Assembly (NCBI RefSeq): GCF_034006445.1
Contig: NZ_JAVESS010000017.1
Span: 1-64,000 of the forward strand
Origin: Desulfovibrio sp.
GTDB lineage: Bacteria > Desulfobacterota > Desulfovibrionia > Desulfovibrionales > Desulfovibrionaceae
Direction of reading: 5' to 3'
DNA: 64,000 nucleotides
Below are positions 1-64,000 of the stretch, piece by piece. Below the pieces are notes generated by a model. The model had not been told where the DNA came from. It saw only the letters and a program-made list of their open reading frames with translations, and did not search any database. Each line of letters starts with the position of its first letter. The first letter of the stretch is position 1. Position numbers and translations under genes: made by a program.

Positions 1-2980
1 CGGAGTCGTGCCCTGGCAAGAGGTCTATAAGTTCCGAAGGAACAATGGCATCCGCACCCGCTCTAGTGTAGATTGCTTCCAAAACCCCTTCAAAGGTTGT
101 CATAAAGTCAGCAGTCAAGTCGGCAGGATTCAGACCGACAAAACTGATGCCCCTCAGACCGCCTGCAATGAGCGGATCAGCGCCAATGGCCGTGATCCAG
201 TCCCCATAGCGGGCGACAAAGCTTTCAGCGTCGGGCGCTTGAAGTACCAGGGTATAGGTCCCCCCCTCTGAAGACACTTTCAGGCCGCCAGCCTCAACCG
301 CACCGTTGAGAGTAAGGGTATTATTGCCGCCGCCCAGGTCGATTTCATTGCCGGGGCCGCTGCCAGGTTTAGGATCGAGGCTCGTGACAGCGCCGTTGAT
401 GGTCACGCTGTCATCGCCAGCGCCTGTGGTGATAATATTCTTTCCGAGATAGCCGGTCAGCATGGCTATGCCCTGCCCGTCGTTGGCAGTCAGGGTGACG
501 CTGTCGCCCGTACCGCCCGCCTGGGAATGGCCAGTGATGCTGTTTACGCCGCCGACGTGCTCGCCCTTGGCCCACATGGCAATGGCTTTTTCAGCGGTAT
601 CGGCCGATGCGGTGATGGTCACGGTGAGGGGCGATCCGGCGGTGGACTCTATCGTGTTTACGCCCTGAGATTCTGCAGACATACCGCGTCCGCTGTCAGC
701 ACCGGAGCCTGACACTTTCACCTCGCCGCTGTTGGTTGTGATAGTGTTGTAGCCTTCTGCCACATTCATGCCACGGCCATCGGTTGTGCTCGTGCCCGAC
801 ACCGTCACGGCGCCGCTGCCGGTGGTAATAATATTCGTGCATTTGTAATAACCACCGCAATCTATACCCGCGCCAATCACGGAGCCCTTGCCGATAACGG
901 TCACCGAGCCGCTGTCGGTGGTGATCATGTTGCTGCAGTTGGAACGACCATAGGCACTCATGCCGTAGCCCTTGGCGGAGTTGCCTGCATCTTCTCCGGT
1001 AACGGTCACCTCGCCGCTCTTAGTGATAATACGGTTGGTTCCCGAACCATCGACCTGTATGCCGTAAGCAGATCCAGTGCCGGTGCAGGTGCCGGTAAAG
1101 GCCACAGATCCGCTGTTGGTGGTGATCGTGTTGCCGCTGTCGGGCGAGGTGACCTGGCCCGACCGGGGGTCGTCAATGGTGGCAGTCATGCCGCTGCCCA
1201 CGCCCTGATTATCAATACCGTTGCTATTACCGGTAACGGTCACATCGCCGCTGTCAGTGGTGATATTATTGTTGCTGTTATCCACGGAGTGGACGCCGAT
1301 GCCGTAGCCGCGGCCGAAGTTATTCCCGACAGTGTTCATATCGATGTCAACGATCACATGGCCACTCTTTGTGGTGATGCTGTTGCTGCCGTTGTAAGCG
1401 CTATGGATGCCGTAGTTATGGGAGAAATTTCCGCCAGAGAGAGTGTCGACAACAGTCACATACCCGCTGTCGGTCTTGATGCTGTTGTTGCCATGTTGGC
1501 CAGTGGCTTTGATGGCGGCGCTCGCGTGTGGGCCGTCGATGTCAGCATAGATATCGTTGGTAACGTCAACAGTCACACCACCGCTACTGGTGATGTCGTT
1601 GGTCCCGCCTATCGTATCTAACGCTGTAACAAATGCTCTGATGTCCACGTCGCCGCCGCTGATGATATTCTTGCCCCCCCAGGCTTTGAAGGTACCAGTA
1701 GGCATCGCACCCGAAAGGTAGGTTTCGATACGGCCCTTGCCCATATCAATGACGTTCTCAGTTCCGCTTTCATACGCATAAATATAGCCTGTCCCAAGCG
1801 TGCCATCGGCGGAAGTGATATGCGTGATGGTGCCCGGCGTGCTGTTATTAATACCGTCCACGATGATGCTATTTCTGTCGTTAGCCATATGCGCGCGGTC
1901 AGCCGAACCGCTGGCGTAGATGGAACTGCCGCCGCGCACTTCATCGTACAGGTCGATTCGATCATTCTGCGAGGAAGATATGATGGAATAAACCCCGCTG
2001 TTATTCTGACCACGATGTAATTCACCTACATTTTCAAGATGATGCCCGACGCTCTGTCTGTCATACTCCACGGAATCAAAATTCTGGGAGGTCGTGGTCA
2101 CAAGCTGCACGTCGTATTCAAAAGTGTCGCCTGAAACCTGGTTAGTAACCTTCACGTGAATACGGCCCTCCAGGTTTTTACCTGTCAGGCCGAGACGCCG
2201 CAATTCAGCCGCGCCTTCTGGTGTGAGGGAAATTTGCGTATCTCCATAGCCGGTGCCAATGTTGAAATCTACCCACGAGGCTGACCATCCCTCAGGCATG
2301 GAAACCGTGAAAGCGTACATGTTCCCGTGCTCGCCACTTGTAGTATAATATTGTTCTTCAGGATTAATGCTTTGAGCGCCCCCATAATAGTATTTATAAT
2401 ACATGGGAATGGATATCTTAGCGTCGGCATCGCCGGGATCGCCAGGGTAATAGAACACAACGCGCATAAAGGGCCACACAGGAAGCGGCGGTAGTTCGGG
2501 TTCGGGAGCCCCCGAACCATGGTCAGCAGGCCCATGCCCAACAGCCAGAGCGGAATCAAACTGTATGCCGCCGTCCGCTGCAGATGATTTTTCCTGTGCT
2601 GAGGCATCCAGGCCATTCAGGTGATCCAACCCACCCATCAGGCTGGAGTCGCCGTATGCCTGAATCACGTGCGCATTGCGCGTTTCATGTTCAGGCACTG
2701 CTTCCGGCATCAGATCAGGCCCGAAAGTAGTAAAAAAATTCGTGCCGGACATCAGCCTGCCATCAACTTCAAACTCGGGGATAAAATCCGCGCGATAATC
2801 GACATAAAAATCGTCAAGCCGAATGACCGCACCGTCGTTAAATGAAAAAATCAGTGCGTTATCATCGCGTGACAACGTAACGCCCTCAATCGGAAAGCCA
2901 AGCGTAATTTTATCACTTGCAACTGCGTGTATGACAAGTGTCTGACCTGGCTCAGGGCGTGAAATTTGAAAAAGGGACAT
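1..2980 (-). CDS. Giant repeat protein 1 (putative exported adhesin), 3' end beyond window
   Basis: Third member, in transcription order, of a tandem array of paralogous repeat proteins. The minus-strand frame is open from the ATG at 2980 to the window edge (about 993 codons), so the C-terminus is not visible. A GGGAGG Shine-Dalgarno lies just upstream of the ATG. The first ~95 residues are nearly the same as in the neighbour at 3660-7508, including the pattern DDNALIFSFNDGAVIRLDDF, and there is no Sec signal peptide. A beta-rich domain (~165-290) is followed by many ~30-residue repeats of the type SGSNTITTDSGDVTVTG, typical of beta-solenoid surface proteins. A GAGDD/GGGNNTLTLNG segment near the edge resembles degenerate RTX calcium-binding repeats. 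Export by a type I system is inferred; no transporter genes are in the window. It could be an adhesin or another matrix protein. Confidence 0.8.
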   Translation of the reverse strand, partial: MSLFQISRPEPGQTLVIHAVASDKITLGFPIEGVTLSRDDNALIFSFNDGAVIRLDDFYVDYRADFIPEFEVDGRLMSGTNFFTTFGPDLMPEAVPEHETRNAHVIQAYGDSSLMGGLDHLNGLDASAQEKSSAADGGIQFDSALAVGHGPADHGSGAPEPELPPLPVWPFMRVVFYYPGDPGDADAKISIPMYYKYYYGGAQSINPEEQYYTTSGEHGNMYAFTVSMPEGWSASWVDFNIGTGYGDTQISLTPEGAAELRRLGLTGKNLEGRIHVKVTNQVSGDTFEYDVQLVTTTSQNFDSVEYDRQSVGHHLENVGELHRGQNNSGVYSIISSSQNDRIDLYDEVRGGSSIYASGSADRAHMANDRNSIIVDGINNSTPGTITHITSADGTLGTGYIYAYESGTENVIDMGKGRIETYLSGAMPTGTFKAWGGKNIISGGDVDIRAFVTALDTIGGTNDITSSGGVTVDVTNDIYADIDGPHASAAIKATGQHGNNSIKTDSGYVTVVDTLSGGNFSHNYGIHSAYNGSNSITTKSGHVIVDIDMNTVGNNFGRGYGIGVHSVDNSNNNITTDSGDVTVTGNSNGIDNQGVGSGMTATIDDPRSGQVTSPDSGNTITTNSGSVAFTGTCTGTGSAYGIQVDGSGTNRIITKSGEVTVTGEDAGNSAKGYGMSAYGRSNCSNMITTDSGSVTVIGKGSVIGAGIDCGGYYKCTNIITTGSGAVTVSGTSTTDGRGMNVAEGYNTITTNSGEVKVSGSGADSGRGMSAESQGVNTIESTAGSPLTVTITASADTAEKAIAMWAKGEHVGGVNSITGHSQAGGTGDSVTLTANDGQGIAMLTGYLGKNIITTGAGDDSVTINGAVTSLDPKPGSGPGNEIDLGGGNNTLTLNGAVEAGGLKVSSEGGTYTLVLQAPDAESFVARYGDWITAIGADPLIAGGLRGISFVGLNPADLTADFMTTFEGVLEAIYTRAGADAIVPSELIDLLPGHDS

Positions 2981-3205
2981 GGTCGCCTCCCATGATTTCT
3001 GGAGTCGTTGATATGCCTTAAGGCGGGGGGGATAGGAAAGGAGAATACAGAGAAGTTGTCTGATTCTGGGGAAGATATCCTCGGCCACATACCCTCAGAT
3101 AAAGGTGCGGCCCTGGAAAGACATGGCGAACAAATGGAAGCGGCTGTTCGCGTACTGGGAAGAACCCATCGGCCTAGCAATAAGACCTGTTAGCGCTTGC
3201 GTCAA
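2981..3205 (-). promoter_or_regulatory. Promoter and ~190-nt leader of repeat protein 1
   Basis: On the minus strand TTGACG (3200-3205) and TATTGC (3177-3182) are separated by 17 bp, which places a transcription start near 3170 and leaves a leader of about 190 nt before the ATG at 2980. The same arrangement, with the same leader length, precedes the two paralogues. Predicted from sequence only. Confidence 0.6.
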
Positions 3206-3473
3206 CATATAAAAAACTATTTTTATATGGCTGCCAACTTGTAAAGCTATTTTTTTCCGTGAGGCTGATGATAACAAGCAGTCTTTATTGATATAATATT
3301 TCGTGAAATTAATGGCGATAAATAATGCCTTGCATAGCATCTTTCGCCCTGCTTTCTTCGCAGCATTATCCAGGTGCACGCTGCCCGCACGCCCGGCCGC
3401 ACTGAACCCCACAGAAAAAGATACATAAATACAGTGTACTATGCGTGTGTCGCAAGCCGACATCTTTTAGGCC

Positions 3474-3537
3474 GTTAACGCTTGAAATGCACGCGTATGG
3501 CAGGCAAAGACTGACAACGTGCATTTCAAGCGTTAAC
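3474..3537. repeat. Perfect 20-bp inverted repeat with 24-bp spacer, orientation A
   Basis: The arms GTTAACGCTTGAAATGCACG (3474-3493) and its exact complement (3518-3537) flank a 24-bp spacer (3494-3517). The equivalent locus at 8004-8067 has the same left flank and nearly the same arms, but the spacer is the exact reverse complement. The element lies downstream of the gene ending at 3660 and might also act as a transcript-end hairpin. Confidence 0.85.
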
Positions 3538-3542
3538 AGATC

Positions 3543-3663
3543 CAGAGCAGATTAGCTTTGAAATGCTTCACATTTCAAAGTGTTCATTCAGCCACGTTGT
3601 GGCGCGCTGCCCTTTTGTGCAGCGTTAGAGCATTTACACTTTTTCAAAGGTAAGATGCTCTAG
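3543..3663. repeat. MITE-like TAGAGCA element, type 2
   Basis: About 120 bp bounded by an imperfect CAGAGCAG left end and TGCTCTAG right end. It contains the palindrome GAAATGCTTCACATTTC, a CGTTGTGGCGCGCTGC segment and an internal copy of the minimal unit (TAGAGCATTTAC...GATGCTCTA). The right end supplies the TAG stop codon (3660-3662) of the repeat protein gene. The paralogous locus at 8068-8075 has only TTCTAG here, which looks like the empty site. Confidence 0.7.
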
Positions 3664-6600
3664 TAGTTTGCCATTTCCCTTACGGCGTTGTCCGTGGCCT
3701 CCTGATTGGAATCCATCACAGTGGGGGCGCTGACGACTTCTTGCTCCAAATGTGCGTATTCTTCAGTAGTTACGCCAGCATCAGAAACATGTTCGCCGGA
3801 GCCGCCCTGAACAATAATTTCGCTCATATCGGTCAGGGGCACTTCGTGCAGGTCTGAGCCCGATTCAACGTACCAGAGGCCGTGATCCCCATTTTCCGCC
3901 TGGTGCAGGTCGGTACCCGCAAGCAGGCTGTCAAGGCTCTCATCCCCAAGGGTCAAAGCGATCTCGCCCTGAACCCCGGCGTTGCCGCTTCCGCTTTCTC
4001 CACTGCCAAGGTGGCCGTTATGCAGGGGCGCGTCCCCCTCATATGCGGACGTGTCCACGTGCGCGTCTGCGCCAGGGGCATTTAAAAAGGCAAAAAGCGG
4101 TTGTGCCGTCTCCACTGCGTGTTGGCCAACAGCAAAGTCTGGCTGCGCGATGTCGTCAGGCACAAGAATATCCGCATGCAGCGCAGCAGTGTCCGGCTGC
4201 ACGCTGGCGGCAGCTGCAGCCACCTGACTGTCATCGCCTGCCATATGAACCGAACCCTCATGAGTGGCGGGCGGTGTCTCCTGCGTGCTGGCGTCATGCC
4301 CGGCTGCGGCATGCTGCACTTCCTGCGTGCTGTCAGTATGCCCGGCTGCGGCATGTTGCACATCCTGCGTGCTGGCGTCATATCCGGTTGCGGCATGCTG
4401 GGCATCCTGCGTGCTGGCGTCATGCCCCGCTGCGTCATGCTGCGCGTCCTGCGTCTGGTGTTCTGCGTCTGTTTGTGCAAACGAAGCCGCAAAACCGGAG
4501 TCGGAGTCGTGCCCTGTCAGCATGCCTAAAAGTTCCGGAGGAACAATGGCTTCCGCACCCGCAGTAGTGTGGATTTTATCCAAAAGCTCCCCAAAGGTTG
4601 TCATAAAGTCAGCAGGCAAGTCGGCAAGATTCAGACCGACAAAACTGATGCCCCTCAGACCGTCTGCAATGAGCGGATCAGCGCCAATGGCCGTGATCCA
4701 GTCCCCATAGCGGGCGACAAAGCTTTCAGCGTCGGGCGCTTGAAGTACCAGGGTATAGGTCCCCCCCTCTGAAGACACTTTCAGGCTGCCAGCCTCAACC
4801 GCACCGTTGAGAGTAAGGGTATCCTTGCCGCCGCCCAGGTCGATTTCATTGCCGGGGCCGACGACTTTACCGTTGATGGTCACGCTGTCATCGCCAGCGC
4901 CTGTGGTGATAGTATTCTTTCCGCCATTGTCGGTCAGCATGGCTATGCCCTGCCCGTCGTTGGCAGTCAGGGTGACGCTGTCCGTGCCATTCGCCTGGGA
5001 ATGGCCTGTGATGCGGTTTACGCCGCCGCCGTACTTGCCCCCGGCCCACATGGCAATGGCTTTTTCAGCGGTATCGGCCGATGCGGTGATGGTCACGGTG
5101 AGGGGAGATCCGGCGGTGGACTCTATCGTGTTTACGCCCTGATCTTCTGCAAACATGCCGTATCCGCTGTCAGCACCGGAGCCTGACACTTTCACCTCGC
5201 CGCTGGTGGTTGTGACAGTGCTGTGCCCATCTGTTGCAAACATGCCACGGCCAAAGGCTGCGCCCGTGCCTGACACTGTCACGTTGCCGCTGTCAGTGGT
5301 GATGCTATTGCTGCCGCCAACACCGGCAAGAATACCGGTGCCGCTGCCGCCTCTGATACCAATTCCGCTAACGGTCACAGCGCCGCTGCCGGTGGTAATA
5401 GTGTTGCTGGAGGATGAAGTGGCAACTAAACCGTCGCTAAGCGTGACGCCGGTGCCGTTAATTGTCACAGAGCCGCTGTCTGTGGTGATAGTGTTGCTGC
5501 TGTGCTCATCGGCAGAGAGGCCGGTGCCGCCGGCAAAGTAGCCGTAGCCGGATCCGTTAGTGGCAACGGTCACATCGCCGCTCTTAGTGGTAATACTGTT
5601 GCTTCCGAAAGAAACGGCATTCATGCCGTAAGTAAATCCAGAGCCGATACTGGTGCCAGTAACGGTCACAGAGCCGCTGTTGGTGGTGATAGTGTTGCTG
5701 CTGCCAGTGGTGGTGCTGCCGGAAGAAGCGGCACGCATTCCGCCGCCCACGCCCCAACTGTTATAGCCGCTGTTACTACCGGTAACGGTCACAGAGCCAC
5801 TGTCAGTGGCGATAGTGTTGCTGCTGGCATCCTCGGCAATCATGCCGTACCCGTAACTGTAGCCGCGATTGGAGTCGAGGCCTTCGCCAGTAAGGGTCAC
5901 ATCGCCACTCTCTGTGGTGATGCTGTTGGTGCCGCTGGAAGAGGCAGAGATGCCGTAGCCATAGACGTAGCGGGAGCCGGAGCCAGAGCCAGTGCCGGTA
6001 ACAGTCACATTGCCGCTGTCGGCATTGATGCTGTTGGTGCCGCTGGAAGAGGCAGAGATGCCGTAGCCATAGACTTTGGAGTCGGAGCCAGAGGTGGTGC
6101 CGCGAACAATCACATGGCCGCCAGTGGCGATGTCGTTGGCCCCTCCATTTGACGCGGCCAACCCTTTACCACTTAATGACGTGATGTCCACGGTGCCGCC
6201 GCTGATGTCATTCTTGCCGTTATGGGCGGCGCTTACGCCATCACCAGAGAACTTATTATAGACATCGACCGAACCCCTGCCCATAGCAATGACGTTCTCG
6301 GCTCCGCTGCCCTGCACAGCAACACTGCCTCCCACCCAAAGCTCACCGTTGGCAGAAATGACATGCGTGCTGGCGCCCGGTGTGGTGTTCACAACACCGG
6401 CGTTCAGGTTGATGATATTGTTGTCGTCAGCCATGTGCGCGCGGTCAACCGAACCGCTGGCGTAGATGGAACTGCCGCCGCCCACGTTATCGTTCAGGAT
6501 GATTTCATCATTCCGCGAGGAAGATATGATGGAATAAACCCCACCATTATGCTGACCCTGATGGAATTCACCTATACTTTCAAGATGATGCCCGACGCCC

Positions 6601-7508
6601 TGCCTGTCATACTCTATGGAATCAAAATTCTGGTTGCTCGTGGCCACAAGCTCCACGTCGTATTCAAAAGTGCCGCCTGAAGCCTGCTCAGTAACCTTCA
6701 CGTGAACAAGGCCCGCCAGGTTTTTATCTGTCAGGCCGAGACGCTGCAGTTCAGCCGCGCCATCTGGGGTGAGGGAAAATTGCAGCCTGTCACTGTAGTT
6801 GTCAACGTTGACAGCTACCCACGAGTCTGACCATCCTTCAGGCATGGAAACTGTGACAGTGTACAGGGCATAGCGCCCTGATTCATTATAACCGTTAAGT
6901 GTAATGGCTTTAGGATCCACGCCATTGCCGCCAAAAAATACGGGGGTGGATACAGAATCGCCAGGATCGCCAGGGGAATAGAGCACAGCGCGCACAAAGC
7001 CCTGCTCAGCAGGCGGCGGGAGTTCGGGGTCTGCCGAACCCGAACCGTGGTCAGCAGGCCCGTGGCCAGCAGCCAGAGCGGAATCAAACTGTATGCCGCC
7101 GTCCGCTGCAGATGATTTTTCCTGTGCTGAGGCATCCAGGCCATTCAGGTGATCCAACCCGCCCATCAGGCTGGAGTCGCCGTCTGCCTGAACCGCGTGC
7201 GCATTACGCACCGCATGTTCAGGCCCTGCTCCCGGCATCAGATCAGGCCCGAAAGTAGTAAAAAATTCCGTGCCGGACATCAGCCTGCCTTCAACTTCAA
7301 ACTCGGGGATAGAATCCGCGCGATACTCGGCATAAAAATCGTCAAGCCGAATGACCGCGCCGTCGTCAAACGTAAAAATCAGCGCGTTGTCGTCGCGCGA
7401 CAACGTAACGCCCTCAGTCGAAAAACCAAGCGTAATTTTATCACTTGCAACTGCGTGTATGACAAGTGCCTGACCTGGCTCAGGGCGTGAAATTTGAAAA
7501 AGGGACAT
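3660..7508 (-). CDS. Giant repeat protein 2 (putative exported adhesin)
   Basis: Encodes 1282 residues from the ATG at 7508, chosen over an in-frame ATG at 7619 because GGGAGG sits just upstream and because the paralogues begin with the same MSLFQISRP/MIISQISRP peptide. There is no Sec signal. Residues 1-95 form a conserved N-terminal module whose DGAVIRLDDFY pattern recalls the prefix modules of some type I-secreted adhesins (inference). A beta domain spans ~165-290, and ~30-residue NTITTxSGxVTVTG repeats spanning ~326-860 suggest a beta-solenoid. GAGDDSV/GGGKDTLTLNG at ~865-900 resembles RTX repeats. Four or five 15-16-residue repeats (AAGHDASTQDVQH-like) lie at ~1005-1085. The C-terminal ~170 residues are nearly identical to those of the neighbour at 8072-13246. 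The most likely role is a surface or matrix adhesin. Confidence 0.85.
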   Translation of the reverse strand: MSLFQISRPEPGQALVIHAVASDKITLGFSTEGVTLSRDDNALIFTFDDGAVIRLDDFYAEYRADSIPEFEVEGRLMSGTEFFTTFGPDLMPGAGPEHAVRNAHAVQADGDSSLMGGLDHLNGLDASAQEKSSAADGGIQFDSALAAGHGPADHGSGSADPELPPPAEQGFVRAVLYSPGDPGDSVSTPVFFGGNGVDPKAITLNGYNESGRYALYTVTVSMPEGWSDSWVAVNVDNYSDRLQFSLTPDGAAELQRLGLTDKNLAGLVHVKVTEQASGGTFEYDVELVATSNQNFDSIEYDRQGVGHHLESIGEFHQGQHNGGVYSIISSSRNDEIILNDNVGGGSSIYASGSVDRAHMADDNNIINLNAGVVNTTPGASTHVISANGELWVGGSVAVQGSGAENVIAMGRGSVDVYNKFSGDGVSAAHNGKNDISGGTVDITSLSGKGLAASNGGANDIATGGHVIVRGTTSGSDSKVYGYGISASSSGTNSINADSGNVTVTGTGSGSGSRYVYGYGISASSSGTNSITTESGDVTLTGEGLDSNRGYSYGYGMIAEDASSNTIATDSGSVTVTGSNSGYNSWGVGGGMRAASSGSTTTGSSNTITTNSGSVTVTGTSIGSGFTYGMNAVSFGSNSITTKSGDVTVATNGSGYGYFAGGTGLSADEHSSNTITTDSGSVTINGTGVTLSDGLVATSSSSNTITTGSGAVTVSGIGIRGGSGTGILAGVGGSNSITTDSGNVTVSGTGAAFGRGMFATDGHSTVTTTSGEVKVSGSGADSGYGMFAEDQGVNTIESTAGSPLTVTITASADTAEKAIAMWAGGKYGGGVNRITGHSQANGTDSVTLTANDGQGIAMLTDNGGKNTITTGAGDDSVTINGKVVGPGNEIDLGGGKDTLTLNGAVEAGSLKVSSEGGTYTLVLQAPDAESFVARYGDWITAIGADPLIADGLRGISFVGLNLADLPADFMTTFGELLDKIHTTAGAEAIVPPELLGMLTGHDSDSGFAASFAQTDAEHQTQDAQHDAAGHDASTQDAQHAATGYDASTQDVQHAAAGHTDSTQEVQHAAAGHDASTQETPPATHEGSVHMAGDDSQVAAAAASVQPDTAALHADILVPDDIAQPDFAVGQHAVETAQPLFAFLNAPGADAHVDTSAYEGDAPLHNGHLGSGESGSGNAGVQGEIALTLGDESLDSLLAGTDLHQAENGDHGLWYVESGSDLHEVPLTDMSEIIVQGGSGEHVSDAGVTTEEYAHLEQEVVSAPTVMDSNQEATDNAVREMANY
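4260..4475 (-). repeat. In-frame 45-48-bp tandem repeats in repeat protein 2
   Basis: Consecutive units on the minus strand encode variants of AAGHDASTQDVQH, four to five times. Repeat protein 3 keeps only one or two units at the matching place (8690-8750), so copy number differs between the paralogues. The lengths are multiples of three, so changes stay in frame. Confidence 0.8.
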
Positions 7509-7734
7509 GGTCGCCTCCCATGATTTCTGGAGTCGTTGATATGCCTTAAGGCGGGGGGGGATAGAAAAGGAGAATACAGAGAAGTTGTCTGATTCTGGGG
7601 AGAATATCCTCGGCCACATACCCTCAGATAAAGGTGCGGCCCTGGAAAGACGTGGCGAACAAATGGATGCGGCTGTTCGCGTACTGGGAAGAACCCATCG
7701 CCCTAACAGTAAGACCTGTTAGCGTTTACGTCAA
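7509..7734 (-). promoter_or_regulatory. Promoter and ~190-nt leader of repeat protein 2
   Basis: On the minus strand TTGACG (7729-7734) and TACTGT (7706-7711) are 17 bp apart. A start near 7699 would give a leader of about 191 nt to the ATG at 7508. The leader is very similar to that of copy 1 and recognisably similar to that of copy 3, with conserved blocks GATTCTGGGGAGAATATCC and ATAAAGG (plus-strand sense) and a stem GGCCGCA/TGTGGCC. Confidence 0.6.
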
Positions 7735-8003
7735 CATAGAAAAAACTATTTTATATGTTTCCAGACTTGCAAAGCTATTTTCTTCTCGCAGGACTGCTTA
7801 TAAGAATTTGTTTTTATTTATATAAATTTTGTTGAAGCAAAAGTGATACTTAGTGCCTTGCGTGGCATTTTTCGTCCCTGCTGTCTTCGCAGTCTTACCC
7901 AGATGCACGCTGCCTCGCACACCCGGCCGCACTGAACCTCACAGAAAAAGACACATAAATACCGCATATTATGCGCATGCCGCAAGCCGACATCTTTTAG
8001 GCC

Positions 8004-8067
8004 GTTAACGCTTGAAATGCACGTTGTCAGTCTTTGCCTGCCATACGCGAGCATTTCAAGCGTTAAC
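8004..8067. repeat. 20-bp inverted repeat with 24-bp spacer, orientation B
   Basis: The left arm 8004-8023 equals that at 3474-3493. The right arm 8048-8067 differs at one base (CGAGC in place of CGTGC). The 24-bp spacer 8024-8047 is the exact reverse complement of the one at 3494-3517. It ends four bases before the stop codon of the gene at 8072. Confidence 0.85.
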
Positions 8068-8071
8068 AGTT

Positions 8072-11000
8072 CTAGTATGTCGCCATTTCCCGTGCGGCGT
8101 TGTCCATCGTTTCCTGATTGGAATCCATCACAGTGGGGGCGCTGCCGACGTTCTGCCCCATGGGTGCATATCCCCCGATAATGGAAGACGTCTCAGCGGC
8201 ATGTTCGCCGGAGCCGCCCTGAACAATAATCTTGCTCATGTCGACCAAAGCCACTTCATGCAGAACTGAGCCCGATTCAACATACCAGAGGCCGTGCCCG
8301 CCATTTTCCGCCAGCTGCTGGCCAATGCCCGCAAACAGGCTGTCAAGGCTCTCATCGCCATGGGTCAAGGCGATCTCACCCTGAACCCCGGCGTTGCCGC
8401 TTTGGCTTTCTCCACTGCCAAGGTAGCCGTTATGCAGGGGCGCGTCCCCCTCATATGCGGACGTGTCCACGTGCGCGTCTGCGCCAGGGGCATTTAAAAA
8501 GGCAAAAAGCGGTTGTGCCGTCTCCACTGCGTGTTGGCCAACAGCAAAGTCTGGCTGCGCGATGTCGTCAGGCGCATGAATATCCGCATGCAGCGCAGTA
8601 GTGCCCGGTTGCACGCTGACAGCAGCTACCTCGCTGCCATCGCCTGTCACAAGAACCGAACCATCATGAGCGGCCAGCGCTGTTTCCTGCGTGCTGGCGT
8701 CATGCCCGGTTGTGGCATGCTGCGCGTCCTGGGCATCCTGCATATGGTGTTCCGCGCCGGTTTCCGCAAGCAGGGCCGCAGGGCTGGAGGCGGAGCTGGG
8801 GTTTGCCAGGTAGTCAGAAAGTGCCTCAGGTTCAATGGCAACGCCCGCATCGTGGAGGGTGTTAAGGGTATCTCCAAAGGTTGCCATAAATTCCGCCAGT
8901 TCTTCTGCGGACTGGTCGCCCTCGCCCCAACCCTCAAAACAGATGCTTGAAAGCCCGCTGAAAAGATTGTTGGCCACGATATCGTCGAGCCAGTCGCCAT
9001 AGCGGTCGGCAAAGCTTTCAACATCGGACTCCTGAAGTATCAGGGTATAGGTTCCGCCTGTGGCAACGACATTCAGGCTGCCGGGCTGCACCGCTCCGTT
9101 GAGAGTCAGGGTATTGCTGCCGCCGCCCAGGTCGATTTCATTGCCATCGCCGACGACTTTACCGTTGATGGTCACGCTGTCATTGCCAGCGCCCGTGGTG
9201 ATGATATTTTTGCCGCCATTGGTGGCCTGCATGGCAATGCCCTGGCCGTTGTTGGCGTTCAGGGTGATGCTGTCGCCCGTACCGCCCGCCTGGGAATGGC
9301 CTGTGATGCGGTTTACGGAACCGCCGCCCTCGGCCCACATGGCAATGGCTTTTTCTGCGGTATTTGCCGATGCCGTGATGGTCACGGTCAGGGGCGAGTT
9401 GATGGCGGACTCAATCGCGTTCACGCCGCCGCCTTTGGCAACCATGCCAAACCCGGAGCCGCCGCTGCCTGACACGCTTACATGGCCGCCTTCAGTGGTG
9501 ATGGTGTTGCTGCCGCCAGACATGGCAGACATGCCGTAGCCGATGGCTGAACCTGTACCCTGGCCGATAACAGTTACGTTGCCGTCCACTGTTTCGATCC
9601 TGTTGCTGCCGCCAGATTCGACATGCATGGCGCGCTGGCCCGCAGTAATGGAAACCGCGCCGTCAGCCTTGGTGGTAACGGTGTTGTTGCTTCCTGCGTT
9701 GGAGGAGAAAAGTCCGTTGGTTTTTCCCTTAATATCAACGCTGGCGCCGGTAACAATATTATGCGCGCCCGCAAAGGAGGACACGGCAGAGTCGGCGCTG
9801 AGGGTTGCCGCGCCGTTGCCCGCATTGACGATATTTTTGCTGTTGCTGCCGTGGGCATAAAGGGCGTTGTTGGTGGCCGAGATGTCCACCCCATTGCCTG
9901 TAATGCTGTTTTGCCCGTCCACGGCGGCGTGCATGCCGAACTTTCCGCCGCCGAGGGTAACAGATTCAGTGCCGATCACGGTATTTACGCCTTTGTTCTC
10001 CGCTCTCATTGCATAGCTGTTGCTGTTTGCGGCCTCAATGACGATGCCCCCGCCGGTGGCGGTAATCGTATTGGTACTGTTGGAACCCAGGGCATACAGC
10101 CCGCTTTCCAGTCCTTTGACATGCATGCCCCCATCACCTGTAACGGTGTTAGTGCCGCCGCCCTCTGCAAACAGGGCGTGCTTGCCCGCGCTGATTGTTA
10201 CCAGCCCCGACCGGGCGGTAATCGCGTTGGCGGTGCCGGAGCCCGTTGCATATACGCCGTAGGCATCGGCATTGTTGCCGGCCTCAATGGTGATGTCGTT
10301 GCCCTTGATGCTGTTGCGGCCGCCGCCATTGGCGGAAACGCCATGCATGTTGCTTGTGATGGTGACAGTTTGCAGCGCGTCAATGCTGTTTTCACTGGCT
10401 GAGCCTGTGGCGTAAACGGCTTTGCTGTTGGATGCGGTTGTCTGCACGGAAACATCGCCGCCAGTAATGAAGTTTTTGCCGCCGCCCTGGGCGTTCAGGG
10501 CTTCTTTGGTGGATTCAAGCGCAACGCTGCTGCCAAGGCCGCCCTTGATGGTATTCGTGCTTCCGGCTCCTATGGCGTAGACGGCATGTATGTCAGATCC
10601 GGAACCATTGCTGACAACGGTAACAAAGCCGCTCTGCGTCTCGATGACGTTGTGGCCGGAGCCACTGGCATACATGCCATAGCCGTAGTTGTCCGCCTGT
10701 CCGGTCACGGTTATGTTGCCGCTCTGCGTCTCAATGGCATTGCTGCTGGAAGAAGCCGCGTGCATGCCGTAGCCGGATTTTCCGCTGCCGGTAACGGTCA
10801 CGTCGCCGCCTTCTGTGGCAATGGAGTTATGGCCAGCGTTCGCATACATGCCGTAGCCAAAGCTGCTGCCGACAGGGCCGGTTGAATTGCCCGATACAGT
10901 CACGTTGCCGCCTTCCGTAGACACAGCATTGCTGCCGGAGCTGGCCCCATACATACCGTAGGCGGATTTTCCGCTGCCGGTAACGGTCACATCGCCGCTC

Positions 11001-13246
11001 TCCGTGTTTATGGCGTTGCTGCTGCCGATAGAATTGGCATACATGCCGTGGCCGACGCTGGGTGCGGCATTGCCGGTCACCGTTACGTTGCCGCTTGCAG
11101 TGGTGATGGTATTGCTGCCGGAAGAAGCGGCCATGCCGGATCCGATGGAAGCGCCGTTGCCAGACACGGCCACATCGCCGCTCCCTGTGGTGATGGTATT
11201 GCTGCCGGAAGAAACGGCAGTCATGCCAAGCCCATCGTTGGTCTTTGAAATACCCGACACATTCACAGAGCCGTTTTCCGTGCTGATGGAGTTACCGCCA
11301 AAAATGGTGGCCGACATGCCGTAGCCGTTGCCGTTGGCGGCATTGCCCGATACGTTCACCGCGCCGCTCTCTGTGGAAATGGCGTTGCTGGTGCCTGAAG
11401 TGGTTGCATGCATACCCGTGCCGGAAGTGCCAACGCCGGACACGGTCACATTTCCACTGGTTGTAGCGGCAGCGTTGCTGCCGGAAGAATTGGCAAACAT
11501 GCCATAACTAGTGGTGGAGGCGGAATTGCCCGACACCTTGATATCGCCGCTGCCGGTGATGATGCTGTTGCTGCCCGAATCCCTGGCATTCATGCCGTAG
11601 CCGAAGCCATTACCATAGCCGCTGCCTGTACCGGCGGCACTGACGGTCACATCGCCGCTGGTGGCGGTGATGCTGTTGGCGGCTTGCGCACCGGTGGCGT
11701 ACATGGCTGAAGCCACGTTGCCCGTAGCGTTTACGTCAACCCGCCCATCGGCCTTGATGGTGTTCGCCGCAGTGACAGTTGCCGTGCCGGACACCGCAGT
11801 CATGCCATAGGCGCTGCCGGAGGTTGAGGAACTGTTTATGGCCACATCGCCGCTGGATACAACAGTGTTGGAGCCGCCATTCTCTGCAACAAGCCCCCTG
11901 CCTTGTGCATCAACAACCACTTGGCCGCCGCTGATGGTATTCTTGCCGCCGTCGGCAGCGGACACGCCGTCGCCTGAGGCGTTTTGGACATGAACCGAAC
12001 CCTTGCCCATAGCAATGACGTTCTCGGCCCCGCGGCCCTGCACGATTACGCCCTCAGCCACGTCAAGCGTGCCGTCGGCGGAAGTGATATGCGTGATGGA
12101 GTCTTGTGTGGTGTTCGCAACGCCAGCGTTGAGCTTGATGGTATTGAAGTCATCAGCCATCTGCGCAGGGTCGGCCGAGCCGCTGGCGTGTATGGAGCTG
12201 CCGCCGATCACCGTTTCGTTCATGATGATTTCATCATCCTGCATTGAGGATATGACGGAATAGCTCCCCCCGTTATTCTGGCCCTGATGGAATTCGCCAA
12301 TATTATCCAGATGCTCACCGCCATACTTGCTGTCATGAGCCGCCGAATCAAAAATCTGGCTGTCTGTGGCCACAACTTCCACATTGTATTCAAAGGTATC
12401 GCCTGAAGTGCGGTCTGTAACCGTGACATGAACAAAGTCCACCAGGCTTTCATCCTCAAGGCCGAGACGCTGCATTTCATCCACGCCATCTGCGGTGAGG
12501 CGGAATTCCAGACGACCGGTAATGCTGTTAAAGCTGACGTCCACCCACGAGCTTGACCACCCGGCAGGCAGGGAAACTGTCACGCCATACCGGGCCCCGG
12601 GCGCAGAACCCGCAAAATCAATGTCGCCGGGGGCCACAGCCGTAGGGGATGTGCCGTTGCCGCCAAAAAACACGGGGGTTGTTACGGGATCACTCGAATT
12701 GCCGGGGGAATACAGCACCGCGCGTACAAAAGGCCCGGAGGGGAACAGCGGCGGTTCGGGGGCGGGTGTGGGAGTGGGGGCGGGGCTGCCGCCAAAATCT
12801 GCATCCCCGGCAGCAGTGAGGGCGAAATCATACTGCAAGGCGCCGTCCGCAACTGATACTCCCTGAACAGACATATCCAGTCCATCCAGGTGGTCTACCC
12901 CGCCCTGCAGGGCGGAATCGCCGTACTCGGCGGAATGGGAACTGCGCTCCACAGGGGCAGGGCCAGCCGCTGGCATCAGGTCAGGCCCAAGGGCGCTGAA
13001 AAATTCCGCGCCGGAAACCAGCTTACCATCAGCTTCAAATTCAGGAACATTATCAGCACGATAGTTTTCATAAAAATCATCAAGCCGAATGACGGCACCG
13101 TCATCAAATGTAAAAATCAAAGCGTTATCGTCGCGCGACAACGTGATGCCTTGCGTTGAAAAGTCGAGAATGATCTTGTCACTCGCAGCAGCGTGTATGG
13201 TAGTTATCTGGCCTGGGCCAGGACGTGAAATTTGAGAAATAATCAT
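8072..13246 (-). CDS. Giant repeat protein 3 (putative exported adhesin)
   Basis: The longest of the three paralogues, 1724 residues, and the first in transcription order. The ATG at 13246 follows GGGAGCC. The N-terminal module (~1-95) is more diverged than in copies 1 and 2 but keeps DDNALIFTFDDGAVIRLDDFY. A proline-rich linker (TPTPAPEPP) and a beta domain follow. The repeat region (~340-1275) is much longer than in copy 2 and is made of Ser/Gly/Asn/Thr-rich units such as SGSNTITTASGNVTVTG. An RTX-like GAGNDSV/GGGSNTLTLNG segment sits near residue 1360. The C-terminal ~170 residues match copy 2 almost exactly, with a block of about 150 bp identical at DNA level. No Sec signal or membrane segment is seen. 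Its role as a type I-secreted adhesin is an inference. Confidence 0.85.
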   Translation of the reverse strand: MIISQISRPGPGQITTIHAAASDKIILDFSTQGITLSRDDNALIFTFDDGAVIRLDDFYENYRADNVPEFEADGKLVSGAEFFSALGPDLMPAAGPAPVERSSHSAEYGDSALQGGVDHLDGLDMSVQGVSVADGALQYDFALTAAGDADFGGSPAPTPTPAPEPPLFPSGPFVRAVLYSPGNSSDPVTTPVFFGGNGTSPTAVAPGDIDFAGSAPGARYGVTVSLPAGWSSSWVDVSFNSITGRLEFRLTADGVDEMQRLGLEDESLVDFVHVTVTDRTSGDTFEYNVEVVATDSQIFDSAAHDSKYGGEHLDNIGEFHQGQNNGGSYSVISSMQDDEIIMNETVIGGSSIHASGSADPAQMADDFNTIKLNAGVANTTQDSITHITSADGTLDVAEGVIVQGRGAENVIAMGKGSVHVQNASGDGVSAADGGKNTISGGQVVVDAQGRGLVAENGGSNTVVSSGDVAINSSSTSGSAYGMTAVSGTATVTAANTIKADGRVDVNATGNVASAMYATGAQAANSITATSGDVTVSAAGTGSGYGNGFGYGMNARDSGSNSIITGSGDIKVSGNSASTTSYGMFANSSGSNAAATTSGNVTVSGVGTSGTGMHATTSGTSNAISTESGAVNVSGNAANGNGYGMSATIFGGNSISTENGSVNVSGISKTNDGLGMTAVSSGSNTITTGSGDVAVSGNGASIGSGMAASSGSNTITTASGNVTVTGNAAPSVGHGMYANSIGSSNAINTESGDVTVTGSGKSAYGMYGASSGSNAVSTEGGNVTVSGNSTGPVGSSFGYGMYANAGHNSIATEGGDVTVTGSGKSGYGMHAASSSSNAIETQSGNITVTGQADNYGYGMYASGSGHNVIETQSGFVTVVSNGSGSDIHAVYAIGAGSTNTIKGGLGSSVALESTKEALNAQGGGKNFITGGDVSVQTTASNSKAVYATGSASENSIDALQTVTITSNMHGVSANGGGRNSIKGNDITIEAGNNADAYGVYATGSGTANAITARSGLVTISAGKHALFAEGGGTNTVTGDGGMHVKGLESGLYALGSNSTNTITATGGGIVIEAANSNSYAMRAENKGVNTVIGTESVTLGGGKFGMHAAVDGQNSITGNGVDISATNNALYAHGSNSKNIVNAGNGAATLSADSAVSSFAGAHNIVTGASVDIKGKTNGLFSSNAGSNNTVTTKADGAVSITAGQRAMHVESGGSNRIETVDGNVTVIGQGTGSAIGYGMSAMSGGSNTITTEGGHVSVSGSGGSGFGMVAKGGGVNAIESAINSPLTVTITASANTAEKAIAMWAEGGGSVNRITGHSQAGGTGDSITLNANNGQGIAMQATNGGKNIITTGAGNDSVTINGKVVGDGNEIDLGGGSNTLTLNGAVQPGSLNVVATGGTYTLILQESDVESFADRYGDWLDDIVANNLFSGLSSICFEGWGEGDQSAEELAEFMATFGDTLNTLHDAGVAIEPEALSDYLANPSSASSPAALLAETGAEHHMQDAQDAQHATTGHDASTQETALAAHDGSVLVTGDGSEVAAVSVQPGTTALHADIHAPDDIAQPDFAVGQHAVETAQPLFAFLNAPGADAHVDTSAYEGDAPLHNGYLGSGESQSGNAGVQGEIALTHGDESLDSLFAGIGQQLAENGGHGLWYVESGSVLHEVALVDMSKIIVQGGSGEHAAETSSIIGGYAPMGQNVGSAPTVMDSNQETMDNAAREMATY

Positions 13247-13472
13247 AGTGGCTCCCTATGAACTCTGGAGTCAATAATATGCCCTCAGGCACGGCGGATA
13301 AGGAAGGAGAATGCAGAGGCGTCGTCTGATTCTGGGGAGAATATCCCCGGCCGCATACACTTGAATAAAGGCGCGGCGTTCGAAAAAACAGGGCGAGCAA
13401 ATGACTTTGCAGTTCGCGAGCTGGGGATACCCCATCGCTTTTAAGAATAATGCCTATTTGCCATTGCGTCAA
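13247..13472 (-). promoter_or_regulatory. Promoter and ~190-nt leader of repeat protein 3
   Basis: On the minus strand TTGACG (13467-13472), a 17-bp spacer and TATTCT (13444-13449) form the best match to a housekeeping promoter of the three paralogues. A start near 13437 gives a leader of about 191 nt. The leader sequence has diverged from copies 1 and 2 but keeps the same length and several blocks. Confidence 0.65.
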
Positions 13473-13688
13473 TGGGTATAGAAATATCTTGTTGAATCTA
13501 TTATAGATAAATGGTTTTTAACCCCAATAGAACATGACAATTGGCTTGTTTTTCTGGCTTTGACGTATTTAACAATCAATATTGTCAAGCTGCCTTTTTT
13601 CCTTAAACGCATTCAGCAGAGAGCATTTTACCTTTGAAAAAGGACAGTGCATGATGGACAAAATCAAAAAAATTAGCTTGTTGCAGAC

Positions 13689-13727
13689 AAAAAAAGACCC
13701 CGCCGGGCGTACCGGGGAGCCTTTTTT
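13689..13727. terminator. Rho-independent terminator, probably bidirectional
   Basis: The stem CCCCG/CGGGG with flanking A and T runs lies just downstream of the glycosyltransferase gene that ends at 13759 on the minus strand. On that strand the hairpin is followed by TCTTTTTTT. The rest of 13473-13758 is AT-rich upstream sequence of repeat protein 3 and a TAGAGCA-like fragment near 13617. Confidence 0.75.
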
Positions 13728-13758
13728 GACCTTGCAGGGCCAGCACTGCGAAATTCTT

Positions 13759-15153
13759 TTATGGCCTGCCGTAACGCATAAGCCACTGATTTAAAATCCC
13801 GGCCAGCATTCCATCCCCGCGCGCATAGGCGGCGCGTCTGGCCTGCTGCACTTTTATCTTGGTTATATCAGCTATGCCGCCAGCCATACCGCCGGATTCG
13901 GCAGGCGTGCGCGCGGTCTGGGCACCTGGCTCAGCAGACTGGCCAGCAATCGTGTCTGCAGAGTGGCCAGCAGAGGCCCCCGCCTGCGTCCCAAAGGCGT
14001 CCGTCTTCATGACCGCACTCAGTGAAGCGGCGCTGTCCGTCCCTTCCACCCGCGCGGTCAGGGCCAGCAGTCTTTGGCGTGAAACCGCGTCGCCAAAAAA
14101 CATGGCGCAGCGCACAGCGCAGTGCAAAGCTTCACGCGCGTTTCCGCCAGCCTCAAGCATGTCCATTAGCCGATACCAGCCGCCCCGCCAAAGCGGTTCC
14201 TGCTCAAGCATCAGCCGACAAGTCTCTTCGCTGGCCGAAAGCGCGTCAAAATCCCTGTTGCGCCGCTCTTCCTGCGCGTCCGGCAGCACGGGCCAGACGT
14301 CAAGGTCCGGCCCCATTGCAAGTTCATAGCCGTCCAGGGCAACCAGGGTGTGCAGGTCCGGCTTGAGGCTGCCGCCGTGACGGCGCATGAGCAGTTCGCC
14401 ATTAAACGTATTGTGGTCAAAGCGGCCCGGCGTCTGGCTGGTATGGTGCACAATGACGCTGCCGCCCTCCACGGCAAGCTTGTAGCCCCGCGCGCGCAGC
14501 GCGCAGCACAGATCCATATCTTCAAAGCCGTTGCAATATTCTTCATAAAATCCGCCGCAGTCCATAAACACGCTCTTGCGCAGCAGCAGGGCCGCGCCCG
14601 TTATGGCCTGAAGAGGACGCCTTTTGCGCGGCGCGGCATGCCCGCCGGGAAAGCCCTCGTAAAGATGGCCCACAGCCATAAAGGGCGTAAAATAGATGCC
14701 GCAGTGCTGCACGGTGCCGTTGGGATAGAGCAAAAGCGGCCCCACGGCCCCTACGCGCGGCTGTTCCAGCGCCTGCCGCAAAGGCGGCAACCAGTCCGGC
14801 GTCATCGTGGTGTCATTGTTCAGAAAAAAGAGCAGATCACCCTGGCTGGCAGCGGCTCCGGCATTGCAGCCTCGGGCGAATCCCTGGTTTTCGGGCAGAC
14901 GCACGGGACGAAAATCCGCCCCGAAGAGGGCCCTGCCCAGCGGCTCCAACTCGGTGGCCGTGGCGTCGGTGGAGCCGTTGTCCACAACCACCACTTCGAT
15001 GTTTTCATGGCGCGTATGTTCGGCCAGCGAGCGCAGGCACGCGGCGGTCATGTCCCAGAGATTCCAGGCCGGAATGATGACGGAAACCCTGGCCGCGCAA
15101 TTGGTCGCGCAATTGGCCGCGCTATTTGCCGCACTGCTGGCCGTGCTACTCAT
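13759..15153 (-). CDS. Glycosyltransferase family 2
   Basis: 464 residues from the ATG at 15153, which overlaps the last codons of cobB (ATG inside CCCATGAGTAG). The frame stays open further upstream, but that part is only the antisense-like shadow of cobB repeats. The N-terminus is a low-complexity SSTASSAANSAANCATNCAA segment. The GT-A fold begins at RVSVIIPAWN, with VVVDNGSTD, the metal-binding FLNNDTT and a later GFEDMDLC acidic motif, the pattern of GT2 enzymes that transfer sugars from nucleotide donors. The last ~150 residues are helical with an Ala/Ser/Gly-rich tail. The acceptor cannot be deduced. Its location next to the repeat proteins leaves open that it modifies them or cell-surface glycans. 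It is probably cotranscribed and translationally coupled with cobB. Confidence 0.85.
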   Translation of the reverse strand: MSSTASSAANSAANCATNCAARVSVIIPAWNLWDMTAACLRSLAEHTRHENIEVVVVDNGSTDATATELEPLGRALFGADFRPVRLPENQGFARGCNAGAAASQGDLLFFLNNDTTMTPDWLPPLRQALEQPRVGAVGPLLLYPNGTVQHCGIYFTPFMAVGHLYEGFPGGHAAPRKRRPLQAITGAALLLRKSVFMDCGGFYEEYCNGFEDMDLCCALRARGYKLAVEGGSVIVHHTSQTPGRFDHNTFNGELLMRRHGGSLKPDLHTLVALDGYELAMGPDLDVWPVLPDAQEERRNRDFDALSASEETCRLMLEQEPLWRGGWYRLMDMLEAGGNAREALHCAVRCAMFFGDAVSRQRLLALTARVEGTDSAASLSAVMKTDAFGTQAGASAGHSADTIAGQSAEPGAQTARTPAESGGMAGGIADITKIKVQQARRAAYARGDGMLAGILNQWLMRYGRP

Positions 15154-17212
15154 GGGTGGTGTTCCCGTCCCGCGCGGCAAAGCTTCTGGCTGCGGCCACA
15201 AAATTTTCTGCCCAGCCCGGAGCGGCGGGGGCAAAAATATGGGTGTAGGAGGCCCACACATTGCGGAACACCAGGCCATCGATTTTTTGCGCGCCGCGCC
15301 CGCGCGGGCTTTGCGGCTCCTGACCCGGCGCAGGCCCCATGCCCTGACCTTTGTGCAGCTGCATGACCCAGCGCAACGAGGGGCGACCGTCCCCGTCTGG
15401 TGGCAGCCCGCCTGGCGACAGCCCGTTTGGCGGCACCCCGACTGGCGGCAGCCCGTTTGGGGATTCCGTGGCGGCTTCCGTGGTGGATTCTGTTGCGGAT
15501 CCCTTGGCGGCTTCCGTATCGGGTTCCACAGTGGATTCCGCAATGGATTCCGTTGTGGATTCCGTTGTGGATTCCGTTGTGGATTCCGAGGTCAAACCGG
15601 GCGGCATACCCTCCGGATCTTCCCAACGGCAGTGGGAGTAGTGAAACTCATGCCCGCGCAGTTCCGTATCCAGCGCAAAAAACGGGTTCGCAGCGCTTAT
15701 CTTGCCGCGAACATACCCAAGCCCCTGCGGCTTGGGACAAAAAACAGCGGTCACCGGCAAAATGCCGCTCATGGGCCACAGTTTGCCCTCGCGCTCAATG
15801 CCGCGCGACAGCACCATAAAGCCCCCGCACTCGGCATAGATGGGCATGCCCTGCCCTGCCCACTGCGACAACTGGCGCAGCAGGGGCGAAGCGCTCAGGG
15901 CCTCCACATGGTCTTCGGGAAAGCCTCCGCCAAGATACAGACCGTCCACCTGCGGCCAGCCAGCGCCCCCGTGTCCGCCGTGCCCGGCATCCACTCCGGG
16001 CAGCAGGGACAGATGCACAAGCTCGGCCCCGGCCCGGCGCAGGGCCTCAAGATTTTCCTCATAGTAAAACCACAGGGCGGCGTCGCGCACGTAACCTATG
16101 CGCGGCCTGCGGCCTGTGGCTCCTTGCCCGACCGGCGGCGTGCCTCGTGTTTTGGCAGCCGCGTGATCCCCTGTTGCGGCATCCGCGTGAACGCCCTTTG
16201 CCGCAGCGGTTTCTTCGCCAGAAACCCAAACGCCAGCAGACACAGCCGCAAATTCCGGGCACGAAGATTCAGGCCGCGCAGATTCAGGCTCCAAGGACTG
16301 CGGCCCCAAGGATTGCGACCCCAATGATTCCGGCCAAAAGGCTTCGGCCTCCAGATCGGGAGCGCTCTGGGCAGCGGCCATGATGCGGTCCATATCCACA
16401 TGACTGCCCACAAAGGCCGCCAGCGTGTCCAGTACCTGCTGCGCCTGCGGCGAGAGGTCATCCCCGCAGGACGCAATGCCCATGTGCCGCTCCGGCAGCG
16501 GATTTTCAGCCAGGCGCGGCAGCGCGCCGAGCACGGGCACGTCCGTATGCTCTTCCAGAGCCTGCCGCAAAATCTTTTCGTGTCGCGCCGACCCTACCTG
16601 ATTGAGGATCACGCCCGCGAAAGTAACGCCCTCTTCAAAGGTCAGCATGCCGCGCACCAGAGCCGCCGCCGTGCGCGTCATCTTGGTGCAGTCAACGCTG
16701 ATGATCACAGGGCAGGCCAGTATGCGGGACAACTCCGCCGTGGAGCAGGAACCGCGCGCGTCCATGCCGTCAAAAAAGCCCCGGTTGCCCTCCAGCAGGC
16801 CGAGCAGCCGCCCCTGCCGCGCCATTGAAGGGCTGTCGGCGAGGCCGTCGGCCAGGCTGTCGGCCAGGCTGTCGGCATGGCTGCCGGCATGGCTGCCAGC
16901 ATGACTGCCGCTGGCCTGCCGCGCGGCAGCTACCCGCATGGTGTGGACAAAAAGCGCGCGCAGGCGCGACGGTTCGAGAAAATAGGGATCAAGATTGGTG
17001 GCGGGCACTCCGGCGGCCAGGCGCAGCCAGGCGGCGTCAATATAGTCCGGCCCTTTTTTGAAGGGCTGCACCGCCACGCCGCGCGCCACAAAGGCTCGGC
17101 ACAAACCCAGTGAAAGCAGGGTTTTGCCGCCGCCGCCAGAAAGGGCCGTCACACACAGGCGGGGCATGACTCCGCGCTGACTGAAAGTGGGGGATGTGGG
17201 CTGATGGCTCAT
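15146..17212 (-). CDS. cobB: Cobyrinate a,c-diamide synthase
   Basis: Amidates the a and c side chains of (hydrogeno)cobyrinate using glutamine and ATP in cobalamin synthesis. The N-terminal ATPase half has a P-loop ALSGGGGKT (residues 23-31). The C-terminal GATase3 half has the nucleophile in YAECGGFM (near residue 461) and GHEFHYSHCRWE. At 688 residues it is far longer than usual for the family because of two low-complexity insertions. One is a 12-bp-repeat stretch near residues 98-130 (GSHAGSHADSLADSLADG). The other is a STTESTTES/NGLPPVG stretch near residues 535-605. The ATG at 17212 has GGAG upstream; MPRLCV at 17167 is an alternative start. Its stop overlaps the start of the glycosyltransferase. 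No other cobalamin gene is nearby and I do not see a cobalamin riboswitch. Confidence 0.9.
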   Translation of the reverse strand: MSHQPTSPTFSQRGVMPRLCVTALSGGGGKTLLSLGLCRAFVARGVAVQPFKKGPDYIDAAWLRLAAGVPATNLDPYFLEPSRLRALFVHTMRVAAARQASGSHAGSHAGSHADSLADSLADGLADSPSMARQGRLLGLLEGNRGFFDGMDARGSCSTAELSRILACPVIISVDCTKMTRTAAALVRGMLTFEEGVTFAGVILNQVGSARHEKILRQALEEHTDVPVLGALPRLAENPLPERHMGIASCGDDLSPQAQQVLDTLAAFVGSHVDMDRIMAAAQSAPDLEAEAFWPESLGSQSLGPQSLEPESARPESSCPEFAAVSAGVWVSGEETAAAKGVHADAATGDHAAAKTRGTPPVGQGATGRRPRIGYVRDAALWFYYEENLEALRRAGAELVHLSLLPGVDAGHGGHGGAGWPQVDGLYLGGGFPEDHVEALSASPLLRQLSQWAGQGMPIYAECGGFMVLSRGIEREGKLWPMSGILPVTAVFCPKPQGLGYVRGKISAANPFFALDTELRGHEFHYSHCRWEDPEGMPPGLTSESTTESTTESTTESIAESTVEPDTEAAKGSATESTTEAATESPNGLPPVGVPPNGLSPGGLPPDGDGRPSLRWVMQLHKGQGMGPAPGQEPQSPRGRGAQKIDGLVFRNVWASYTHIFAPAAPGWAENFVAAARSFAARDGNTTHE
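15395..15600. repeat. Low-complexity tandem repeats inside cobB
   Basis: Runs of near-identical 12-bp units (GGATTCCGTTGT and variants) followed by 15-18-bp units encode the Ser/Thr/Glu and Pro/Gly/Leu-rich insertion in the GATase half of CobB. Confidence 0.85.
16825..16915. repeat. 12-bp tandem repeats inside cobB
   Basis: Units related to GGCTGTCGGCCA are repeated about seven times and encode the SHAGSHADSLADS insertion in the ATPase half of CobB. Confidence 0.8.
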
Positions 17213-17256
17213 GGCGCTCCGCGTAATGGCCGGGACAGAAAGGCGACTTCAACCGG

Positions 17257-17287
17257 TGGGGATGTGCCCTCACGTGGGCGCATCCCC
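17257..17287. other. Strong hairpin just upstream of cobB
   Basis: GGGGATG-t-GCCC / GGGC-g-CATCCCC forms a stem of about 12 bp with a 6-base loop. It lies 45 bp upstream of the cobB ATG on the minus strand. There is no T run, so it is not an ordinary terminator. Confidence 0.6.
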
Positions 17288-17304
17288 AGGGATACCTAAG
17301 TGTA

Positions 17305-17405
17305 ATGTTCCAATAGGTTGTTCACCCTCCCAAAATCGGTAAAGCTGGAATTACCAAACAACAGCAAACCGAGAGAGGGAAAGGCTGAACAGCCTATTGG
17401 AACAT
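17305..17405. repeat. 101-bp element with 20-bp terminal inverted repeats
   Basis: ATGTTCCAATAGGTTGTTCA (17305-17324) is the complement of 17386-17405 with one mismatch. The enclosed 61 bp contain no ORF. It may be a small mobile-element relic or a structured RNA. The rest of 17213-17683 holds a hairpin near cobB and the TAGAGCA element. Confidence 0.6.
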
Positions 17406-17559
17406 CACATCCAGACAGTGTAGTCACGAGATGAATTTCCAGTCATATCAAGGAGAACAAGCCTTTTATGCAGGGAGTGTACTCTGATGGTACTCGACCG
17501 GAATAAAAGGCGCAGTTCGACGGAGAGATGCCTGAAAAGGCGCTCGTGACGACACTGTC

Positions 17560-17686
17560 TAGAGCATTTAACACTTGAAATGCTCGCGTACGGCAGGCAA
17601 AAGCCCGCCTACTCGCATTTCGCGGCAAGGATTTTCAGAAAAATCCTTGCAGAGCATTTAACTCATTTCATTCGTAAACTGCTCTA
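17560..17686. repeat. MITE-like TAGAGCA element, type 1
   Basis: The ends TAGAGCATTTAAC and GTAAACTGCTCTA are inverted repeats. Inside are a GGCAGGCAAAAGCCCGCC hairpin, a CAAGGATTTT/AAAATCCTTG hairpin and a second AGAGCATTTAAC. The right end forms the TAG stop codon of the AICAR transformylase gene. Close copies lie at 22250-22372 and 30518-30645. Confidence 0.8.
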
Positions 17687-18961
17687 ATGCTTGAAGGAGC
17701 GCTGCCCCGTAAACACCATGGCCACCTGCGGCACAGCCTCGTTGCAGGCCATGATCACTTCGGCGTCGCGCATGGAGCCGCCGGGCTGCGCAATGGCCGC
17801 CACGCCCTGCGCCAAAGCCACGTCCACGCCGTCACGGAAGGGGAAGAACCCGTCGGACACCAGGGCCGAACCAATGAGTCCGCCACGGGCCTCTTCGGTG
17901 CGCCGCTCGATGTCGGCCAGCTTTTCCGCCATGCCCGCATCCTGAACAGCCTTGAGCTTGAGTTCGTACAAAGTCATGCCCAGTTCACGGAAGGCCAGCG
18001 TGTCCGCATACTTGGTGTGCGCCTTGTGGATGGCAAGTTCCACGCAGCCCACGCGATCCTGCTCGCCGGTGCCGATGGCAAGGGTTGCCCCGTCGCGCAC
18101 AAAAATAACCGAATTGGACGTCACCCCGGCTTCCACGGCCCAAGCAAAGCGCAGGTCGTCAAGTTCCGCCGGGCTGGGCGCGCGCGCCGTCACCGAAAGG
18201 CCGTCTTTTGTCGTTGCCGTGGCGGGCAGAAAATCCTTGACGGAAAGAATGCGGTTCACAAAGGACTTCTGCACCACAATGCCGCCGTCGGACAGGCACT
18301 TGATGTCAAGAAAGGCGGAAGAGGTCAGTTCCTCAAGGCGGCCAAGACCGGGCAGTTCCATAATGCGCAGGTTTTTGCGGCCCTTGAGGATTTCCACAAC
18401 GCCCTCTTCAAAGGCCGGAGCCGCCACCACTTCAAAGTAGTTGGCCGCGACGATTTCAGCCGCCTCGCGGGTGAAGGGGCGGTTGACGACCACCGCTCCG
18501 CCAAAGGCGGCGATGCGATCGCACCAGAAGGCCTTTTCAAGGGCCACGGCCACGCCGTCCTTGCTCCAGGCCGCGCCGCAGGGATTGTTGTGCTTCAGGA
18601 TGATGGCGGCCGGACGATCGGCGAGGTATTGAAGAATATTCGCGCCATTGTCCACATCCGTCAGATTGGTCTTGCCGGGGTGCTTGCCCGCCTGGATCAT
18701 CTGCGCTTCGGTCATGGCCGAAACAATGCCGTGACCGGGGCCGCGCCACTCAAGGCCGCCACAGGTGATGGAGCCTTCTTTCAGGGCGTAGAGGGCGGCG
18801 GGCTGATCGGGGTTTTCCCCGTAGCGCAGGCCTTTTTCTTCGCCGTCCAGCGTCCAGACACGTTTTTGAAATACGAGCTTCTCGTCGCCAAGAAGAATGG
18901 TCATGGTTTCAGGAAAAGCGTCCTTGCGCACAGTGCTGTACATGGCCTTGAGATCCGACAT
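17684..18961 (-). CDS. Stand-alone AICAR transformylase (PurH C-terminal domain)
   Basis: Transfers a formyl group from 10-formyltetrahydrofolate to AICAR in the penultimate step of purine synthesis. The 425-residue product corresponds only to the AICARFT half of bifunctional PurH; the IMP cyclohydrolase (MGS-like) half is absent. Family motifs include RYGENPDQPAALY, ILKHNNPCGAAW, IAAFGGAVVVN and SDGFFPFRDGVD. The ATG at 18961 was chosen because TGGAGGA lies just upstream; an in-frame ATG at 19045 has no such site. A separate IMP cyclohydrolase would have to be encoded elsewhere. The stop codon is supplied by the end of an interspersed element. Confidence 0.9.
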   Translation of the reverse strand: MSDLKAMYSTVRKDAFPETMTILLGDEKLVFQKRVWTLDGEEKGLRYGENPDQPAALYALKEGSITCGGLEWRGPGHGIVSAMTEAQMIQAGKHPGKTNLTDVDNGANILQYLADRPAAIILKHNNPCGAAWSKDGVAVALEKAFWCDRIAAFGGAVVVNRPFTREAAEIVAANYFEVVAAPAFEEGVVEILKGRKNLRIMELPGLGRLEELTSSAFLDIKCLSDGGIVVQKSFVNRILSVKDFLPATATTKDGLSVTARAPSPAELDDLRFAWAVEAGVTSNSVIFVRDGATLAIGTGEQDRVGCVELAIHKAHTKYADTLAFRELGMTLYELKLKAVQDAGMAEKLADIERRTEEARGGLIGSALVSDGFFPFRDGVDVALAQGVAAIAQPGGSMRDAEVIMACNEAVPQVAMVFTGQRSFKH

Positions 18962-19164
18962 GCTTCCTCCAGATGTTCGCTGGTCAGGTGAGGGCTTTGC
19001 ATAGCACAAAACGGGCCGCGCCACCAGACCCCGAAAGCCGCTCACGGCGACAAAGCTGCGCGCGTTGACGAAAATCGAGCCAGGCCCTACATTGCCTTGT
19101 CGCCCAAAGGGCTCACAACGCGGGCCGCCGCTTGGCGCTGCCGACCCGCATCAGCGGAGGACAT

Positions 19165-19524
19165 ATGGAAAAACTGCTCGCCCGGCTGGCACAGCAACTG
19201 GACACTATTGACGAAGCGTCGCTCATGTCGCTGTGGAGCAAATACGCCACCACAACCAGCCGCTTTGAACCCACCAAAAGGTGGGAAGAAGCCACTCTCA
19301 TTTTTTCGCTTATTCAGGCCAAACGCTGGAAAAACCAGCTTTTCAACTTCCACTGGTCGCGTCAGAGCCAGGGGCGTGAAGGCCTTGACCCGCAGATGCC
19401 CAACCTTGCCCCGGACTTCTCCCTTGAAGCGCCGCAGGAACCCGCGCCGGAACACCGTTGCAGGGTTCTGGATTTTCGCCCCCTCAAAGAGGACGACGAA
19501 AACAACGAAAACGACGAAAGCTGA
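19165..19524 (+). CDS. Small conserved-looking hypothetical protein
   Basis: 119 residues from the ATG at 19165, preceded by GGAGGACAT, a very good ribosome site; the upstream in-frame ATG at 19132 lacks one. The protein is soluble, with a helical N-terminal half (EKLLARLAQQLDTIDEASLM), an aromatic, basic middle (WSKYATTTSRFEPTKRW, AKRWKNQLFNFHW) and an acidic Asp/Glu/Asn tail (KEDDENNENDES). I do not recognise a family. It is divergent from the AICAR transformylase gene and lies upstream of purA, so it may be expressed with nucleotide metabolism, but nothing in the sequence shows its function. Confidence 0.7.
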   Translation: MEKLLARLAQQLDTIDEASLMSLWSKYATTTSRFEPTKRWEEATLIFSLIQAKRWKNQLFNFHWSRQSQGREGLDPQMPNLAPDFSLEAPQEPAPEHRCRVLDFRPLKEDDENNENDES

Positions 19525-19599
19525 ACCGGGACTTTGGCACGGCAGGCGCAAGGTTTGGCGCAAGACATCCCGGCCGCCGGGCAACCCTGCACACAACGG

Positions 19600-19770
19600 G
19601 GCGCAGCATTGGGCGCATATCTGGAAGCATATTGGGGCGCGGAACTGAGCGCGGAACTGAGCGCGGAACTGGGCGCAGAACTGGGCGCAGCATTGGGCTC
19701 AAAGCCCGGCGCAAGTCCCTGCGCAAGGCTCTGCGCAAGGCTTTGCGCATAGCCCGACACATGACCCGAC
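19600..19770. repeat. Short tandem repeats between the hypothetical gene and purA
   Basis: 12-bp units (GCGGAACTGAGC, GCAGAACTGGGC) are followed by CTGCGCAAGGC-type units. A 72-codon frame runs through them but it is pure repeat translation without a ribosome site. I take it as non-coding. Confidence 0.7.
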
Positions 19771-19833
19771 ACAAGGCCCGGCGCGGCTCTGCCTCCTGCA
19801 TATGCCTGTTCGGTTTCAAGCCATTATGAACGT

Positions 19834-19862
19834 TTGACTTGTATTTGCATCCGAGATAGGTA
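19834..19862 (+). promoter_or_regulatory. Predicted purA promoter
   Basis: TTGACT (19834-19839) and TAGGTA (19857-19862) are separated by 17 bp, about 130 bp upstream of the purA ATG. The -10 box is weak. Confidence 0.4.
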
Positions 19863-19948
19863 CCATGAAAGGCTTTGCGTCCCGTTTTTGGCACTTTGAC
19901 AAAGCGGTCATTCGTTGCGCCCACAAGCGCGCGACACTTTCCTCATGA

Positions 19949-21268
<1,320 letters not shown>

Positions 21269-21288
21269 GGCGCGGTCGCCGTGCGCTC

Positions 21289-22194
21289 ATGAACGGCCCT
21301 CTGCTTCAGGCCATTGCCGCTCCGGCCTTTGACCGGCTCAAGGAAGTGCTGAACCGTCTTGGGGCCGCACCGCCACAGGTCTTGCTGCTTGAAGGCGGCA
21401 GCGAAGCCCAGCGGCGCGACATGGCCCTGTACTGGGCGACGCGCATCAATTGCCCCCAGGCTTCGGCCACGGGCTCGCCCTGCCTCGCCTGCCCCTGCTG
21501 CCTGCAAACGGCAACGGGCGAGCACCTTGACCTTGCCGCCTATGACGGGCGCATCAGCAACCGTGAGGACGAAGAAAATCCCGGCCCCGTACGCGCCTTC
21601 AACATGGAGCGCGTGCGGGAGCTTAAAAGCCGCCTGCGCGACGCGCCACACGGCGCAGGGCGCAGGGTTGTCGTGCTTGCGGGCCTGAGCCTTACCCGTG
21701 ATGAAGCCGCCAATGCCCTGCTCAAGGCCCTTGAAGAACCCTCCGCCACCACTGTTTTTGTCCTGCTTGCCCCCCAGCGCGAGCAACTCCTGCCCACCCT
21801 GGTTTCCCGCTCCTTTTGCCTCACCCTGCCATGGCCCGACAGCCGCGCCACGGACGAAGACATGCGCCCATGGGAAGAAAAGCTGGCGCAATTTCTTGTC
21901 AGCGGCCAGGGGCTTCTTGACGCCCTGGCGGCCAAGGGAGCCATGGACGCCGCCACGGCCGGGCGTCTCATGCTCTGTTGCCAGAAATCCATAAACCGGC
22001 TAATGTCAGAAACATTACATGACAACGTATCTTCTCCACTTGATTCTGCATTGTCTTCTCTGGGATCGCAGGGCCTGGCGCTTGTCTGCCAATGGCTGAC
22101 CGAAGCGCAGGACGCTCTGCAGTACGGACTTACGCCCGCACGGGCCGTTGAAGCCCTGGCCATGCGTATACACACGCTGCGCCTTGGGGCTTAG
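21289..22194 (+). CDS. holB: DNA polymerase III delta-prime subunit-like protein
   Basis: Clamp-loader component of the AAA+ family. The 301-residue protein has a degenerate nucleotide site (LLLEGGSEAQRR in place of a Walker A), a cysteine cluster CLACPCC typical of the zinc module in bacterial clamp loaders, the sensor-type segment RRVVVLAGLSLTRDEAANALLKALEEP, and LLPTLVSRSFCLTLPWP with the SRC-like sensor motif altered to SRSF. Low similarity to an ATPase together with ALLKALEEP fits delta-prime rather than tau/gamma. It begins 20 bp after purA; the start is the first ATG in frame. A TAGAGCA-family repeat follows the stop. Confidence 0.85.
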   Translation: MNGPLLQAIAAPAFDRLKEVLNRLGAAPPQVLLLEGGSEAQRRDMALYWATRINCPQASATGSPCLACPCCLQTATGEHLDLAAYDGRISNREDEENPGPVRAFNMERVRELKSRLRDAPHGAGRRVVVLAGLSLTRDEAANALLKALEEPSATTVFVLLAPQREQLLPTLVSRSFCLTLPWPDSRATDEDMRPWEEKLAQFLVSGQGLLDALAAKGAMDAATAGRLMLCCQKSINRLMSETLHDNVSSPLDSALSSLGSQGLALVCQWLTEAQDALQYGLTPARAVEALAMRIHTLRLGA

Positions 22195-22195
22195 G

Positions 22196-22216
22196 ACAAT
22201 TTACTTTGTAAATTGT
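22196..22216. repeat. Short perfect hairpin after holB
   Basis: ACAATTTAC-TTT-GTAAATTGT starts two bases after the holB stop. It is followed by GCTCTGGCGGCTGCG, also found after the hairpins at 32982-33028 and 53442-53463, so it seems a diverged member of the same group. Confidence 0.6.
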
Positions 22217-22249
22217 ACTCCTCGTGCTCTGGCGGCTGCGTGAGCAGGT

Positions 22250-22372
22250 ATTCACTTGAAATGCTCGTGTACGGCAGGCAAAAGCCTGCCTGCTCGCATT
22301 TCATGGCAAGGACTTTCAAGAAATTCCTTGCCGGGCAGTTACCTTTTTCATCCGTAAACTGCTCCAGCGACT
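22250..22372. repeat. TAGAGCA-family element, type 1, left end lost
   Basis: Closely matches 17570-17686: GAAATGCTCGTGTACGGCAG, the GGCAGGC/GCCTGCC hairpin, the CAAGGACTTTC hairpin, and an end GTAAACTGCTCC that replaces GTAAACTGCTCTA. Confidence 0.75.
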
Positions 22373-22468
22373 GGCGCGTGACAACACGTCTTTCCAGAAT
22401 AAATGTACACTGCACCGGCGCACAGGCAACCGGCCGGGTACGCAGGCTTCAATGGGGGACAAGGGCAC

Positions 22469-25420
22469 ATGCACAGGAACTCCCGCGTCCTGGCGCTTCT
22501 CGCTTGGGTGTTTTTCTGCCTGTTGCAGGCAGCCGCGCCCCTGCTGTCCCATGCCGCCTCACGCACAGTCTGGGTAGGCATCTTTCCTCTTGCAGGCTTT
22601 CACCGCATGGAAAACGGCCATGCCGTTGGCTACACTGTTGACTATCTTGAGCAGGTGAGCAGATATGCCAACTGGCGGGTGGAATACGTTCACTTCGACA
22701 ACTGGCAGGAGGCTGCTGATGCTCTTGAAAAAGAGCATATCGATCTTATGGGCGGCGCCCTCTTCACCCCTGAACGCGGCAAGCGCTTCCTGTACTCCCC
22801 CTACGCCAACGGCACCACCTACACCGCCCTCATCGCACCCAAAGGCACTCCTTTTGCCTATGAAGACTTCAATAACTTCACAGATCTGCGCATAGGCATT
22901 GCCGCAGGAACCCCGTGGCACAAAAACTTTGCCAGCTATGCCAGGCAGCACGGCTTCACGCCGCCGCCGCTCCTTCCGTTCAGGGACCTTACCGCACTCC
23001 GGCAAGCCCTGGCTGAGCAAAAGCTGGACGCCATACTCACTACAGTGACCGCCCTTCGGGATGACGAAGTCATTCTTGCCAAGTTTAATCCCCTGCCCTT
23101 TTTCTTTATCGGCAACCGCTCCAATCACGCCCTGATGGACGAACTGGAACAGGCCATGGCCCAGTTGAAGCTGGAGCAGCCCGACCTGGAAAGCCGGCTG
23201 GCCCATACCCACATGTGGCGCAGCTACCAGACCCCTCTGACCAAGGCGGAACGCGACTTTGTGGCAGAAAGTCCCCTCCTGCGGGTGGGGTTTCCCCCGA
23301 ACCGCAAGCCCATGTCCTGGTTTGACCCTGCAACTGGCGAAGCCAGGGGCATTCTGCCGGATATTCTGCGCCTCATTGGCCGCACCAGCGGCCTGCGCTT
23401 CACCTTTGTGCCTATGAACCTGGGGGACGCAAATCTTGACGAGTACTTTGTGCGCGACAAGATAGACCTGTGCGTCGGGGCCTTGTTCGACCCCTGTGCC
23501 AAGGGCAACCCCGTCTATACGCTGTCCGCGCCCCTGTTGCGCAGTGGGCTCAACCTGTACGGCAAAAATTTTTTTGAAATCCCGCCCGCTACGTCCCTGG
23601 CCGTTGCCCTGCCGCAAAACTGGCTTGGCGGCCGCGCGTATATGGAAACATACTATCCCTCCACGCGCCTGCAATTCTTTGACAGCACAGAAGATTGCCT
23701 GAATGCGGTTGTCGAAAACAAGGCGGACCTGCTGCTGCAAAACACGCTTGAAGTGGATTACCTTCTGACCAGGCCACGCTTTAAAGACATCTCCGCCCTG
23801 CAAGGGTGCAGCGGCATTGAAGAAGCCCGGGTGGGCATTAACGCGACCGTGCCGCCTATCCTGCTGAGTCTTATCAACAAGCAGATCATGGAGGTGGACG
23901 AAAAAAGCAAAAGCCAGATCATTTCCGAAAACATTTCTGCCGTGGCAGGGCCTCTGAGCCTTAAAGACATGGCCTACGAACACCGGACGCTGCTGGCGGT
24001 CACTGGTGAACTGCTGCTCTTTCCCCTGGCCTTTGTTGCCTATGTTCTGTACCTGCGCCGCAAAAATAAAAGCCTCGCCCAAAAGAGTGAACGTCGCCTG
24101 ACCAATATTACCAACAATATCAACGGCGGCGTTATCAGCCTTGCGGCCAATGAACGGCTGGACATCCGCAATGCCAACAGCGGCTTCTGGTACTTGCTGG
24201 ATTATGGCGACAATCCGCCGGAAAAACCGAGTCTTGCCGATTTTATGCTTCCGGCCGAAGCCGAGCATCTGTATCAACGGCTTGAGCAGCAGCGGCAGGA
24301 AAACGCAACCATAAGCATGGAACTGAACCTGCGCCGCAAAGATGGCCTGTGGTTGCCCGCGCTGTTACGGTGCACATGGGCCTGCGATGCGCATGACGCC
24401 GCGCAGCCATGTCTTGATTGCGTTGTCGTTGACATCACCGAACAAAAGCGCATGAACGAGCAGTTGGAGCAGGAAAAAGAACGGTACCGCATCATTCTTG
24501 AGCAATCGCAGGACATCATTTTTGATGTGGACACGGAAAAAGGGCAGTACACCTGTTCGCCAAATTTTTTCAGCAAGTTCGGGCGCGAAGGCACGCCGCT
24601 GTTCGCTCCTGACGGCCGCCCGCGCAATGATCAGGTCGTGCATCCCGACGACCTGCCCGCCCTCGCGGAAATGCGGCGGCGCGTCCGTTCCCGCGAGCGC
24701 ACGGTCTTTGGCGTTATGCGCATTCCCACAGCCCAGGGGCGCTATATCTGGTGTCGGGTGCAGACCACCCGCATCAGCAAAAACGACGCCCCATTGCGCA
24801 TCGTTGGCAAGATCGTGGATATTGACGAGGAGGTGCGCCGCAGGGCGGAGCTGGAGCGTCTTTCGCAACGCGACAGCCTGACTGATCTCTATAACAAAAC
24901 CGCCTTCCGCGAACGGGTAATGCAGAGTCTGCCGGCCACCGTCCTGGACGGCAAAACATACGCCCTGCTTTTTCTGGATCTGGATAACTTCAAGGCCCTT
25001 AACGACAGCCTGGGGCACATTGTGGGTGATACCGCCCTGGCCGAAGCCGCCGATGCCCTCAAGCGTATCTTCCGCAATGCCGATGCCGTGGGGCGCTTTG
25101 GCGGCGACGAATTTTGCGTCTTTGCCATGGGCATTACCCGCAACGCCATAGCCGCGCGGGCAGAATCCGTGCTGCAAGCGCTTTCAATGCATTTTGAGCA
25201 GGACGGCAAGGCCGTGGACATCACCGCAAGTATTGGCATCTATGTGTTTGACGGCAGCGAGACCACCTACGAAGACGCGCTGCAAAAAGCGGATAACGCG
25301 CAATACCGGGCCAAGCAGCTTGGCAAGAATCGCTATGTTTTTCATGATGATCCTCTGACGCTTGAAGAGTTGGCGGCAGCGCAGCAACGAGGGGATGAGC
25401 TGGACGGCTTTGGTTTTTAG
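22469..25420 (+). CDS. Membrane sensor diguanylate cyclase (two SBP3 domains, PAS, GGDEF)
   Basis: 983 residues from the ATG at 22469. This start gives a clean signal peptide (HRNSRVLALLAWVFFCLLQAAA), whereas starting at 22403 would bury it. Two periplasmic solute-binding (SBP_bac_3-like) domains lie at ~30-255 and ~265-490. One membrane segment (~504-530, LLLFPLAFVAYVLYLRRK) leads to PAS-like regions (~540-800, including SQDIIFDVDTEKGQYTCS) and a GGDEF domain (~815-970). The catalytic GGDEF is intact at 878-882, and an RNAD inhibitory-site motif lies exactly five residues upstream (869-872). It should make cyclic di-GMP in response to a small extracellular ligand, perhaps an amino acid. It has no partner gene in the immediate operon. 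An output on the repeat-protein adhesins is only a guess. Confidence 0.9.
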   Translation: MHRNSRVLALLAWVFFCLLQAAAPLLSHAASRTVWVGIFPLAGFHRMENGHAVGYTVDYLEQVSRYANWRVEYVHFDNWQEAADALEKEHIDLMGGALFTPERGKRFLYSPYANGTTYTALIAPKGTPFAYEDFNNFTDLRIGIAAGTPWHKNFASYARQHGFTPPPLLPFRDLTALRQALAEQKLDAILTTVTALRDDEVILAKFNPLPFFFIGNRSNHALMDELEQAMAQLKLEQPDLESRLAHTHMWRSYQTPLTKAERDFVAESPLLRVGFPPNRKPMSWFDPATGEARGILPDILRLIGRTSGLRFTFVPMNLGDANLDEYFVRDKIDLCVGALFDPCAKGNPVYTLSAPLLRSGLNLYGKNFFEIPPATSLAVALPQNWLGGRAYMETYYPSTRLQFFDSTEDCLNAVVENKADLLLQNTLEVDYLLTRPRFKDISALQGCSGIEEARVGINATVPPILLSLINKQIMEVDEKSKSQIISENISAVAGPLSLKDMAYEHRTLLAVTGELLLFPLAFVAYVLYLRRKNKSLAQKSERRLTNITNNINGGVISLAANERLDIRNANSGFWYLLDYGDNPPEKPSLADFMLPAEAEHLYQRLEQQRQENATISMELNLRRKDGLWLPALLRCTWACDAHDAAQPCLDCVVVDITEQKRMNEQLEQEKERYRIILEQSQDIIFDVDTEKGQYTCSPNFFSKFGREGTPLFAPDGRPRNDQVVHPDDLPALAEMRRRVRSRERTVFGVMRIPTAQGRYIWCRVQTTRISKNDAPLRIVGKIVDIDEEVRRRAELERLSQRDSLTDLYNKTAFRERVMQSLPATVLDGKTYALLFLDLDNFKALNDSLGHIVGDTALAEAADALKRIFRNADAVGRFGGDEFCVFAMGITRNAIAARAESVLQALSMHFEQDGKAVDITASIGIYVFDGSETTYEDALQKADNAQYRAKQLGKNRYVFHDDPLTLEELAAAQQRGDELDGFGF

Positions 25421-25439
25421 AGTAGCTACGCTTTTTCTA

Positions 25440-26250
25440 GGTCAATCCGCTCCAAGGCACTTATATTTTTGAATTTTTGTGTGGTCGCCCGCGCAGGGGA
25501 CGGTGTGTTTGGGGTAGGCGCGGCGGGCGCTCTGGAGAAAGTAAGGCAGGGCTTGTCCTTTGAGAGGAGGCTTGTGTGCCCTGCGGGCACGGAGGCTTTT
25601 CCTTATTTTAGTTTGGGCCGCCTGCGGCGGGCGGCAGATGGATGGGCTTGCGCTGTTGGTATTCCTTGAGAGAATGAAGCAGGGCTTGTCCTTTGAGAGG
25701 AGGCTTGTGTGCCCTGCGGGCACGGAGGCTTTTCTTTTTTGTTGTTTGGGCCGCCTGCGGCGGGTGGAGTGTTTGGGGTAGGCGCGGCGGGCGCTCTGGA
25801 GAAAGTAAGGCAGGGCTTGTCCTTTGAGAGGAGGTTGCTGTGCCCTGCGGGCACGGGGCCTTTTCTTTTATGTTGTTTGGGCCGCCTCCGGCGGGTGGAG
25901 TGTTTGGGGTAGGCGCGACGGGCGCGCTGAGGAAAGCAAAGCAGGGCTTGTCCTTTGAGAGGAGGTTGCTGTGCCCTGCGGGCACGGAGGCTTTTCTTTT
26001 TATGGTGTTTGGGCCGCCTCCGGCGGGGGCAGATGGGGGCCTGTTAGGGGCTGCCGCCCCTCCGAGGCCCCCTCTGCACTCCCCCCGGACGACCCCGCCG
26101 GGCTTGTCGTATATCCCCACTCCCACGGGATAGCCCTCAAGGGCTTTCCATCTCCCAACATTCCGCGAGGGCTGCGCGGCTTTTGCTCCGGGAGCTTCCT
26201 CGCTACGCTCGGCGATCTCCCTCCGCGCCGCGCAATGCCAGCGTAAGGTC
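25440..26250 (+). repeat. Non-coding palindromic repeat island, forward half
   Basis: Four units start at 25546, 25679, 25810 and 25941 (GCAGGGCTTGTCC), with a period of 131-133 bp and a partial unit before them. Each contains GAGAGGAGG, the palindrome GTGCCCTGCGGGCAC, a T-rich run and the palindrome GGCCGCCTGCGGCGG. A GC-rich module follows (26020-26250) ending in CAATGCCAGCGTAAGG. Because 131 is not a multiple of three, short frames crossing the units are not conserved as protein. I see no gene. Confidence 0.85.
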
Positions 26251-26357
26251 TCGCCCTGAATGAGAGCCAGTGAGTGCATTTCGTTGGCTGTATTGAATTT
26301 TAAGGATGACGTCCGACTGCTGGTAATAGGTCGTTGTGCTGATGATTTTGCCGCGTG

Positions 26358-26512
26358 GCTAGGACAGATTAACTTTGAAATGCTTCACATTTCAAAGTTT
26401 TCATTCCTCCGAAAAATACGACATGCGACTGAATCCGCGCTACGTTGTGGCGCGCTGCACGTCCGCACAGCCTTAGAGCATTTACACTTTTTCAAAGCTA
26501 AAATGCTCTAAT
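26358..26512. repeat. MITE-like TAGAGCA element, type 2
   Basis: Starts at CTAGGACAGATTAACTTTG and ends AAAATGCTCTAA. It contains the GAAATGCTTCACATTTC palindrome, CTACGTTGTGGCGCGCTGC and the minimal unit TAGAGCATTTACAC. It sits between the two halves of the repeat island. Confidence 0.7.
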
Positions 26513-26544
26513 ATTGCTGTCACGCGGGCAACGCACTCAAGTCT

Positions 26545-28080
26545 GTGCTGCTTCTCAGGCAGGGCGCGGGCGAATGCCGGGGGCGGCGTCATAAAGAACC
26601 GAAGCCGACACGTCGGCGAGGTTCGTGCGTAGCCGCCCCCGAAAAAAGGAAATTGTTGGTCAGGGTTGGACAGGGGGGTGCTTCGGGGGGGATGCAAGGG
26701 GGGCCGAGAAGGGGGCGCAGCCCCATAACCGGCCCCGCCTTGCCGCACGCCGCGCAGGCGGCCAAAACAGCATAAAAAGAAAAGCTCCCGTGCCCGCAGG
26801 GCACAGAAGACAACTCTCAAAGGACAAGCCCTGACTTTCTCTAGTTGTGCCAGCACAAAAACCTCATCTCAACATCGCCCGCCGAGGCGGCCAAAACAAC
26901 AAAAAAGAAAAAGCGCCATGCCGCAGGGCACAGAAGACTTTTTCAAAGCCAGCCCCAAGGCTCAACCCTTCCATCATTACGTGGCGTCCTTAACAACCAG
27001 GCATCATATTTGAGACTTCCTACAGCCGACAATACGCCTTTGCGGATATTCATTCAGCGCGAAGGCGCACGCTGGCATTGCGCGGCGCGCAGGGAGATCA
27101 CCGAGCGAAGCGAGGAAGCTCCCGGAGCAAAAGCCGTGCAGCCCTCGCCAATCTGCGATCATTGGAAAGCTCTGGGGGGTAAACGGGGGGGAGTGCAGAG
27201 GGGGCCTCGCCAGGGGGCGCAGCCCCCTTCACAGGCCCCCTCTGCCCCCGCCGGAGGCGGCCCAAACGAAATAAATGAAAAGTCCCCGTGCCCGCAGGGC
27301 ACAGAAGACAACTCTCAAAGGACAAGCCCTGACTTTCTCTAGCTGCGCCAGCACAAAAACCTCATCTCAACGTCGCCCGCCAAGGCGCCAAAACAACAAA
27401 AAAGAAAAAGCGCCGTGCCGCAGGGCACAGAAGACTTTTTCAAAGCCAGCCCCAAGGCTCAACCCTTCCATCATTACGTGGCGTCCTTAACAACCAGGCA
27501 TCATACTTGAGACTCCCTACAGCCGACAATACGCCTTTGCGGATATTCATTCAGCGCGAAGGCGCACGCTGGCATTGCACGGCGCGCAGGGAGATCCCCG
27601 AGCGCAGCGAGGAAGCTCCCGGAGCAAAAGCCGTGCAGCCCTCGCCAATCTGCGGTCATTGGAAAGCTCTGGGGGGTAAACGGGGGGAGTGCAGAGGGGG
27701 CCTCGCCAGGGGGCGCAGCCCCCTTCACAGGCCCCCTCTGCCCCCGCCGGAGGCGGCCCAAACAACAAAAATGAAAAGCCCCCGTGCCCGCAGGGCACAC
27801 AAACCGCACCTCAAAGAACAAGCCCTGCTTAGTTGTCTTTAGAGTGCCCGCTGCGCGAGTCCCCGCCTTGCCGCACGCCGCGCAGGCGGCCAAAACAGTA
27901 TAAAAAGAAAAGCTCCCGTGCCCGCAGGGCACAGAAGCCTCCTTTCAATGGACAAGCTCTGCTTTGCTTTCCTCAGAACACCTGCCTAGGTGGCCAAAAC
28001 ACCATAAAAAGAAAAAGGCCCCCCAACGGAGAGCCTTTACACCCCCTGCGGGGTACCACCCCTACGGGGCACAAACAATC
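26545..28080 (-). repeat. Non-coding palindromic repeat island, inverted half with ~498-bp tandem duplication
   Basis: The modules of 25440-26250 recur here in reverse orientation. CAAAGGACAAGCCCTG or variants occur near 26818, 27318, 27812 and 27947, each next to GTGCCCGCAGGGCAC. The composite 26841-27338 is duplicated at 27340-27838 with an offset of about 497-499 bp and small differences. The module containing CACGCTGGCATTGC occurs twice. GGGGGCGCAGCCCCC hairpins are frequent. No frame here has a convincing start, composition or family resemblance. Confidence 0.85.
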
Positions 28081-28119
28081 ACTCGAAACAAAAAACTTTT
28101 CTATGCCAGCGCGGAGCGC

Positions 28120-28596
28120 TTATTTCCACAAACTGCTGTACTTGGCGGCAATGCCGTCAGTGCGCTCCACAAGCCTGTCTACGAGCCCGTCCACATCTTC
28201 ATAGTTGATGGTCCCAAGATCACGGGCCAGCAGATACCCAAGATACCCCTTGCCCTGCTTGAAAACCCAGCACACGGAATACACTGACCCCACACCGGGG
28301 CGGCTGGAAAATTCCGGCTTGGTTTCAACCATGACGTAGAGCTTGGGCACGTCTTTTTCTTCATCATCATTCAGGGTGAAGAGGCTGCTTTTATTGAAGC
28401 GTTCCTTCAGATTTGTGCCCAGGCGCGCGCCAATGCTGTCCGTGCCATCAAGGGTCACGCTTACAACCGTCACGCGGTCCGCGCCTTTTTCGGGTTTGTC
28501 CTGAACGGGCTTGCCCGCCTGAGGCGTAGCGGCCATCGCTGCACCAGCCATCGTCAATGCGCAGAACAGGGCCAGAATGCCAAAAAATTTCTTCAT
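28120..28596 (-). CDS. Exported hypothetical protein
   Basis: 158 residues from the ATG at 28596, which follows GAGGTGAAAGGC; the longer frame from 28650 would place extra residues before the signal peptide. The signal peptide is MKKFFGILALFCALTMAGAAMA with a probable AMA-A cleavage site. The mature part (~136 residues) has a VTVVSVTLDGTDSIGARLGTN strand-turn region, VPKLYVMVETKPEF and GYLLARDLGTINYEDVDGLV, suggesting a small alpha/beta periplasmic domain. No lipobox cysteine is present. I do not recognise a named family. It stands alone between the repeat island and the MocR-type regulator. Confidence 0.8.
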   Translation of the reverse strand: MKKFFGILALFCALTMAGAAMAATPQAGKPVQDKPEKGADRVTVVSVTLDGTDSIGARLGTNLKERFNKSSLFTLNDDEEKDVPKLYVMVETKPEFSSRPGVGSVYSVCWVFKQGKGYLGYLLARDLGTINYEDVDGLVDRLVERTDGIAAKYSSLWK

Positions 28597-28763
28597 GCCT
28601 TTCACCTCAACATGCGGAGTGTATGACAGTTTCTGACCCTGCCAGCCCATGCGGACGCGGCGTCAGGACATATCTTTCTTGAGTCTATATAAAGTTTAGA
28701 AAAAAGAAAAGCGCCAGCATCCGGCCAAAGCGGATTGCCTTTGAAATATGCGCGTTCAGCGGA

Positions 28764-30320
28764 TCAGGCCCGCCCGCAATAGCGCTCCAGCACCGACCAC
28801 AGCTTTTCCACCCCTTGTTCAAGCTGCTGTTCGCTGAATCCCCCAAAGCCCAGCATGAGGCCGGGCCTGCCGGTTTCCCGCCCGTACAGGGGAGAAAGCG
28901 GACGCACCGCCAACCCAGCCTGACTCGCCGCAAGCGCCACGGCCACGTCGTCCACCTGAGCGGACAGCCAGAAAACAAGGTGCATGCCCTGCTCCCCGGA
29001 CTGCGGGCTGCCCCAGTCCGCAAGGCGCGCACGCAGCAGATGCAGCAGAACCTGCCTGCGCTGGGCATAGAGCTTGCGGATGCGGCGCACATGCGCCTCA
29101 AAATATCCCTCGCTCATATAGGCGGCCAGAACATGCTGTTCTGCCGTGGGCGACTGCTTGTCCATAAGCGTGCGCGCGCCCACAAAGGCCTCGACCAGAT
29201 CCGGCGGCACAATGGCATAGCCTATGCGCAGGGAGGGAAAAAGCACCTTGCTCATGGTTCCGAGATAGATGACGCGCTGCGGGTCAAGCCCCTGCAACGC
29301 GGGAAAAGGCTGGCCGGAAAAACGCATCTCGCTGTCGTAGTCGTCCTCCACAAGCCAGGCCCCGCAGGTGCGCGCCCAGGCCAGAAGCTCCATACGGCGG
29401 GTCATACTCATGACCATTCCCAGCGGAAACTGGTGCGAAGGGGTGACAAAAGCCGCGCGGGCCTCGGGGCACAGGGCCGCTCCGGCCGACACGTCTATGC
29501 CGTGCCCGTCCACAGGAATACGGAATATACGCGCCTGCACGTCCTCAAGCACGGTCATGAGTCCGGGATAGGCCGGATTTTCCGCCCACACGGGTTCACC
29601 CGGCCCAAGCAGGATACGCCCCGTGATATAGAGCCCCTGCTGTGCACCGTTTGTGATGATCACATTTTCCGGCCCGCAGATCACGGCCCTGGATTTGCGC
29701 ACATAGGCGGCAATGGCCTCCCGCAAGGGCATGAGGCCGCAGGGGTCTTCATATCCTGTGGGGGCGGCCTCCATGCCGGATCGAACGCGGTTACCCAACC
29801 GCCGCCAGGTATGATCCGGGGCAATACCCGCCAATGGCACAGCCACTGAAAAGGGCACCAGCGGCTGTGGGGCGAAGCGCCCGGCAAAGGCGGCAAAACG
29901 CCGCGCATTGGGCGGCATGTCGGCCTGCGTCCTTTCCAGATGTTCAGGAAAACGGAACGGCGGACGGGCCGTGGGCCAGTGCGGCGGAACAGCCATATCC
30001 GCCCTGCTCCGGGCAAGCCCTTGTGGGATTGCCGCAAAGGGCGTTGTACCCAGATCACGGGCCACATACGTGCCCGCGCCCACGCGGGATTCAAGATAAC
30101 CTTCGGCCACAAGCTGGCTGTAGACATCAGCCACAGTACCGCGTGCAAGCCCCAGCTTGCGCGCCAGAATACGGCTGGCGGGCAGCCTGTCGCCAGGGCA
30201 AAGCTGGCCGGTTTCAATGGCTTCACGCAGGCGGGCGGCCAACTGACGGCCCATGCTGCCCGGCTTGAGCGACAGGCCGCCCAGAACCGCCAGTTCGGTT
30301 GTAATGCTTTGCTTGCTCAT
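28764..30320 (-). CDS. MocR/PdxR-type transcriptional regulator
   Basis: 518 residues with a GntR-type winged helix at the N-terminus (RLREAIETGQLCPGDRLPASRILARKLGLARGTV, ~28-65) joined to a type I aminotransferase domain. The likely PLP lysine is in YLGTMSKVLFPSLRIGYA, and the aspartate/tyrosine region VEDDYDSEMRF is present. Regulators of this family bind PLP and control vitamin B6, amino-acid or transport genes. It is divergent from the YdcZ-type transporter gene at 30654, a likely target. No strong ribosome site is visible before the ATG at 30320, but the start matches the family N-terminus. The 330-bp intergenic region carries a TAGAGCA element. Confidence 0.9.
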   Translation of the reverse strand: MSKQSITTELAVLGGLSLKPGSMGRQLAARLREAIETGQLCPGDRLPASRILARKLGLARGTVADVYSQLVAEGYLESRVGAGTYVARDLGTTPFAAIPQGLARSRADMAVPPHWPTARPPFRFPEHLERTQADMPPNARRFAAFAGRFAPQPLVPFSVAVPLAGIAPDHTWRRLGNRVRSGMEAAPTGYEDPCGLMPLREAIAAYVRKSRAVICGPENVIITNGAQQGLYITGRILLGPGEPVWAENPAYPGLMTVLEDVQARIFRIPVDGHGIDVSAGAALCPEARAAFVTPSHQFPLGMVMSMTRRMELLAWARTCGAWLVEDDYDSEMRFSGQPFPALQGLDPQRVIYLGTMSKVLFPSLRIGYAIVPPDLVEAFVGARTLMDKQSPTAEQHVLAAYMSEGYFEAHVRRIRKLYAQRRQVLLHLLRARLADWGSPQSGEQGMHLVFWLSAQVDDVAVALAASQAGLAVRPLSPLYGRETGRPGLMLGFGGFSEQQLEQGVEKLWSVLERYCGRA

Positions 30321-30517
30321 AATGGCCCAATGGATTTTTTATTAATGGCTCTGTACCGTAGTCCAATTTGCCCATATTGCAAAGCCGTGCAACACGCATC
30401 AGCCCCGTATTTCCGTTAGCATCAAACTGGAGCATTTTGCTTTTGAAACACTCTTTGTTTCAACGCGTCATTCTGGCGAAAAACGTGGTTTGCGCCAGCC
30501 ATCAGAGTGAAATTGCT

Positions 30518-30645
30518 CCGGAGCATGTAACACTTGAAATACTCGCGTACGGCAGGCAAAAGCCCGCCTGCTCGCATTTCGTGGTAAGGATTTTAGAAAA
30601 ATCCTTGCAGAGCAATTAACTCATTTCATTCGTAAACTGCTCTAG
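30518..30645. repeat. MITE-like TAGAGCA element, type 1
   Basis: Nearly the same as 17560-17686: GGAGCATGTAACACTTGAAA at the left, two internal hairpins, an internal AGAGCAATTAACTC, and GTAAACTGCTCTAG at the right. Its end is 9 bp before the start of the transporter gene, so TAGGAGCC of its junction forms part of that gene's ribosome site. Confidence 0.8.
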
Positions 30646-30653
30646 GAGCCAGC

Positions 30654-31097
30654 ATGAAAAGTCTACTGCTTCTTCTGGCCGTCGTCGGCGGCGGGTGCAT
30701 TCCCGTACAGGCAGGCATCAACAATCTTTTACGGCGCTTTTTGGGCGACCCCATGCAGGCGTCCCTTGTGTCTTTTGCCGTGGGCACGCTGGCTCTCTGG
30801 ATATACAGCCTCGTCACGCGCCAAAGCTGGCCGGGCATCAGCGAAATAGCCGCCACGCCCTGGTGGTTGTGGATTGGCGGCCTGTTCGGCACGGTCTTTG
30901 TCACCTGCACCATCATGCTCGGCCCCAAACTGGGGGCCGCCACCATGACGGCCTTTATGCTGCTGGGGCAGCTTGCGGTTTCTGTCATTCTTGACCACTT
31001 CGCTCTGGTGGGCTTTCCCGAGCATCCGGCGTCGCTGCTGCGCTTGCTGGGGGTTGCCATGCTGTTCGCCGGGGCCGTTCTTGTAAGAATATTCTGA
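30654..31097 (+). CDS. YdcZ-type (DUF606) small membrane transporter
   Basis: 147 residues with four to five hydrophobic segments: LLLLLAVVGGGCIPVQAGIN, ASLVSFAVGTLALWIYSLV, WWLWIGGLFGTVFVTCTIML, LGAATMTAFMLLGQLAVSVIL and LLRLLGVAMLFAGAVLVRIF. The glycine-rich IPVQAGIN and GGLFGTVFV patterns are typical of the DUF606/YdcZ branch of the drug/metabolite transporter superfamily. The substrate is unknown. The ATG follows TAGGAGCCAGC. It is divergent from a MocR-type regulator, which suggests control by that protein, perhaps in vitamin B6 or amino-acid transport. A repeat element occupies the space where its promoter should be. Confidence 0.85.
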   Translation: MKSLLLLLAVVGGGCIPVQAGINNLLRRFLGDPMQASLVSFAVGTLALWIYSLVTRQSWPGISEIAATPWWLWIGGLFGTVFVTCTIMLGPKLGAATMTAFMLLGQLAVSVILDHFALVGFPEHPASLLRLLGVAMLFAGAVLVRIF

Positions 31098-31184
31098 AAT
31101 ATTTCAGGCAAAATCCGCCTCAACGAGAGATCCACAGGCGGGGCGCGCAAAACCGTCCCACCTGTGGAACATCCGCCAATACCC

Positions 31185-31330
31185 GCCGCACGTCGGGCAC
31201 ACGCAGGCGCACATTTGCCGCATGTCGGGCGCACGCAGGCACACGTCGGGCACACGCAGGCGCATGTCGGGCGCAGATTTACCGCATGTCGGGCGCATGT
31301 AGGGCGCATATCCGCAGTATTTTTCGGACG
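31185..31330. repeat. Degenerate tandem repeats upstream of asnS
   Basis: Units such as CATGTCGGGCGCACGCAGG and CACGTCGGGCACACGCAGG are repeated with variation, followed by CCGCCGTACACC-type repeats to about 31400. The asnS frame is open through them (to 31164), but the translation is pure repeat. No other gene is seen in 31098-31496. Confidence 0.75.
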
Positions 31331-31496
31331 CATGCCCGCCGTACACCAACCATACACCAGCCGCACGCCCGCCGTACACCCGCCGCATGTGGTCGGCCGC
31401 GCGTCTGCTCTGGCCCGGCCCGCGCATACGCTCTTGAGCCCGTCCCCCGGAAGCGCTACACTTGCGCAAATTCTTTTCCCACCGAGGAGCCCCGCC

Positions 31497-32861
31497 ATGC
31501 AGCGAACCCTGATTATTGACGCTCTCAATTCCGAAGCGGCACAGCCCGCCATTGCCCTGTGCGGCTGGATACGCACGCGCCGTGACGCCAAGGATTTCAG
31601 TTTTGTTGAAATCAACGACGGCTCCTGCCTCACCAACATGCAGTGCATAGTGGACACGGGCACGCCAGCCCATGAAGGCCTTGGCGACGCGGCCACTGGC
31701 GCGGCCGTGCGCATCACGGGCGAGCTTGTGCCCTCGCCCGGCAAGGGGCAAAAGTGGGAAGTGCGCGCGCAGCACGTTGAGGTATACGGCCTTGCGGACC
31801 CGGAGAGCTTTCCTCTGCAAAAAAAGCGGCATTCGGACGAATTTTTGCGCACCATCGCCCACCTGCGCCCGCGCACCAACAAATACGGAGCCATGTTCCG
31901 CATCCGTTCCGAGGCCGGTTTTGCCGTGCACGAATTTTTTCGCGGCCGCCGCTTCTCCCTTGTCCATACCCCGGTGCTTACCGGAGCGGACTGCGAGGGC
32001 GCGGGCGAAATGTTCCGCGTGACCACGCTTGAGCCCGGCGCAAAGGATCTTGGCGAGGATTTCTTCAGCCGCCAGTGCAACCTCACGGTTTCCGGTCAGC
32101 TTGAGGCCGAAGCCCTGGCCACGGGCCTTGGCCGCGTATACAGCTTTGGCCCCACCTTTCGGGCGGAGAACTCCAATACCCCGCGTCACGCCGCCGAATT
32201 CTGGATGATCGAGCCAGAAATGGCCTTTGCCGACATCGAAGACCTCATGGAACTGGGCGAGGGCCTGACGCGCCATGTGGTGAACCACGTACTGACGCAT
32301 TGCGAAGACGACGTGAACCTTTTTGACAGCTTTGTGGACAAGGGCCTGCGCGAACGTCTGCAACACATGCTGGCCGCGCCCTTTGCCCGCGTGCCCTACA
32401 CAGAGGCTGTTGAAATTCTGCAAAAATGCGGCAAGGATTTCACCTTCCCCGTGTCCTTCGGCACTGACCTGCAAACCGAGCACGAGCGCTATCTTGCCGA
32501 AGAGCACTTTAAAAAGCCCGTGATCGTTTACGATTATCCCAAGGATATCAAAGCGTTCTACATGCGGCAAAATGAGGACGGCAAAACCGTGGCCGCCATG
32601 GACATGCTGGTACCCCGCATTGGCGAGCTCATCGGCGGTTCCCAGCGTGAAGAGCGCCTCCACAGGCTTGAGGCGCGCATCCGCGAAATGGGGCAGAACC
32701 CCGAGGATTACTGGTGGTATCTTGATCTGCGCCGCTTCGGCACCGTACCCCATGCGGGCTTTGGCCTGGGCTTCGAGCGCCTGCTCATGATGCTCACGGG
32801 CATCACCAATATCCGCGATGTCATTCCCTTCCCGCGTACGCCGGGCAATCTGGAATTCTAG
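31497..32861 (+). CDS. asnS: Asparaginyl-tRNA synthetase
   Basis: 454 residues; charges tRNA-Asn with asparagine. An OB-fold anticodon-binding domain ([24 protein letters not shown]) is followed by a class II catalytic core with motif 2 around [21 protein letters not shown] and motif 3 [28 protein letters not shown] and the overall length fit AsnRS rather than AspRS. The ATG at 31497 follows GAGGAGCCCCGCC; the open upstream extension is only repeat translation. The C-terminus ([15 protein letters not shown]) matches the family. Confidence 0.96.
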
Positions 32862-32981
32862 GCCCTGCCCGGAAGATCAACGCGCCCAGGGCGCGCCACT
32901 CTACGGAATGCGCCACGCTTCGTCACGAACATGGCCAACCCCACGGCAATGCGGCCCTGACAGGGACAAAAGACCGACACT

Positions 32982-33028
32982 CACAGCCGCCAGAGCAGTT
33001 TCACCATAAAACTGCTCTGGCGGCTGTG
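32982..33028. repeat. Perfect 20-bp inverted repeat
   Basis: CACAGCCGCCAGAGCAGTTT (32982-33001) and its exact complement (33009-33028) are separated by 7 bases, 120 bp after asnS. No T run follows. A related half-site is at 53442-53475. Confidence 0.85.
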
Positions 33029-33057
33029 GCATTTGGCGCGCGCCGTAAGGGGGCATG

Positions 33058-33127
33058 CGCCGTTTGCCGCCGCTGTTTGCCGCCGCTGTTTGCCGCCGCC
33101 GTTTGCCGCCGCTGTTTGCCGCCGCCG
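33058..33127. repeat. 15-bp tandem repeats
   Basis: TTTGCCGCCGCTG/TTTGCCGCCGCCG units occur about five times in succession in the non-coding region between asnS and asd (32862-33539). Confidence 0.85.
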
Positions 33128-33296
33128 TGTCCCTTGCTGGGAGCAGATAAACTTTGCGGTGTTATGCCGCCAATGCGCTCTTTTTCGTCCCCCCCCCGCC
33201 TCTTGCACACCACGGGCCAGCCGCCCGCCCCCCGCTTTAAACCTAAAAATTTTTGCAACATACTAAGAAACAATAAAAATTTTAGGGGGTGGGGGC

Positions 33297-33337
33297 GTGG
33301 GGGAGGCGACCCTTTTTTAAAAGGGTCCCTCCCCCAC
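33297..33337. repeat. GTGGGGGAGG hairpin element, reverse orientation
   Basis: A 41-bp palindromic hairpin (GTGGGGGAGG...CCCTCCCCCAC with central AAAA/TTTT) preceded by TTTTAGGGGGTGGGGGC and followed by AAGGCATTTCAAG. One of five copies in the window. Confidence 0.85.
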
Positions 33338-33539
33338 AAGGCATTTCAAGATACCATCACTCCAGAACACAACAGCTCCAGAACACAACTTCAAGCGTAA
33401 CGGTTTTTGCAGCAAGCCCGCCCTTCACTTTTGCCGCAATGGAGGCTATACTTCCGCCTCACCGCGCGCACACGCCGCGCCCTTTTTATCGGCGGCTCCG
33501 TAAGGTCGCCGGGCATTGCCCCAAGGAGAGCGAAAGACC

Positions 33540-34586
33540 ATGAGCAAGAAGCTGACTGTTGCCGTTGTGGGCGCCACTGGCGCCGTAGGCCGTGAAATGC
33601 TCAAGACCCTTCACGAGCGCGAATTTCCCGCTACCGAAGTACGTGCCTTTGCCTCCGCCCGTTCGGCTGGCACCAGGGTGCCCTTTGGCGAGCGCGAGCT
33701 AACTGTTGAAGAGCTGAAAGAAGACGTCTTTGAAGGCATTGATCTGGCCATTTTCTCCGCTGGCGGCGCCGCTTCGCAAAAATTCTCCCCCCATGCGGCC
33801 CATGCGGGCTGTGTTGTAGTGGACAATTCCGCAGCATGGCGCATGGACGACCGCTGCCCTCTGGTGGTGCCCGAAGTAAATGCCAGCGCGCTGGACGCGC
33901 ACCAGGGCATTATCGCCAACCCCAATTGCTCCACCATCCAGATGGTTGTGGCGCTGAAGCCCCTGCACGACGCGGCGAAAATCAAGCGCATCGTGGTTTC
34001 CACCTATCAGGCGGTTTCCGGCACGGGGCAGAAGGGCATTGAAGAGCTGGAACGGCAGGTGCGTGACCTTTTCAACGGCCGCGACCCCGAAAACAAGACC
34101 TATCCCTACCGCATCGCCTTCAACTGCCTGCCGCACATCGACGTTTTCCTTGAAAACGACTACACCAAGGAAGAAATGAAGATGGTTCACGAGACCGTCA
34201 AGATTTTCAACGATCCTTCGGTCAAGGTTACGGCCACCTGCGTGCGCGTGCCCGTGTTCTACTGCCATGCGGAATCCGTCAACATCGAGACGGAGAAGAA
34301 AATATCGGCCCGCGACGCCCGCGTCATGCTTTCGCAGGCCCCCGGCGTGCGCGTGTTCGACAATCCCCGCGAGCTCATGTACCCCATGCCCGGCTACTGC
34401 GTGGGCGAGGACGCCACCTACGTGGGGCGCATCCGCGAGGACGAAACCATTGAAAACGGCCTCAACATGTGGATTGTGGCCGACAACATCCGCAAGGGCG
34501 CGGCCCTCAACGCCGTGCAGATCGCCGAAGCGCTTGTGCAGCGCGAACTTGTGCGCGTGGCGGACAAAAACGTCTTCATGGCGTAG
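33540..34586 (+). CDS. asd: Aspartate-semialdehyde dehydrogenase
   Basis: Reduces aspartyl-4-phosphate to aspartate semialdehyde with NADPH, the branch point to lysine, threonine and methionine. 348 residues from the ATG at 33540, with AAGGAG upstream. The nucleotide-binding GATGAVGREML is at the N-terminus, the catalytic cysteine lies in IIANPNCSTIQMV, and VSTYQAVSGTGQKG and the substrate-binding arginine/histidine region (MKMVHETVKI) are present. This is the usual length for the bacterial enzyme. The next gene starts 99 bp downstream, so it may head an operon with the aminotransferase and glycosyltransferase. thrC, which uses the same pathway, is 12 kb away. Confidence 0.96.
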   Translation: MSKKLTVAVVGATGAVGREMLKTLHEREFPATEVRAFASARSAGTRVPFGERELTVEELKEDVFEGIDLAIFSAGGAASQKFSPHAAHAGCVVVDNSAAWRMDDRCPLVVPEVNASALDAHQGIIANPNCSTIQMVVALKPLHDAAKIKRIVVSTYQAVSGTGQKGIEELERQVRDLFNGRDPENKTYPYRIAFNCLPHIDVFLENDYTKEEMKMVHETVKIFNDPSVKVTATCVRVPVFYCHAESVNIETEKKISARDARVMLSQAPGVRVFDNPRELMYPMPGYCVGEDATYVGRIREDETIENGLNMWIVADNIRKGAALNAVQIAEALVQRELVRVADKNVFMA

Positions 34587-34684
34587 AACGGCTGCGTTTA
34601 TACGCGCGTTCGCATCGCCAGATACAAATACGCCTTCAGCGGGCGGGCGGGGAAAATCCCGTCCGCCCATTGAGGAGACCCCCC

Positions 34685-35647
34685 TTGAAAGCAGTGGATG
34701 CCCAGACATACCTTGCGGCCCTGCTGGCCGCCCCCCGACCCGGAACAGAGAACGTGCTGGCCTTCTATGACCACAGGGTGGGGCATATCTGCACAGACGC
34801 CAGCCTGCTGCTCCTGCCTCTGGACGACCACATCTGCCACAGGGGCGACGGCCTTTTTGAGAGCATCAGTTACCGCCAGGGCAGGCTGTTCAGCTTTGAC
34901 CAGCACCTGACCCGCCTCAAGGACGGCGCAGCCGCCCTGAAAATCACGCCGCCCTGCTCCTGGGACGAAGTGCGCGCCATCATTCTGGATGTTGCCCGCG
35001 CCGCAGCAAACGAGCAGGGCGACATGCGCGTGTTCCTGAGCCGAGGCCCCGGCGGTTTCGGCATCAGCCCGTCGGAATGCCCGCAGGCCGGGCTTTACAT
35101 TGTGGCCCTGCGCAAAAACTTCGCGGGCGAAGCCTTTTATGCAAAGGGCCTCACCGCCTTTACCAGCGACATTCCGCCCAAGCAGGAATACCTCGCCCGC
35201 ATCAAGAACACCAACTATCTGCCCAATGTCTTCATGGCGATGGAAGCCGCGCAAAAAGGCATGGACGTGGCCGTGACCTTTGACGAAAACGGCTTCATGG
35301 GCGAGGCCGCCACAGCCAACGTGGGCCTTGTGGACGCCCACGGCAGCCTGCTCTGCCCCGAACTCAGGCGCATTTTGCCCGGCACCACCATGCTGGCGGC
35401 CCTTGAACTGGCGGCGCGGCGCGTTCCCGACCCCCTGCCCGTACTGGAACGGCCCATCCACAAGGACGAAATCGCCACTGCCCGTGAAATGCTGCTTTTC
35501 ACCAGTTCCACCCTGTGCGTGGGCGTTACGCATTTTGACGGCATCCCCGTTGGTCATGGCGCATGGCGCGGCAAACCCGGCCCCGTGGCCCAATGGCTGC
35601 ATACGGCCCTGCTCGACCACCTGCTGCAACAAGGCACTCCCTTCTGA
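34685..35647 (+). CDS. Class IV aminotransferase (BCAT / aminodeoxychorismate lyase family)
   Basis: 320 residues from a TTG start at 34685. GAGGAG lies seven bases upstream and no ATG in this frame has a comparable site; the frame upstream only overlaps asd. Family signatures are HICHRGDGLFESISYRQGRL, the PLP-lysine segment YLARIKNTNYLPNVFMAMEA, and GEAATANVGLVD with the phosphate-binding turn ILPGTTM. These features are shared by branched-chain aminotransferases and 4-amino-4-deoxychorismate lyase (PabC); the sequence alone does not decide between them. Its stop overlaps the next start (ATGA), showing translational coupling with a glycosyltransferase-like gene. Confidence 0.85.
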   Translation: MKAVDAQTYLAALLAAPRPGTENVLAFYDHRVGHICTDASLLLLPLDDHICHRGDGLFESISYRQGRLFSFDQHLTRLKDGAAALKITPPCSWDEVRAIILDVARAAANEQGDMRVFLSRGPGGFGISPSECPQAGLYIVALRKNFAGEAFYAKGLTAFTSDIPPKQEYLARIKNTNYLPNVFMAMEAAQKGMDVAVTFDENGFMGEAATANVGLVDAHGSLLCPELRRILPGTTMLAALELAARRVPDPLPVLERPIHKDEIATAREMLLFTSSTLCVGVTHFDGIPVGHGAWRGKPGPVAQWLHTALLDHLLQQGTPF

Positions 35648-37008
35648 TGCGTGTTCTGCTCATAGCCCTGCAAAACACCACACCCGGCCCCGCCACCCCT
35701 GACGAACAGGCGCGCTGGGCCGAGATTGGTTCGCCCATGCGCACGGCCCGTATGGAAGAGGAACACGCCCTTGCGCTGGCCCGCAGCATGCGCGACGGCG
35801 GCAACTTTGCCCCCATGCTGGTCTGCATTGAGCATTCCAGCCTGCATAGCCGCGCCGTGCAACTCAATCTGCCCGTCATTCCCGTCAGCGGCGCGAGCGT
35901 GCGCAACCCCCTCAATCTGTGGAAGCTGTGGCGCTGGCAGCGCAGGCATGCCCGCCTGCTGGTGCAGACGCTCGGTCAGGACGCCATGGCCCTCGGCCGC
36001 AGCGTCCTGCGCATGCGTAAACCCGGCGCAACCCTTTTGGCGCACGCTTTTCTGCTGCGGCCGCCCGCAGCCCAGAGCATGACGGGCAAGCCCTTTTTGG
36101 CCGCGCATAAAACCCTTTGCGGCTCACAGCACATACTGGAGCGCATGCCCGCCCACATCATGCCGGAAGCAGTGGCAAACAGGGGCGCTTGCTCTCCCGA
36201 CAACAAGGCTCGTGCAGATGCCGACAATGCCGCCCCGCTGGCGGAATACGGCGAAAAAGGGCGGACGCTGCGCCTTGACGGCGACCTCCTCACCCTGGTT
36301 GCCCCCGGCATGAGCCTGGACGACTTTGCGCCCTCCTCGCCCTGGGAGCAGACGCAATCGTCTGAACCCATTGCAGAAAAAACGGCGCAATCCCGCGAGC
36401 AACGCTTTATCTTTGCCCTGGCCGACGCCCTGACGCCGCGCTCCGGCGCGCAACTGGTGACGCGCGCCATGGCGGCCATCTGGCAGCGCGGCGATCTGCC
36501 CACCTGGGAAGTACGTGCGCTGGGGGGCGGCCCACGCTATGCCGAACTGCTGGAAGAGGCCGAAAACCTCGGCGTCAGTTCGCGCCTGTGCCTGCTCAAC
36601 GAGCAGTCCCTGCCAGAGGTTCTGCGGCACTGCCATGCCTGGATAGCGCCAGGATCTTCTCCAGAAGAACTGCCCGAAAACCTTTGGGCGGGCGTGGCGG
36701 CCTTTCTGCCCACAGTGTGCAGCGCAAGCCCCCTGCACCGCGAACGCCTGCGCCTTGACAACAATGACCCGGCTGACGTGGCGCTGCTGGTGGAAGAAAA
36801 CGATCCCCAGGCCCTTGCCAAGGCCATGATCGACATCATGCAGGATGCGCCCCTGCGGCGCAGGCTCGTTGAAGCCAGCCAGTCCCTGCGCGACCATGTG
36901 GGACTTGAATCCTTTGCTGTCAGAACCTGCACCCTGTATCAGCACTGGTGCCGCCAGCTTGGCTGGCTGGATCCGGCAATGCCCGTCACAGGCAATCCCC
37001 GGACGTGA
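35647..37008 (+). CDS. Glycosyltransferase-like protein (GT1/GT4 type)
   Basis: 453 residues; the ATG overlaps the preceding TGA as ATGA. The C-terminal half looks like a GT-B donor-binding domain: VRALGGGPRYAELLEEAENLGVSS, then SLPEVLRHCHAWIAPGSSPEELPENLWAGVAAFLPTV, where the usual E-x7-E is loosely kept, and VEENDPQALAKAMIDIMQDA. The N-terminal half is more diverged, with ALARSMRDGGNFAPMLVC and VHLVQTLG-like strands. The donor and acceptor cannot be inferred. Coupling with the aminotransferase suggests that the two are expressed together, although their functional link is not obvious. Similar proteins are often annotated only as group 1 glycosyltransferases. Confidence 0.75.
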   Translation: MRVLLIALQNTTPGPATPDEQARWAEIGSPMRTARMEEEHALALARSMRDGGNFAPMLVCIEHSSLHSRAVQLNLPVIPVSGASVRNPLNLWKLWRWQRRHARLLVQTLGQDAMALGRSVLRMRKPGATLLAHAFLLRPPAAQSMTGKPFLAAHKTLCGSQHILERMPAHIMPEAVANRGACSPDNKARADADNAAPLAEYGEKGRTLRLDGDLLTLVAPGMSLDDFAPSSPWEQTQSSEPIAEKTAQSREQRFIFALADALTPRSGAQLVTRAMAAIWQRGDLPTWEVRALGGGPRYAELLEEAENLGVSSRLCLLNEQSLPEVLRHCHAWIAPGSSPEELPENLWAGVAAFLPTVCSASPLHRERLRLDNNDPADVALLVEENDPQALAKAMIDIMQDAPLRRRLVEASQSLRDHVGLESFAVRTCTLYQHWCRQLGWLDPAMPVTGNPRT

Positions 37009-37068
37009 ACAGATTTCTCTACTGAAATACCGTGACATCTAATTTTTACATACAGCCCAGGAACAGCG

Positions 37069-37977
37069 ATGAAGTGCAAGATCTGTAAAGCCGAGGCCGT
37101 GGTTGCCCTGCGCAGCCACAATGCCGCCTTTTGTCCCGACTGCTACAAGACGTTTTTTTCCCGCCAGGTTGCCAGGGGCATTGAAGGCCAAAAGCTTTTC
37201 ACCCGCGACGAGCGCGTGCTGGTGGCGCTTTCAGGCGGCAAGGACTCGCTGGCCCTCATGCTCGAGCTGTCGCTTCAGGGCTACAATGTCACGGGCCTGC
37301 ACATCGACCTTGGCATTCCCGTTTCCTCCGCAGCCGCGCGCGGCGTGGTGGAGCGCTTCTGCGCCAAGCACGGCCTCAATCTGATGGTCAAGGAAATGGT
37401 CGCCGAAGGCCTGCCCATTCCGGCTGTCAAAGAACGCCTGAACCGCCCCGTCTGCTCCGCCTGCGGCAAGATCAAACGCCATTTTTTCAACAAGGTCGCC
37501 CTGGATGAAGGCTTTGACGCCCTGGCCACAGGCCATAACCTCGATGACGAGGTGGCCCGCCTGTTCAGCAATACCCTGCGCTGGGACACAGCCTACCTTT
37601 CCGACCAGGGGCCACTGCTGGACAGCGAGCACGGCTTTTCACGCAAGGTCAAACCCCTCTGGCGGCTCTCGGAATTTGAAACAGCCAACTACGCCTTCCT
37701 GATGGGCATCGAAAACCACTACGCGCCCTGCCCCTACAGCCCCGGAGCAAGCTTCACCACCCTCAAGGGACTGATGCAGAACCTCGAAGCCGCCATGCCC
37801 GGCCGCAAACTCGATTTCTATCAGGGCTTTCTCGCACGCGGACGGCCCGTCTTCGCCCGCCGTGAGGCCGAAGAAGGCCTGGAACTGGCCCCCTGCACCC
37901 TCTGCGGCTACCCCACGTCCTCCGGCGAGACCTGCGGCGTCTGCCGCATCCGCGCCGCCTTACAAGGCGAAGGTTAG
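37069..37977 (+). CDS. TtcA/TtuA-family tRNA 2-thiolation enzyme
   Basis: 302 residues. It has a zinc ribbon C3-x2-C6...C22-x2-C25, a PP-loop ATPase motif SGGKDS (55-60), a central CSAC plus a later cysteine in YAPCPYSPG that together fit a [4Fe-4S] site, and a second zinc ribbon CTLC...CGVC at the C-terminus. The two zinc ribbons point to the TtuA-like branch that thiolates U54 of tRNA, whereas TtcA proteins thiolate C32 and lack them; the exact base is therefore an inference. The enzyme adenylates the base and transfers sulfur. CAGGAACAGCG precedes the ATG. A bidirectional terminator lies 125 bp downstream. Confidence 0.85.
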   Translation: MKCKICKAEAVVALRSHNAAFCPDCYKTFFSRQVARGIEGQKLFTRDERVLVALSGGKDSLALMLELSLQGYNVTGLHIDLGIPVSSAAARGVVERFCAKHGLNLMVKEMVAEGLPIPAVKERLNRPVCSACGKIKRHFFNKVALDEGFDALATGHNLDDEVARLFSNTLRWDTAYLSDQGPLLDSEHGFSRKVKPLWRLSEFETANYAFLMGIENHYAPCPYSPGASFTTLKGLMQNLEAAMPGRKLDFYQGFLARGRPVFARREAEEGLELAPCTLCGYPTSSGETCGVCRIRAALQGEG

Positions 37978-38024
37978 AGCGGGCTTGGTTTGAGAGGTGT
38001 TGTTGGGATGTGCTGGAATGCTTT

Positions 38025-38065
38025 GTGGGGGAGGGACCCTTTTGCAAAAGGGTCTCCTCCCCCAC
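38025..38065. repeat. GTGGGGGAGG hairpin element, forward orientation
   Basis: A 41-bp palindrome with the central AAAA/TTTT step, followed by CACCCCCTCCCCCTAAAACT. It lies 47 bp after the tRNA thiolation gene. Confidence 0.85.
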
Positions 38066-38102
38066 ACCCCCTCCCCCTAAAACTTTTATCGTAATTTAAC
38101 GC

Positions 38103-38134
38103 AAAAGGGCGCAGCCTCACGGCTGCGCCCTTTT
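38103..38134. terminator. Bidirectional Rho-independent terminator
   Basis: AAAAGGGCGCAGCC-TCAC-GGCTGCGCCCTTTT, a perfect 14-bp stem, lies between the convergent tRNA thiolation gene and fabF. Confidence 0.9.
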
Positions 38135-38206
38135 GTATCGCAGAGATGTTGTATCCTGAACGGTGCTGTGGCAATGGCCGGAGCAAATTCAGGGGGTAAA
38201 AAGGCT

Positions 38207-39436
38207 CTATCCCTCGTGCTTTTTGAAAACCACCGAGGCATTGTGCCCGCCAAAGCCAAAAGCATTGGAAAGCGCGTAGGTAATGTCGGACTTCACAGCC
38301 ACGTTGCGGATATGGTTCAGGCCGCACTCGTCGTCGGGATTGTCCAGATTGATGGTGGGCGGCAGCAACCCGTGCCGCAGGGCCTGCAGGGTGATGATCG
38401 CCTCAATGCCGCCCGCCGCGCCAAAAAGATGGCCCGTCATGGACTTGGTGGCGCTCACACGGGCGCTGTCCAGGCACTGCTGAAAAACATCCCCAATGGC
38501 CTTGGCTTCAGACTTGTCGCCTTCCCGCGTGCCGGTGGCGTGGGCGTTGATATAGCCAATGTCGCCGGGAGTCACTCCGGCCTGTTTGATGGCGATCTTC
38601 ATTGACCGGGCCGCACCGTGAAAATCCGGCGAGGTGATGTGGCCCGCGTCGCAGGTAGCGCCGTAGCCCGCCACTTCGCCCAGAATGGTGGCCCCGCGCC
38701 GCGTGGCGTGCTCAAGGTCTTCAAGCAGGAGCACGGCGGCCCCTTCGGACATGACGAATCCGTCGCGGTCGCGGTCAAAGGGACGGCTGGCCTGCGTCGG
38801 ATGGTCGTTATTGGTGGTCAGGGCCTTCATGCTTGAAAATCCGGCAAACAGAAAGGGATGGATGCCCGCATCGGCCCCACCGGCCAGCATCATGTCGGCA
38901 TAGCCGTGTCTGATGCTCAAAAATGCCTCGCCAATGGCGGTGTTCGCGGTGGCGCAGGCCGAAACCGGCGCGTAGTTCGCACCCTTGAAGCCCGTTTTGA
39001 TGGCAATGACGCCCGAGGCCATATTGCTGATCATCATCGGCACCAAAAAGGGCGACACGCGGCGCGCGCCCTTGGCAAGAAAGGCCTCATGGTTGCGCAT
39101 GATGGTCTCTATGCCGCCAACGCCCGATCCCACATATACGCCCGCGCGTTCGGCGTCCCAGTCGTCGCCGGGATTGGCCATATCAAGGGCCTGCTTTGCC
39201 GCCGCGTAGGCATACTGGATGTAGCGGTCGTACTTCTTCGCTTCCTTGGCCTCCAGATAGGCCTCGGCAGAAAAGTCCCCGATAACGCCGCCAACCCGTG
39301 ACGCGCTTTCCGCAAAGGCGGGGTCTTCAATTTTTTTTATGCCGGACGTGCCGGTCGAGATGTTCTTCCAAAGCGTTTCGGCGTCATTTCCTGAAGGTGA
39401 AATGATGCCGTACCCAGTTACAACCACCTTACGCAT
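38207..39436 (-). CDS. fabF: 3-oxoacyl-ACP synthase II
   Basis: Condenses malonyl-ACP with acyl-ACP in fatty-acid elongation. 409 residues from the ATG at 39436 (GGAGA five bases upstream); the frame is open to 39568 but without a ribosome site. The catalytic cysteine lies in PVSACATANTAIGEAF, and the two histidines in NAHATGTREGD and KSMTGHLFGAAGGIEA, the complete Cys-His-His triad of the FabF group. It stands alone here; no acpP, fabG or fabD is adjacent, and it is divergent from feoB. The 417-bp gap to feoB holds its upstream region. Confidence 0.95.
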   Translation of the reverse strand: MRKVVVTGYGIISPSGNDAETLWKNISTGTSGIKKIEDPAFAESASRVGGVIGDFSAEAYLEAKEAKKYDRYIQYAYAAAKQALDMANPGDDWDAERAGVYVGSGVGGIETIMRNHEAFLAKGARRVSPFLVPMMISNMASGVIAIKTGFKGANYAPVSACATANTAIGEAFLSIRHGYADMMLAGGADAGIHPFLFAGFSSMKALTTNNDHPTQASRPFDRDRDGFVMSEGAAVLLLEDLEHATRRGATILGEVAGYGATCDAGHITSPDFHGAARSMKIAIKQAGVTPGDIGYINAHATGTREGDKSEAKAIGDVFQQCLDSARVSATKSMTGHLFGAAGGIEAIITLQALRHGLLPPTINLDNPDDECGLNHIRNVAVKSDITYALSNAFGFGGHNASVVFKKHEG

Positions 39437-39742
39437 ATGCTCTCCTGAGCTTTGATTGTAAAATACCCTGGCGAGTGCCACGGGCACTTGCAAACAGTGC
39501 CAATGAATACTTTCAACTACCAGACGCCCCAGCGGATAAGCCCTGGAAACCACATATGGCCCGTACACCGATGAAAGCAGATGTCTGCCTTGCGGGCGTG
39601 CAAGGGGATGCGGGAAAGGGCAATGGTTTCCCGTGTTTTTTTAAGTATAGACATCTACCGTAAAGGTGGACGAAACGTCAATGTGGCCAATGCAGCCGCC
39701 AACTTTGCCCCCCGCGATTTTTTCCTTTCCCGCAAGCATTGC

Positions 39743-39775
39743 TTGACTTCGTCCATTTTTGAAAATAGATTTCAA
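39743..39775 (+). promoter_or_regulatory. feoB promoter with overlapping Fur-box-like palindrome
   Basis: TTGACT (39743-39748) and TAGATT (39766-39771) are 17 bp apart. TTGAAAATAGATTTCAA (39759-39775) overlaps the -10 box and matches 15 of 17 positions of the WTGAAAATNATTTTCAW consensus that I recall for Fur in Desulfovibrionales. This location would block transcription when iron is plentiful. Confidence 0.6.
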
Positions 39776-39853
39776 TTTCGAAAAATACCCCACCAGCTTC
39801 TTGTCAGCGACTTTCGCACTGCGGAGGCCACAGGCAACCACAGGAGCGCCATA

Positions 39854-42214
39854 ATGTCGGAATCCTATTCTGCTGATGCCGTATTGCCTTCAGCAGCCAG
39901 CGCGCGCGCCAATATTGGCGGCCTTACCTATGCTTTGCGGTTCGCCATTGCGGGCAATCCCAACTGCGGCAAAACCACGGTTTTCAATGCCCTCACCGGC
40001 GCGCGCCAGCATGTGGGCAACTACAGCGGCGTCACTGTTGAAAAAAAAGAGGGCATTATCCGCCATCAGGGGCAAAAGCTGGTGCTTGTGGACCTGCCGG
40101 GCACCTATTCGCTCTCGGCCTACTCGCAGGAAGAGGTGGTGGCACGCAACGTGCTGCTCAGCGGAACGGTGCAGGCCGTCATAAATGTGGTGGATGCGGG
40201 CATCCTGGAGCGCGGCCTGCTGCTCACGGCCCAGTTGCGCGAAATGGGCCTGCCCGTGGTACTGGCCTGCAATATGATGGACGAGGCCAGAGCCGCAGGC
40301 ATTGAAATAGACTTTGCCCGGCTCTCCAGCATGATGGACGCAAGCGCCTTGCCCACGGTGGGCACCAGCGGCAAGGGCCTGCACGAGGCTCTTGATGCGG
40401 CGCGCGGACGCGCCCTGGCCGACGCGGAACCCGACCCCGCCGAACCCGCTCCCTGCCCCGGCCCCGCTCCTTACCCCGAACCAGCCTTGGCCGGAGCGCA
40501 GGACGCGCTTTGCCCCCGCCTGAAAACACAAGCCCTACGTATCAGTTACGGCCCCGTGCTGGACCCGGCCCTGGCCCAGATGGAAGAACTCATCGCGGGC
40601 AGCAGCCGCATGGCCGCTTCCCCCTACGCCCACTGCGCGCCGCGCTGGCTGGCCCTGAACCTTGCCCAGAGCGACCCGGAGGCTCTCCGGGCCGTACACG
40701 CCGCGGATCCTACCCTGGCTGACTGGCTTGAAGCCCTTTGCCGCGACCTGCACCAGACCCTGCGCACACAGGATATGGACGTTGAAGGTCTTGTGGCAGA
40801 CGGGCACAGCGCCTTTGTGCGCACGGTGGCCAGCGCCTGCATCAGCAAAACCGGCAACCGCCAGCGCCTGGGCATGAGCGACCGGCTGGACAAGGTGCTG
40901 GCGCACGCCCTCTGGGGCGCGCTGATCATGCTGGGCGTGCTTTACGCCATGTTTCAGATAACCATTGTGGTCGGTTCCTACCCGCAGGCATGGCTGGAAT
41001 CCGGCTTTTCCCTGCTGAGCGAGATGGTCGGTTCGGCCCTGCCCGAAGGTCTGCTGTCGTCCCTCATCATTGACGGCCTTATCGCTGGCGTGGGCGGCGT
41101 TCTCAGTTTTGTGCCCCTGGTGCTCATCATGTTCGCCCTTATCGCCATTGTGGAAGACAGCGGCTACATGGCCCGCATGGCCTATATCGCGGACAGGGTT
41201 TTTCAGATGTTCGGCCTGCACGGCGCGTCGGTGATGCCCTACATCATTTCCGGCGGCATTGCCGGGGGCTGCGCCATCCCCGGCGTCATGGCCACGCGCA
41301 CCATGCGCAGCCCCAAGGAAAAACTGGCCACCATGCTCACCCTTCCCTACATGGCCTGCGGGGCCAAACTGCCCGTGTACCTGCTGCTGGTGGGCACGTT
41401 TTTTCCTGAAAACGCGGCCAACATGATGTTCATGATCATCCTTCTTTCGTGGGCCTTCGCCTTTTTTGTGGCGCTGTTTTTGCGCAAGACCGTGCTGCGG
41501 GGCGAGGCCACCCCCCTTGTGATGGAAATGCCCCCCTACCGCCTGCCCACAGTGCGCGGCATCTGCATCCACTGCTGGGAGCGCACCTGGATGTACCTGA
41601 AAAAGGCCGGAACAGTGCTTGTGCCCCTGGCCATGCTCATCTGGGCGGGCATGACCTTTCCCGCCCTTGATCCGCAACTGGCCCTGCCCTTTGAAAACGA
41701 TATGGCCCGGCTGTCAGCGGCCCTGGAAAACCCGGAGCTTGCCGAAGACGCGCACGCCGACCTTGCGGACAGGCTGGCCAGCGCCGAGAAAGCCCTGAAC
41801 GCCGAAAGGCTCCGCCATTCTCTCGCCGGGCAGTTGGGCACATGGCTTGAGGACGTGACGCAGCATGCGGGCTTCAGCTGGCGCACGGACGTGGCGCTCA
41901 TCGGCGGCATTGCCGCCAAGGAGGCCATCATCTCCACCCTGGGCACGGCGTACGCCCTTGGCAAGCAGGATCCTGACGACGACGTTTCGCTGGCAGAGCT
42001 TCTGCGCAAGGACCCAAGCTGGAATCAGGGTTCGGCACTGGCCCTGCTGGTTTTCGTCATGCTGTACGCGCCCTGCTTTGTGACCCTTGTGGTCATACGA
42101 CAGGAATCCGGCAGCTGGAAATGGGTTTTCTTCAGCATCATTTTCAATACCCTGCTGGCCTTCGCTATGGCCGTGGGCATTTACCAGACCTACTGCGCCT
42201 GGATGGGAAACTGA
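39854..42214 (+). CDS. feoB: Ferrous iron transporter FeoB
   Basis: GTP-dependent Fe(II) importer of the inner membrane. 786 residues from the ATG at 39854 (CAGGAGCGCCATA upstream). The N-terminal G domain has G1 GNPNCGKTT, G3 DLPGTYSLSAYS and G4 NMMD, followed by a Pro/Ala-rich linker (PAPCPGPAPYPEPALAGAQ) that is longer than usual. The membrane part carries two Gate-type regions, including GYMARMAYIADRVFQMFGLHG and GCAIPGVMATRTM, and ends with LLAFAMAVGIYQTYCAWM. No feoA is adjacent. The next gene, a diguanylate cyclase, starts two bases after the stop codon begins, so the pair is surely cotranscribed. A Fur-box-like site overlaps the predicted promoter. Confidence 0.95.
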   Translation: MSESYSADAVLPSAASARANIGGLTYALRFAIAGNPNCGKTTVFNALTGARQHVGNYSGVTVEKKEGIIRHQGQKLVLVDLPGTYSLSAYSQEEVVARNVLLSGTVQAVINVVDAGILERGLLLTAQLREMGLPVVLACNMMDEARAAGIEIDFARLSSMMDASALPTVGTSGKGLHEALDAARGRALADAEPDPAEPAPCPGPAPYPEPALAGAQDALCPRLKTQALRISYGPVLDPALAQMEELIAGSSRMAASPYAHCAPRWLALNLAQSDPEALRAVHAADPTLADWLEALCRDLHQTLRTQDMDVEGLVADGHSAFVRTVASACISKTGNRQRLGMSDRLDKVLAHALWGALIMLGVLYAMFQITIVVGSYPQAWLESGFSLLSEMVGSALPEGLLSSLIIDGLIAGVGGVLSFVPLVLIMFALIAIVEDSGYMARMAYIADRVFQMFGLHGASVMPYIISGGIAGGCAIPGVMATRTMRSPKEKLATMLTLPYMACGAKLPVYLLLVGTFFPENAANMMFMIILLSWAFAFFVALFLRKTVLRGEATPLVMEMPPYRLPTVRGICIHCWERTWMYLKKAGTVLVPLAMLIWAGMTFPALDPQLALPFENDMARLSAALENPELAEDAHADLADRLASAEKALNAERLRHSLAGQLGTWLEDVTQHAGFSWRTDVALIGGIAAKEAIISTLGTAYALGKQDPDDDVSLAELLRKDPSWNQGSALALLVFVMLYAPCFVTLVVIRQESGSWKWVFFSIIFNTLLAFAMAVGIYQTYCAWMGN

Positions 42215-42215
42215 C

Positions 42216-43676
42216 ATGGCTCCCGACGACAAAAAGGACGCCTGCATAGGCATCAACGCTTTTCTCAGCAGCGGCATCGTTGTGCTGGGCCTCATATTTT
42301 CGGCCAGTTTTTTCTATTACATGAACATGGCGCGCGACATCAGCGTGGCCAGCACCAGAATTTACGGCGCGTACCTGCCCCTTACCGAAGCCCTTGATCA
42401 GGTGGACAGGCAGAAAAAAGACCTGTGGCGTCTTCTGGGCGAAGTGGTGCTTGCAGAGTCCGGCACGCAGAGCCGTGAGGACGTGCAGGCGGCCATAGCG
42501 CAATTGCGCAAAGCGCCGCCGAAGGGGGCCATTGTGCAGCGCCAGCACTGGGAGGAAGCCGTGAACGCGCTTGAACGGCTGGCTGTCCTGCACGCCCAGG
42601 CGCACGATCTGGAAGCCGCGCTTAACCACCCGCCTGTGGCGCAGAAAACAGGATTGCGGCACGACGGCGACCACGGCGACCAGACCGCCAACGTCAGCGC
42701 CACGTCGTATGCCGCAGGACGTCTTGTTGCTGTGCGCATGGCCATGGACGCGGCCCTGACCGACTTTACCACTGCTCTGGCCAGCATCGAGGCGCGTAAC
42801 CCCCTTGCTGATGAAATGCACGGGCAGTTGCGGCGTACCGCCGCCCTGGCGCACGATTTTGAAAACAGGCTGTTGCTGGGCTTTCTTTTTCTCGGCGCGG
42901 GCATGACCGCGCTCTACGCCATTCTGCGCCTGCAACTGGCGCGCCCCTTGCGCGGCATCATGGCCTATCTCGATCAGTTGGGCACAGGCGTCAAAAAGCT
43001 GCTTCTGCCACGCAGCCGCATTGTGGAGATACGCAACATCGCCTCCGCACTGGACAATCTGAGCACCTATCTGAGCAAGGCCACCATACAGTCCAACAAG
43101 CTGGTTTCCGAGCATGACCGCTTTCAGAAGATGTCGCTTGTGGACGGCCTCACCGGCGTGCGCAACCGCCGCTCCTTTGACGACAGCCTGCGCGGCCTCT
43201 GGCGTTTTGCGCAGGAGCGGCAGCAGCCCTTGGCACTCATCATGCTGGATGTGGACAAGTTCAAGATATATAATGACAATTACGGCCATCAGGCTGGCGA
43301 CGAATGCCTCAAGCGCGTGGCCGCCGCCATGACGCGGGCCGCCCGCTCCACAGACGTGTGCGCCCGCTACGGCGGCGAGGAATTTGCGCTGCTTCTGCCG
43401 GGAGCAGACACGCACACGGCCCGTGCCGTGGCCCTGCGCATACACAATGAGATAGAACGCGAGCAGTTGCCCCACCCCGCTTCCCCGGTAAACGGTTTTG
43501 TGACCGTAAGCCTGGGCGTGGCCAGCCTTGTGCCCGGCAAGGACGCAGGCAGCGACGGCAAGCTGCTGGTACGCAACGCCGATGCGGCCCTGTACGACGC
43601 CAAATCCACCGGGCGCAACCGCACCCACACCTATGGCGAGGAAATGACCTGCACCCCGGCAGCGCAGCCAGCCTGA
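42216..43676 (+). CDS. Membrane diguanylate cyclase (GGDEF), coupled to feoB
   Basis: 486 residues from the ATG at 42216, one base after the feoB stop. A first membrane segment (~14-36), a periplasmic helical domain of ~180 residues and a second membrane segment (~222-245) lead to a short linker and a GGDEF domain. The active site is GGEEF (386-390), and an RSTD inhibitory-site motif lies exactly five residues upstream (377-380), so product inhibition is expected. YMNMARDISVASTRIYGAYLPLTEALDQV resembles the four-helix ligand-binding domains of chemoreceptors, but I cannot name the ligand. Cotranscription with feoB suggests that cyclic di-GMP synthesis is raised under iron limitation (inference). 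Confidence 0.9.
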   Translation: MAPDDKKDACIGINAFLSSGIVVLGLIFSASFFYYMNMARDISVASTRIYGAYLPLTEALDQVDRQKKDLWRLLGEVVLAESGTQSREDVQAAIAQLRKAPPKGAIVQRQHWEEAVNALERLAVLHAQAHDLEAALNHPPVAQKTGLRHDGDHGDQTANVSATSYAAGRLVAVRMAMDAALTDFTTALASIEARNPLADEMHGQLRRTAALAHDFENRLLLGFLFLGAGMTALYAILRLQLARPLRGIMAYLDQLGTGVKKLLLPRSRIVEIRNIASALDNLSTYLSKATIQSNKLVSEHDRFQKMSLVDGLTGVRNRRSFDDSLRGLWRFAQERQQPLALIMLDVDKFKIYNDNYGHQAGDECLKRVAAAMTRAARSTDVCARYGGEEFALLLPGADTHTARAVALRIHNEIEREQLPHPASPVNGFVTVSLGVASLVPGKDAGSDGKLLVRNADAALYDAKSTGRNRTHTYGEEMTCTPAAQPA

Positions 43677-43680
43677 TCCT

Positions 43681-43760
43681 GCGGGCCTACGCCTGAGGGC
43701 CCAAGCCTGAGGGGCCAAACCTGAGGGCCTACGCCTGCGGGCCTAAGCCTGAGGGCATGT
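43681..43760. repeat. Tandem GCCTGAGGGCC-type repeats
   Basis: Five to six units related to CCTGAGGGCCTACG/CCTGAGGGGCCAAA follow the diguanylate cyclase stop codon. No gene is visible in 43677-43985. Confidence 0.8.
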
Positions 43761-43880
43761 CCCCACGGGCATGTCCCGACGGGGACAGTCCTATGAACAT
43801 TTGCGGAAGGGTCGGCAGGCGGCTATATGCCGTCGCGGTCGGCCCCGCCTTCCACGGCCTCGGCACAGCTGTTCTCACGC

Positions 43881-43922
43881 AAAAAAACGCCCCGGCATGC
43901 GCTTTTGTACGCAGGCCGGGGC
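43881..43922 (-). terminator. Rho-independent terminator of the chemoreceptor gene
   Basis: GCCCCGGCCTGCG / CGCATGCCGGGGC forms the stem on the minus strand, followed by GTTTTTTTG, about 65 bp after the chemoreceptor stop. Confidence 0.85.
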
Positions 43923-43985
43923 ACATTCAGTCTGAAGGGGCTGACAGTATTTGCGACGCCAGAGCAGGCTTACGCCATATTGGCG

Positions 43986-46037
43986 CTATCCCCTGCCTTC
44001 GCTCTTCATGCTTTCGATGAGTTCGCGCAGCACCTGCGCCTGGCGTGTAAGCTCGGCCACAGACGACGTCGACAAGCGCATGGCTTCGGAGGTTGCAGCG
44101 GAGATGTGGTTCACTTCATCCACCGAGCGGTTGATCTCCTCGCTGGTGGCGGACTGCTGTTCCGCCGCCGTGGCGATGGAACGCACCTGGCTGGACGTCG
44201 TTTCCACCAGGGACACTATTTCCCGCAGGGCCTCGCCCGAGGCTCCGGCCAGGGCCGTGGCTTCGTCTATCCTGTTCACCACCTGCTCAACGTGGCCCAC
44301 ATTCTTGCGGGTTCCGTTCTGTATTTCAATAATGGCCGCTCCCACTTCGCGGGTGGCGCTCATGGTTTTTTCGGCCAGTTTGCGCACCTCGTCCGCCACC
44401 ACGGCAAAGCCGCGCCCGGCCTCGCCAGCGCGGGCGGCCTCTATGGCGGCATTGAGGGCCAGCAGGTTGGTCTGGTCAGCAATGTCTGAAATAACGCCGA
44501 GTATCTGCCCCGTGCTTTCGGCCTGTTTGCCCAGGGCGTTCATGTCTTCCTTGAGTTCCGTGGCCTGCGCCTGGGCATGTCCGATGCCGTTGACGACCTG
44601 TGAAACCACATCGGCCCCATCCGTGGCCCTTAATCTGGCATGATCCGCCGAGGTAGCGGCCTCGGCAGCATTGCGGGCCACCTCGGTAACGGTAGAGCTC
44701 ATCGCCTCCATGGCGGTGGCCGTTTCACTGACGCGGGCGCTCTGCTGCTCGGCCCCCTTGCTGGACTGCTCAACCTGGGCCGCCAGCGCTCCGGAAGCAT
44801 CGGTAATGGCCTTCACAACTCCCTCAAGACTGGAAGCGGCATGCAGCATGCCTTCGGCTTTGGCTTTTTCTGCGGCGGCGCGGGCTTTCTGCGCTTCTAC
44901 CGTAGCCTGTGCCGCGCGGTCGGACTCAAGCTTGGCCATGCTGGTTTTTTCCTCAGCCTGGGCTATCATGTCCTTGAGGCTTGCCACCATGGTGCGCAGA
45001 TTTTCTGCCAGTCTGCCTATCTCGTTGCGCGATCTGAGCAGCAAGGTCTTGTCCAGCCTGCCCTCGGCCACCTCGGCCGCATAGCCTTGCAACTGGCGCA
45101 GGGGGCGCACAGCTATCCTGTCCAGGGCAATGAGGGTGATGATGATCAGCGCCGCCACGGCAATGCCGCCCATGAGCAGCATGATATTGCGTTGTTCAAG
45201 GGCAGGGGCCTCAATTTCAGCCGTGGTCATGGTCACGCCCACAATCCAGTTCCAGTTGGACACGCTGGCCCAGGCCAGCATACGTGGCTGGCCGCTGCTG
45301 TCCGTGTAGGTGAGGCCCTGACCCGAGGGGCTTTTGAGCATGTCGGCAATACCGGACTCGGCGGCGAGATTCTTGAGAACAAGCTCATTGTCGGGATGCC
45401 CGATCACGATGCCTTCGGGCGAGATCACGAAGGGATGTCCCGCGCTGCCCAGCCTGATGCTCTGAATGTAGTTCTTCATGAGGCCTTCAATGGCGTAGGA
45501 CATGCCCACGCCGCCAATGACCTTGCCGCTGTCATCGCGCACCGGCGCGGTCACGCTGACAATGAGCTTGCCCGTGGCATAGCTCGTGGTGGCGGAGGAA
45601 CTGAAGCCGTCCTTGCCAGCCAGGGCCGCCTGAACATACGCGCGGTCGGCAAGATCGCTGAGTTTGCCGTCCTTGCCCTGCGCACGGACGATCAGCTGCT
45701 TGCCCTGACGGTCAAAGAGGTACAGCGTGTTCACATCCGATGACGCCTGCGACATGACGGAAAGAAAGGTGGCCGCGCCTTCGATGCCCGCGCCAGAAAG
45801 CAGAAAATCCTTCACCCTTGGGGCCTTTGCCACGCCGCGCACCAGCATTGCCTGCTGCTGGCCGAAGTCGGACAAGGATTTTGAAATGGTCTGGGCCATG
45901 AGGAACATCTCGTGCGTGCGCACTTCCAGACTGGAGTCGTGACTGAGCTTGACCACGACGCCTATAAGCAGGGACTGGATTACAATGACAACCCCTCCCA
46001 CAAGCAGCAGCATTGCCGTCCTGATACTGGAAAACAT
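43986..46037 (-). CDS. Methyl-accepting chemotaxis protein with Cache-type sensor
   Basis: 683 residues. A membrane segment (~8-30) is followed by a periplasmic double-Cache-like domain containing [21 protein letters not shown] and [14 protein letters not shown], a second membrane segment ([20 protein letters not shown]), a HAMP domain ([16 protein letters not shown]) and a long cytoplasmic signalling coiled coil. The hairpin tip has the highly conserved [22 protein letters not shown], which contacts CheA and CheW. No C-terminal CheR-binding pentapeptide is present (the end is ESMKSEGRG). GAGAGGAAAGG precedes the ATG. It is monocistronic, with its own terminator. The ligand is unknown; small organic acids or amino acids are usual for this sensor class. 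Confidence 0.93.
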
Positions 46038-46079
46038 CCTTTCCTCTCTTTATAGAAGTTGGCAGCGTTCATGCCTCTG

Positions 46080-46257
46080 CTCTGACGTTGCACGTTCGTG
46101 CAGCGCCACAACGTGGGGTGGATGCAGCCGAGCTTTAGCCGTTGCGACGGAGAAAGCCACGGATAAAGCTCTGCTGAATAAACATTTTGAAATGTAAAGC
46201 ATTTCAAAGTTACTATGATCTAGAGCAGTTAACCAATTACATGGGCTAACTGCTCTA
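46080..46257. repeat. TAGAGCA-family elements: reverse type 2 plus a minimal 37-bp unit
   Basis: 46080-46215 carries, in reverse, the CGTTGTGGCGCTGCACGAACG and TTTCAAAATG/CATTTCAAAG parts of type 2, interrupted by extra sequence (GAGCTTTAGCCGTTGCGACG). 46221-46257 is TAGAGCAGTTAACC...GGCTAACTGCTCTA, only 37 bp long, almost nothing but the two inverted ends. Confidence 0.7.
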
Positions 46258-46299
46258 AAGTTCATGCCTGTATTCCGGTTCTGTCGATCCGGAGTACAA

Positions 46300-46344
46300 A
46301 CAAAAAGAGATGCGGTGGCACAACTACTGTTACGCCACCGCATT
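46300..46344 (-). terminator. Rho-independent terminator of thrC
   Basis: The stem GCGGTGGC/GCCACCGC with flanking ATG/CAT is followed on the minus strand by TCTTTTTGTTTG, just downstream of thrC. Confidence 0.8.
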
Positions 46345-46367
46345 TCATCAAACAAGATCTAAAATAC

Positions 46368-47813
46368 CTATTTTTTTTGCAGATTGAGCCTTCGCACTAC
46401 GGCATCCGCGCCCATGCTGGCAAATTCCGCCACTTCCCGGCCAACCCTGGCGCTCTGGGGCAACAGGAGTTCCGGCATGTTGGCAAGGCTCTTGTCAGGC
46501 GTGACGCCGTATTCCGGCGGGAAGGCGTCATTGAAGTACATATCCTGAAAACCGGCAAACTTGAGCGCGTGGGCAGTGGCGTCCAGCACGGCATGCTCGT
46601 GGTCGCCCACAAGTCCGAGGGCACGGGCATTGCGCAGGCCAGCCAGGCATTCGCCGCCCTGGGTGCAGGCGATATGGCCGTGGCGGTTGCCAACAATCAT
46701 GGCGTCCATGATCTGCTGCTCGGTCACGCGCACCACCTGGAAAGCACGCTCGCCGCCAGCTTCAATAAAGCGCTCGGCCAGCATGCGCACACGGGGGAAG
46801 GACACGGGATTGCCAATCATGGCCGCCTGGGCCACGCTGGGCTGCACGGTCACGGGCTGCCAGTGGCGCGAACCCTTGGGGGCGTCATAGTAGCGCCACA
46901 CGGGGTCCGCATGCTCGGACTGCACGCCGAAAATGCGCGGCAGGCTGGTAATGATGCCAAGATCCAGCATCTTCAGCAGCCCGCACATGATGGCCGTGAC
47001 GTTGCCCGCATTGCCAATGGGCACAAAAAGGCACTGGTCGGTCATGTCCCAGCCATACCACTGGGCCACTTCGTAGGCATAGGATTCCTGCCCCAGAATG
47101 CGCCAGCCGTTCTTGGAGTTGAGCAGGGCCACACGGTAGTTTTCAGCCAGCAGCTCCACCACCTTCATGCAGTCGTCGAACACGCCCGGCAGTTCCAGCA
47201 CGGTAGCGCCGCTGCCAAGAGGCTGGGCAAGCTGCTGCGGCGTCACCTTGCCGTGGGGCAAAAGCACCACGGACTTCAAGGGAGCGCCCACATAGGAGGC
47301 GTACAGGGCGGCGGCCGCCGACGTGTCGCCCGTGGAGGCGCAGACCGTGAGCACTTCGTCCCACTTGTTGCGGCGGCAGAGCCACTTCAGATAACTGAAG
47401 GCGCAGGCCATGCCCCTGTCCTTGAAGGACGCGCTGGGGTTCTGGCCGTCATTTTTATAGGCAAAGGACACGCCAACCTGATCACGAAGGGCCGGGGCAG
47501 CCTCCACAATGGGCGTAATGCCTTCGCCGAGATAGACGATGTCGTCCTGGTCCAGCAGCGGGGCCAGTAGTTCGTAATAGCGAAAAATGCCCTTGAGGGC
47601 CGTCACGCGGGTGGCGCAGCGGTCATCAAAAACCTGCCGCCACTCCTGACCGCTGCGCTCCTTGAGCTTGGCGAAATCGAGGTTTTCCAGCAAAAAAACA
47701 CCGCCACACTGGGGGCAGGTGTATAGCAGGTCGTCGCCGGGGTAGCGCGCGCCGCAGTCAAGGCAGACATACTCCATGCGGCCGCGATAGGCCGGAAAAT
47801 CCGCGTGGGACAT
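46368..47813 (-). CDS. thrC: Threonine synthase
   Basis: Converts O-phosphohomoserine to threonine with PLP. 481 residues; the ATG at 47813 follows AAGGAGTTCGTCTT. The protein begins with a zinc-ribbon-like segment (YVCLDCGARYPGD...YTCPQCGGV), seen in one branch of threonine synthases. The PLP lysine lies in NPSASFKDRGM, and the phosphate-binding loop is probably PIGNAGNVTA. VCASTGDTSAAAALYASYVG is the usual substrate-loop region. It is the last gene before a strong terminator. plsY lies upstream on the same strand 180 bp away; the gap has CTTCGGC/GCCGAAG hairpins and no gene. Confidence 0.95.
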   Translation of the reverse strand: MSHADFPAYRGRMEYVCLDCGARYPGDDLLYTCPQCGGVFLLENLDFAKLKERSGQEWRQVFDDRCATRVTALKGIFRYYELLAPLLDQDDIVYLGEGITPIVEAAPALRDQVGVSFAYKNDGQNPSASFKDRGMACAFSYLKWLCRRNKWDEVLTVCASTGDTSAAAALYASYVGAPLKSVVLLPHGKVTPQQLAQPLGSGATVLELPGVFDDCMKVVELLAENYRVALLNSKNGWRILGQESYAYEVAQWYGWDMTDQCLFVPIGNAGNVTAIMCGLLKMLDLGIITSLPRIFGVQSEHADPVWRYYDAPKGSRHWQPVTVQPSVAQAAMIGNPVSFPRVRMLAERFIEAGGERAFQVVRVTEQQIMDAMIVGNRHGHIACTQGGECLAGLRNARALGLVGDHEHAVLDATAHALKFAGFQDMYFNDAFPPEYGVTPDKSLANMPELLLPQSARVGREVAEFASMGADAVVRRLNLQKK

Positions 47814-47996
47814 AAGACGAACTCCTTCTTGGCAAGCCGGAGGAAGAGAGACTTTGCGTAAAAAACCTTTCTTCCCCCACCTTCGGCTGCAAAAACGCTT
47901 GCTGCCGAAGCCGCTTTCCGAGGCTTTTTACCCGCCCTGCGCAAAAGGCGCGGGGCAATCCAAAATATGCGGCGCTCCAGCCCTACGGGCGGGGCG

Positions 47997-48635
47997 CTAT
48001 TTTTCGTCCTGGCCTTTGCCTTGCGGAGCGCAGGGAGCGTCACACTGGCTCTTGCCTTTCTGCCAGCTTTTTTCTGTTCCGGCGCGCAGGCGGGCGATAT
48101 TTTCCCTGTGCTTCCAGACCACCACAGCCCAGACGCCAAGGGCCAGAGGCAGCCATGTCCATTGGCCGCTGACGGCCAATGCCACAGGCAGGGCCGTGAC
48201 AAGCGTCAGCGAACCCAGGGACACAAAGCCGCTGCGCCAGATCACCAGGAGGCACAGCACCGAAGCCGCAAGCAGCTGCCATAAGGCGAGGGGCAGAAAC
48301 ACGCCAATGCTTGTGGCCACCGCCTTGCCGCCCCTGAACTTCATAAAGCAGGAAAAAACATGGCCCAGCACGCAGGCCAGGGCCACAATGCTGACAAAAA
48401 CCGGGGAGGCGTTGACTCTGAAGGCCAGCCACACGGGCACTGCGCCCTTGAGCACGTCGCACAACAGCGTGACCACGCCCCACTTGAAGCCGCACAGGCG
48501 CGCCACGTTGGTTGCTCCGGTATTGCGGCTGCCGCTCTCTCTGGGGTCAAGGCCGCAAAATGTTCTGGCAATGACCAGTCCCCACGGTACGGAGCCGAGT
48601 ACATAGGCCAGGGCAATCCATAAAACTTCCAGCAT
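47997..48635 (-). CDS. plsY: Acyl-phosphate:glycerol-3-phosphate acyltransferase
   Basis: Transfers an acyl group from acyl-phosphate to glycerol-3-phosphate, the first step of phospholipid synthesis. 212 residues from the ATG at 48635, chosen because GGAGAGAACC precedes it; an in-frame ATG at 48650 lacks a site. The family motifs [20 protein letters not shown] and [13 protein letters not shown] are all present. Five hydrophobic segments fit the inner-membrane topology. The last ~30 residues form a hydrophilic cytoplasmic tail. The 310 bp upstream, to the RNase gene, hold nothing I recognise. Confidence 0.94.
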
Positions 48636-48945
48636 GGTTCTCTCCGCCATATGCTGTTAGGGAAGCACTGATTAAAGAGCATCCTGGAAACGCGCAGGTA
48701 TTTTCTTTGGCAAGGCGCGATCTTTTTTCAAGCAGAAGTGGACTCTTCCGTCCTCGACTGTTTAAAAAAAAGTGAAGCAAAACCGCCAAACGGAATACAT
48801 CAGCGTTTCCTTGGGGCTTGTTTACCAGCATCGCTGTCATCACCCGTAAAGCTCTCCGGCGGCGCGCAAGGCACACGGTCAATAACCTCGCCACGAGCCG
48901 CCCGGACAACGGGCATTCCACACAGGCGGGGCAAGCGCCCTCGCG
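48636..48945. other. Intergenic, no recognised feature
   Basis: A short plus-strand frame (48738-48977) has no ribosome site and no recognisable composition. I see no repeat or hairpin that stands out. Confidence 0.5.
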
Positions 48946-51180
48946 CTACCCTGTGGTGGCCGCTTCCAGAATCATGATCTCGTTATACAGGGGGTGTACC
49001 TTGCCGATGCGCACATCCACCTGCAATCCTGGGTGCGCCCTGTCGTCAAAAAGCTTACGCCTGCCCCGCACAAACATGCCCTGATCCGGAAGACTCACGC
49101 TCACAAAGGCGTCGTTTTCCTCCGTGATCACGCCGGACCACCACACCTTGTCACCCTGCTGCCGAAAGAACAGCAGCTTCCAGTAACGCGGGCGGAAGCG
49201 CTGCACCTGTCCGGCGCCGTCCAGTGCGGGCGAAAGCGCGTGCAAAAGGCTCACAAGCGCGTCTTCGCTCCAGCGGGGTTGTCCTGTACACAAGAAATGC
49301 ACTACCTGAGCCTCGTTGACAAGATCAGGATACCTGCGCAGGGGCGAGGTCACGGGCGTGTAGCGATCAAGCCCCAGAGCCGCGTGAGGCCGGGCCTGCA
49401 CTTCAAGCCCCGAAGGAGTCAGCGCACGCATTATGCGCGTCATGTCCTGCGGGGTACTCCAGACGCCAGCGTATTCACGGGGCAAAACCACGTCCTGCAC
49501 CCTGTGCAGCATGGCCATGCCGCGCTCCCTGGCCCAGTGGGCCACAGCGGCGCTGGCAACAATCATCATTTCCGCCACCAGCATCTGCGCATCGGGCGCG
49601 CAGTAGTCGGGCCCCACATGCACGCGCACGTCGGCCCCCTCGCCCTCAAGCGATATGACGGGATCGGGCCTGTCCATCACCACGGCCCCGTCTTCAATGC
49701 GGGCGTTCTGTCGTTTGCGGGCCAGTTCAAGCCCCACGGACAGTTGCCCGGCATGCGCGGCAGCAGGATTGTCGGGCAGGGCAACGCCCTCGGACTGGGC
49801 ATTGAGCACGGCCTGGCTGTCGCGGTAGGTCAGGTTGGCGGCAAGGCGCACGCGGGCCAGATAGGTACGGCACGAGCCGTAACGGCCATGGGCGTCCACC
49901 GGAATCTCCACGCACAGCGCAGGGCGCGGCGTGCCCGCCAGCAGCGAATACGCGGCCGTGCCCAGAACTTCCGGCAGCATGTGGCAGTCGCCTTCGGGCA
50001 GGTAGATGCTGGTGCCGCGGTGCAGCACCGCTCTGTCCAGAGCGCCGCCAAAGCGCCAGTACAGGGCGGGGCAGGCCAGGGCCAACGTCAACAGATAGCC
50101 GTCATCCGTGGACTGCACATGAAAGGCGTCGTCAACGTCACGGGTGCTGGCGCTGTCTATGCTGACAAAGGGCAGGGGACTTTCGGGCAGCGGGCCGGGT
50201 TCAAAAAGCAGGGAAATCGCCGGGGCGGCAGCAGGGATGGACGCGGCGGCATCGTCGCACATGCACGGCGTCGGCGCGGCAGGCGTAAAAAGCGCCGCAT
50301 CGGGCATTTGGCCGCTCTCGGCGGCGTGAACCAGCGCGTCCACTTCATCGCGGTACGCCGTCCACCAGTCGTCGCCGGGGGCAAAGCCAGCGCGGTCCAG
50401 CCAGAAATTGTAGTGCGGCGGCACCTTGCCCCAGGCCACCAGCAGTTGCAGGGGCAAATGGGGCACATCGGGCAGCCCCTTGCCAAGGGTGCGCCACAGG
50501 GCATCGAACTCCTGCCCTTCAGGATCAACCATGCGGGAACGCAGCACTTCTTCAAGACTTTCCGCAACGTCTGCGGACGGCCACTCGCCGCTGCTCGCGC
50601 CTTCCGCCGGTGGCGGCGGCAGTTCGCGCTTGCGACAGGCCACGTCCCAGAGCATGCGCAAAAAGGCCGCGCCGCCCGCTATGAGGGCTTCACGTTCAAG
50701 GCGGGTTTTTTCTTCCACCAGGCGTTTTTCAACCATGTCAGCGGGAAAGACCTGAAAGTCCGGCGGCTGAAAGCGAAAGTGGCTTTTACACGCCAGCAGG
50801 GCGCGGCCATAGGCGGACACCTGGTCCGCAGAGGGGTCGGAGGTAAAAAGCTCGGCAAACCACGTGGCAGGAGCCACGTTTACCTCGCCCTGAGCCAGCT
50901 CCCACACGTCCATGACGGGCACGTCGCTGGCCAGATCCTCACGGCATTTTTTATGCTGTTCAAGCAGGCGCACAGCCTCGTCGCGGCCAAGATCCGCCCC
51001 GTGCAAGGGGCCGAGCCAGGGCAGCAGACGCGAGGCATTGAGCCGCGTTTCACGGCGGTTGGGCAAAAGAAGGCGCAAACGCCCCCCGGCCTCTTCGGTA
51101 ATCAGGGCAATCTGAACAGCATTGCCCTCCATATATTCCACCACGCAGCCCGGCGCTGGGTAGCGCACACAATCCGACAT
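48946..51180 (-). CDS. RNase II/R-family (RNB domain) exoribonuclease
   Basis: 744 residues from the ATG at 51180 (AAGGAGCAGGC upstream); an in-frame ATG at 51210 is less likely. The RNB catalytic centre is intact: SIDSASTRDVDDAF carries the four aspartates of the 3'-5' exonuclease site. Later motifs include SIYLPEGDCHMLPEVLG and YTPVTSPLRRYPDLVNEAQV. The N-terminal ~300 residues are unlike canonical cold-shock domains, with an SH3-like start (GCVVEYMEGNAVQIALITEE). The C-terminus (WSGVITEENDAFVSVSLPDQGMFV) looks like a short S1/OB domain. It should degrade single-stranded RNA from the 3' end. Whether it is an RNase II or RNase R orthologue cannot be decided here. Confidence 0.88.
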   Translation of the reverse strand: MSDCVRYPAPGCVVEYMEGNAVQIALITEEAGGRLRLLLPNRRETRLNASRLLPWLGPLHGADLGRDEAVRLLEQHKKCREDLASDVPVMDVWELAQGEVNVAPATWFAELFTSDPSADQVSAYGRALLACKSHFRFQPPDFQVFPADMVEKRLVEEKTRLEREALIAGGAAFLRMLWDVACRKRELPPPPAEGASSGEWPSADVAESLEEVLRSRMVDPEGQEFDALWRTLGKGLPDVPHLPLQLLVAWGKVPPHYNFWLDRAGFAPGDDWWTAYRDEVDALVHAAESGQMPDAALFTPAAPTPCMCDDAAASIPAAAPAISLLFEPGPLPESPLPFVSIDSASTRDVDDAFHVQSTDDGYLLTLALACPALYWRFGGALDRAVLHRGTSIYLPEGDCHMLPEVLGTAAYSLLAGTPRPALCVEIPVDAHGRYGSCRTYLARVRLAANLTYRDSQAVLNAQSEGVALPDNPAAAHAGQLSVGLELARKRQNARIEDGAVVMDRPDPVISLEGEGADVRVHVGPDYCAPDAQMLVAEMMIVASAAVAHWARERGMAMLHRVQDVVLPREYAGVWSTPQDMTRIMRALTPSGLEVQARPHAALGLDRYTPVTSPLRRYPDLVNEAQVVHFLCTGQPRWSEDALVSLLHALSPALDGAGQVQRFRPRYWKLLFFRQQGDKVWWSGVITEENDAFVSVSLPDQGMFVRGRRKLFDDRAHPGLQVDVRIGKVHPLYNEIMILEAATTG

Positions 51181-51581
51181 GCCTGCTCCTTCAGAAGTCG
51201 CGCCAGACAAGCCTTACCGCCGCGCGCCTTCGAGAGGGACAATCCTTTATTTTTGCTTTTCTGGCAAGTGCCCGCGTAACGACACCGCCATACGACTCTC
51301 ATTTTAATGCGTATTTTACCTGAAAAGCCCGCAAGCGCCCGTTTACCGACTTGCGCCATACACGGACGCATGCGGATATTACCCGCCTTGGGCGGCCGCG
51401 CATGCACACAACATGCTGAATAATATACTTTAATTAAATTGCCTCATTATGGCGGCCCTGGCGCGCACTACCCACGAAATGGCGCGCCCCGCGCATACTG
51501 GACGGGGAATCGCGAAGCCGCTATAAAAGTGCTCCACGGACAACTTTTTTCCGCGCGCACAGCGCGAGCCGGCGGGAGCAT
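51181..51581. other. Intergenic between divergent RNase and citrate synthase genes
   Basis: About 400 bp without a gene. An AT-rich tract at 51415-51450 (GAATAATATACTTTAATTAAA) probably holds a promoter, but I cannot place a convincing -35/-10 pair. GGGAGCAT precedes the ATG at 51582. Confidence 0.5.
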
Positions 51582-53417
51582 ATGAGCAATATCATCCATC
51601 AAAGCGGAGGCAGCCGCACCCTGATCATGCAGGAGCCTGAAAAACCCCAGCTCTACCGCGAACTTTTTCCCTATACCAGTATTTGCCGCACGTCCTTTGA
51701 CGAAGTGCTGCTCGCTCCGCGCCCTGCGGAACAGATGCGCATTACCGACACCACCTTTCGTGACGGCCAGCAGGCGCGCCCGCCCTATACGGTCAAGCAG
51801 GTGGCCAAGATGTTTGACTTTCTGCATCGTCTTGGCGGCAAAACCGGCCTCATCACCGCCTCGGAATTTTTTCTTTATTCCGCCAAGGACCGCAAGTGCA
51901 TCGACGTGTGCCGCGCCAGGGGCTACCGCTTTCCCCGGGTGACGGCCTGGATACGCGCCACCAAGGACGACCTCAAGCTGGCCCGCGATATGGAATTTGA
52001 CGAAACCGGCATGCTCACCAGCGTGTCGGACTACCATATTTTTCTCAAGCTGGGCAAAACCCGCCAGCAGGCCATGGACATGTATGTGGGCATGGCCGAA
52101 CAGGCGCTGGAGTGGGGCATCATACCCCGCTGCCACTTTGAGGACATCACCAGGGCCGACATTTACGGCTTCTGCCTGCCCCTTGCCCAGCGGCTCATGG
52201 AACTTTCGAGCCAGAGCGGCATGCCTGTCAAAATCCGCCTGTGCGACACCATGGGCTATGGCGTGCCCTACCCCGGCGCGGCGCTGCCCCGCTCGGTGCA
52301 GCGCATCGTGCGCGCCTTTACCGATGAGGCAGGGGTACCCGGCCAGTGGCTTGAATGGCACGGCCACAACGACTTCCACAAGGTGCTGGTCAACGGCGTC
52401 ACCGCGTGGCTGCACGGCTGCGGCGCGGTCAACAGCACGCTTTTCGGCTTTGGCGAGCGCACCGGCAACACCCCGCTGGAAGCCCTGCTCATTGAGTACA
52501 TCTCCCTCACGGGCGACGATGCTGCGGCAGACACCACCATTCTGGACGAAGTAGCCCAGTTTTTTGAAAAAGAACTGCACTACCGCATCCCCCACAACTA
52601 TCCCTTTGTGGGACGCGACTTCAACGCCACCAGCGCGGGCGTACACGCCGACGGCCTGGCCAAGAACGAAGAAATCTACAATATCTTCGACACCAACCAT
52701 CTGCTCGGCCGTCCCGTGCCCATCATCATCACCGACAAGACGGGCCGCGCCGGCGTGGCGTACTGGATCAACACCAATCTCCATCTTGAAAAAGACCAGC
52801 AGGTCTCCAAAAAGCATCCTGCCGTGGGCAGCATCTACGACGCCATCATGGCCGTTTACGAAGAGACCGGGCGCACCACCCACTTCTCGCACGAAGAAAT
52901 GGAAGCGCTGGTGCAAAAGTTCATGCCCGAACTCTTTGCTTCGGAATTCGACCACATGAAGCAGCTGGCGGGCGAACTGGCCGCCAACATCATTGTGCGG
53001 CTCGTGCGCAACAAGGATCTGCTGGACTTCGGCAAAAAGGCCTGCGGCAGACTGGACGAATTCGTACGCGAATATCCCTTTATCCAGTACTGCTACCTCA
53101 CGGACGCCCAGGGCCGCCTCAAGTGCTCGGCCATCACCGACCCCGTGTACAAGGAAACCTACGAAGCCCTGCCCATCGGCTACGACTTCTCCGGCCGCCA
53201 GTGGTTCAAGATGCCCATGCAGAGCGGCGACCTGCACATTATGGACGTGTACCAGTCGCACTTCACGGGCAAGCTCATCATCACCGTGTCCTGCGCCGTC
53301 ACTGACGAAAAGGACAAGATTGTGGGCGTCATCGGCGTGGACATCCAGCTCGAGGAACTGCTCAAGCGTGCGCGCTCTCTCCAGCACGAAGTGGACGAGC
53401 ACGACGACGGCGACTAG
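51582..53417 (+). CDS. Re-type citrate synthase-like enzyme with C-terminal Cache-like domain
   Basis: 611 residues. Residues ~50-345 form an HMG-CoA-lyase-like barrel: RITDTTFRDGQQARPPYT carries the metal-binding aspartate and catalytic arginine, and EWHGHNDFHK the metal-binding histidines. This family includes isopropylmalate, homocitrate and Re-citrate synthases. The immediate neighbours icd and aconitase, and the known use of Re-citrate synthase by Desulfovibrio, favour acetyl-CoA + oxaloacetate to citrate. A family-type linker domain follows to ~450. Residues ~455-605 are extra: FSGRQWFKMPMQSGD, YQSHFTGKLIITVSCAV and VGVIGVDIQLEELL match the pattern of Cache sensor domains, normally extracytoplasmic, although no signal or membrane segment exists here. 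An allosteric role is inferred. Confidence 0.8.
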   Translation: MSNIIHQSGGSRTLIMQEPEKPQLYRELFPYTSICRTSFDEVLLAPRPAEQMRITDTTFRDGQQARPPYTVKQVAKMFDFLHRLGGKTGLITASEFFLYSAKDRKCIDVCRARGYRFPRVTAWIRATKDDLKLARDMEFDETGMLTSVSDYHIFLKLGKTRQQAMDMYVGMAEQALEWGIIPRCHFEDITRADIYGFCLPLAQRLMELSSQSGMPVKIRLCDTMGYGVPYPGAALPRSVQRIVRAFTDEAGVPGQWLEWHGHNDFHKVLVNGVTAWLHGCGAVNSTLFGFGERTGNTPLEALLIEYISLTGDDAAADTTILDEVAQFFEKELHYRIPHNYPFVGRDFNATSAGVHADGLAKNEEIYNIFDTNHLLGRPVPIIITDKTGRAGVAYWINTNLHLEKDQQVSKKHPAVGSIYDAIMAVYEETGRTTHFSHEEMEALVQKFMPELFASEFDHMKQLAGELAANIIVRLVRNKDLLDFGKKACGRLDEFVREYPFIQYCYLTDAQGRLKCSAITDPVYKETYEALPIGYDFSGRQWFKMPMQSGDLHIMDVYQSHFTGKLIITVSCAVTDEKDKIVGVIGVDIQLEELLKRARSLQHEVDEHDDGD

Positions 53418-53437
53418 CGTTATTCAGATGGGCCGGG

Positions 53438-53590
53438 CTAAGAGCAGTTTTACTTTAAAACTGCTCTGGCGGCTGCGGGAGCAGACGCCCGCCGCAAAGG
53501 TGCCAGCGCTATTTACTTGCGCGGTTAAGCACCGAAGCGAGCGTGTCTTGAACTTTGAGAATGAACATTCTCAAAGTTACTCTGATTCAA
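53438..53590. repeat. TAGAGCA-family fragments between citrate synthase and icd
   Basis: AGAGCAGTTTTACTTTAAAACTGCTCT (as arms of about 10 bp) is followed by GGCGGCTGCGGGAGCAGACG and TTGAGAATGAACATTCTCAA, a short palindrome. It resembles parts of the elements at 22196-22250 and 32982-33028. Confidence 0.65.
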
Positions 53591-53639
53591 GGTGCCCGGC
53601 CTGCCTTATATTTATTGACACTCAAAAGGACAGGGGAAC

Positions 53640-54782
53640 ATGCGCAAGACAGTGTACTGGATTGAAGGCGACGGCATCGGCCCGGAAATCTGGCAGGCCG
53701 CCCGCCCGGTTATCGAAGGGGCCATCCGCGCCGCCGGAGCCGACCTTACTCTTGACTGGGTGGAACTGCTGGCCGGCGACAAAGCCGTGAAAGAAACGGG
53801 CCACCCCCTGCCCGACGCCACCCTTGAAGCCCTGCGCCATGCCGAACTCGCCATGAAGGGCCCTCTGGGCACCCCCGTGGGCACGGGCATGCGCAGCCTT
53901 AACGTGGCCCTGCGCCAGACCCTTGACCTCTATGCCTGCATCCGCCCGGTGCGGCACTTTGAGGGCCTGGAAACCCCGGTCAAGCACCCCGAACGCGTCA
54001 ACATGGTCATCTTTCGCGAAAATACCGAAGACGTGTACGCGGGAGTGGAATTTGCCGCCAACACCCCCGAAGCCCGCAAGCTTGTCGCCTTTTTGCGTGA
54101 CGAGCTTGGCGTGACCAAGGTGAACGACAATGCCGCTGTGGGCATCAAGCCCATGACCGAAGCCGGTTCCAAGCGTCTTGTGCGCCGCGCCCTGCGTTTC
54201 GCCCTGGACCAGAAGCAGGAAAGCCTCACCCTTGTGCACAAGGGCAATATCATGAAGTTCACCGAAGGCGCTTTTCGCCAGTGGGGCTACGATGTGGCCG
54301 CGCAGGAATTCGGCGACCTCACCTGCACTGAAAAAGAGCCCGTGCCCGGCCGTCTGGTGGTCAAGGATCGCATAGCCGACGCCATGTTCCAGGAGGCCCT
54401 GCTGCGTCCTGAACAGTATCAGGTGCTGGCCACCCCCAACCTCAACGGCGACTATATCTCCGACGCGCTGGCAGCGCAGGTGGGCGGCCTTGGCCTGGCC
54501 CCCGGCGTCAACATGTCCGACACCCTCGCCTTTTACGAGGCCACCCACGGCACAGCTCCCACCATTGCAGGCAAGGACAAGGCCAATCCCGGCAGCGTCA
54601 TCCTGTGCGGGGCGCTCATGCTGGAACACCTGGGCCAGCACGATGCGGCAAACCGCATACGCGAGGCAGTGGGCAAGGCCATCACGGGCAAGTCCGTCAC
54701 CGAAGACCTGGCCGCACAGGTCACCGGCTCCCGCGTGGTGGGCTGCAAGGAATTCGGCGACATCATCGGAGCATATCTCTAG
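53640..54782 (+). CDS. icd: Isocitrate dehydrogenase
   Basis: Oxidatively decarboxylates isocitrate to 2-oxoglutarate. 380 residues, closely similar in order of motifs to the E. coli enzyme: the substrate site GTGMRSLNVALRQTLDLY, VIFRENTEDVYAG, LVHKGNIMKFTEGAF, and NLNGDYISDALAAQVGG. The coenzyme site is unusual. Where E. coli has Lys344-Tyr345 (TAPKYAG) this protein has TAPTIAG, and the later Tyr391 and Arg395 positions read as Glu and Ala (SVTEDLAAQ). None of the four NADP-specifying residues is kept, so NAD use is possible. It is shorter than E. coli Icd by a few tens of residues. CAAAAGGACAGGGGAAC precedes the ATG. A large nested hairpin follows the stop. Confidence 0.93.
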   Translation: MRKTVYWIEGDGIGPEIWQAARPVIEGAIRAAGADLTLDWVELLAGDKAVKETGHPLPDATLEALRHAELAMKGPLGTPVGTGMRSLNVALRQTLDLYACIRPVRHFEGLETPVKHPERVNMVIFRENTEDVYAGVEFAANTPEARKLVAFLRDELGVTKVNDNAAVGIKPMTEAGSKRLVRRALRFALDQKQESLTLVHKGNIMKFTEGAFRQWGYDVAAQEFGDLTCTEKEPVPGRLVVKDRIADAMFQEALLRPEQYQVLATPNLNGDYISDALAAQVGGLGLAPGVNMSDTLAFYEATHGTAPTIAGKDKANPGSVILCGALMLEHLGQHDAANRIREAVGKAITGKSVTEDLAAQVTGSRVVGCKEFGDIIGAYL

Positions 54783-54793
54783 CAGGCCCTACC

Positions 54794-54860
54794 AGAGAAG
54801 GGAGGCCCCCATGTCTGGCCCTGCTGCGGCAGGGCCGCAACCGGGGCATCCCTTCTCTTT
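54794..54860 (+). terminator. Nested hairpin after icd, probable terminator or attenuator
   Basis: An outer stem AGAGAAGGGA/TCCCTTCTCT encloses a second stem GGCCCTGC/GCAGGGCC (54817-54836). The hairpin is followed by only a short T run (TTTA), so read-through to the exporter gene is possible. Confidence 0.6.
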
Positions 54861-54894
54861 ACAGCGGTAAAACGGGGCAGCGCAGAGAGGAGAT

Positions 54895-54930
54895 ATGCGC
54901 ACGGCCGACAGCGCACACGCTCATGGCTGA
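54895..54930 (+). CDS. Possible 11-codon leader peptide
   Basis: ATG CGC ACG ... GGC TGA encodes MRTADSAHAHG directly after a near-perfect GAGAGGAGAT ribosome site. It is 95 bp upstream of the LysE-type gene, which itself has a poor site. This could be a regulatory upstream frame; it is too short for other tests. Confidence 0.3.
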   Translation: MRTADSAHAHG

Positions 54931-55024
54931 CAGCGCGCCCGTCATGGCCCGTTACAGCGCACACCAGGGCGAGCAAAGCGCCTTGCACCAGTACATCCTT
55001 CTTTTCACCGCCAAGGTTGTTGTC

Positions 55025-55810
55025 ATGATTTCACTGGAAAACCTGCTGCTCTTCATACCCATGGCGGCCATACTGGTGATGCTGCCAGGGCCGGACTTTG
55101 CCCTCATCGCCAAGATATCGCTGCTCAACGGCCGCCCGCAGGGGCAGGCTGCGGCCTGTGGCGTGGCCCTTGGCATCTGCGTGCACACCACCGCCGCCAT
55201 GCTGGGCATATCCGCCATTATCGCCCAGTCCATTCTGTGGTTCAGCGTGCTCAAGTATGTGGGCGCGGCCTACCTTATCTGGCTTGGCGTCCAGGCCCTG
55301 CGCCACAGCGGAGCCGTCAGCGCCGCCGTGGTAAAGACCGCGCCGCGCGACGGCGGAGATGCCCGCGCAGACGTTCGTCCAGGCGCTCCCGCAACGGCCC
55401 GCGCTATTGCTCCCGCTGATGCCCGCCCAGGCGCTCCCGCAGACGTTCACGTAATTGCTCCCGGAACGGCTGAAAACCCTGTTGCGGCACCGCGCCTTTC
55501 GTCCCGGCAATGGTGGTCGTTTTTCTGTCAGGGTTTTTTGACCAATGCCCTTAACCCCAAGGCAGTCATCATTTTTTTGACGTTTCTGCCGCAATTTACT
55601 GACCCCCACGCCCCGCTGGCGCCCCAGTTTCTGGAGCTTGGCGGCATCATGTCGGCCCTGTGCCTTTTCTGGTTCGTGCCCCTGGCCTACATGCTGGGCC
55701 GTGTGCGCCACATTTTTGAAAACAGCCGTTTTCAGCTCTGGCTGCAACGCTTCACAGGTTTCATCTTCATAGCCTTCGGCCTCAAACTGGCCGCGGCGCA
55801 GTCCCGCTAA
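55025..55810 (+). CDS. LysE/RhtB-family amino-acid exporter
   Basis: 261 residues from the ATG at 55025; the frame is open upstream into icd but that part is not protein-like. Six hydrophobic segments are visible. The first carries LLLFIPMAAILVMLPGPDFALIAK with the family MLPGPDF motif, later GVALGICVHTTAAMLGISAI and GAAYLIWLGVQALRH, then GFLTNALNPKAVIIFLTFLPQF after the cytoplasmic loop. That loop is enlarged by an Ala/Pro/Arg-rich insertion (RPGAPATARAIAPADARPGAP). The substrate is unknown; homologues export lysine, arginine, threonine or homoserine. It lies between icd and aconitase, so export of a glutamate-family amino acid is conceivable but unproven. Confidence 0.88.
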   Translation: MISLENLLLFIPMAAILVMLPGPDFALIAKISLLNGRPQGQAAACGVALGICVHTTAAMLGISAIIAQSILWFSVLKYVGAAYLIWLGVQALRHSGAVSAAVVKTAPRDGGDARADVRPGAPATARAIAPADARPGAPADVHVIAPGTAENPVAAPRLSSRQWWSFFCQGFLTNALNPKAVIIFLTFLPQFTDPHAPLAPQFLELGGIMSALCLFWFVPLAYMLGRVRHIFENSRFQLWLQRFTGFIFIAFGLKLAAAQSR

Positions 55811-55858
55811 CCAGCGTCGCGCCAGCGACTCCAAAACCCAGCAGGAAGGTCTGCCACC

Positions 55859-58165
55859 ATGATTGAACTCATAAGCAATGCCGTTGTCATTGACGGAAAC
55901 ACCATCCGCAGTGCCGAAGAGGCCCGCGCAAAGGGTGTGGACGTGGAAGCCGCGCGCAAAAACAGCCTGGCCGCCCGCATTCTTGCCGCACATAATACCG
56001 TTGACCAGAGCGAAGACGTGTTGCGCATCCGTTTCGACGCCCTGGCTTCCCACGACATTACCTACGTGGGCATTGTCCAGACGGCCCGTGCCAGCGGCCT
56101 TACGGAATTTCCCGTGCCCTACGCCCTCACCAACTGCCACAACAGCCTCTGCGCCGTGGGCGGCACCATCAATGAGGACGACCACCTCTTCGGTCTCGCG
56201 GCCGCGCAAAAGTACGGCGGCATCTTCGTGCCCCCGCACCTTGCTGTCATCCATCAGTACGTGCGCGAAATGATGACCAAATGCGGCGGCATGATTCTTG
56301 GTTCCGACAGCCACACCCGATACGGCGCTCTGGGCGTCATGGCCATTGGTGAAGGCGGCCCGGAACTCGTCAAGCAGTTGCTTGGCAAGACCTATGACGT
56401 GACCAATCCGCAAAAAATCGCCGTCTGGCTCGAAGGCGAGCCGCGCCCCGGCGTCGGCCCGCAGGACGTGGCCCTGGCTCTTATCGCCGCCGTGTTCAAG
56501 AACGGCTTTGTGAAAAACAAGGTGCTGGAATTTATGGGCCCCGGCGTTGCAGGCCTTTCTGTGGAATACCGCTGCGGCATCGACGTCATGACCACGGAAA
56601 CCACCTGTCTTTCGTCCATATGGACCACGGACGCCAAGGTGCGCCAGTACCTTGAAAAGCACGGCCGCGCCGATGATTACGCGGAACTGCGCCTTGAAGG
56701 CCCGGCCTGTTATGACGGCCTTATCCGCATCGACCTTGGCAAGATCGTGCCCATGATTGCCCTGCCCTTCCACCCCAGCAACGCCTACCCCGTGGTTGAA
56801 GTGGTGCGGCACGCGCCCGAGCTGCTGGCCCAGGTGGAAGACGAAGCCCGCAAACAGTTTGGCGACGCCGCCAGGGGGCTGAACCTCTGCGGCAAGATCC
56901 GCGACGGCGGCGTGTGGGTGGATCAGGGCATTATCGCCGGCTGCGCTGGCGGCAGCTTTGAAAACATCACGCTGGCCGCCGCCATCCTTGACGGCAAAAG
57001 CACGGGCAACCTGGCCTTCAGCCTGTCCGTCTACCCTGCCAGCGAACCGCAGGGCCTGGCCCTGGTCAACAACGGCTCCACGGCCAAGCTCATGGCCGCT
57101 GGCGCTGTGCTCAAAAACGCCTTCTGCGGCCCCTGTTTCGGCGCGGGCGACACCCCGGCGCACGGCGCGCTGTCCATCCGGCACACCACACGCAACTTCC
57201 CCAACCGCGAAGGCTCCAAGCCCGCCAACGGACAGCTTTCAGCCGTGGCCCTTATGGACGCCCGCTCCATTGCCGCCACGGCGGCCAACGGCGGCCGCCT
57301 GACCCCGGCCACCGACCTTGACTGGTCAGCGTCCGGCCTTGCCGACGTGAACCTCGACTACCGCTTCGAGCCGCTCATCTACCACCGCCGCGTTTACAAC
57401 GGCTTTGGCCATCCCAAGCCCGAAGTGCCCCTGATCTTTGGCCCCAATATCGCGGACTGGCCCGCCATGAGCGCCCTGACCGACCATCTGCTGCTCCAGG
57501 TGGCCAGCGTCATCACCGATCCCGTGACCACCACGGACGAACTTATCCCCTCTGGCGAAACATCGTCGCTGCGCTCCAACCCCCTCAAACTGGCGGAATA
57601 CACTTTGTCGCGCAAAGACCCCGACTATGTCGGGCGCGCCAAGGCTGTGGACGCCATGGAAAAGGCGCGGCTTGCCAATCCGGCAGATTCTGTGCTCATG
57701 GCGCGCGCCCGCGCCCTTTTCGCCCTTTGCGGGCTGGACATCCTGCAGGGAGCCTCCGACCTTAAGAACGTGGGCATCGGGTCCACCATCTTTGCCGTGA
57801 AACCCGGCGACGGTTCGGCACGCGAGCAGGCTGCCTCCTGCCAGAAGGTGCTGGGCGGCTGGGCCAACCTGGCAGTGGAATACGCCACCAAGCGGTACCG
57901 CTCCAATCTTATCAACTGGGGCATGCTGCCCTTCATCACCGACGCCGATCTTGCCGCGACGCTCAAGGTGGGCGACTGGCTGGCCGTGCCCAACGTGCGC
58001 AAGGCCGTGCAGAACGCCGAGCCGACCATACTGGCCTACGTCGTGCGCGAAAACGGCAGCGCCGAGCAGATAGCCCTGACACTCAAGGACCTGACCGATG
58101 ACGAACGTCAGATCATCCTCGATGGCTGCCTGATCAACTTTTACAATTCCACGCGCAAACAATAG
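55859..58165 (+). CDS. Aconitase-family hydratase (YbhJ-like)
   Basis: 768 residues, the length of the E. coli YbhJ group. Aconitase features are present: GSDSHTRYGALGVMAIGEGG, the iron-sulfur ligand cysteines in IIAGCAGGSFEN and AFCGPCFGAGDTP, and the swivelling C-terminal part. The SCTNS segment of ordinary aconitases is replaced by GCAGGS. Placement after a citrate synthase-like gene and icd argues that it converts citrate to isocitrate, completing the route to 2-oxoglutarate. The ATG follows GGAAGGTCTGCCACC. It starts 48 bp after the exporter gene. A GTGGGGGAGG hairpin element follows the stop by 38 bp. Confidence 0.88.
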   Translation: MIELISNAVVIDGNTIRSAEEARAKGVDVEAARKNSLAARILAAHNTVDQSEDVLRIRFDALASHDITYVGIVQTARASGLTEFPVPYALTNCHNSLCAVGGTINEDDHLFGLAAAQKYGGIFVPPHLAVIHQYVREMMTKCGGMILGSDSHTRYGALGVMAIGEGGPELVKQLLGKTYDVTNPQKIAVWLEGEPRPGVGPQDVALALIAAVFKNGFVKNKVLEFMGPGVAGLSVEYRCGIDVMTTETTCLSSIWTTDAKVRQYLEKHGRADDYAELRLEGPACYDGLIRIDLGKIVPMIALPFHPSNAYPVVEVVRHAPELLAQVEDEARKQFGDAARGLNLCGKIRDGGVWVDQGIIAGCAGGSFENITLAAAILDGKSTGNLAFSLSVYPASEPQGLALVNNGSTAKLMAAGAVLKNAFCGPCFGAGDTPAHGALSIRHTTRNFPNREGSKPANGQLSAVALMDARSIAATAANGGRLTPATDLDWSASGLADVNLDYRFEPLIYHRRVYNGFGHPKPEVPLIFGPNIADWPAMSALTDHLLLQVASVITDPVTTTDELIPSGETSSLRSNPLKLAEYTLSRKDPDYVGRAKAVDAMEKARLANPADSVLMARARALFALCGLDILQGASDLKNVGIGSTIFAVKPGDGSAREQAASCQKVLGGWANLAVEYATKRYRSNLINWGMLPFITDADLAATLKVGDWLAVPNVRKAVQNAEPTILAYVVRENGSAEQIALTLKDLTDDERQIILDGCLINFYNSTRKQ

Positions 58166-58203
58166 GCGCGCACGTTCGTTAGGCGAATTGGTTTGAAGTT
58201 TTT

Positions 58204-58243
58204 GTGGGGGAGGGACCTTTTTGCAAAAAGGTCCCTCCCCCAC
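58204..58243. repeat. GTGGGGGAGG hairpin element, forward orientation
   Basis: A palindrome of 40 bp with a central TTTTTGCAAAAA, followed by ACCCCCTCCCCCTAAAACT, just after the aconitase gene. Confidence 0.85.
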
Positions 58244-58441
58244 ACCCCCTCCCCCTAAAACTCTTATTCATAGTTCTGTCGGCTATAGAGAGTTCCCTAC
58301 CTTGATGGGCTTTCCATGGGCAGCCGCTGCGAGATGCACGCCGCTCACAAACAATTTACTACAAATACAGAATAAATTTAGGTTGATAGTGTCCTGACCA
58401 CCACAGGAGCAGCCGTTCGCCGTGAAGGCGCGTGGGCTTTC

Positions 58442-58561
58442 TAGAGCAGATTAACTCTGAAATACTCCACATTTCAAAGTTTTCATTCAGCCACGTTGTG
58501 GCGCGCCGCACGTTCGTGCAGCATTGGAGCATTTACACTTTTTCAAAGTTAACATGCTCTA
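58442..58561. repeat. MITE-like TAGAGCA element, type 2
   Basis: Begins TAGAGCAGATTAAC, ends TTAACATGCTCTA, and is flanked by C before and T after. Internal parts match 3543-3663 and 26358-26512. Confidence 0.8.
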
Positions 58562-58587
58562 TTATAAAAGTTTTGGTGGGTGGGGGC

Positions 58588-58628
58588 GTGGGGGAGGAGA
58601 CCCTTTTACAAAAGGGTCCCTCCCCCAC
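58588..58628. repeat. GTGGGGGAGG hairpin element, reverse orientation
   Basis: A 41-bp palindrome preceded by AAAAGTTTTGGTGGGTGGGG, the reverse of the forward elements' right flank. It lies downstream of the epimerase gene on the minus strand. Confidence 0.85.
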
Positions 58629-58660
58629 ACAAAGCACTTCAAACTGACATCACAGCGCGC

Positions 58661-58698
58661 AAAAAAGCCGTCAGCCCACAAGGGGCTGACGGCTTTTT
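58661..58698 (-). terminator. Rho-independent terminator of the epimerase gene
   Basis: AAAAAGCCGTCAGCCC-ACAA-GGGGCTGACGGCTTTTT forms a long perfect stem with T runs on both strands, 66 bp after the epimerase stop. Confidence 0.9.
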
Positions 58699-58763
58699 CA
58701 GTACTTTCGTCGAGGCGCGACAGCGCTGGCAAATCTGGCCCGCTGTCGGCTGGCAAAGCTGGG

Positions 58764-59786
58764 CTACAGGTTGGCGGCGTACCAGTCACCGGCCAGGCGC
58801 AGGCCCTGGCGCACGTCAAAGCGGGGGGCATACCCCAGCCGGGTCGCGGCGCGGCTGATGTCGGCCAGGCTGTGGCGCACGTCGCCAGCGCGAAAATCGC
58901 GGTGTTCCACCTTGGCGTTGGCGGCTTCAGGCCTATGGCGGGCCACCTCTTCGCGGATAAGGTCAAAAAGCTCATTGAGGGTCGTGCGCTGACCAAAGGC
59001 CACATTGTAGATGGTGTTGACGGCTTCGCCCTGGGCAAAGCTGGACAGCAGGTTGGCCTCCACAACATTGTCAATGTAGCAGAAGTCGCGGCTGGTTTCG
59101 CCGTCGCCGTTCACAAAGACGGTTTCGCCCTTGATGAGGCTGGCGAACCACTGGGGTACAACGGCGGCATATGCGCCGTAGGGATCCTGGCGCTGGCCGA
59201 AAACGTTGAAGTAGCGCAGTCCGACGGTGGAAAAGCCGTAGCAGCGGTTGAACACGTCGGCATAAAGCTCGTCCACGTACTTGGTGACGGCGTAGGGCGA
59301 CAGGGGGCGGCCGATCTTGTCTTCCACCTTGGGCAGTTCCGGCGAATCGCCATAGGTTGATGACGAGGCGGCGTACACAAAGCTCTTGGCCCCTGCGTCG
59401 CGGGCGGCCACGAGCATGTGCAGAAAGCCCGTGATATTGCAGCTGTTGGACAGCAAGGGATCATCAATGGAGCGCGGCACAGAACCCAGCGCCGCCTCAT
59501 GCAGCACGTGCTGTACGCCCTGGCAGGCTTTATGGCAGGTGTCCAGATCGCGAATGTCGCCTTCAATGAAGGTAAAACGGCTCCAGGCTTCAGGCCCGAC
59601 GATATCGCGCACCATATCAAGATTTTTCTGATAGCCGGTCAAAAAGTTGTCCAGCCCGATGACTGTCTGGCCAAGCTTCAAAAGATGCTCAAGCAGGTTG
59701 GAACCGATAAAACCCGCAACGCCCGTAATCAACCAGCGGGAGGGGGCTGCCTGCATGGAGGCACACAATTGGGAATACGCGCTCAT
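58764..59786 (-). CDS. NAD-dependent UDP-hexosamine 4-epimerase (WbpP/TviC-like)
   Basis: 340 residues from the ATG at 59786 (AGGACGCAACT upstream); the frame extends to 60002 but without a site. It is an extended [20 protein letters not shown] is the NAD-binding motif, DIRDLDTC and [15 protein letters not shown] follow, the catalytic segment is [10 protein letters not shown] and the YxxxK is [27 protein letters not shown] fits the UDP-GlcNAc/GalNAc 4-epimerases of the WbpP/TviC group rather than GalE. It should supply an N-acetylated sugar for a surface polysaccharide. It is divergent from the glycosyltransferase gene at 60062. The exact substrate is inferred. Confidence 0.88.
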
Positions 59787-60061
59787 AGTTGCGTCCTGTT
59801 TTGCAATGATTTGTATCCGGGCGGGCAGGCATATAACCTCCTGACCAGACTTGAGCAATGTTACGCTGCTCAAGCCGGGCTGTAAAGCCGTGCGCGTCTG
59901 GCGCCAGCCCGTGTGAAAATGCCGCGACAATGTAGCAAAATCGAATTTGTGGCGCGGCAGCCCCTTTTCAGTTATCCTTGCAGATGCTATAGCTATTTGC
60001 ATGCGAGCGCGGTCTGCCTTTGTGACAGACCGGTGTCAGCGCCAAAGGGAGCCGCGAGAGA

Positions 60062-61231
60062 ATGAAGATCATAGTTCTGGGCAATCAGGCCAGGTCCATG
60101 AGCAATTTCTGGAGCGTACTGGTGCGCCATATGTTTCGGGCTGGCCATGAGGTGATCTGCTGCACGCCGCCCGGCGATCCGGGGGCGGAGGCGATTCTGG
60201 CGGCCCAGGGGGCGCAGGTGCAACATTATCCGCTGGATCGCAAGGGGCTCAACCCCCTGAACGACCTGCGCACCACCGGGGCGCTTTTGCGCATTTTCAA
60301 AAATGAAAAACCCGACCTGCTCTTTGCCTCCACCATCAAGCCCGTCATCTACGGCGGCATTGCGGCCCGTGTGGCTGGCGTGCCGCATATTTACGCCACC
60401 ATCACCGGACTCGGTTACGCCTTTGAGGCTGACAGCTTTTTTAAAAAATGCGTCAACCGCCTGAGCGCCCTCTTGTACCGCACGGCGCTTTCCGGGGCTG
60501 AAGGCATTTTTTTTCAGAATGAAGACGACATCGCCACGTTCCAGAAAGCCGGAATCCTGCGGCCAAAGTCGCGCGTCCTGCGCGCGCGCGGCACAGGGGT
60601 GGACACAGCCCGCTTTGCCCCCACGCCCTTGCCCGGCCTTGCCGATGACGGCACGCTGACCGAGCCGCCGGTCTTTCTGCTGGTGGCCCGCCTGCTTGAA
60701 GCCAAAGGGCTGAAAGAATACGCCCAGGCTGCGCATGAACTCAAGGCCAGGCATCCCCATACGCGTTTTCTGCTGCTGGGGCCTGAAGAGCAAGGGCTTG
60801 GCAGCATCAGCCTGGAGCAGGTGCGCCTGTGGCAAGACCACGGCGGCATCGAATATCTTGGCGAAACGCGGGACGTGCGCCCCTACATAAGCGCGGCTCA
60901 CGTCATGGTGCTGCCTTCGTGGCGCGAGGGCACGCCCACCTCCATCATGGAAGGCATGAGCATGGGGCGCGCCGCCGTTGTCACTGACGCCCCCGGTTGC
61001 CGCGAGGTCGTGCGCAACGGGCACAATGGCTACCTTGTACCCTTGCGCGATCCCAAGGCCCTTGCGTCTGCCATGGAGGCCTTCATTCTCCAGCCCGCTC
61101 TCATGGCAAGCATGGGCGCTGCCGGACGCAAGATGGCCCTGAACGAATTTGACGCCGAAAAGGTAGCTGACGGCATCCTTGAAGACATGCACGTTCCGGC
61201 ATCGCCGGAGTCGGACAGCACGGGGCGCTAA
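60062..61231 (+). CDS. Glycosyltransferase family 4
   Basis: 389 residues, GT-B fold. The N-terminal acceptor domain has MSNFWSVLVRHMFRAGHEVIC and FASTIKPVIYGGIAARVAGVPHIYATITGLGYAF, a pattern of GT4 enzymes working on undecaprenyl-linked sugars (PglA-like). The C-terminal donor domain has the E-x7-E motif in SWREGTPTSIMEGMSMGRAAV, preceded by VFLLVARLLEAKGLKEY. It probably adds a second sugar to a lipid-linked oligosaccharide primed by the transferase encoded at 61514. The ATG follows a GGGAGCCGCGAGAGA ribosome site. The donor may be made by the divergent epimerase. The sugar is not determined. Confidence 0.88.
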   Translation: MKIIVLGNQARSMSNFWSVLVRHMFRAGHEVICCTPPGDPGAEAILAAQGAQVQHYPLDRKGLNPLNDLRTTGALLRIFKNEKPDLLFASTIKPVIYGGIAARVAGVPHIYATITGLGYAFEADSFFKKCVNRLSALLYRTALSGAEGIFFQNEDDIATFQKAGILRPKSRVLRARGTGVDTARFAPTPLPGLADDGTLTEPPVFLLVARLLEAKGLKEYAQAAHELKARHPHTRFLLLGPEEQGLGSISLEQVRLWQDHGGIEYLGETRDVRPYISAAHVMVLPSWREGTPTSIMEGMSMGRAAVVTDAPGCREVVRNGHNGYLVPLRDPKALASAMEAFILQPALMASMGAAGRKMALNEFDAEKVADGILEDMHVPASPESDSTGR

Positions 61232-61328
61232 CCCCCTGCCGAACCGGCATTTCCCCGGGGCAATCCTGCGTTACCATTGCCCCGGCTGTTGCGCGCCCTG
61301 GCGACAGCATTAAGGCGCACGCGCCATT

Positions 61329-61499
61329 GAGAGCAGCTTACCAATAAATGGTTGACTGCTCTGCAAGAATTTTCACGTGGCGTTGATTCAGTCGAGCTTT
61401 AGCCATTGCGACGAAGGAAGCTAATATAATTACGCTGCCAAGCACCAAAGTGAGCCCGTAAAACCTTGTGAACACCGCTCGCTAAGGTAAAATGCTCTA
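61329..61499. repeat. TAGAGCA-family element, diverged
   Basis: GAGAGCAGCTTACC at the left and GGTAAAATGCTCTA at the right are inverted repeats. The inside contains GAGCTTTAGCCATTGCGACG, shared with 46080-46215. It ends 14 bp before the sugar transferase start, and its terminal TAGAGG may serve as that gene's ribosome site. Confidence 0.7.
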
Positions 61500-61513
61500 G
61501 AGGATATTTTGCA

Positions 61514-62863
61514 ATGATAAGCAGTTATCGTATGGGACTTTTACAGGTGCTGGACCTGCTCTGCATCCTGCTGGCCCTGGCAATTTCCGGGCTGACCACT
61601 ATTGCGCCGGATTTGAGCGTTTTTGACGACTATACCGGCGCCACGCTCTTTACCATCTTCTTTTACATGCTGTTTTTCTATATTCTTGACGCCTACAGCG
61701 TGGGTCAGGAAGACTTCAAGGAAACTGCGGGCCGCGTGCTTGTGGCCTGCCTGCTGGCCATCATTTCATCGGCAACGGCCTCCTACGCCTTCCAGCACTG
61801 GCGTTTTGACCGTGAAACCGTTGTTTCGCTTTTTGTGCTCTCTTTCTGCTTCAGCCTGTTCTGGCGCTGGCTGTATCACCTCAATGCGCACAAGCTCACC
61901 CATCCCCTGCGCATTCTTCTCGTGGGCGTTGACCGTGCCGGCAAAGTGCGGCAACTGCTGGCCGAAGGGCTGCCCCAGGCCGAAATCATCGGCTATGTGG
62001 GCGAACACGATCAGGGCCCGGACGCAGGCCCCTGCCTTGGCCCGCCATTTCTGGCGCTGGACATAGCCCACGAAAAAAAGGCCACAATGATCCTGCTGCT
62101 GCCCGATGCCCCCATTGACGACGACATCGCGCATGATCTGCTTGAAGCCAAGCTTCGCGGCAGCATGGTTGTGGATATTCGCAGTTTTTACGAACACGTG
62201 GTGCAGCGCCTGCCGCTTTCACAGATCACGGACGAATGGCTGTTGCAGACAGAAGGCTTTTCGCTGAACACGCGCGGCTCACTGCGGCGGCTCAAACGCG
62301 CCCTGGACGTGCTCATTTCACTGGTGCTGCTCATACCCGCCACGCCCATCATGCTGCTGACCGCCCTCATCGTGCGCCTGGAATCCCCCGGCCCGGTCAT
62401 TTACAAGCAGGATCGCGTGGGACTGTTTGAAAAGGAATTTACGGTGTACAAATTCCGCTCCATGCGGGCTGACGCCGAAAAGAACGGAGCCGTCTGGGCC
62501 AGCGCCGGGGACGCCCGCGTGACCCGCTTCGGCCGCTTCATACGCAAGGTGCGCATAGACGAACTGCCGCAGATATGGAACATCCTCAAAGGCGACATGA
62601 GCTTTATCGGCCCCCGCCCCGAGCGCATGGCCTTTGTGCAGAAGCTCAAGGAAACCATACCCTACTACAGCCTGCGCCACACGGTTAAACCCGGCCTCAC
62701 GGGCTGGGCCCAGGTGTGCTACCCCTACGGCGCGTCCGAAGAAGACGCCCGCCGCAAGCTGGAATACGACCTGTATTACATCAAGAACATGTCCATTCTG
62801 CTGGACATCAACATCATCTTCAAAACCGTCGGCGTGGTGCTCTTTCCCAAGGGCGCGCGCTAG
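61514..62863 (+). CDS. Priming polyprenyl-phosphate sugar transferase (WbaP/EpsB-like)
   Basis: 449 residues. Four to five N-terminal hydrophobic segments are followed by a Rossmann-like CoA_binding_3-type domain (RILLVGVDRAGKVRQLLAEG, ~130-235) and the bacterial sugar transferase domain (~258-449): KRALDVLISLVLLIPATPIM, VIYKQDRVGLFEKEFTVYKFRSM, RKVRIDELPQIWNILKGDMSFIGPRPE and KPGLTGWAQVCYPYGAS. These are the signatures of enzymes that move a sugar-1-phosphate to undecaprenyl phosphate and start O-antigen or exopolysaccharide synthesis. The domain order also fits the PEP-CTERM-associated EpsB type. Only a weak GAGG site precedes the ATG. The gene is followed by a hairpin element and a terminator. 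Confidence 0.92.
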   Translation: MISSYRMGLLQVLDLLCILLALAISGLTTIAPDLSVFDDYTGATLFTIFFYMLFFYILDAYSVGQEDFKETAGRVLVACLLAIISSATASYAFQHWRFDRETVVSLFVLSFCFSLFWRWLYHLNAHKLTHPLRILLVGVDRAGKVRQLLAEGLPQAEIIGYVGEHDQGPDAGPCLGPPFLALDIAHEKKATMILLLPDAPIDDDIAHDLLEAKLRGSMVVDIRSFYEHVVQRLPLSQITDEWLLQTEGFSLNTRGSLRRLKRALDVLISLVLLIPATPIMLLTALIVRLESPGPVIYKQDRVGLFEKEFTVYKFRSMRADAEKNGAVWASAGDARVTRFGRFIRKVRIDELPQIWNILKGDMSFIGPRPERMAFVQKLKETIPYYSLRHTVKPGLTGWAQVCYPYGASEEDARRKLEYDLYYIKNMSILLDINIIFKTVGVVLFPKGAR

Positions 62864-62886
62864 GGTTGTTGCTCGCGGAATACATT

Positions 62887-62927
62887 GTGGGGGAGGGACC
62901 CTTTTGCAAAAGGGTCGCCTCCCCCAC
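62887..62927. repeat. GTGGGGGAGG hairpin element, forward orientation
   Basis: A 41-bp palindrome 24 bp after the sugar transferase stop, followed by ACCCCCTCCCCCTAAAACT as in the other forward copies. Confidence 0.85.
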
Positions 62928-62963
62928 ACCCCCTCCCCCTAAAACTCTTAACGACAACATCAT

Positions 62964-63010
62964 AAAAACCCCTGCAACGGCGTAACAACTCGCCGACGCA
63001 GGGGGTTTTT
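62964..63010 (+). terminator. Rho-independent terminator
   Basis: AAAAACCCCTGC / GCAGGGGGTTTTT with an inner CGGCG/CGCCG stem, then a T-rich tail (GTTTTG). It ends the polysaccharide gene. The remaining 63011-63196 shows no gene. Confidence 0.85.
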
Positions 63011-63196
63011 GTTTTGTACGTAAAGGCGGCTCCGCCATTCCGCAGCAGGGGCTCTGGCTGGGCCACGTACTTTAAAAAAGCCAAATTGCCTGGTTCGTTT
63101 GCCAAATACCAGGTCGATGCATTGGCAAGGGCGCGCTGTCGTCGCGGGCTGGTGTTGCCCCGAAAGCGGGTTGCCCGGTCGGAGCGACCGAAGCCT

Positions 63197-63646
63197 TTAG
63201 CCCTTTATGCCCACATAGATCTCAAAAGGATTTTCCACGCTCCAGTGCGAGGGATACAGCTCAAAGCTCAGTGACTGTTCGTCATAGGCATACGTCTGCT
63301 GGCTGGCGAACCAATTTTGAAAAATGAACCTATACGCTTCCCCGATGCTCGCAAGGTTGGGCACGCTGCAAACCGCATATTTGCCCGCCGGAATGTCCAC
63401 ATGCTTAAGGTCGGCTGGCAGACGCCCGCCCTTGTCTTCCACGGCTGCCCAGTAGTCGAAGTCTTCCGCATTGATCATGACAGTCACGCCATAGGCCGCA
63501 GTGGGCATGACCTGCGCATAGTCGGTGCAGAAACGCTGCCACAGGGCGGGGCAATCCTCCTGCGCTTTAGCCATGTTGGAACGCACCTTTATGCCGGTGA
63601 GGCGCTTGGCCGGGTATTCCACAATCGTCACGTTGAAGTCGCTCAC
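63197..63646 (-). CDS. GyrI-like small-molecule-binding protein
   Basis: 149 residues from a GTG at 63646. The alternative ATG at 63661 lies inside the ribosome site (ATGAGGAGAATTTGC-GTG), whereas the GTG is at the right distance from GAGGAG. The protein has the pattern of the GyrI-like/AraC effector-binding fold: FNVTIVEYPAKRLTGIKVR, LWQRFCTDYAQVM, YGVTVMI, DIPAGKYAVCSVPN and SFELYPSH near the end. Such domains bind hydrophobic or cationic small molecules and often sit at the C-terminus of AraC-type regulators. Here it is separate and divergent from an AraC-like gene, suggesting a two-part system (inference). Confidence 0.8.
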   Translation of the reverse strand: MSDFNVTIVEYPAKRLTGIKVRSNMAKAQEDCPALWQRFCTDYAQVMPTAAYGVTVMINAEDFDYWAAVEDKGGRLPADLKHVDIPAGKYAVCSVPNLASIGEAYRFIFQNWFASQQTYAYDEQSLSFELYPSHWSVENPFEIYVGIKG

Positions 63647-63806
63647 GCAAATTCTCCTCATGGTTGGTGCTGCCGTTCATTGCAGGCCGCGCAGCTTGTA
63701 CCCGGCACGTCGCCGGGGCCGCAAGCGGCCGGGAACGGCGCTTGATCTGCAGCCTGCACTTTCGCGCGTAAACGTGCTCGACTTTTTTTGCGGTTCCGTT
63801 CATCCT

Positions 63807-63860
63807 GAAGCAGATTAACTTTGAAATGCTTTACATTTCAAAGTTTTCGTTCAGCCGATA
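63807..63860. repeat. TAGAGCA-family fragment, type 2
   Basis: AGCAGATTAACTTTGAAATG followed by CTTTACATTTCAAAGTTTTC matches the left half of the type 2 elements and stops before the CGTTGTGGCG part. It lies in the divergent promoter region of the AraC-like gene. Confidence 0.7.
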
Positions 63861-63883
63861 AATGCAGTTTTCGACGGAGCAGC

Positions 63884-64000
63884 ATGAAAACATTGTCATA
63901 TGAAGAGCGCCTGCACCGTGTGCTGCGGCATATAGAAAACAGTCTCGACTCCCGGCCAGATCTTGCGGAACTTGCGGAAATCGCCTGCTTTTCCCCCTAC
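63884..64000 (+). CDS. AraC-family transcriptional regulator, partial (start only)
   Basis: 39 codons to the window edge, after ACGGAGCAGC. The peptide MKTLSYEERLHRVLRHIENS followed by LDSRPDLAELAEIACFSPY matches the first helix-turn-helix of AraC/XylS proteins (helix, L-x-x-L-A-x-x-A-x-F-S-P-Y). A regulator that begins directly with the DNA-binding domain usually carries its effector domain at the C-terminus, often of the GyrI type, which is outside this window. It is divergent from the GyrI-like gene. Confidence 0.8.
   Translation, partial: MKTLSYEERLHRVLRHIENSLDSRPDLAELAEIACFSPY

Follow-up and report, generated by a model that had tools for sequence, protein, structure and literature searches.

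Islands of composite palindromic repeats with a two-sided layout in Desulfovibrio

Layout of the repeat island

The window, a stretch of 64,000 nucleotides from a Desulfovibrio sp. genome, contains a 2.7-kb gap between a diguanylate cyclase gene and a convergent gene for a protein that is conserved in other Desulfovibrio and has no Pfam or NCBIfam match. The gap is filled by a repeat island (25.5-28.0 kb; Table 1). Profile searches divide the island into four module types and an unrelated element, T. Module A is a conserved core of approximately 100 bp within a unit of approximately 132 bp, and modules C, B and D measure about 90 bp, about 150 bp and about 77-95 bp, respectively. The resulting module string is A> A> A> A> C> B> (T) D> C< A< (A<) B< C< A< (A<) B< C< A< A<, in which a bracketed A is degenerate. 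Taken together with the next C and A, the D module can instead be read as the inner end of a reverse module of the order A-C-D.

Table 1. Coordinates of the modules, hairpins and flanking genes at the island
Feature	Position	Strand	Remarks
Left flank: SBP_bac_3-PAS-GGDEF diguanylate cyclase gene	22403-25420	+	directed into the island
Four-unit forward A array	25536-26031	+	units 25536-25635, 25669-25767, 25800-25898, 25932-26031
Forward C module	26026-26119	+	long hairpin GCAGATGGGGGCCTGTTAGGGGC...GCCCCTCCGAGGCCCCCTCTGC; fold z -4.1
Forward B module	26153-26309	+	GAGGGCTGCGCGGC...GGGAGCTTCC...GGCGATCTCCC...GCCGCGCAATGCCA; profile match
T element in the island centre	26359-26511	+	TAGAGCA...TGCTCTA; dispersed repeat outside the island grammar
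D module	26560-26655	+	central hairpin; fold z -5.2
Reverse modules	26671-26948	-	C 26671-26745, A 26742-26842, degenerate A 26875-26948
Reverse composite	27004-27445	-	B 27004-27158, C 27157-27248, A 27243-27339, degenerate A 27372-27445
Reverse composite, second tandem copy	27501-27971	-	B 27501-27656, C 27659-27744, A 27739-27839, A 27871-27971
Terminator-like hairpin of the right-hand convergent gene	28014-28038	-	ordinary; not part of the repeat grammar
Right flank: gene for a 176-aa protein	28120-28650	-	directed into the island

A preliminary description of this DNA had recognized four forward units, at least four inverted units, a tandemly duplicated composite of approximately 498 bp, and a large imperfect inverted repeat overall, and all four statements are borne out. 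Direct repeats starting at 25493, 25626, 25757 and 25888 (spacing 133, 131 and 131) define the four forward units of approximately 132 bp; the forward starts given earlier correspond to the CAGGGCTTGTCC motif at 25547, 25680, 25811 and 25942, and are off by one base. Four inverted A units are well preserved, and two further ones are degenerate. The composite recurs as 26890-27189 and 27387-27686 with 98% identity and a spacing of 497, and the opposing half arms are 76-90% complementary over 60-150 bp. The unit described earlier is A alone, one of the four module types, and modules B, C and D had not been told apart.

The T element, approximately 150 bp long and MITE- or terminator-like, is bounded by TAGAGCA...TGCTCTA and has at least 41 dispersed copies in the genome. 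Elsewhere in the window, it lies at 3544-3662, 46075-46222, 58442-58561 and 63810-63882. The earlier idea that this element splits the island is incorrect; it is rejected as a divider, being an unrelated, independently dispersed repeat that is lodged in the centre.

Two frames within the island (26845-27342 and 27501-27932) have no Pfam family match and run across the repeats, and protein coding by the island is therefore rejected. Rfam covariance models give 0 matches at E <= 1, and comparisons with plasmids and phages also give none, in agreement with the earlier statement that no gene family or phage signal explains the island.

Hairpins and compensatory changes

In each forward A unit, a T-rich tract comes directly after a GTGCCC-TGC-GGGCAC hairpin, and the unit is a terminator-like structure aimed into the island. 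Module A, a GC hairpin with a TGC loop and a T-rich tail, has the sequence form of an intrinsic terminator, and 13 terminator-like sites are found within 25300-28200, compared with 5.4 +/- 2.4 in shuffled sequences. The isolated A hairpin folds with a z-score of -2.7, and those of C and D are lower still (Table 1). In the case of the whole A unit (z -1.1) and of B (z -0.4), the fold is not better than in shuffles. Two-sided compensatory changes occur in 2/3 pairs of A (GC/AU and CG/UA). In B, compensatory G-C/A-U changes are present in 6 sequences and swaps of the C-G/G-C type in 9, and in C, compensatory U-A/G-C changes are present in 12 sequences. These pair counts are supportive of conserved hairpins, not conclusive, as related copies inflate them. 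The paired changes fit RNA as well as DNA.

A structured-RNA locus, proposed in the preliminary description, thus receives limited support from the paired changes in A, B and C and none from Rfam. It is highly improbable that transcription of the islands yields a stable, structured and independently functional RNA. The strong C and D hairpins and the compensatory changes accord with such an RNA; however, Rfam matches are absent up to E = 1, consensus promoter matches are weak, inward A terminators at both edges would limit transcription of the interior, and orthologous islands differ strongly in content.

Distribution and module grammar of the islands

The genome that contains the window (G000; 3.5 Mb in 44 contigs) yields 58 matches to a 400-bp A query, spread over approximately 19 places. 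It holds approximately 19 islands of a common grammar, of which the island in the window is one. All exact 15-base A cores (GTGCCCTGCGGGCAC) in this genome (44/44) are situated inside islands or in one collapsed remnant (C18), and the backwards-read pattern of the core, used as a control, has 0 occurrences. This distribution contradicts a dispersal of single units over the majority of gene ends, the case named earlier as one that would reduce the island to a chance cluster. The earlier suggestion of an accumulation hot spot for a repeat is upheld. An assembly artefact or a chance cluster of an ordinary intergenic repeat can be virtually dismissed: several contigs of the draft do end in the repeats (C7 and C15), but the same loci carry islands in the complete single-contig genome G079 and in others, and A cores are absent outside islands.

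Beyond this genome, most other members of the genus lack the exact A core, the B module is present in 16 of 79 same-genus genomes, and a few other genera of the family give weak C or B matches. The islands range from 0.5 to 3 kb, and their copy number varies among species. In the literature searched, which excluded most subscription journals, these repeats are not described in Desulfovibrio.

The islands follow a common grammar, A(n)-C-B or A(n)-C-D inward from each edge, often with the D hairpin in the centre. Among 37 two-sided islands, drawn from five genomes and from six more distant genomes that were pooled, 36 are convergent, with every forward module ahead of every reverse one; the sole non-convergent island sits at a contig end. 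Own-strand successor counts are 120 for A-C, 114 for C-B, 89 for A-A and 42 for B-A, and all other orders together amount to 15. In the distant members G013, G041, G042, G044 and G071, nearly all of the examples examined are one-sided A-C-B modules with a far diverged A, and G047 and G020 provide two-sided examples with D. A run of short GCTGTGGTTCAGCCAGGCA-type repeats adjoins a one-sided island at L041 (6060-6650).

Gene neighbours

The islands are flanked by unrelated ordinary genes, including flgM, ruvC, cyclophilin, cbiC, dinB, aroC, metK, ribB, rlmN and rimM/fpg. In 15 islands with both neighbours resolved, 7 gene pairs are convergent, 8 are co-directional and 0 are divergent; the 7 to 0 ratio of convergent to divergent gaps corresponds to p = 0.016 if both gap types are equally likely. 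The neighbours were called from ORFs, codon composition and family matches, and the call is weakest for the gene to the right of L029. At the co-directional locus L030, one of the A arrays looks onto a promoter region, not a gene end; therefore, not every array can be the terminator of its neighbour. As a full account, terminators of convergent genes only are rejected, since the islands L030, L034, L037a/b, L038 and L039 are two-sided between same-strand genes.

Conserved positions and exchanged contents

For nine islands of the window's genome, the two flanks map together to a single G079 locus with an island or its remnant, and flank identity at the shared loci is mostly 88-96%. In G047, with neighbouring genes 82-91% identical, islands exist at the same loci beside cbiC, a PHP gene, a decarboxylase/saccharopine-dehydrogenase pair, dinB, an FAD/Fe-S gene and the L043 pair. 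G020 has the decarboxylase and rlmN loci in common.

In eight orthologous islands of G000 and G079, the flanks are far more alike than the contents, and the orthologous island is the best match for only 66 of 229 matched 150-bp windows. With regard to concerted evolution at the level of the genome, pairwise identities within the same genome and those between orthologues are close to each other. The best C pairs between species are 97-100% identical, above the 82-91% of the neighbouring genes. The travel of modules between islands would be explained most simply by ectopic recombination or gene conversion.

Four islands of G000 contain rearrangement junctions: the flanks of L034, L037a, L037b and L038 map to separate or inverted islands in G079. 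These rearrangements are read from one genome pair (the 44-contig draft G000 against G079), with junctions tallied at islands alone. L037b and L038 join sites near 1.52-1.53 and 1.76-1.77 Mb of G079, about equally far from the origin. The ribB neighbourhood of G047 is G079-like, and the G000 order is therefore probably the derived one. A clear crossover point is not visible inside the rearranged islands because their modules are mosaic.

Some loci carry a remnant in place of an island. At L043 (6336-6419) of the window's genome, only the outer halves of one forward and one reverse A are present, fused to each other at the hairpin, and the counterparts in G079 and G047 are full islands (compared with L076 and L143). 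The most plausible reading of the fused sequence is that a deletion between the two opposing hairpins left one chimeric A, a natural palindrome-mediated collapse. The reciprocal case exists at the ruvC locus (L086), where G000 has a full island and G079 has one A.

In Desulfovibrio sp. STF2_171, the site of the window's island is a gap of 205 bp that contains a single bare TGTTGTGCCCTGCGGGCACAACA palindrome; in two other Desulfovibrio, it is a gap of 340-460 bp with no palindrome. At these island-less sites (L060, L062 and L064), the edges are too diverged for base-level alignment, and no target-site duplication is recognized. Next to the window's island, Desulfovibrio sp. MES5 has an additional gene together with an AT-rich stretch, as if inserted there (L059, 2673-4040).

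In foldback-type elements and MITEs, a variable centre is enclosed by long inverted arrays at the two ends, and the opposing A arrays at both ends of an island resemble such terminal inverted repeats. The islands could be copies of a mobile foldback-type element with the module arrays as long terminal inverted repeats and a transposase acting in trans, an origin that we regard as unlikely. The two-sided symmetry is independent of neighbour orientation (L030 and L039 have same-strand neighbours), copy number varies among species, and the orthologous 205-460-bp gap lacks the island in other Desulfovibrio. However, no target-site duplication is recognized, the island edges fall within repeat units, the array number is variable, and the window's genome contains no Y1 transposase/RAYT. 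The positions common to species at 82-91% coding identity, moreover, look more like those of old residents than of fresh insertions, and unlike foldback elements and MITEs, the islands are not AT-rich.

Position relative to the origin

The GC skew of G079 changes at the dnaA-dnaN-gyrB-gyrA cluster (1.64-1.65 Mb), and 19 island positions centre near this cluster (V-test, p = 0.0008; p = 0.008 once near neighbours are merged). In G020, also a complete genome, 12 islands centre near the matching dnaA homologue (p = 0.005), with the origin presumed from the gene match alone. The two results are not independent because both genomes share loci. G042 and G045, with mostly one-sided modules, display no origin bias. 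Clustering at the terminus, first suspected from a dnaA homologue at 2.876 Mb, was rejected when the dnaA-dnaN-gyrB-gyrA cluster at 1.65 Mb and the flip in GC skew reversed the assignment. G079 contains two dnaA homologues (L091, 7619-9145, and L156, 13427-15067): one lies in the dnaA-dnaN-gyrB-gyrA cluster at the skew flip, and the second, the stronger Bac_DnaA match, lies 1.2 Mb off, near a NiFe hydrogenase gene.

The origin-centred positions in G079 and G020 would suit protein-binding arrays of the nucleoid or condensin type, in which the palindromes act as binding sites for the organization or segregation of the chromosome half around the origin, and so would the high identity of C across species relative to neighbouring genes. 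Such a role is nevertheless quite unlikely, given that the bias is absent in G042 and G045 and the two biased genomes share loci, that most genus members lack the modules, and that the paired changes suit RNA equally.

Comparison with known repeat systems

Composite palindromic repeats are known in enterics, Neisseria and streptococci. In the case of BOX of Streptococcus pneumoniae, 125 single-sided copies of 67-637 bp follow the order boxA-boxB(n)-boxC (PMC3049150). The resemblance of the Desulfovibrio islands to BOX is one of layout: both are composite and non-coding, with a fixed module order, a variable-number tandem module, strong hairpins and an excess between convergent genes. The order A(n)-C-B combines several module types in a fixed order with a variable tandem module, as in BOX. 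Unlike BOX, the islands measure 0.5-3 kb, number approximately 19 per genome, mostly consist of two opposing half-islands, and are built from different, GC-rich modules.

REP and BIME comprise 20-40-bp palindromic units tagged GTAG or CGTC; the GTAG types are tied to RAYT, the CGTC class has no dedicated RAYT, and roles in termination and supercoiling are suspected (PMC3733652). The islands share with them the clustering of extragenic palindromes by gene 3' ends, mostly in convergent or same-strand gaps. Compared with REP, the modules are larger (90-150 bp), and the A stem has no GTAG or CGTC tag in an alignment of 56 hairpin copies. The window's genome contains 0 matches to RAYT (PF01797), and membership in the REP/RAYT system is rejected on both the tag and the transposase.

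SPRITE of S. pneumoniae is a simple, short, AT-rich, terminator-like interspersed repeat near the 3' ends of convergent genes (PMC3049150). Module A is likewise terminator-like and interspersed at 3' ends and between convergent genes, but it is arrayed and embedded in a composite. The island is not an integron attC array, with no known-family ORF between its tandem units and attC core motifs judged by eye. In the literature searched, no repeat family with two opposing half-islands and a strict grammar was found. Within the broad class of composite interspersed repeats, the islands constitute a new family whose layout is two-sided.

Proposed origin and function of the islands

With rather better than even confidence, we consider the islands to be a new BOX/BIME-like family of composite palindromic repeats that would act as inward-facing terminators and as substrates for ectopic recombination. 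Each A unit may be an intrinsic terminator, so that an island would stop transcription coming in from either side. If the A units are terminators, the islands would therefore be tolerated at gene 3' ends, and not between divergent promoters. The repeated inverted modules would allow islands to grow through tandem duplication, with modules swapped among islands by ectopic homologous recombination or gene conversion. Genes between islands could be inverted or moved via the shared modules, and deletion between opposing A hairpins could collapse an island. Against this explanation, a hairpin that fits the consensus does not by itself prove termination, the spread of modules among loci needs copying, and no transposase or target-site duplication is identified.

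Rather than a dedicated machine, the islands probably represent a repeat that was kept passively and has acquired terminator or insulator work. It is very unlikely that they are maintained as origin-centred two-way barriers and exchange points, in which inward terminators and hairpins would isolate domains, and shared inverted modules would allow recombination between any two islands so that gene blocks are inverted or moved with the genes undamaged.

If the family of terminating and recombining repeats is confirmed, it would offer a natural system to watch repeat islands keep their place while their contents exchange, and a means to gauge the effect of palindromic intergenic repeats on the order of the bacterial chromosome. 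The islands also account for some of the assembly breaks in draft Desulfovibrio genomes.
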